From a virus, in IMG/VR virus record IMGVR_UViG_3300010885_012095, positions 1 to 25,431 of that record: a stretch of 25,431 nucleotides of DNA; one strand, given 5' to 3'. Each line of letters starts with the position of its first letter. Positions within the stretch are counted from its first letter, which is position 1. This document shows, in pieces, positions 1-25,431 of this stretch. Below the pieces are notes generated by a model. That model searched no databases and was not told the origin of the DNA. It saw nothing but the letters and a program-made list of their open reading frames with translations. The position numbers and the translations under genes were made by a program.

Positions 1-1
1 C

Positions 2-208
2 CATATTGCCACAGAAGACAGTCCTGTGGGTGTAATGAAGGCAATGTCCGATATTTTTCGTCGCTTACATAAATTAAATGTCAAAACAATGTATGGACAT
101 GCAAATAATTTTGAAATAGTCGCAATTATGAGAAAGATTGTTGCTAGAGAAGGTGGAACTCTAGAAGTGTCTGATATCAAAGAATACAACTGGAAGATCA
201 CACTATGA
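2..208 (+). CDS. C-terminal fragment of a possible GNAT-like virion protein (5' end outside window)
   Basis: The frame is open from the window edge, so the gene starts upstream; the internal ATG at 26 is probably not the true start. The 68 visible residues, with a GHANNFEIVAIMRKI stretch followed by a beta-rich tail ending KEYNWKITL, look like the C-terminal part of a small GNAT acetyltransferase-fold domain. It overlaps the next gene by ATGA (205-208). In T7-like phages a GNAT-like internal protein (gp13) precedes gp14, gp15 and gp16, and the genes downstream here match that order, which supports the assignment. Without the N-terminal acetyl-CoA-binding part it stays tentative; an unrelated small phage protein is possible. 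Confidence 0.4.
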   Translation, partial: HIATEDSPVGVMKAMSDIFRRLHKLNVKTMYGHANNFEIVAIMRKIVAREGGTLEVSDIKEYNWKITL

Positions 209-2178
209 ACTACTCTCGCAGACAACTATATGCATTAGGTGAACCTCTTGGTGATTCAGCTACCCAACATAAAGTTGGCGGTGGTCGTATTTACGGTGGA
301 GGTGGTGATGGTGGCGGTAAAAGTGGCCCTGCTAAAGTCGTTAGTACTGTAGTTCGTGTAGGACTGGATATCGCTACAGATGGAGCCGCGGAAGGTTTCT
401 TTGAAGCCATGGATGTCGTTGATGTTATTGATACAGCGGTTGAAGTAGCGGATGTGGCATCAACGGTTGATGATATTACAGAAGTAGCTTGTGTAATTAG
501 CGATGTATCTGATGCAGTTAATTGCATTCCTACTTGTATACCTGATGTGCCTTGTGTTCCTTGTGTTCCTTGCGTGCCAGATACATCTATCCCAGAGACA
601 TGTTTACCCACAGGATGCACTCCTTCTTATTGCACGCCATGTACTCCATGTGCTCCATCGGACTATTGTTCTCCTACATGCTGTTTCTATTGCAACAATC
701 CCGTAAATTGCTTGCCAAGTAGTTGCTATGGATGCACCAGTGCTTTGTGTTCACTGTCATGCGAACTTTCTTGCGATGTAACTTGTGGTTTATGTTGCTC
801 AACTTGCGATTTTAATTGCAATACTTGCTGTACTCCATGCACATCGTGTTGCGCTCCTTCATGCTGTACGCCTTCAGACTGCACTCCATGCAATTCTGAT
901 TGCACAACATGTTGCACAACATGTGATTGCACTTCATGTTGTTCAGATTGCTGTACTGATTGTTGTTCAGATTGCTGTTCTGAATGCTGTGCAGATTCTT
1001 GCAGTAACGACCCAAATTTACGCAAATTAGGTAAATTAAAGAAATTATTTAAAAAACCAAAAGGCAAAGTAGGAAAAAAACCTAAAGTCACTAAGATTTT
1101 GGGATCATGCAATCCACTTAAAAATAACAAACGCAATTCTGTTTTGCCACAAAGAGCTCCTTGCGGAATAGTAAAAGAAACTTTGATGCCTCCAAATTTA
1201 GGTTGTGCATCATCTAAATCTGGATCAAATGCATCTAGTCAATTATCAGGAGGGGCAAATATGCCATCATTCTTATGCGGTTCTGCAACATTTATGAACA
1301 ACAGAGGTGCATCACCTTACAAAGGTGGTTTAGCTAAAGTTGCTGGAAATTCTATTCTTGCACCACTTGGTAAATGTTCAATTCTGATTCCAGAAGCATG
1401 TGGAAATACGATACAAGGTTGCATGTACCAGTTGCAATGTCGTGCCAATGTGCTCGGTCAATGCCGAGGTGGTGGTTTAGGCTTTGCTGGTGGTGGTAGT
1501 ACTGATTGTTCTTCAGTTTGTGAATACGAAGAAAAACGCAGAAAGAACATGAATGCTTCCCAGACATGGAAAGACTCGTTCTCGGATAGAAATCTAACGC
1601 CTAAATTTGTTTGCGATAAAGCAGAGTTTTTGCGTGGTACAGGTGGTCAGCAAGTCAAGACTGATTTGAACCCTTTAAAGCACATTCAACCATCTATTGC
1701 TGGATATGCCACAGGTGGACTGCCTAGCAAATATCAAGGAGCTACCCCTAAAGGTCACAATCCTGAGTTCATCACTGGATTGACTGGTTACTACGCCTGT
1801 GGAGGCGGTACAGGTCAATCAGACGACATTCCAGCGATGCTTCACGATGGCGACTATGTAATGGATGCCGAGACTGTATCGGCTCTTGGAGATGGTTCTA
1901 GCAAGGCTGGACGCAAAGTTTTAGAAGGATTCCGTAAACAGATCCCTCACAAAGATGGTGGAGGGGTTAACCCAGTTCCAGCCAAAATTGCTGATGGCGA
2001 GTATGTATTCCCATCCGCATTTGTCACAGCCCTCGGAGGCGGTGATAATAGGAAAGGTGCTGAAATTCTTGACGGTTTGCGTACCAAATTGCGTGCTCAA
2101 AAACGAAGTGCGCCATTGGACAAAATACCGCCAAAAGCTAAAGACCCAATTGACTATATCAAGAAGGGAAGAAAATAA
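205..2178 (+). CDS. Hyper-cysteine virion-associated protein with glycine-rich and DGxYV repeat regions
   Basis: 657 aa, starting at the ATGA overlap with the upstream gene. The N terminus has an RRQLYALGEPLGDSAT motif I associate with virion-operon proteins of environmental phages, then a glycine-rich stretch and an acidic helical segment (about 45-95). Residues about 96-266 contain about 50 cysteines, first as C-x2-C (VPC, TPC) units, then CCxxCC units. A basic Lys-rich patch follows (about 272-300). The C terminus has YATGG (about 501) and YACGG (about 530) motifs and two imperfect copies of a DGxYV...ALGxG...GxxxLxGxR unit (about 540-640). It lies just before a gp14-like gene, so a role in the virion or in DNA ejection is likely. 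I recognise no enzyme. The cysteine block could be disulfide-rich or metal-binding; sequence alone does not decide. Confidence 0.85.
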   Translation: MNYSRRQLYALGEPLGDSATQHKVGGGRIYGGGGDGGGKSGPAKVVSTVVRVGLDIATDGAAEGFFEAMDVVDVIDTAVEVADVASTVDDITEVACVISDVSDAVNCIPTCIPDVPCVPCVPCVPDTSIPETCLPTGCTPSYCTPCTPCAPSDYCSPTCCFYCNNPVNCLPSSCYGCTSALCSLSCELSCDVTCGLCCSTCDFNCNTCCTPCTSCCAPSCCTPSDCTPCNSDCTTCCTTCDCTSCCSDCCTDCCSDCCSECCADSCSNDPNLRKLGKLKKLFKKPKGKVGKKPKVTKILGSCNPLKNNKRNSVLPQRAPCGIVKETLMPPNLGCASSKSGSNASSQLSGGANMPSFLCGSATFMNNRGASPYKGGLAKVAGNSILAPLGKCSILIPEACGNTIQGCMYQLQCRANVLGQCRGGGLGFAGGGSTDCSSVCEYEEKRRKNMNASQTWKDSFSDRNLTPKFVCDKAEFLRGTGGQQVKTDLNPLKHIQPSIAGYATGGLPSKYQGATPKGHNPEFITGLTGYYACGGGTGQSDDIPAMLHDGDYVMDAETVSALGDGSSKAGRKVLEGFRKQIPHKDGGGVNPVPAKIADGEYVFPSAFVTALGGGDNRKGAEILDGLRTKLRAQKRSAPLDKIPPKAKDPIDYIKKGRK

Positions 2179-3467
2179 TGGCAAACATGTTGCAGTCGTC
2201 ACAGAATAAAACGACCTGTGCGCCGGGGTTTTACACCAATTATTTAACGAATCTTGCTTGTCGCGGTAACCGAGCTCAACAGGGTGCTGAGTTCGTTGGA
2301 GCTCAACCTTTGCAACAAAAAGCATTTAGCACTGCTTGTGCTAATGCAGGTTCTTTCCAGCCAATCTATCAACAGGGTTTAAATACTCTAGGATGCGCGG
2401 CAGGTAAAAACATCGCAGGAGCGGCTTCTCCTTATCTAAGCCAAGCTTTAGGTACAAACACTGCTCAGTTAGCTCAGTGCTACATGAGCCCGTACATCAA
2501 TTCTGCTGTTAACAGCATGTCGGATATTGCTAACCGTAATATCCAGCAAAACCTCAGCCCTATGGCAACCGCGGCTACTGTTGGATCTGGTCAATTTGGA
2601 TCACAGCGCGGAGCTCAAGTATTGGGTCAAGTAAACGCAAATGCGTTGCAGTGTTTGAATGCAAACATTGCAAACATGGAGAACCAAGGCTACAACAATG
2701 CGTTGACCGCGGCGACTCAAAGACAGCAGTTATTGGGTCAATTGGGTAGCATTGCTGGTACAACTACCGCTGAATGTGCTCGTGCAAAACAAGCGGCTGG
2801 TGTTGGTATGGGTCAATTAGGTACTCAAGCTTCTCAGCAAAACTTGGCATGTATTAATGCTCTAGCCCAGCTTGGAGCTCAATGCCAGACCATTAAACAA
2901 AATGCTCAGTGCTATCCGTTCTCTACACTGGCTAAGTATTCAAGCTTGTTGCAAGGACATCAGATCCCAACATCAGTCAAGACAACTATGTGCATGGCAC
3001 CGTTATCAGCCGCTGGTGCTATCGGTGCTGGTACTCTTGGCGTATTGTGCAAATACCCTGATATCTTCTGCAAAGCCAAGAAAGCTATTAAATGTACTTT
3101 TGGAAAGTGTGTACCAAGCGCATTACCAAAAGGCATGACACAGAAAGAAATGGACGCGGCGCGTAATGGTTGGCATTTAGGTAAAAACGGCAAGTATCTT
3201 GATGCTTGCTGTAACCCAGTAGATTGCTGTGCATCGGATTGCTCTACTTGCTGTACAGACTGCACATCATGCTGTACAGATTGCACAGCTTGTTGCACAG
3301 AGTGTTGCACAGACTGCACTTGTTGCACTTGTTGCGTTTGCTGTGTATGTTGCATTCCATGCTGTGCTAAGGGCGGTTTAGTAGATGCTAAGAAAAGACC
3401 TTCATTAGGCATGATGGGTTGCGGTTCACTTCGCATGCTTGGTGCATTGCCTGCTCGGAGAAAATAA
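2178..3467 (+). CDS. gp14-like internal virion (ejection) protein with C-terminal cysteine cluster
   Basis: 429 aa, starting at a TAATG overlap with the preceding gene and an AAGGGAAG ribosome site. The segment around 90-215 (YMSPYINSAVNSMSDIANRN, GSGQFGSQRG, then Gln/Ala-rich helices) matches a widespread phage family with a YMNPY...GAFGGSR pattern, found at the T7 gp14 (internal core/ejection) position; the link to gp14 is by order and composition. Cysteines are scattered through the helices where Ala, Gln or Ser would be expected. Residues about 344-396 hold 26 cysteines in CCTDC, CCTEC and CCVCC units, followed directly by AKGGLVDAKKRPSL. The cysteine block resembles the one in the gene before it. 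Function inferred: part of the channel for DNA delivery. Confidence 0.75.
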   Translation: MANMLQSSQNKTTCAPGFYTNYLTNLACRGNRAQQGAEFVGAQPLQQKAFSTACANAGSFQPIYQQGLNTLGCAAGKNIAGAASPYLSQALGTNTAQLAQCYMSPYINSAVNSMSDIANRNIQQNLSPMATAATVGSGQFGSQRGAQVLGQVNANALQCLNANIANMENQGYNNALTAATQRQQLLGQLGSIAGTTTAECARAKQAAGVGMGQLGTQASQQNLACINALAQLGAQCQTIKQNAQCYPFSTLAKYSSLLQGHQIPTSVKTTMCMAPLSAAGAIGAGTLGVLCKYPDIFCKAKKAIKCTFGKCVPSALPKGMTQKEMDAARNGWHLGKNGKYLDACCNPVDCCASDCSTCCTDCTSCCTDCTACCTECCTDCTCCTCCVCCVCCIPCCAKGGLVDAKKRPSLGMMGCGSLRMLGALPARRK

Positions 3468-5047
3468 TGGCAGAAACAAAATTAGTACCATCATCGGATC
3501 CTAGACATACAGATCCCCAGTTTGCTGGTGGTCTAGCTCAGATTAATCCACAAGGATTGGAACCTGAAGATTTGCAAAGAATCCGTGATGTAACGGATAA
3601 AGGTATTGCTGACTTAGAAAAACGCTACCAGAACCCTAATTGGTTTAAAGTAGCCGCTGGTTTTGCCAAACCTCAACTAGGAGGCTTTTTGGCATCTTTA
3701 GGAAGCGCGGCTGAGGCTATGGGTGAGAATGTTGAGCAAGAGCGTGAAAACATTCTTCCCGTTACTAATCTGAAGATTCAACGCGAACTGGCAAATACAT
3801 TGCTGGGTCAGAAAATCAAGCAAACAGATATGTTTAAAGCTTGGCAAGCTTCTGGTCAACCAATGGATGAAAGAACCTATACCGCAATTGCGTCCCTTGG
3901 TAACGATACTGAGATAGCAAAGTCGGCTAAACAATACTGGGATCAAGCTTCTGGGCGCGTCAATACAACAGGCACTGCTGAGAAATTGGCAAGTGATTAT
4001 CCAAAACTTGATTCTCTGTTTAAAGATTTTATTAGCGCAAGTGCTGACCCTACCGCTGATCCAGCTAAAGTTAAGGCTACTACAGATGCTTACTACAAAA
4101 ATCTAGATAACGGTCGTCCACCACAAATTGATGCCAATACATGGGCGGCTATGAGTAGGACAGATAAGCAAGATGCTATTGCCAAGTATGTTGATCAACA
4201 ACAGAAGACTGGCATGACCATTGAGGAAAGATTTAGGACTGAGCACGACCAAGCTATTCCTCGTCTACAAACGATGGAAAACATTCGTAATTTGGCTCTT
4301 GGTAAAGGTCTTGGTGAAGCTACGCTCAAAGACGAAAATGGTAAAGATATTAAAGTCAACGGACAGCAACAGATGCAACGCATCTTGGGTATGTTCGGTG
4401 GTGACAATCCATTTGAGATCGTTGCAAAAGCGGCGGCTGATGGCAAGCTTGGAGACATGTTCAAGAACCTTGATACTTATGTAAGACAAGGTTTGATGAC
4501 TCCACAGGCGCGTGCTAAGTTTGAAGAATTGGCTAAGTTATTGGCGGCTCAACAAGTCCAATTGCGTAATGGTGCAGTTAACCCAACTGATGCCTATACC
4601 CAGTTGCAAAACGCATCACAACCGGGCGTATACAACTCCCAGCAAGCTTTGGTTGGTATCCTTGACCTCATGGCTCATGGTGAGCGTAACAACATTGATA
4701 AGTACCGTTATATCGTTGATAGCAAAGTTGACGCACGACACCTTGGTTCGAATGAAGAGTACTATCGTCGCCAAGGAGAATATGCTAGAGAACATAACAG
4801 GATTGCTATTGGCAAGCCTAGCTACGACTCGCCTTCTTTCTACAATCCTTACGGTAAAGTTGATCCTACTTCAACTGAAAGTAAAAACAGTCAGAGTAAC
4901 AATCAACCAAATACTCAACAAAACAATGCACCGCAAAATAGTGCTCCTCCTGCTGGTAGGAAGAACCGTATCGTTGGATCAAATGGTAATTGGTACCAAC
5001 GCAATGAGCAGACAGGGAAGTGGGAAGACACTGGGGAGAAAGCGTAA
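3467..5047 (+). CDS. Large helical internal virion protein, gp15-position
   Basis: 526 aa from the ATG at 3467, which overlaps the previous stop as TAATG; a longer in-frame reading from 3419 lies inside the upstream gene and is rejected. The protein is mostly charged and helical, with EPEDLQRIRDVTDKGIADLEKRY near the start, an Asn/Gln-rich linker about 470-500, and a short WYQRNEQTGKWEDTG end that looks like a small beta element. I find no cysteine at all, in sharp contrast to its two upstream neighbours. By position between a gp14-like gene and a transglycosylase-like gene it corresponds to T7 gp15, an internal core protein of the ejection tube. No direct sequence motif proves that. Confidence 0.65.
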   Translation: MAETKLVPSSDPRHTDPQFAGGLAQINPQGLEPEDLQRIRDVTDKGIADLEKRYQNPNWFKVAAGFAKPQLGGFLASLGSAAEAMGENVEQERENILPVTNLKIQRELANTLLGQKIKQTDMFKAWQASGQPMDERTYTAIASLGNDTEIAKSAKQYWDQASGRVNTTGTAEKLASDYPKLDSLFKDFISASADPTADPAKVKATTDAYYKNLDNGRPPQIDANTWAAMSRTDKQDAIAKYVDQQQKTGMTIEERFRTEHDQAIPRLQTMENIRNLALGKGLGEATLKDENGKDIKVNGQQQMQRILGMFGGDNPFEIVAKAAADGKLGDMFKNLDTYVRQGLMTPQARAKFEELAKLLAAQQVQLRNGAVNPTDAYTQLQNASQPGVYNSQQALVGILDLMAHGERNNIDKYRYIVDSKVDARHLGSNEEYYRRQGEYAREHNRIAIGKPSYDSPSFYNPYGKVDPTSTESKNSQSNNQPNTQQNNAPQNSAPPAGRKNRIVGSNGNWYQRNEQTGKWEDTGEKA

Positions 5048-6414
5048 TGGCTGATCAAATTCCTTTGTCGTCTTGGAATAACAACCCCGGCAATCTTCGG
5101 TACAACCCTAAGATTAATTATGAGGGCGCGATTGGGTACGATCCTGACACCAAATTTGTTATTTTTGAAACTCCTGAATTTGGTCGTAAAGGATTAGTGC
5201 AAGACATCAACGCCAAGCTTAAGCGTGGTATCAATACGCCAAGTGCTTTTGTTGATGCTTACTTAGGAAATGATCCAAAAAACACTGACGAAAGCAAAGT
5301 GAACTACAGAGGACATTTGGCTAAAACTGTCGGTCTAAATAATCCATCAGATCCATTTCCAGAAGGATCGGCAGAGAAAATTGCTGATGCTATTACTGGC
5401 TTTGAAGGTGGTACTTGGAACAAAAAAGAACTTGAAAAGAAAAAAGAAGAGTCTAAAAGTGAAACTTCAGGAAAAGCTTTTGACGGTAGCGACTTAAATG
5501 ACAATGCGGTTGAAGACGCTGAAAAAGAACACAAAGGCAAAGAATTAGAGTACACAGATCCTAAGACAATCCCCGGTGTTCAAGAGACAACTAAAGACGC
5601 ATTAAAAGTAGTTGGCGCAAAGTTAGGTGCAGGAACAGCAGGTGCAGTTGAGACTGGCAAAAAGGTTTTACCTTTGGTTCCGAATGTCTATAGCCAAGTA
5701 ATGGGTCTTGATCAGAATATCAATCGACCATCTACTCGTATGTCGATGCAACGGTATTTGAACAGTCAAGTCAATCACAATTTGAATCTGCATTTGTCTG
5801 ATCTTGAGAAGGAATACAACGCTCTATTGAAAATCAAAGATCCTAGTGCTACTCCTATAAAGATTCGCACCATGGCAGAGGTTCAGCAGGCTTTAGATGC
5901 GATTAAACCTACGCCTGATCAGATGATTGCTAAACCTCGTGTAGAGCAGGTAAGACCCGGTGTATTTCGCGAGACTGGGGAATTTACTTCTAAGAAGATC
6001 CCCGGTAACCCCGGTATCGATATGTCTAGGTATGAAATCAATCCCAACACGCCTATTCGTAATGAGGTTAAAGCTGGAGTTCAGACCGCAGGTAATGTAG
6101 TCAAAGGCGCGTTACCTTCAGTAGCTCGTGTTGGTATAGGTACTCTTGGTGGTTTGGGTGCATTGTCTGGTGGGTATGACGCTTATGAAAGTGCCAGAGA
6201 AAAAGGACTCACAGATCCAAGAACTATTTCAAAAAGCGCGGCGGCTTTAGGTAGCACAATGATGATGTATCCATCAGTACCAACACAACTGGTTGGTGGG
6301 TTATTGAATGTTCCTGAATTAATCTGGAACGGGTATGATTGGGTTGAAAGAAATAGAAAGAATTCGGATAGGGAGCAAACACAAAAAGCTCTAGAGTCTG
6401 CACCTATCAACTAG
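5047..6414 (+). CDS. Virion protein with transglycosylase-like N-terminal domain, gp16-position
   Basis: 455 aa from the ATG at 5047 (TAATG overlap, GGGGAG upstream). The first about 115 residues, with WNNNPGNLRYNP, a GAIGYD strand and FETPEFGRKGLVQDI, match an NNPGN(L/I)R domain common in phage virion proteins and peptidoglycan hydrolases. A Lys/Glu-rich linker follows (about 120-170), then a Gly/Ala-rich region and a hydrophobic GIGTLGGLGALSGGYDAY segment near 365 that could insert in a membrane. No cysteine was found. Last gene of the virion run and upstream of the terminator, so it probably is the gp16-like ejection protein that locally opens the cell wall. It is much shorter than T7 gp16, so the assignment is functional rather than orthologous. 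Confidence 0.7.
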   Translation: MADQIPLSSWNNNPGNLRYNPKINYEGAIGYDPDTKFVIFETPEFGRKGLVQDINAKLKRGINTPSAFVDAYLGNDPKNTDESKVNYRGHLAKTVGLNNPSDPFPEGSAEKIADAITGFEGGTWNKKELEKKKEESKSETSGKAFDGSDLNDNAVEDAEKEHKGKELEYTDPKTIPGVQETTKDALKVVGAKLGAGTAGAVETGKKVLPLVPNVYSQVMGLDQNINRPSTRMSMQRYLNSQVNHNLNLHLSDLEKEYNALLKIKDPSATPIKIRTMAEVQQALDAIKPTPDQMIAKPRVEQVRPGVFRETGEFTSKKIPGNPGIDMSRYEINPNTPIRNEVKAGVQTAGNVVKGALPSVARVGIGTLGGLGALSGGYDAYESAREKGLTDPRTISKSAAALGSTMMMYPSVPTQLVGGLLNVPELIWNGYDWVERNRKNSDREQTQKALESAPIN

Positions 6415-6442
6415 TTTTGGCTAACCTTGCAGTGGGCCTCTT

Positions 6443-6478
6443 GACCCTCTCTGTCCTTCACCAGAGAGGGTCTTTTTT
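6443..6478 (+). terminator. Strong rho-independent terminator of the virion operon
   Basis: An 11-bp perfect stem GACCCTCTCTG / CAGAGAGGGTC with an 8-nt loop is followed by six T. It lies about 30 bases after the last virion gene, exactly where plus- and minus-strand operons converge. On the minus strand the hairpin has no T-tract, so it is directed at plus-strand transcription. Confidence 0.93.
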
Positions 6479-6536
6479 ATAGCGAGAACAAACTAATAAT
6501 GACAAACAGCAAGACTACTCCTGCTAATGTAATCAT
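6477..6536 (-). CDS. Possible 19-aa single-span membrane peptide
   Basis: MITLAGVVLLFVIISLFSL starts at an ATGA overlap with the stop of the upstream gene and ends with TAA inside the T-tract of the convergent terminator. It is almost entirely hydrophobic, so it would be one membrane span. The tight coupling matches the other junctions of this operon, but a chance frame of this length cannot be excluded. Confidence 0.4.
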   Translation of the reverse strand: MITLAGVVLLFVIISLFSL

Positions 6537-6778
6537 TTTTTTGTCTCCATTTCCTTAATAAATGGCATCCGTACATTCAGTAGTTTTGCTCCTACAGCAT
6601 GGTTTAAAGCATTCACAATCTCAACGCAATTAGTCAATTCTTCTTTAGCGATTATTGGTCTGACAGCGTCAATGTATGCATTGGCAAGCTTGACCAAATC
6701 ATCCTCAAGGAAGTTGTAGTTGTCTTCCAGTTGAAGCTCGTGAAAGATGCGTGCTATTTGTTGTTTAGAAAGAATCAT
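6533..6778 (-). CDS. Small helical phage protein of unknown function
   Basis: 81 aa; the start lies 2 bases after the exonuclease stop, so it is probably translated by coupling because no good Shine-Dalgarno is visible. Predicted helical and acidic at the start (QQIARIFHELQLEDNYNFLEDDLVKLANAYID), with a conserved-looking CVEIVNALNHAVGAKLLN segment near the centre. It sits in the SSB/exonuclease operon, which suggests an accessory role in DNA metabolism, but I do not recognise the family. Confidence 0.75.
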   Translation of the reverse strand: MILSKQQIARIFHELQLEDNYNFLEDDLVKLANAYIDAVRPIIAKEELTNCVEIVNALNHAVGAKLLNVRMPFIKEMETKK

Positions 6779-6780
6779 TT

Positions 6781-7572
6781 TTAAAGTCCAAAGTTATTTT
6801 TGAGTTTCCAGAACCTAAGCAAAGCTTGGAACATTTCCCACCCTTTTGCTAGATCCTCTTCTGACCATTCAACAACCTTGATAAGACCATGATGAGTACG
6901 AGAACAGAACACATTCGCGCATCGAGCATTGGGTAATCCAAGACCAAATCGGTACGCTGAGAGTTGCATCAGGTGCTCGTCATACGCCTCAACTTTATCG
7001 TCAGGGCCAAAATCCTTAGACTTGGCATCCAATACAATACCTGTAGGGGCATGCTCATCAGCCTCGCTGTAGAGGTCTACCTTGCCTCCAAAGCCCATGG
7101 GTGATGCGAAGGCACGCTCAGTAAGCCAGCGTTGCATAGGATGGGTTTTAAAGTGCTCAAAGACCTTCTCTTCGAATGCTCTAGCAATATCCTCATGCTC
7201 TACAGGACGAACACCTTCAATCCAACCTTCAATTGACTCATGGATACGGGTGCCAATTTCCGCGGCTTGTTTTCCAGTCTCCTTTGAGTCGGCAACGATA
7301 CGGGCAATAAAGTCCTTTTCTGTTTCCTCTGGTTTGCGTGGGAGTGTCAGGGCGGCTAACAGCATCTGTTCGTTTTTCCACACCTCCAAACCCGGCTTTG
7401 CACAGACCTTCAGCACTGTGGTTACTGAGGGTACTAGGTCAAGTTTGCGTGCATCACGAAGGGTAGTAGGACGGTCAGATCCATCCTTTGCTTTGACGGT
7501 GTATTGCGGTGCTCCGTCTTCAGAACGGTACCAGTGAACGCTCTCTGCTGATCTTGCGATGATTGTTGTCAT
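6781..7572 (-). CDS. PD-(D/E)XK exonuclease (Cas4/RecB-like) of the recombination module
   Basis: 263 aa. PSVTTVLKVCAKPGLEVWK (about 48-66) is the N-terminal signature of phage PD-(D/E)XK nucleases. The catalytic core is visible: GTRIHESIEG (His111), GGKVDLYSE with Asp166 as the motif II acid, LDAKSK (Asp182, Lys184) as the D/E-x-K motif, and QLSAYRFG (Gln203). No Cas4-type cysteine set is evident, so it is more like phage single-protein exonucleases used for end resection in recombination. It overlaps the upstream AT-hook gene by ATGA and shares its operon with an SSB, which fits an exonuclease/annealing or replication-repair unit. Assignment of the fold is firm; substrate polarity is unknown. 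Confidence 0.85.
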   Translation of the reverse strand: MTTIIARSAESVHWYRSEDGAPQYTVKAKDGSDRPTTLRDARKLDLVPSVTTVLKVCAKPGLEVWKNEQMLLAALTLPRKPEETEKDFIARIVADSKETGKQAAEIGTRIHESIEGWIEGVRPVEHEDIARAFEEKVFEHFKTHPMQRWLTERAFASPMGFGGKVDLYSEADEHAPTGIVLDAKSKDFGPDDKVEAYDEHLMQLSAYRFGLGLPNARCANVFCSRTHHGLIKVVEWSEEDLAKGWEMFQALLRFWKLKNNFGL

Positions 7573-7778
7573 TTTGTAACCTTATTTTTTGAACCCAATG
7601 GACGACCGCGTTTTGGGGCTGTGGCGACTGGCTTTACAAGAGGTTTACCCAATTGCACTTTAAGCATTTGAATATCCGTTTGCATCTCATTGACTTTTTT
7701 CTGTAGCATCGTTGTTGCTTTGATTAAAGACGATACAGAATCCTGTAAATGAACTTTTTCAGCGTGATTGATAAACAT
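7569..7778 (-). CDS. Coiled-coil protein with C-terminal AT-hook
   Basis: 69 aa from MFINHAEK, chosen because GGAG lies a proper distance upstream; a longer reading starts at 7823 inside the neighbouring gene. Residues about 10-45 form a heptad-like coiled coil (SSLIKATTMLQKKVNEMQ). The end KRGRPLGSKNK is a classical AT-hook (core GRP flanked by basic residues) that binds the minor groove of AT-rich DNA. Probably an oligomeric DNA-binding accessory factor of the replication/recombination operon. It overlaps the exonuclease start by ATGA. No enzymatic domain is present. Confidence 0.75.
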   Translation of the reverse strand: MFINHAEKVHLQDSVSSLIKATTMLQKKVNEMQTDIQMLKVQLGKPLVKPVATAPKRGRPLGSKNKVTK

Positions 7779-7779
7779 A

Positions 7780-7908
7780 TTATTTCTCCGTACTAATCTT
7801 GATGTGTTTAAGTGTCTCGACACCTTGGTCGAGGGCGTTGGCTACACCAGTGATGCCGAATGTAGCTACAAAAAATCCGAGTAAAACTCCAATAACAAAA
7901 TTAATCAT
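7780..7908 (-). CDS. 42-aa membrane protein
   Basis: MINFVIGVLLGFFVATFGITGVANALD... has a single N-terminal hydrophobic span (about 3-24) followed by a short polar tail ending HIKISTEK. GGAG lies 5 bases before the ATG, and the gene fits tightly between its neighbours: 9 bases after the lipoprotein stop and 1 base before the next start. The glycine-spaced span resembles other phage micromembrane proteins. Function unknown. Confidence 0.7.
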   Translation of the reverse strand: MINFVIGVLLGFFVATFGITGVANALDQGVETLKHIKISTEK

Positions 7909-7917
7909 TTCTTTCTC

Positions 7918-8196
7918 CTAATAGGGAAATTTAGGTCTAGGCATGCAGTGAACATCGATGATAATGTCCGACATCATTCCTGAAACCAATCGTTTTGACA
8001 TGATGGGCGCGGCACGCATACCGTTGCTCTCGCAGTCCTGCGTAGCATTGATGACCTCTTGACGGCTCATTTGCTGAACCTTGGCATCAAGCACAAGCTG
8101 GACTGGTGGAACGCTGGTATTGGCATACACATGCCTTGGAGGAGGCGAAGACGCACATCCAGCCAGTAATACTGGTACTAGAAGTAACTTTTTCAT
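7918..8196 (-). CDS. Small outer-membrane-type lipoprotein
   Basis: 92 aa. MKKLLLVPVLLAGC is a type II signal peptide with lipobox LAGC; Cys14 would be lipidated, and Ala at +2 predicts outer-membrane retention. A PPP-containing linker follows, then a polar domain with two more cysteines (about 54 and 85) that could form one disulfide. The SD GAGG sits just upstream. It lies between the SSB gene and small membrane-protein genes. It could be a superinfection-exclusion or cell-surface protein; an Rz1-like spanin role is less likely because no clear Rz partner is embedded nearby. Confidence 0.8.
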   Translation of the reverse strand: MKKLLLVPVLLAGCASSPPPRHVYANTSVPPVQLVLDAKVQQMSRQEVINATQDCESNGMRAAPIMSKRLVSGMMSDIIIDVHCMPRPKFPY

Positions 8197-8203
8197 GGTG
8201 ACC

Positions 8204-8851
8204 TCAAAAAGGGATATCGTCGTCTACACCAACTTCAGGGGATCCTTGATGGGCTTTAGGTGCTTCAGGCGTTTTGCCTTGTAGCTTTTCCCATTCAGGG
8301 GATGAAGTAATCTTTGTCTTTAGGTTATCGCTAAAGGTTTCAAAGATCGCCATGTCAGGCTCTTGCAGGTTAAATAGCTCGTTCTTATTGACGGCTTGTG
8401 GAAGACCGTTTTGCTTGATTATGGAAGGAACTGGAGTCACACCATCCACATTGGCGTAAGTGTTTCCATTCTGACCAGCACGCTCGATAACATTTAGCAT
8501 GCACCAAGCACCCAAGATGTTCTTGAGGTCAAACTTACGCATCTCTTCTTGAGTGAATGCTTTACCACGCCATGATTGCAGATCTAACCGCAAATTAGCC
8601 TTCTCAGACCAACTCAATGTGTAGTTCTTAAAAATAGCAAATGGGCGACCATCCATCATATTGAGGGGCTTACCGTTATCGTCTGTACCATGGATTTCCC
8701 AGCCAAGCATAATCTTGTGAAGGTACTTGACTTGACCCATGTACTCGGACTTTTGCGTCCCTAGATCTACGATCCGGTAACACCGTCCAAGGTGCATTCC
8801 AGAAGGGCAACGCTCGAAATTGCCACCCTTATCTTCTACGATAAAACTCAT
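8204..8851 (-). CDS. ssb: Phage single-stranded-DNA-binding protein
   Basis: 215 aa, first gene of the minus-strand operon, with AAGGAG upstream. The N-terminal two-thirds is a beta-rich region (CPSGMHLGRCYRIVDLGTQ, then GWEIHGTD and AIFKNYTLSW strands) of the phage SSB-like type with a CPxGxHxxRCYRIxDLGTQ start. The C terminus is a flexible Pro/Ala/Glu-rich linker ending VDDDIPF, the acidic-aromatic tail typical of SSBs that recruits partner proteins. Clustering with a PD-(D/E)XK exonuclease supports a replication-recombination role. It is not close to the bacterial OB-fold SSB in sequence, so the call rests on the tail, the start motif and context. Confidence 0.75.
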   Translation of the reverse strand: MSFIVEDKGGNFERCPSGMHLGRCYRIVDLGTQKSEYMGQVKYLHKIMLGWEIHGTDDNGKPLNMMDGRPFAIFKNYTLSWSEKANLRLDLQSWRGKAFTQEEMRKFDLKNILGAWCMLNVIERAGQNGNTYANVDGVTPVPSIIKQNGLPQAVNKNELFNLQEPDMAIFETFSDNLKTKITSSPEWEKLQGKTPEAPKAHQGSPEVGVDDDIPF

Positions 8852-8970
8852 GTGATTCTCCTTATAAACTGTCTACTGCGACACTAACCCAGCAACATTG
8901 CTGTAAAAGAACTATAGCACAAATCTAATTCTGTGTTAGACTATTTTCATAAATTCAAGAAAGGAGTCCT
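8852..8970. promoter_or_regulatory. Divergent control region between SSB operon and Cro-like gene
   Basis: A plus promoter has TAGCAC (8915-8920), a 16-nt spacer and TAGACT (8937-8942). An imperfect palindrome CTAATTCTGTGTTAG (8925-8939) overlaps its -10. A minus promoter has -10 TATAGT (8916-8911), predicted start at 8904 and a leader hairpin CAGCA-N4-TGCTG (8890-8903). The palindrome therefore lies at the spacer/-35 side of the minus promoter and over the plus -10, so one bound protein could affect both directions. Confidence 0.65.
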
Positions 8971-9171
8971 ATGAACCTAAAGCAATATTTCAAAGATGAG
9001 CCCTACGGAGCGAAGAAAGAAATGGCAGAACACTTAGGCATCACCCCGACATGGTTGGGTCTGTTGCTAAGAAAAAGCCGTCGTCCTTCCCCCGAATTGG
9101 CAAAGAAGATTGAGAAGGCGACTCAGGGTCTTGTCCCTGCAAAAGAACTACGCCCCGACCTGTTTGATTAA
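8971..9171 (+). CDS. Small Cro-like helix-turn-helix regulator
   Basis: 66 aa, preceded by AAAGGAG. The segment about 14-42 (AKKEMAEHLGITPTWLGLLL) is a helix-turn-helix of the Cro/YdaS type: a short helix, a turn at LGI, and a recognition helix. The remainder (RPSPELAKKIEKATQGLV) is the usual fourth-helix pattern. It is the first plus-strand gene after a palindromic element that overlaps its own promoter, so autoregulation and control of the divergent SSB operon are likely. The same element recurs before other genes of the window, making this protein the best candidate for a regional repressor. Binding itself is not demonstrated. Confidence 0.8.
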   Translation: MNLKQYFKDEPYGAKKEMAEHLGITPTWLGLLLRKSRRPSPELAKKIEKATQGLVPAKELRPDLFD

Positions 9172-9193
9172 CACACTGCAACTGGAGATTTAA

Positions 9194-9988
9194 ATGAAAA
9201 AAGTGAAGATAGATGCCATCCGAATTGATGGTGGAACTCAATGCCGATTAGTAATCGACCAACCAACGGTCTACAGCTACTTGGAAGCCATGAAGGAAGG
9301 CGATGTGTTCCCATTGATGGAGACGGTATTTGATGGTTCAACACACTGGCTTACAGATGGATTCCATCGCTACCACGCCTACAAATTACTTGGCATCAAA
9401 GAAATTGAAATCACCTACAAACCCGGTACCCTGCAAGACGCGCAGGTAGAGGCTCTCAAGGCAAACAGCAAGCATGGCAAACCGCTGACTAATGAAGATA
9501 AGCGCAACAAGGTTGAGATGGCTTTGACTATCGAGGGCTTTGAAAAAAAAACGAACTACGAAATTGCCAAGATCTGCCAAGTGTCACAACCATTTGTCGC
9601 GTCTGTTCGTGATCCAAAGGTCAAGAAAAAGCAGGCTGAAGACAAGCTCAAGCACGCCAAAAAGAAAGTTGAAGAGTCGCAAAATACTAATCCGATTAGT
9701 AGCGAAAAAACTACAACACCTAGGGAAAATCCCTACGCTGGTGTGGCACCTGACGATGACGAAATCAAAGCAACCGAGCTTGCATTAGTAGCGGATCAAG
9801 AGGCTATGTATAAGCTCTTGGAAGCTGATGATGCTTTGGCTACCGCTCATGGTGAGATCAAACGACTCAATCATTTAAATGCCCAGTTAGAGGTAAGACT
9901 GCATGGGCTGATGAACGAGAAGAATGAAGCAGTCAAGATGGTCAAACAACTTCAAAAAGAAAACGAAAAGCTGAAGGCTAAAAAATGA
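9194..9988 (+). CDS. ParB-like nuclease/HTH protein with coiled-coil tail
   Basis: 264 aa. The N-terminal part (about 1-75) is a ParB/sulfiredoxin-type domain: QCRLVID, VFDGSTHWLTDGFHRYHAYKLLG, with the DGFHR loop (55-59) at the position of the ParB GxRR phosphate-binding motif. Residues about 119-139 (TNYEIAKICQVSQPFVASVR) form a ParB-type HTH. A Lys-rich and then low-complexity linker leads to a long coiled coil (about 205-264). The gene contains one of three copies of a 17-bp palindrome (9685-9701), making this the prime candidate for its binder. It follows the Cro-like gene and overlaps the helicase gene by ATGA. No ParA partner is seen, so a role in replication, packaging or transcription is as likely as partition. 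Confidence 0.8.
   Translation: MKKVKIDAIRIDGGTQCRLVIDQPTVYSYLEAMKEGDVFPLMETVFDGSTHWLTDGFHRYHAYKLLGIKEIEITYKPGTLQDAQVEALKANSKHGKPLTNEDKRNKVEMALTIEGFEKKTNYEIAKICQVSQPFVASVRDPKVKKKQAEDKLKHAKKKVEESQNTNPISSEKTTTPRENPYAGVAPDDDEIKATELALVADQEAMYKLLEADDALATAHGEIKRLNHLNAQLEVRLHGLMNEKNEAVKMVKQLQKENEKLKAKK
9685..9701. repeat. Palindromic 17-bp site, copy 1 (inside ParB-like gene)
   Basis: TACTAATCCGATTAGTA: two perfect 8-bp arms around a central C. It encodes TNPISS in the linker of the ParB-like protein. The same site recurs at 18116-18132 and 20978-20994. Confidence 0.85.
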
Positions 9989-11514
9989 CAACAAACCTAG
10001 TGCCAAGTGAGCGCGATGATGGAACCAAATTTCCCGAACCTAGACCCTTCCAAGTAGATGCCCATGAACAACTACGCCAAGGGTTTAGAGAAGGGCATAA
10101 AAACCAGTTAATCATGGCTCCTACAGGGGCAGGTAAAACCTACCTTGGATTAAGAATTTGTAATGAAGCGATCCAGCGCGGTAAGAAGGCTGTGTTCCTG
10201 TGCGACCGTACAACCCTGATCAACCAGACATCTACGGTAGCTGACCGTTACGGTATGCATAGTCATGGAATCATTCAGGCTAAACACTGGAGACGCAGAC
10301 CTGACGAGTTCTTTCAGATTGCTAGTGTCCAGACAATTGCAAAGCGTGAGTTTTGGCCCCAGATGGATGTGCTGGTGGTAGACGAAGCACACACGACTTA
10401 CAAGGCATGGACTAAGTTTGCAAAAGAAACAAACGCAACGGTAATCGGTCTATCTGCTACCCCATTTACTCAGGGGCTGGGAAAGATATTCACAAACCTC
10501 GTAAACGCCACCACAATGCACGATCTCACCCAAGATGGTGTATTGGTACCCATGAGGATCTTCTCGTGCTCTAAGCCCGATATGGAGGGCGCGGAGACGC
10601 GTGGTGGTGAGTGGACAGATAAGGCGGCGGAAGAGCGCGAATTGAAGATTGTTGGCGATGTTGTATCCGACTGGCAAAATTTTGGTGACAACCGCAAAAC
10701 GATTGTGTTCGGGGCGACTATCAAGCATTGCGAAGAGTTGTGCAGGTCATTCATATCGTCAGGAGTCATGGCGGCGGTCTTCACCTCTGAGACAAACGAC
10801 AAAGAGCGTGAGAACCTGCTCAAGGAATACCGCAAACCTGACAGCCATCTGAAGGTACTAATCTCTGTAGAAGCTTTGGCAAAGGGTTTTGATGTACCTG
10901 ATGTCGGATGTATCTGCGATGCACGCCCATTGCGTAAGTCATTATCCACCGCAATTCAGATGTGGGGGCGCGGTCTGCGGAGCTCACCAGAGACAGGCAA
11001 GAAGGATTGCCACCTGCTGGACTTTTCAGGCAACATCATTCGTTTCTTTGAAGACTTCAATGACATCTACTTCAATGGTCTTGAGAAGCTCGATGATGGT
11101 GACAAACTGGATAAGAAGATCCGTACCAAGGAAGACTTTGAACCGACTGGTTGCCCACGCTGTCACTTCACTCCATTCCATAAGCGTTGCATGGCATGTG
11201 GTTACGAAAAGATTAGCAAGCAGATCAGCGAAGCACAGCCGGGTCACATGAAGGAAATCTTTATTGGCGAAGGTAAGAACAAAAAGAAATTGGCAAACAA
11301 TGCCGAGCATTTATGGCACCAGATCTGCACCTATGCAAGGATTCACAGCAAGCCAGACACCCAGTCAGGAAGAGCATGGCATTTGTTTAAGCAGATCACT
11401 GGGCAAGAAACTCGCTGGTTGTTTAGTCAGTCACCCAATGTAGAAATTTCCAACAATGTGATTAACAAAATACGCCAGATGAACATTGCATACAAGAAAG
11501 GGACAGGAAGATGA
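9985..11514 (+). CDS. SF2 DEAH-box DNA helicase with zinc finger
   Basis: 509 aa. Motifs in order: Walker A GAGKT (48-52) in APTGAGKT, DEAH box (133-136), SAT (157-159), the domain-2 segment TIVFGATIKHCEEL, and motif VI QMWGRGLRS with Arg329 and Arg332. A four-cysteine finger CPRC...CMAC (390-405) follows, then a basic C-terminal domain. The layout fits the phage superfamily 2 ATP-dependent helicases related to type III restriction/UvrB-like enzymes, used in replication or recombination. It starts at an ATGA overlap with the ParB-like gene, so the two products may be made together. No replicative DnaB helicase appears in the window, so this may be the main replication helicase or a recombination helicase. 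Confidence 0.9.
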   Translation: MTTNLVPSERDDGTKFPEPRPFQVDAHEQLRQGFREGHKNQLIMAPTGAGKTYLGLRICNEAIQRGKKAVFLCDRTTLINQTSTVADRYGMHSHGIIQAKHWRRRPDEFFQIASVQTIAKREFWPQMDVLVVDEAHTTYKAWTKFAKETNATVIGLSATPFTQGLGKIFTNLVNATTMHDLTQDGVLVPMRIFSCSKPDMEGAETRGGEWTDKAAEERELKIVGDVVSDWQNFGDNRKTIVFGATIKHCEELCRSFISSGVMAAVFTSETNDKERENLLKEYRKPDSHLKVLISVEALAKGFDVPDVGCICDARPLRKSLSTAIQMWGRGLRSSPETGKKDCHLLDFSGNIIRFFEDFNDIYFNGLEKLDDGDKLDKKIRTKEDFEPTGCPRCHFTPFHKRCMACGYEKISKQISEAQPGHMKEIFIGEGKNKKKLANNAEHLWHQICTYARIHSKPDTQSGRAWHLFKQITGQETRWLFSQSPNVEISNNVINKIRQMNIAYKKGTGR

Positions 11515-11633
11515 TTGAAGCTTTTTTAACCATATTCACATGGTTTTTTTTCATATCAGGTGTAGTTGCTTGGTCTTTATTTATTGCAGGTCTATTGATG
11601 TTTTTAGCGTTAAATCCTAACGGGAGAAAATGA
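11511..11633 (+). CDS. 40-aa two-span membrane protein
   Basis: Starts at an ATGA overlap with the helicase stop and overlaps the next gene at TGATG. The sequence MIEAFLTIFTWFFFISGVVAW...AGLLMFLALNPNGRK is almost wholly hydrophobic, with one or two membrane spans and a basic C-terminal tail. Its position in a chain of coupled genes supports translation. Function unknown. Confidence 0.6.
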   Translation: MIEAFLTIFTWFFFISGVVAWSLFIAGLLMFLALNPNGRK

Positions 11634-11884
11634 TGGAAAAGAAAGAATTAAGCCCATTGGCTAAACAATTGTTGAGTGGTGCTGGCGCGGTAGAAATGTT
11701 TACTCAGAGCGAGTTTGATGATGCACTGGCGGTTGCTAAGGCAGAGATCATGATGGTTGCCATTGAGACTACTAAGCAGGCATTGCACATCGAGCGTCAA
11801 GCTTGTGCTGATATGGCTGAAGAAGCTGGTCATAAAGAGTTGGCTGAAGCCATTCGCGACCGTATACCAAGTCAGAGGCAGTAA
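11633..11884 (+). CDS. Small helical protein of unknown function
   Basis: 83 aa from the ATG at 11633 (TGATG overlap); the ATG one codon earlier at 11630 is equally usable. GGGAG lies just upstream. Helical and acidic, with SEFDDALAVAKAEIMMVAIETTKQALHIERQACADMAEEAG, a pattern common in phage small proteins that sit near primase/helicase genes. No catalytic motif. It overlaps the next gene by TAATG. Confidence 0.75.
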   Translation: MEKKELSPLAKQLLSGAGAVEMFTQSEFDDALAVAKAEIMMVAIETTKQALHIERQACADMAEEAGHKELAEAIRDRIPSQRQ

Positions 11885-12060
11885 TGACACAAGATGAAGC
11901 AATCGAATTTGAGCGACTTAAAACCGCAAGGGATTCTTTATTGTTAACCGTAGCTAAGTTGCGTGGAGAAATTGATACCTTGTTACCCTACAAGGAAAAA
12001 ATTGAAGCAATGGAACGCGCATACGATGCTCATTTAAAAAAATCAATGGGGCAACTATGA
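11884..12060 (+). CDS. 58-aa coiled-coil protein
   Basis: MTQDEAIEFERLKTARDSLL... is charged and helical throughout, probably a short coiled coil. It starts at a TAATG overlap with the preceding stop and ends overlapping the primase start by ATGA, so coupled translation is likely. Unknown function; its place directly before the primase suggests a replication accessory role. Confidence 0.7.
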   Translation: MTQDEAIEFERLKTARDSLLLTVAKLRGEIDTLLPYKEKIEAMERAYDAHLKKSMGQL

Positions 12061-12914
12061 GTTTTTTAATCTTTGCACATCAGCATGGTGTTCTTATTGA
12101 TCACCATAAGTTGTTTGCTTCAGATCGCATTAAGCGGTGTGGCACCGTCCTTAAGCCTAAGTCCGACAATGGAGCTTACTTCTGGGATGGTGAGCGTGGC
12201 TGGGTAATGGATTGGTCTGGTGATGCCAAAGTGATTTGGTACAACGATCCACATGCCAAGCCATGGACTGACCAAGAGAAAAAAGAATTTGCCAAGAAGC
12301 GTCAAGCGCAGGCAACAAATCAGCAGTTGGCTTATGAGCGTGTAGCCCAGCAAGCAGAGATGGTTCTTAAGTCAGCCAGTATCAGCATTCATCCTTATCT
12401 TCAGTACAAAGGCTTTACTGACGAGCAAGGCATGGTCTTGAATGAGAAGTTGCTGATCCCGATGCGTAATGTCAGCACGAATAAATTGCAGGGTTACCAG
12501 CAAATTTATTACGACATGGATGCACGCAAGTACGAGAAAAAAATGTTGACTGGCATGCGTGCGAAAAACGCGGTCTTTCACATCGGTAATCGTATGGCTG
12601 ATGACACTTGGTTGGTAGAGGGTTACGCCACTGGTTTAAGCGTCTACCACGCCCTGCGTAGCTGTGGGATGAATGCGTCGGTGGTCGTATGCTTTAGTGC
12701 AGGCAATATGGTCGCGGTAGCCAGCCAGATACCGGGTCGTGTCTTCGTGTTTGCAGATAACGATGAGAGCGGTACGGGCGCGAAGTCAGCAGAAGCCACA
12801 GAACGCCCTTGGACGATGCCTGAGCAAGTTGGCTATGACGCTAACGACCTACATCAGAAATGCGGTCTATTCGCTGTTGTATCGAAGCTAATGGGGGTCT
12901 TGACACCTGCATAG
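12057..12914 (+). CDS. Toprim-domain DNA primase
   Basis: 285 aa. The first about 65 residues (HHKLFASDRIKRCGTV, WDGERGWVMDWSGDAKVIWY) resemble the N-terminal part of phage primase/helicase proteins, though I see no zinc-finger cysteines. The Toprim core is clear: TWLVEGYATGLSVYHAL with catalytic Glu188, a central GMNASVVVCFSAGNM strand, and VFVFADNDESGTG with Asp234 and Asp236. The DANDLHQK end is typical of this class. It lacks a helicase domain; the separate SF2 helicase upstream may supply that. Last gene of the early plus-strand chain, overlapping its neighbour by ATGA. A promoter-like element begins inside its last codons. Confidence 0.85.
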   Translation: MSFLIFAHQHGVLIDHHKLFASDRIKRCGTVLKPKSDNGAYFWDGERGWVMDWSGDAKVIWYNDPHAKPWTDQEKKEFAKKRQAQATNQQLAYERVAQQAEMVLKSASISIHPYLQYKGFTDEQGMVLNEKLLIPMRNVSTNKLQGYQQIYYDMDARKYEKKMLTGMRAKNAVFHIGNRMADDTWLVEGYATGLSVYHALRSCGMNASVVVCFSAGNMVAVASQIPGRVFVFADNDESGTGAKSAEATERPWTMPEQVGYDANDLHQKCGLFAVVSKLMGVLTPA

Positions 12915-12930
12915 GGTTTAGATGTAGAAT
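12900..12930 (+). promoter_or_regulatory. sigma70-like promoter at the 3' end of the primase gene
   Basis: A consensus -35 TTGACA (12900-12905) is followed after 19 bases by TAGAAT (12925-12930) preceded directly by TG. The spacer is long, so either a weak promoter or an offset -10 such as TGTAGA (17-base spacer) may be used. It would drive the structured RNA just downstream. Confidence 0.5.
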
Positions 12931-12931
12931 A

Positions 12932-13060
12932 CGCACAACTAGGTGTGGAAACCAAGTTGGTAAGAAAACCGTTAGATCAGGCTCCGACCCCGAATGGGGT
13001 AGCGTCCCTCCCACAAGGAGCGATGTTTTTCCACCGGGGTCTGTTCTAACGGTTTTTTTA
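12932..13060 (+). ncRNA. Putative structured small RNA with its own terminator
   Basis: A region with no convincing gene. It begins with a hairpin CAACTAGGT/ACCAAGTTG (12936-12959, one A-A mismatch, loop GTGGAA). A 12-bp stem AAAACCGTTAGA / TCTAACGGTTTT (12965-12976 with 13045-13056) then encloses a 68-nt structured domain. Inside it CCCC-GAAT-GGGG and CTCC-CACAA-GGAG hairpins can form, with GCTCC/GGAGC and GACCCC/GGGGTC as alternative pairings. The closing stem runs into a T-tract (13053-13059), so it also acts as terminator. It matches no riboswitch or ribozyme that I can name. Confidence 0.6.
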
Positions 13061-13070
13061 TTTTTATTCC

Positions 13071-13270
13071 CGTCGTGATGGTCGCTCACCTACAGTAGCG
13101 TCACGAGGAAATCCTTACTATGGGAAAGATGCTGAGATAGGGAAAGAGGTGGCGAAGCTAGTGCCTCTGCATCGAACGACTCGCGAGACAAGCAGGCTCC
13201 GAATAGCATACTTGTAAAGGCTCATCCCCTCTTCTGGGGAGGGCTAAGACTGCCCACCAAACAGCATCAA
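13071..13270 (+). other. Second structured non-coding stretch
   Basis: No convincing reading frame. Paired elements seen by eye: TCGTGA (13073-13078) with TCACGA (13101-13106), enclosing CGCT/AGCG (13083-13086, 13097-13100), and a C-rich/G-rich hairpin TCCCC...GGGGA (13225-13240). It contains GAGGAAATCC and the decamer CAGGCTCCGA, the latter shared with the preceding small RNA. It may be a second RNA, a long leader of the oxygenase gene or a binding region. The upstream T-tract argues that it is not simply part of the first RNA. Confidence 0.35.
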
Positions 13271-13279
13271 TAATTTTCT

Positions 13280-13325
13280 TAAGTAAACAATAATTTCAAG
13301 TTATACTCTTAATTAACTTTAATTA
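13280..13325 (+). promoter_or_regulatory. Promoter module copy (before 2OG oxygenase)
   Basis: A weak -35 TAAGTA (13280-13285), 16-nt spacer, and -10 TATACT (13302-13307). The operator-like box ATAATTTCAAGTTAT (13290-13304) overlaps the -10, and an AT-only hairpin TAATTA-ACTT-TAATTA lies at 13310-13325 before AGGAGAG. Confidence 0.55.
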
Positions 13326-13335
13326 GGAGAGATTA

Positions 13336-13974
13336 ATGGATCAATTGGAAGAGTTTCACTACTTCACAAGCCCTGTATACGCAGTGAAGAAACCAGAATT
13401 TTTAGAACCAATCCGTAAAGTTTCAAAAAAATATTTGGATAAGTCCAAAGCTTGTAAGAAGAACAAGACTCCAATGACTGTGATGACACAGAACTTTTCC
13501 AATGATGAAGAAGCTTCAGCGTTTGCACAGTATGTATCCCAAACCGCATGGAACATCCTAGATTCACAGGGATACAATGTTGACCAAGCAGTGACCTATT
13601 TCACAGAAATGTGGACACAAGAACACAATTTCCATTCCAGCATCGATCAACATATCCATGGATCTGGAGCTCAAGTAAGCGCGTTTTATTTTTTAGAAGT
13701 ACCTGAGAAGTCATGCAAGATGGTGATCTACGATCCGCGCCCAGCCAAGGTGATTATTGGCTTACCCGAAAAGGAACATGGCAAGGTAACCCAGTCAGCA
13801 AATACTGTGGTGTTCACTCCTGAAGCTGGAACCATCATCTTTACCCCAGCATGGTTACCGCATTCATTTACACGCAATCTCAACAAGACTAAGCCAGTGC
13901 ATTTTGTGCATATGAATTTGTCAATCGCGCCAGCACCAGAACCACAGCCTGATCCCAATGTGGAGGTGATATGA
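13336..13974 (+). CDS. 2OG-Fe(II) dioxygenase-like protein
   Basis: 212 aa, with AGGAGAG 8 bases upstream. The double-stranded beta-helix signature of the phage 2OG-FeII_Oxy_5-type family is visible: MWTQEHNFHSSIDQHIHGSG (His106 and His108 region), SAFYFLEVP, YDPRPAK (132-138), then PEAGTIIFTPAWLPHSFTRN with the distal iron ligand His176 and the 2OG-binding Arg180. Such enzymes hydroxylate or oxidise a protein, nucleotide or small molecule; substrate cannot be told from sequence. The C terminus is Pro-rich. It overlaps the next gene by ATGA and is the first gene after the structured RNA region, with its own promoter module. Confidence 0.8.
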   Translation: MDQLEEFHYFTSPVYAVKKPEFLEPIRKVSKKYLDKSKACKKNKTPMTVMTQNFSNDEEASAFAQYVSQTAWNILDSQGYNVDQAVTYFTEMWTQEHNFHSSIDQHIHGSGAQVSAFYFLEVPEKSCKMVIYDPRPAKVIIGLPEKEHGKVTQSANTVVFTPEAGTIIFTPAWLPHSFTRNLNKTKPVHFVHMNLSIAPAPEPQPDPNVEVI

Positions 13975-14198
13975 AATTCAGAGTTCGTTACAACAAGAAT
14001 GCAGGTCAACCCAATCGCGGTACTGTAGATCACAAGTGGCGTGTGTTTGATGAGAATGGCAAAGAATACCTTTGCAAGAATGTCATCCTTCGCAAAGATG
14101 CATGGACAGAAATAGATCCCAATGGAGTTGATTGGAACTTCTGTTGCATTGGAGAATTAGACATCGTCAGAGAAACATCAACGATTGCAATTATCTAA
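13971..14198 (+). CDS. Small conserved-type phage protein of unknown function
   Basis: 75 aa, ATGA overlap with the oxygenase gene and probably translated with it. The pattern KFRVRYNKNAGQPNRGTVDH, WRVFDENGKEYLCKNV, RETSTIAII is all-beta in look and occurs in small proteins beside phage replication genes. Three cysteines but no clear metal site. Its 3' end contains the -35, operator and part of the -10 of the next promoter module. Confidence 0.75.
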   Translation: MKFRVRYNKNAGQPNRGTVDHKWRVFDENGKEYLCKNVILRKDAWTEIDPNGVDWNFCCIGELDIVRETSTIAII

Positions 14199-14232
14199 TT
14201 TCATGTTAGACTGTTGATACCACATGTTGTGG
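14185..14232 (+). promoter_or_regulatory. Promoter, operator palindrome and leader hairpin module
   Basis: TTGCAA (14185-14190), 16-nt spacer, TAGACT (14207-14212). The palindrome CTAATTTCATGTTAG (14195-14209, one mismatch) overlaps the -10. The start is predicted at A14219, followed at once by hairpin CCACA-TGT-TGTGG (14220-14232) and then GTTAACAGGGACAG before the ATG at 14249. Confidence 0.7.
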
Positions 14233-14248
14233 GTTAACAGGGACAGAA

Positions 14249-14542
14249 ATGAAAATACTTACAGAAGAGGAATTAGAGATTGCAATCCTCAAGCATTCAA
14301 GAAGGCGTAAGACCTTTGAAGAGGAAGGACTGTCTGAGAACGAAGCATTCGACTTAGCAGATAAGTTGTTTGAGCGTGATCAAGATGGTTATGACGATAG
14401 ACGACTTTGCTTTGAATGTAAGAAGTACAACATTCAAAACAAAACTTGTCCAAAGATAGTTGATAGAAAAGGTGTAGCACAACAACCACTGCGATTCATA
14501 CTGCAACGGTGTGAATGGTTTGAACTGAAAGGAAAAAAATGA
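14249..14542 (+). CDS. Small zinc-binding protein
   Basis: 97 aa. The N-terminal half is helical and highly charged (TEEELEIAILKHSRRRK, NEAFDLADKLFERD). The C-terminal half has CFEC (54-57), CPK (Cys67) and RCEWF (Cys88), a four-cysteine pattern likely to hold zinc. This layout is common in small phage proteins in replication regions. Could aid DNA or protein binding. Followed by an ATGA overlap. Confidence 0.75.
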   Translation: MKILTEEELEIAILKHSRRRKTFEEEGLSENEAFDLADKLFERDQDGYDDRRLCFECKKYNIQNKTCPKIVDRKGVAQQPLRFILQRCEWFELKGKK

Positions 14543-14811
14543 TATCTGATGATTTTGCTTATTGGCTTTCAATCCACGGTAAGCCAGCAATACTTCCCAG
14601 CCAATCAATGTCAATTGCCAACATCATGAACAGGGCATCAGAAGCCGACTTGATTAGCGTGATGTACTACGGTAATGACGAGTTGGCAATCAAAGCTCTC
14701 AAAGAACTCAAGCATCGTTTTGAAGACGAGTTAAATGCTTTGGAAGAGATGAACCAACACCAAGCAAGAAACAACGAAGCGGAGATGCAAAATGCGAATG
14801 ATTGGGATTGA
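14539..14811 (+). CDS. Small helical phage protein
   Basis: 90 aa, ATGA overlap with the previous gene. FAYWLSIHGKPAILPSQSMS is followed by a helical, acidic second half (ELKHRFEDELNALEEMNQHQ) likely to form a coiled coil. It overlaps the resolvase start by 20 bases. Unknown function. Confidence 0.7.
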   Translation: MISDDFAYWLSIHGKPAILPSQSMSIANIMNRASEADLISVMYYGNDELAIKALKELKHRFEDELNALEEMNQHQARNNEAEMQNANDWD

Positions 14812-21006: not shown

Positions 21007-21231
21007 ATGAGCAATGATGATTACATGTACTACCAAAAAGACAAAGAGAACTACAGTCGCGTCCTCCACCTCGATGGTGTGCGTATTGCTGTCTCCAACA
21101 ACTCTTTCGAAATCAGCGTCCACGACAACACCGAGATCTGGGAGCAACTTGCTATCCAGAACCTGCGAGAGTGGATCAAGTGGAGAAAGGATCAAGCAGA
21201 AATGCGAGAACCTCGGAGTGTGCCAAGGTGA
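21007..21231 (+). CDS. Small phage protein after terminase
   Basis: 74 aa, AGGGAAAAGA upstream. RVLHLDGVRIAVSNNSFEIS and HDNTEIWEQLAIQNLREWIK suggest a beta-hairpin then a helix. Ends in a basic stretch. The function is unknown. A second frame running to 21265 encodes CQGDGRCPDCKW, which might be a small zinc knuckle after a frameshift, but nothing in the sequence proves one. Confidence 0.65.
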   Translation: MSNDDYMYYQKDKENYSRVLHLDGVRIAVSNNSFEISVHDNTEIWEQLAIQNLREWIKWRKDQAEMREPRSVPR

Positions 21232-21281
21232 TGGGCGTTGCCCCGATTGCAAATGGATAGCATAATTACAGTATTACTTAC

Positions 21282-24200
21282 ATGATGGATAAAATCGTGC
21301 CTGACAAGTTACCCCCAAATATTCGCGCCCAGATAGAAGAGTTCAAGCGTAAAGCTGATTACAACTCGTCTCTGAGCAAAGAGTATCGGGACAAGTACGA
21401 TAAGACGCACACGCCAAACCAACCGACTTATGAGCAATGGCTCAAGGAAAACGGCAAGCAAAGACTAGCTGATGGTGGGCAACCTAAACTACCATTTACA
21501 TTTTCAGCATTTGATAATCAGCACAGGGATCCAAATGTCCCACAGAACGCAACCATGGCACCTCGTCAAAGGGTGATGATGGGGCGCGTAGGGCATGACA
21601 TCGATACTGACTATGGCACCATCAATCTAGGTGCTACTGGTATGTCAGGTAATGGGACACATAAGGTCGTAGCTATGGATGTCGGGTATCAGCATCCTAG
21701 TGGTCTATATGCCAAGTACAACAAACCAACAGGTGGATCTGCGCCAGCAAGATACGAAGTAGGGTATCGCCAGCAATTTGCCAAAGGTGGAAACATAAGC
21801 CTTAAAGAAATGTCTGAGTACATCCGTCAAAGGCAAGGCACCCATGGGGCGCGAAGACTAGAGCGTGCCTCAGACGAGATCCCTAATCTCAGTAAGATGT
21901 ACAACCTCGATGCACTCAAACAAGCATTCGGTGGTGACAACGCTAAAGCTTTAGCAACAATTAATCCAAAAGACTTTGAGAAATACGCCATGCCATTGCC
22001 AATGAGCTTGGCTACTACTAAAGGTTATTTTAAAGAAGGGGCGCGTAACCCTTCACTGCGTGATGCATTTGAAGCATCTGGTCTAACTAACGAGCAGTGG
22101 CATAGCCTTAATAACACTCAAAAGATGGATATCTTCAACAAGTTTAGTAAGAAGATGTCCAAGATGCGCGTAAACCAACCAATGGATTACGACCAGTACA
22201 TCAAGCACTTAGGTAAGCTCAAGGGTGGATTCAATGATGTACCCTTTCTGCAATTGAACAAGCAGGAATCAGGATTGCCAATTACTCCCTATATCAGTGG
22301 GCATGAAGGTCGGCATCGTAATCGCGCCCTATCAGCCAAGGGTGTTGACAAGTCCCTAGTGCAGATAGTTCCTAGGGCAGAGTTGCGTGAACCATTTCCT
22401 CGTCGCAGTCACGAAGAATATATTGATGCACTGCGAAAAGAAATGGCAATGACCAATAATATGGTCAAACCTGAAGATGAAGACAAATACGGTAACGGGC
22501 AAATCATTTCAGTAAAACGCCCACCAATTAAATTACCAGACTTATATGCCGACGGTGGCAATGTAGAAAACAATGGCCCTAACTTTTATTCTTCATTAGA
22601 TCAAGCTCTAGATAAATTAAACCGTCAAAAAGGTACATTCCAAGAGTTTGGCAGTGAATTGGTTAAGCTTCCCAATGTCAAAGACACTGAGATGAAAGAG
22701 CGTCGTTTACATGATTTGCTTAAAAGGAAGTATGTTGATCTAAATGGTAAACCTGCTCAGTACACCAAAGAAAAATTTGCCAGCAAGATCAAGGAACAAA
22801 AACCATTCCTTCCTAAATCTCACATCATGCGTAAGCCTGAATATGAAAAACATAGTCTGCCCAATGGACAAAAGTACCGCGAAGAACTTCTTAAATTTGA
22901 GCCTAATGAAAATAAAGAATACAGATATAACAGCAGTCATTTTGATTCAGATGAGCATCCAGATATCATGGCTCACATGCGTATATCTGATAGGACGCTA
23001 CCTGATAACCGTAAGTTGTTGCACTTAGAAGAGTTGCAGTCTGATATGCACCAGCAAGGGCGCAAACATGGTTACTATGATGAGAGCCACAAAGATAAAG
23101 CTTCTAGATTAGATTACCGCATTAAACAAAATCAATCAAAGATCAATAATGCATTGCAACAATCTGCAAGCGGTTCACCATTAATGTCAAAGCAAGATTT
23201 GAGCGAGCTTAACAACCAACAAGAAGAACTTAAAAAAGAACATCAACAGTTAAAAGATTTGATAAATAAGGGCGTTTATGACGCGCCATTTAAAAAGAAC
23301 TGGCATGAGTATGGCCTCAAAAAACTTTTACTAGATGCCGCTAAAGGTGGTTACCATGGATTAGCAATTACGCCCGGTGCTATTCAAAACAAAAGATATG
23401 CGCTCAGTTCTCAAATCAATGACCTAACGGTAACCAGAGAACCTGATAGTTTTAAAATTGAAGCAACAGACAAACAAGGCAAACCTTCTGTGTTTGCAAA
23501 TTTAACTACTCTAAATGCATTAGACGATTATGTTGGCAAAGAAATGGCAGAGAAAATCAAAGATGACCTTGCCAATAAATCTGGAGATAAACACAGCTAT
23601 TCTGGATTAGATTTAGAAGTTGGTGGCGAGGGTATGAAGGGCTTTTATGACAAGATCATCCCTGATTACCTTAATAAGCTGGGTAAAAAATATGGCACAA
23701 AGGTTGGGTCGATAGAAGTACCAACGCCTAAAAACAATAATCTATCGATGGATGAAGCGCGCCAGCACTATGGCATATCAGAATATGATTACGCCAATAT
23801 GGATCCAGCAAAACGCATGGATATGCTTGACCAATACATGCATGAGATGGGCAGTAAAAAAACTAAGCTTCATCACTTCCCTATTACTGAAGAGATGCGT
23901 GCTGATTTATTAAAAAATGGATTGCCAATTTATGCCGAAGGTGGCAATGTACAAGGAAACCAAATGGACACTCCCTCATTAGCGCAAATGCGTATGAAGC
24001 TTAATCAGCGCAGTAACCCAGACTTCGTAGACAACATTGGTATCAATGAAGTATTGGATATGTATCCTAAGATGTACATGAACCCTGATCCTAAAAACAA
24101 TGGCTTCCCATCGATCGGTGGCGTATCGGATCGCAATGGCTTACCAGTAGGCGGTACTGATCAGAATCCAAACCAGCCGGGCAATCAATTAGCTCCGATG

Positions 24201-25431
24201 GAACCTGCTCCTCCTCCCCAACAAGGAATGAATCCGCAAGAACAGCAAGGTCAACTCGGAGCTCAAGCTCCACAAGGTAACGCGCCCCAAGGGATTGCTC
24301 CTCAAGGAGCTACGCCTCCATCAGGCAATTTGCTATCGATGACCCCACAAGGTCAGATGATGAACGCTATGGCTCCAAATCCAAAAGCTGGAATGGCTAA
24401 GGGCGGTAAGGTTAACGCTAAACAAATGGCGGCGATCCGCGCCAAGATGATGATGCACACCAAAAAGAAGGGCTTTAACTTCTTTGCTAAAGGTGGTGAT
24501 GTAGATGAACCAAAACACACTCCAACTAGCAACCCTAAACGCGTATTGTTCTCTGCTAAAGGTCATGGCGATGTCCAAGGTATCGTAGTACCACGCCATA
24601 TGTGGGAAGGATCCGAAGGAAAAGGTCGCAAAGTCGAGGGAATGAAAGACATCAATAAAGCTCGTGCTGAAGTCTATGGATCAGAAAAACGCCCACCTCT
24701 AACAATCGGTCAGGTCGGCAAGGTTCATAAAGCAGAACTCAAAGCACACTTTGCTAAACCAATGGATCAACAGATTGCAGACGAAAAGGAAGCTTTAGCT
24801 CGCCTGCGTAAAGCTAAACATATTGGTCATAATTCCAACACTCTGGACGAATCCGAGAAGCTGGACACAGTGCGACACGAACGCGACCCACAAGGGCGCG
24901 CTTATGTCGGTTACGCATCCAAGGGTGTAGCAGGGCATTCTCTCTATACCTCTGGACATGGTGAGCACGAAGAGCACCATGCGATTAATACTTGTCCGGG
25001 TCAGACTGTCGGTTGCGGTGGTGGACATGACAAGCATGGCATCATCGATACCTCCAAGGGAACCTGCTTCGCGCCCAATGCTGAATCACAGTATGTCAAC
25101 GCGGCTATTCGACGCGCCAGCCATGAGCAAGCAAAGCATGATCCTAAGATGACTAAAGACTGGATCCTTGCTCATACTCACTCGTTAAGAAACGCGGCTA
25201 ACCAAGCTGACAAAAAAAATCTAGTCACCCTCTTCCGTCCTAATGTGGTGGACGAGACTGATGTGTCCTCACGCCATGTCATTAAGGGATTGAACCAGCA
25301 ACGCAGAGCGGATGACAAACCATTGATCGTAGCTAACTCATACGGTAAGACTAATGAGCTCCACGATCCTGAGAATGGCTACCATGTAACGCATAGCAAT
25401 GTAGGGCCTAAAACCAAACATGGGCAATCCA
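21282..25431 (+). CDS. Giant multidomain (polyvalent-type) phage protein, 3' end outside window
   Basis: Codons stay open from the ATG pair at 21282/21285 to the last base: at least 1,383 aa, no stop found by direct reading. There is no good ribosome site. Regions: N-terminal (1-165); helical domain to about 420; a central part with LLHLEELQSDMHQQGRKHGYYD, KNWHEYGLKKLLLDAAKGGY and ITPGAIQNKRYALSS (about 575-710), a motif set I know from large phage polyvalent proteins; GLDLEVGGEGMKGFYDKIIP (about 780); a Pro/Gln-rich linker (about 950-1030); and a C-terminal domain with TCPGQTVGCGGG, DTSKGTCFAPNAESQYVNAA and ANSYGKTNELHDPENGYHVT. Six (F/Y/M/L)A-x-GG motifs (near 63, 167, 423, 885, 1039, 1069) separate the regions. 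Probably virion-associated and possibly co-injected; enzyme activity is not evident. Confidence 0.85.
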   Translation, partial: MMDKIVPDKLPPNIRAQIEEFKRKADYNSSLSKEYRDKYDKTHTPNQPTYEQWLKENGKQRLADGGQPKLPFTFSAFDNQHRDPNVPQNATMAPRQRVMMGRVGHDIDTDYGTINLGATGMSGNGTHKVVAMDVGYQHPSGLYAKYNKPTGGSAPARYEVGYRQQFAKGGNISLKEMSEYIRQRQGTHGARRLERASDEIPNLSKMYNLDALKQAFGGDNAKALATINPKDFEKYAMPLPMSLATTKGYFKEGARNPSLRDAFEASGLTNEQWHSLNNTQKMDIFNKFSKKMSKMRVNQPMDYDQYIKHLGKLKGGFNDVPFLQLNKQESGLPITPYISGHEGRHRNRALSAKGVDKSLVQIVPRAELREPFPRRSHEEYIDALRKEMAMTNNMVKPEDEDKYGNGQIISVKRPPIKLPDLYADGGNVENNGPNFYSSLDQALDKLNRQKGTFQEFGSELVKLPNVKDTEMKERRLHDLLKRKYVDLNGKPAQYTKEKFASKIKEQKPFLPKSHIMRKPEYEKHSLPNGQKYREELLKFEPNENKEYRYNSSHFDSDEHPDIMAHMRISDRTLPDNRKLLHLEELQSDMHQQGRKHGYYDESHKDKASRLDYRIKQNQSKINNALQQSASGSPLMSKQDLSELNNQQEELKKEHQQLKDLINKGVYDAPFKKNWHEYGLKKLLLDAAKGGYHGLAITPGAIQNKRYALSSQINDLTVTREPDSFKIEATDKQGKPSVFANLTTLNALDDYVGKEMAEKIKDDLANKSGDKHSYSGLDLEVGGEGMKGFYDKIIPDYLNKLGKKYGTKVGSIEVPTPKNNNLSMDEARQHYGISEYDYANMDPAKRMDMLDQYMHEMGSKKTKLHHFPITEEMRADLLKNGLPIYAEGGNVQGNQMDTPSLAQMRMKLNQRSNPDFVDNIGINEVLDMYPKMYMNPDPKNNGFPSIGGVSDRNGLPVGGTDQNPNQPGNQLAPMEPAPPPQQGMNPQEQQGQLGAQAPQGNAPQGIAPQGATPPSGNLLSMTPQGQMMNAMAPNPKAGMAKGGKVNAKQMAAIRAKMMMHTKKKGFNFFAKGGDVDEPKHTPTSNPKRVLFSAKGHGDVQGIVVPRHMWEGSEGKGRKVEGMKDINKARAEVYGSEKRPPLTIGQVGKVHKAELKAHFAKPMDQQIADEKEALARLRKAKHIGHNSNTLDESEKLDTVRHERDPQGRAYVGYASKGVAGHSLYTSGHGEHEEHHAINTCPGQTVGCGGGHDKHGIIDTSKGTCFAPNAESQYVNAAIRRASHEQAKHDPKMTKDWILAHTHSLRNAANQADKKNLVTLFRPNVVDETDVSSRHVIKGLNQQRRADDKPLIVANSYGKTNELHDPENGYHVTHSNVGPKTKHGQS

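Follow-up and report, generated by a model that had tools for sequence, protein, structure and literature searches.

The question raised by this locus is what lies at positions 12900-13060 of the window, by which we mean the whole 25,431-nt stretch analysed (virus record IMGVR_UViG_3300010885_012095), and what it does for the phage. A preliminary description had taken the region for a small phage RNA bearing a promoter and a terminator of its own. This reading is supported by the predicted fold, a conserved promoter-like site and a putative intrinsic terminator. The explanation that we prefer, with a probability of roughly one half (0.52), is that the RNA belongs to a new phage noncoding RNA family, about 120 nt long and autonomous, which works in trans as a folded molecule and probably targets a host factor.

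The features of the locus are as follows.

Before the RNA: a ParB-like protein and a DEAD/ResIII-type helicase, then a TOPRIM primase (12057-12914)
12900-12905 and 12925-12930, plus strand: sigma-70-type promoter, TTGACA and TAGAAT with a 19-nt spacer, conserved in position among relatives
12936-12959, plus strand: P1, the 5' hairpin CAACU/AGUUG (12936-12940/12955-12959), whose loop carries a pseudoknot strand; from the fold and relatives
12945-12951, plus strand: pseudoknot 5' strand GUGGAAA in the P1 loop, pairing with 13028-13034
12965-12976/13045-13056, plus strand: P2, the closing stem of 12 bp, AAAACCGTTAGA/TCTAACGGTTTT; from the fold, with compensatory changes at most pairs
12978-12986, plus strand: P3 5' strand CAGGCUCCG, in which a single wobble U is obligatory; from fold and alignment
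12987-13000, plus strand: P4 hairpin ACCCC-GAAU-GGGGU (12987-12991/12996-13000); from sequence and fold
13001-13027, plus strand: P5, the variable hairpin AGCGUC.CUCC-CACAA-GGAG.GAUGUU (13001-13011/13017-13027); from fold and covariation
13028-13034, plus strand: pseudoknot 3' strand UUUCCAC, between P5 and the P3 3' strand; from complementarity and covariation
13035-13043, plus strand: P3 3' strand CGGGGUCUG; from fold and alignment
13045-13059, plus strand: intrinsic terminator made of the P2 3' strand and a U-tract; from sequence, with a U-run in relatives
13071-13188, plus strand: RF02932 (Betaproteobacteria-1), the first module of an RNA island, 98 bits against a gathering threshold of 49.4
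13336-13974: 2OG-Fe(II) oxygenase, after the RNA
19540-20973: terminase, in the same window

The fold is far more stable than expected from composition. The minimum free energy is -65.3 kcal/mol, compared with -35.0 +/- 3.7 for 200 dinucleotide shuffles (z = -8.1), none of which was as low. The elements named in the preliminary description were recovered in it: the initial hairpin with a GTGGAA loop is P1, at 12936-12940/12955-12959, the 12-bp stem is P2 and encloses exactly 68 nt, and the CCCC-GAAT-GGGG and CTCC-CACAA-GGAG hairpins are present both in the sequence and in the fold. P1 also appears in relatives, in single-sequence folds and in the alignment, and every member has a long P2 with almost no mismatch. 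Two small open reading frames cover the RNA (12860-13078 on the plus strand and 12841-13089 on the minus strand), an overlap that is merely mechanical, and hypothetical proteins are annotated at the RNA site in MW202545. Neither overlapping frame is convincing, as had been suggested, because length changes among the relatives are not codon-like and the pairing is what is conserved.

Relatives were gathered in two ways. A primase scan collected contigs independently of their RNA content, and 13 of these primase-selected loci, together with the window-like phage L001 (MW202545.1), carry the RNA at 102-128 bits. A DNA pattern search of IMG/VR gave at least 119 stretches, most of them members, and two stricter patterns gave 58 and 77. 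After a filter for the closing stem and T-run the family comprises 137 distinct sequences; its carriers are well over 100 IMG/VR contigs of uncultivated aquatic phages. The pattern demanded CCGACCC, GGGG and CGGGGT, and the filter demanded TTTT and a stem of 8 bp or more, which accounts in part for the lack of variation in P4, in a portion of P3 and in the T-run. Neither acted on the pseudoknot, on P5 or on which bases pair in P2. When the architecture descriptor was relaxed to allow up to 210 nt, the background came close to the extra matches (18 control matches, 23 others), and so only the tight one was used.

The covariation alignment includes the pseudoknot pairing and consists of 93 distinct sequences. 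It was found that 96.3% of its cells pair, with two-sided changes at 23 of the 36 pairs and in all five aligned pairs of P5. The covariation score is 0.407 (0.177 when shuffled), there are 428 cells with two-sided changes (114 when shuffled), and pairing falls to 53-55% when the partner is shifted by one column. The covariation among relatives that the preliminary description proposed to look for is thus strong, above both shuffles and slid registers. The wobble pairs tell the strand: on the plus strand G.U pairs number 259 and A.C pairs 18 (119 and 18 when three wobble-dominated pairs are removed), and since G.U far outnumbers A.C, the plus-strand RNA is the selected, functional form. This bears on another explanation, that the site is a DNA element or a primer RNA for phage replication, which the position of the window RNA after the TOPRIM primase would suit. 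We consider it extremely unlikely, as only one strand preserves its wobble pairs, many members are found at a distance from the primase, and the GC skew shows no lasting change of sign at the RNA site.

The main feature overlooked in the preliminary description is a pseudoknot: the P1 loop pairs with positions 13028-13034 (GTGGAAA/TTTCCAC), a stretch that would otherwise be single-stranded. In the alignment of 93 sequences, seven of its eight pairs show two-sided changes and 91.9% of its cells are paired. The P1-loop strand is variable (GTGGAAA, GTGAGAG, GTGGCAA, TTGGCACT and GTAGAAG among others), and the partner strand tracks each change. The mean longest helix between the two strands is 7.75, compared with 6.43 when strands are exchanged between members and a maximum of 6.83 in 200 permutations. 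The layout is also kept in five divergent members of very different sequence that were found without the DNA pattern, namely L016 (GTCGAACC/GGTTCGAC), L072 (GTGTCAGGC/GCCTGACAC), L034 (TGTATGGGC/GCCCATACA), L005 (GTAGTGA/TCACTAC) and L023. The covarying pairing could be intermolecular instead of intramolecular.

The size, promoter and terminator are those typical of bacterial sRNAs, and the RNA might accordingly be taken as an antisense regulator that base-pairs with host or phage mRNA; the conserved sequence, however, lies almost entirely within helices, and the P1 loop, the only single-stranded candidate, varies freely together with its internal partner and offers no conserved exposed seed, so that we judge this very unlikely. 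Since the finished RNA is nearly all paired, action in trans as a folded object, rather than by mRNA base-pairing, appears most likely.

The preliminary description also pointed to competing pairings in the enclosed domain. As a matter of sequence this stands, as there are two C-rich and two G-rich strands; as a matter of structure it does not, for one fold is favoured, with P4 and P3 as predicted. The GACCCC/GGGGTC competition concerns P3 and P4, not P2. In all 93 sequences the C-strand of P3 (window 12982-12986) carries exactly one U at either of two adjacent positions (47 TC, 46 CT, no CC), and an all-C strand was found in no stretch of the IMG/VR scan, compared with 58 and 77 for the U-bearing forms. 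Because P3 always has this U, its C-strand is never identical to that of P4. We infer a rule of folding fidelity, in which the U would prevent P3 from competing with the P4 strand for the first GGGG.

On both sides the RNA is bounded by transcription signals. The TTGACA-like promoter already noticed was located at 12900-12905, and an exact TTGACA occurs in 70 of 94 relatives. A promoter score of at least 9 was reached by 83 of the 94, compared with 54 of 470 shuffled controls and 18 of 341 other regions, and the TTGACA/TATAAT-like site keeps a constant distance from the RNA. The T-tract said to end the closing stem lies at 13053-13059; the U-run is 5-9 in every relative examined, where TTTT was a filter requirement. 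With so strong a stem and U-tract, the element might be merely an elaborate intrinsic terminator of the upstream genes. This we regard as highly improbable: its own promoter stands just upstream, and the conserved pseudoknot, P3 and P5 are unnecessary for termination.

What follows the RNA is in nearly all loci not a gene directly but further noncoding modules. In the window, the preliminary description missed RF02932, which lies directly downstream; with this model, 13071-13188 is the sole match in the window and 12890-13070 is unmatched. RF02932 was also found in L001, L002, L006, L008, L020, L103, L154, L156 and Acidovorax phage AP1. It may have been described by Weinberg in 2017. A mosaic of structured-looking noncoding modules fills window positions 13071-13330 and the corresponding sites of relatives such as L004, L014, L085, L092 and L166. 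At least seven module types recur downstream, of which RF02932 is the only one in Rfam. The commonest, B1, has only a weak RNAalifold consensus, and therefore we claim no fold for it. One module appears to be nested in the hairpin loop of another (GATGATGGTG...CACCATCATC within ACACGGTATG...CTAGGGGGCAG; L004 at about 6990-7200 and L166 at about 8810-9020, compared with L092 at about 690-760).

The slot itself can be filled by a different RNA. L002 has a primase 90% identical to that of the window, and the RNA in the same slot scores only 18.4 bits. What we call the type II RNA occupies the slot in L003, L010, L011 and 61 IMG/VR stretches (L228-L288), with 48 distinct sequences; L003, L010 and L011 were scanned against Rfam and none matched. 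In L003 it spans 5850-6040, with a promoter, a 5' hairpin with a TTGGTAACC loop, a CAACCAAGCC partner and a terminator. It shares with the window RNA the slot, a similar promoter, the 5' hairpin, a loop-tail pairing (in type II read by eye only), the terminator stem and the downstream modules, several of which stand behind both types, whereas its sequence is unlike beyond the terminator end (L003 scores 10.3 bits, E = 1.7).

Such an arrangement invites an explanation in cis, namely that the RNA is a leader at the 5' end of a longer transcript, an attenuator or regulated terminator that sets read-through into the downstream modules; formation of the pseudoknot would then decide the closure of the P2 terminator. 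A cis role is favoured by the unvarying position in front of other RNA modules, by the identity of closing helix and terminator and by the use of the same slot by a sequence-unrelated RNA of similar layout. Moreover, the next module nearly always starts within a short distance (about 5-30 nt after the RNA), with a promoter-like site between terminator and module in none of 95 loci, and the RNA may therefore act partly in cis. Against it, inspection of the alignment by eye showed no conserved, mutually exclusive antiterminator pairing for the strands of P2, and P2 itself is long and nearly perfect throughout. RF02932 also exists without the RNA, and both upstream types combine with several downstream types, so that no specific pair is regulated. 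Altogether we hold the leader explanation to be possible but doubtful.

Returning to the trans-acting folded RNA, it is favoured by near-complete pairing, a freely varying loop, a promoter and terminator of its own and the lack of a universally linked protein gene. The last point comes from the neighbourhoods, where gene sets vary (primase/helicase/ParB, exonuclease, terminase, or another primase) and no protein family was found near all carrier loci; thus no dedicated phage partner gene is visible. As the neighbouring gene sets differ, the RNA is either old or mobile between phage lineages. It is present in one copy per record in all 24 records tested (49-66 kb), other matches being overlapping palindrome shadows on the reverse strand. 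In at least seven loci (L001, L004, L007, L112, L114, L160 and L185) the RNA is closely preceded by tRNA genes. In the window ARAGORN found no tRNA or tmRNA gene. In MW202545.1 (L001), six predicted tRNA genes are clustered at 5360-5841, immediately upstream of the RNA.

Among GenBank phages only MW202545.1, an uncultivated phage from Manatee Spring, carries the RNA. Plasmids gave no match, and when 84,980 prokaryote species genomes were scanned for the exact pattern, there were 14 matches with no homologue among them. A model scan of 369 genomes of one class returned three weak matches (29-34 bits), probably chance stems. Isolates with related terminases are likewise unmatched (Caulobacter GB2A and RW, Brevundimonas Strzyga and Polewnik, Roseobacter CRP-6, Pseudanabaena Pan1). 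Judged by primase, the closest isolate examined is Acidovorax phage AP1 (L226), whose host is betaproteobacterial. It shares the ParB-helicase-primase block and carries RF02932 at 4893-5016, just after the primase; the window RNA is absent from this phage, a point that weighs against the preferred explanation. From this block, RF02932 and the primase relationship, a betaproteobacterial host is likely. AP1 also provides a cultivable system for the RF02932 module, and the annotation of its glycoside hydrolase CDS (5152-5343) looks doubtful.

We picture the action of the trans-acting RNA as follows. It would be made from its own sigma-70-type promoter and stop at the intrinsic terminator, the stem of which would double as the closing helix P2. 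The predicted fold comprises the P1 hairpin, the P2 closing stem, P3, a P4/P5 junction and the pseudoknot from the P1 loop to the strand before P3 closes. Both pseudoknot strands would be transcribed ahead of the P2 3' strand, and their pairing would keep the ends of the 68-nt domain close so that the long-range P2 terminator can zip up. The folded RNA may then be bound by a host protein or RNP and serve as a decoy or inhibitor early in infection. The fold with its pseudoknot, the layout from promoter to terminator, the strand, the single copy per record, the size of the family and the mosaic surroundings are results of the analysis; separate transcription, a host-encoded partner and a role in takeover or counter-defence are suppositions. 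A wider proposal, which we put forward as speculation on the doubtful side, is that the RNA heads a cassette of interchangeable, mutually nested modules behind one promoter, forming an RNA takeover or counter-defence machine of freshwater phages.

RNAs with such extensive compensatory change seldom remain unnamed, yet the databases searched lack this one, which is common among aquatic phages. It gives studies of phage noncoding RNA function a well-delimited molecule of 120 nt whose pseudoknot can be tested, and its locus is a site where whole RNA modules are swapped between phages and where further new RNAs can be found.

When compared with known classes, the region bears out the earlier remark that no class could be named, as no Rfam 15 family matches. 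Nothing in 12900-13060 reached a gathering threshold, and only chance matches were obtained with E up to 10, the best being 6A (16.4 of 41.2 bits) and mir-593 (14.5 of 100). The put RNA of phage HK022 is an early phage element that folds at the start of its transcript into two simple hairpins and suppresses termination, whereas the window RNA itself ends in a terminator. RNAs C and D of T4 are small stable phage RNAs of unknown role within a tRNA cluster; the likeness is one of description, and T4 relatives are absent among the matches to the RNA. RF02932 is likewise a structured phage noncoding RNA of about 120 nt, but it differs in sequence and fold, and the two are adjacent, separable modules: AP1 has RF02932 without the window RNA, and the window RNA precedes other modules elsewhere. 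The GOLLD and ROOL models matched nothing in the whole window or in the more than 20 relatives scanned. These two are noncoding phage RNAs near tRNA genes, several hundred nt long and multimeric, with conserved kissing-loop pairings and unknown function (PMC12286853). The window RNA resembles them as a phage noncoding RNA near tRNAs, and differs in its length of about 120 nt, its own terminator and its sequence. It is therefore a new RNA family of a kind already known, the structured phage noncoding RNA, while the modular island that it heads may be of a new kind.
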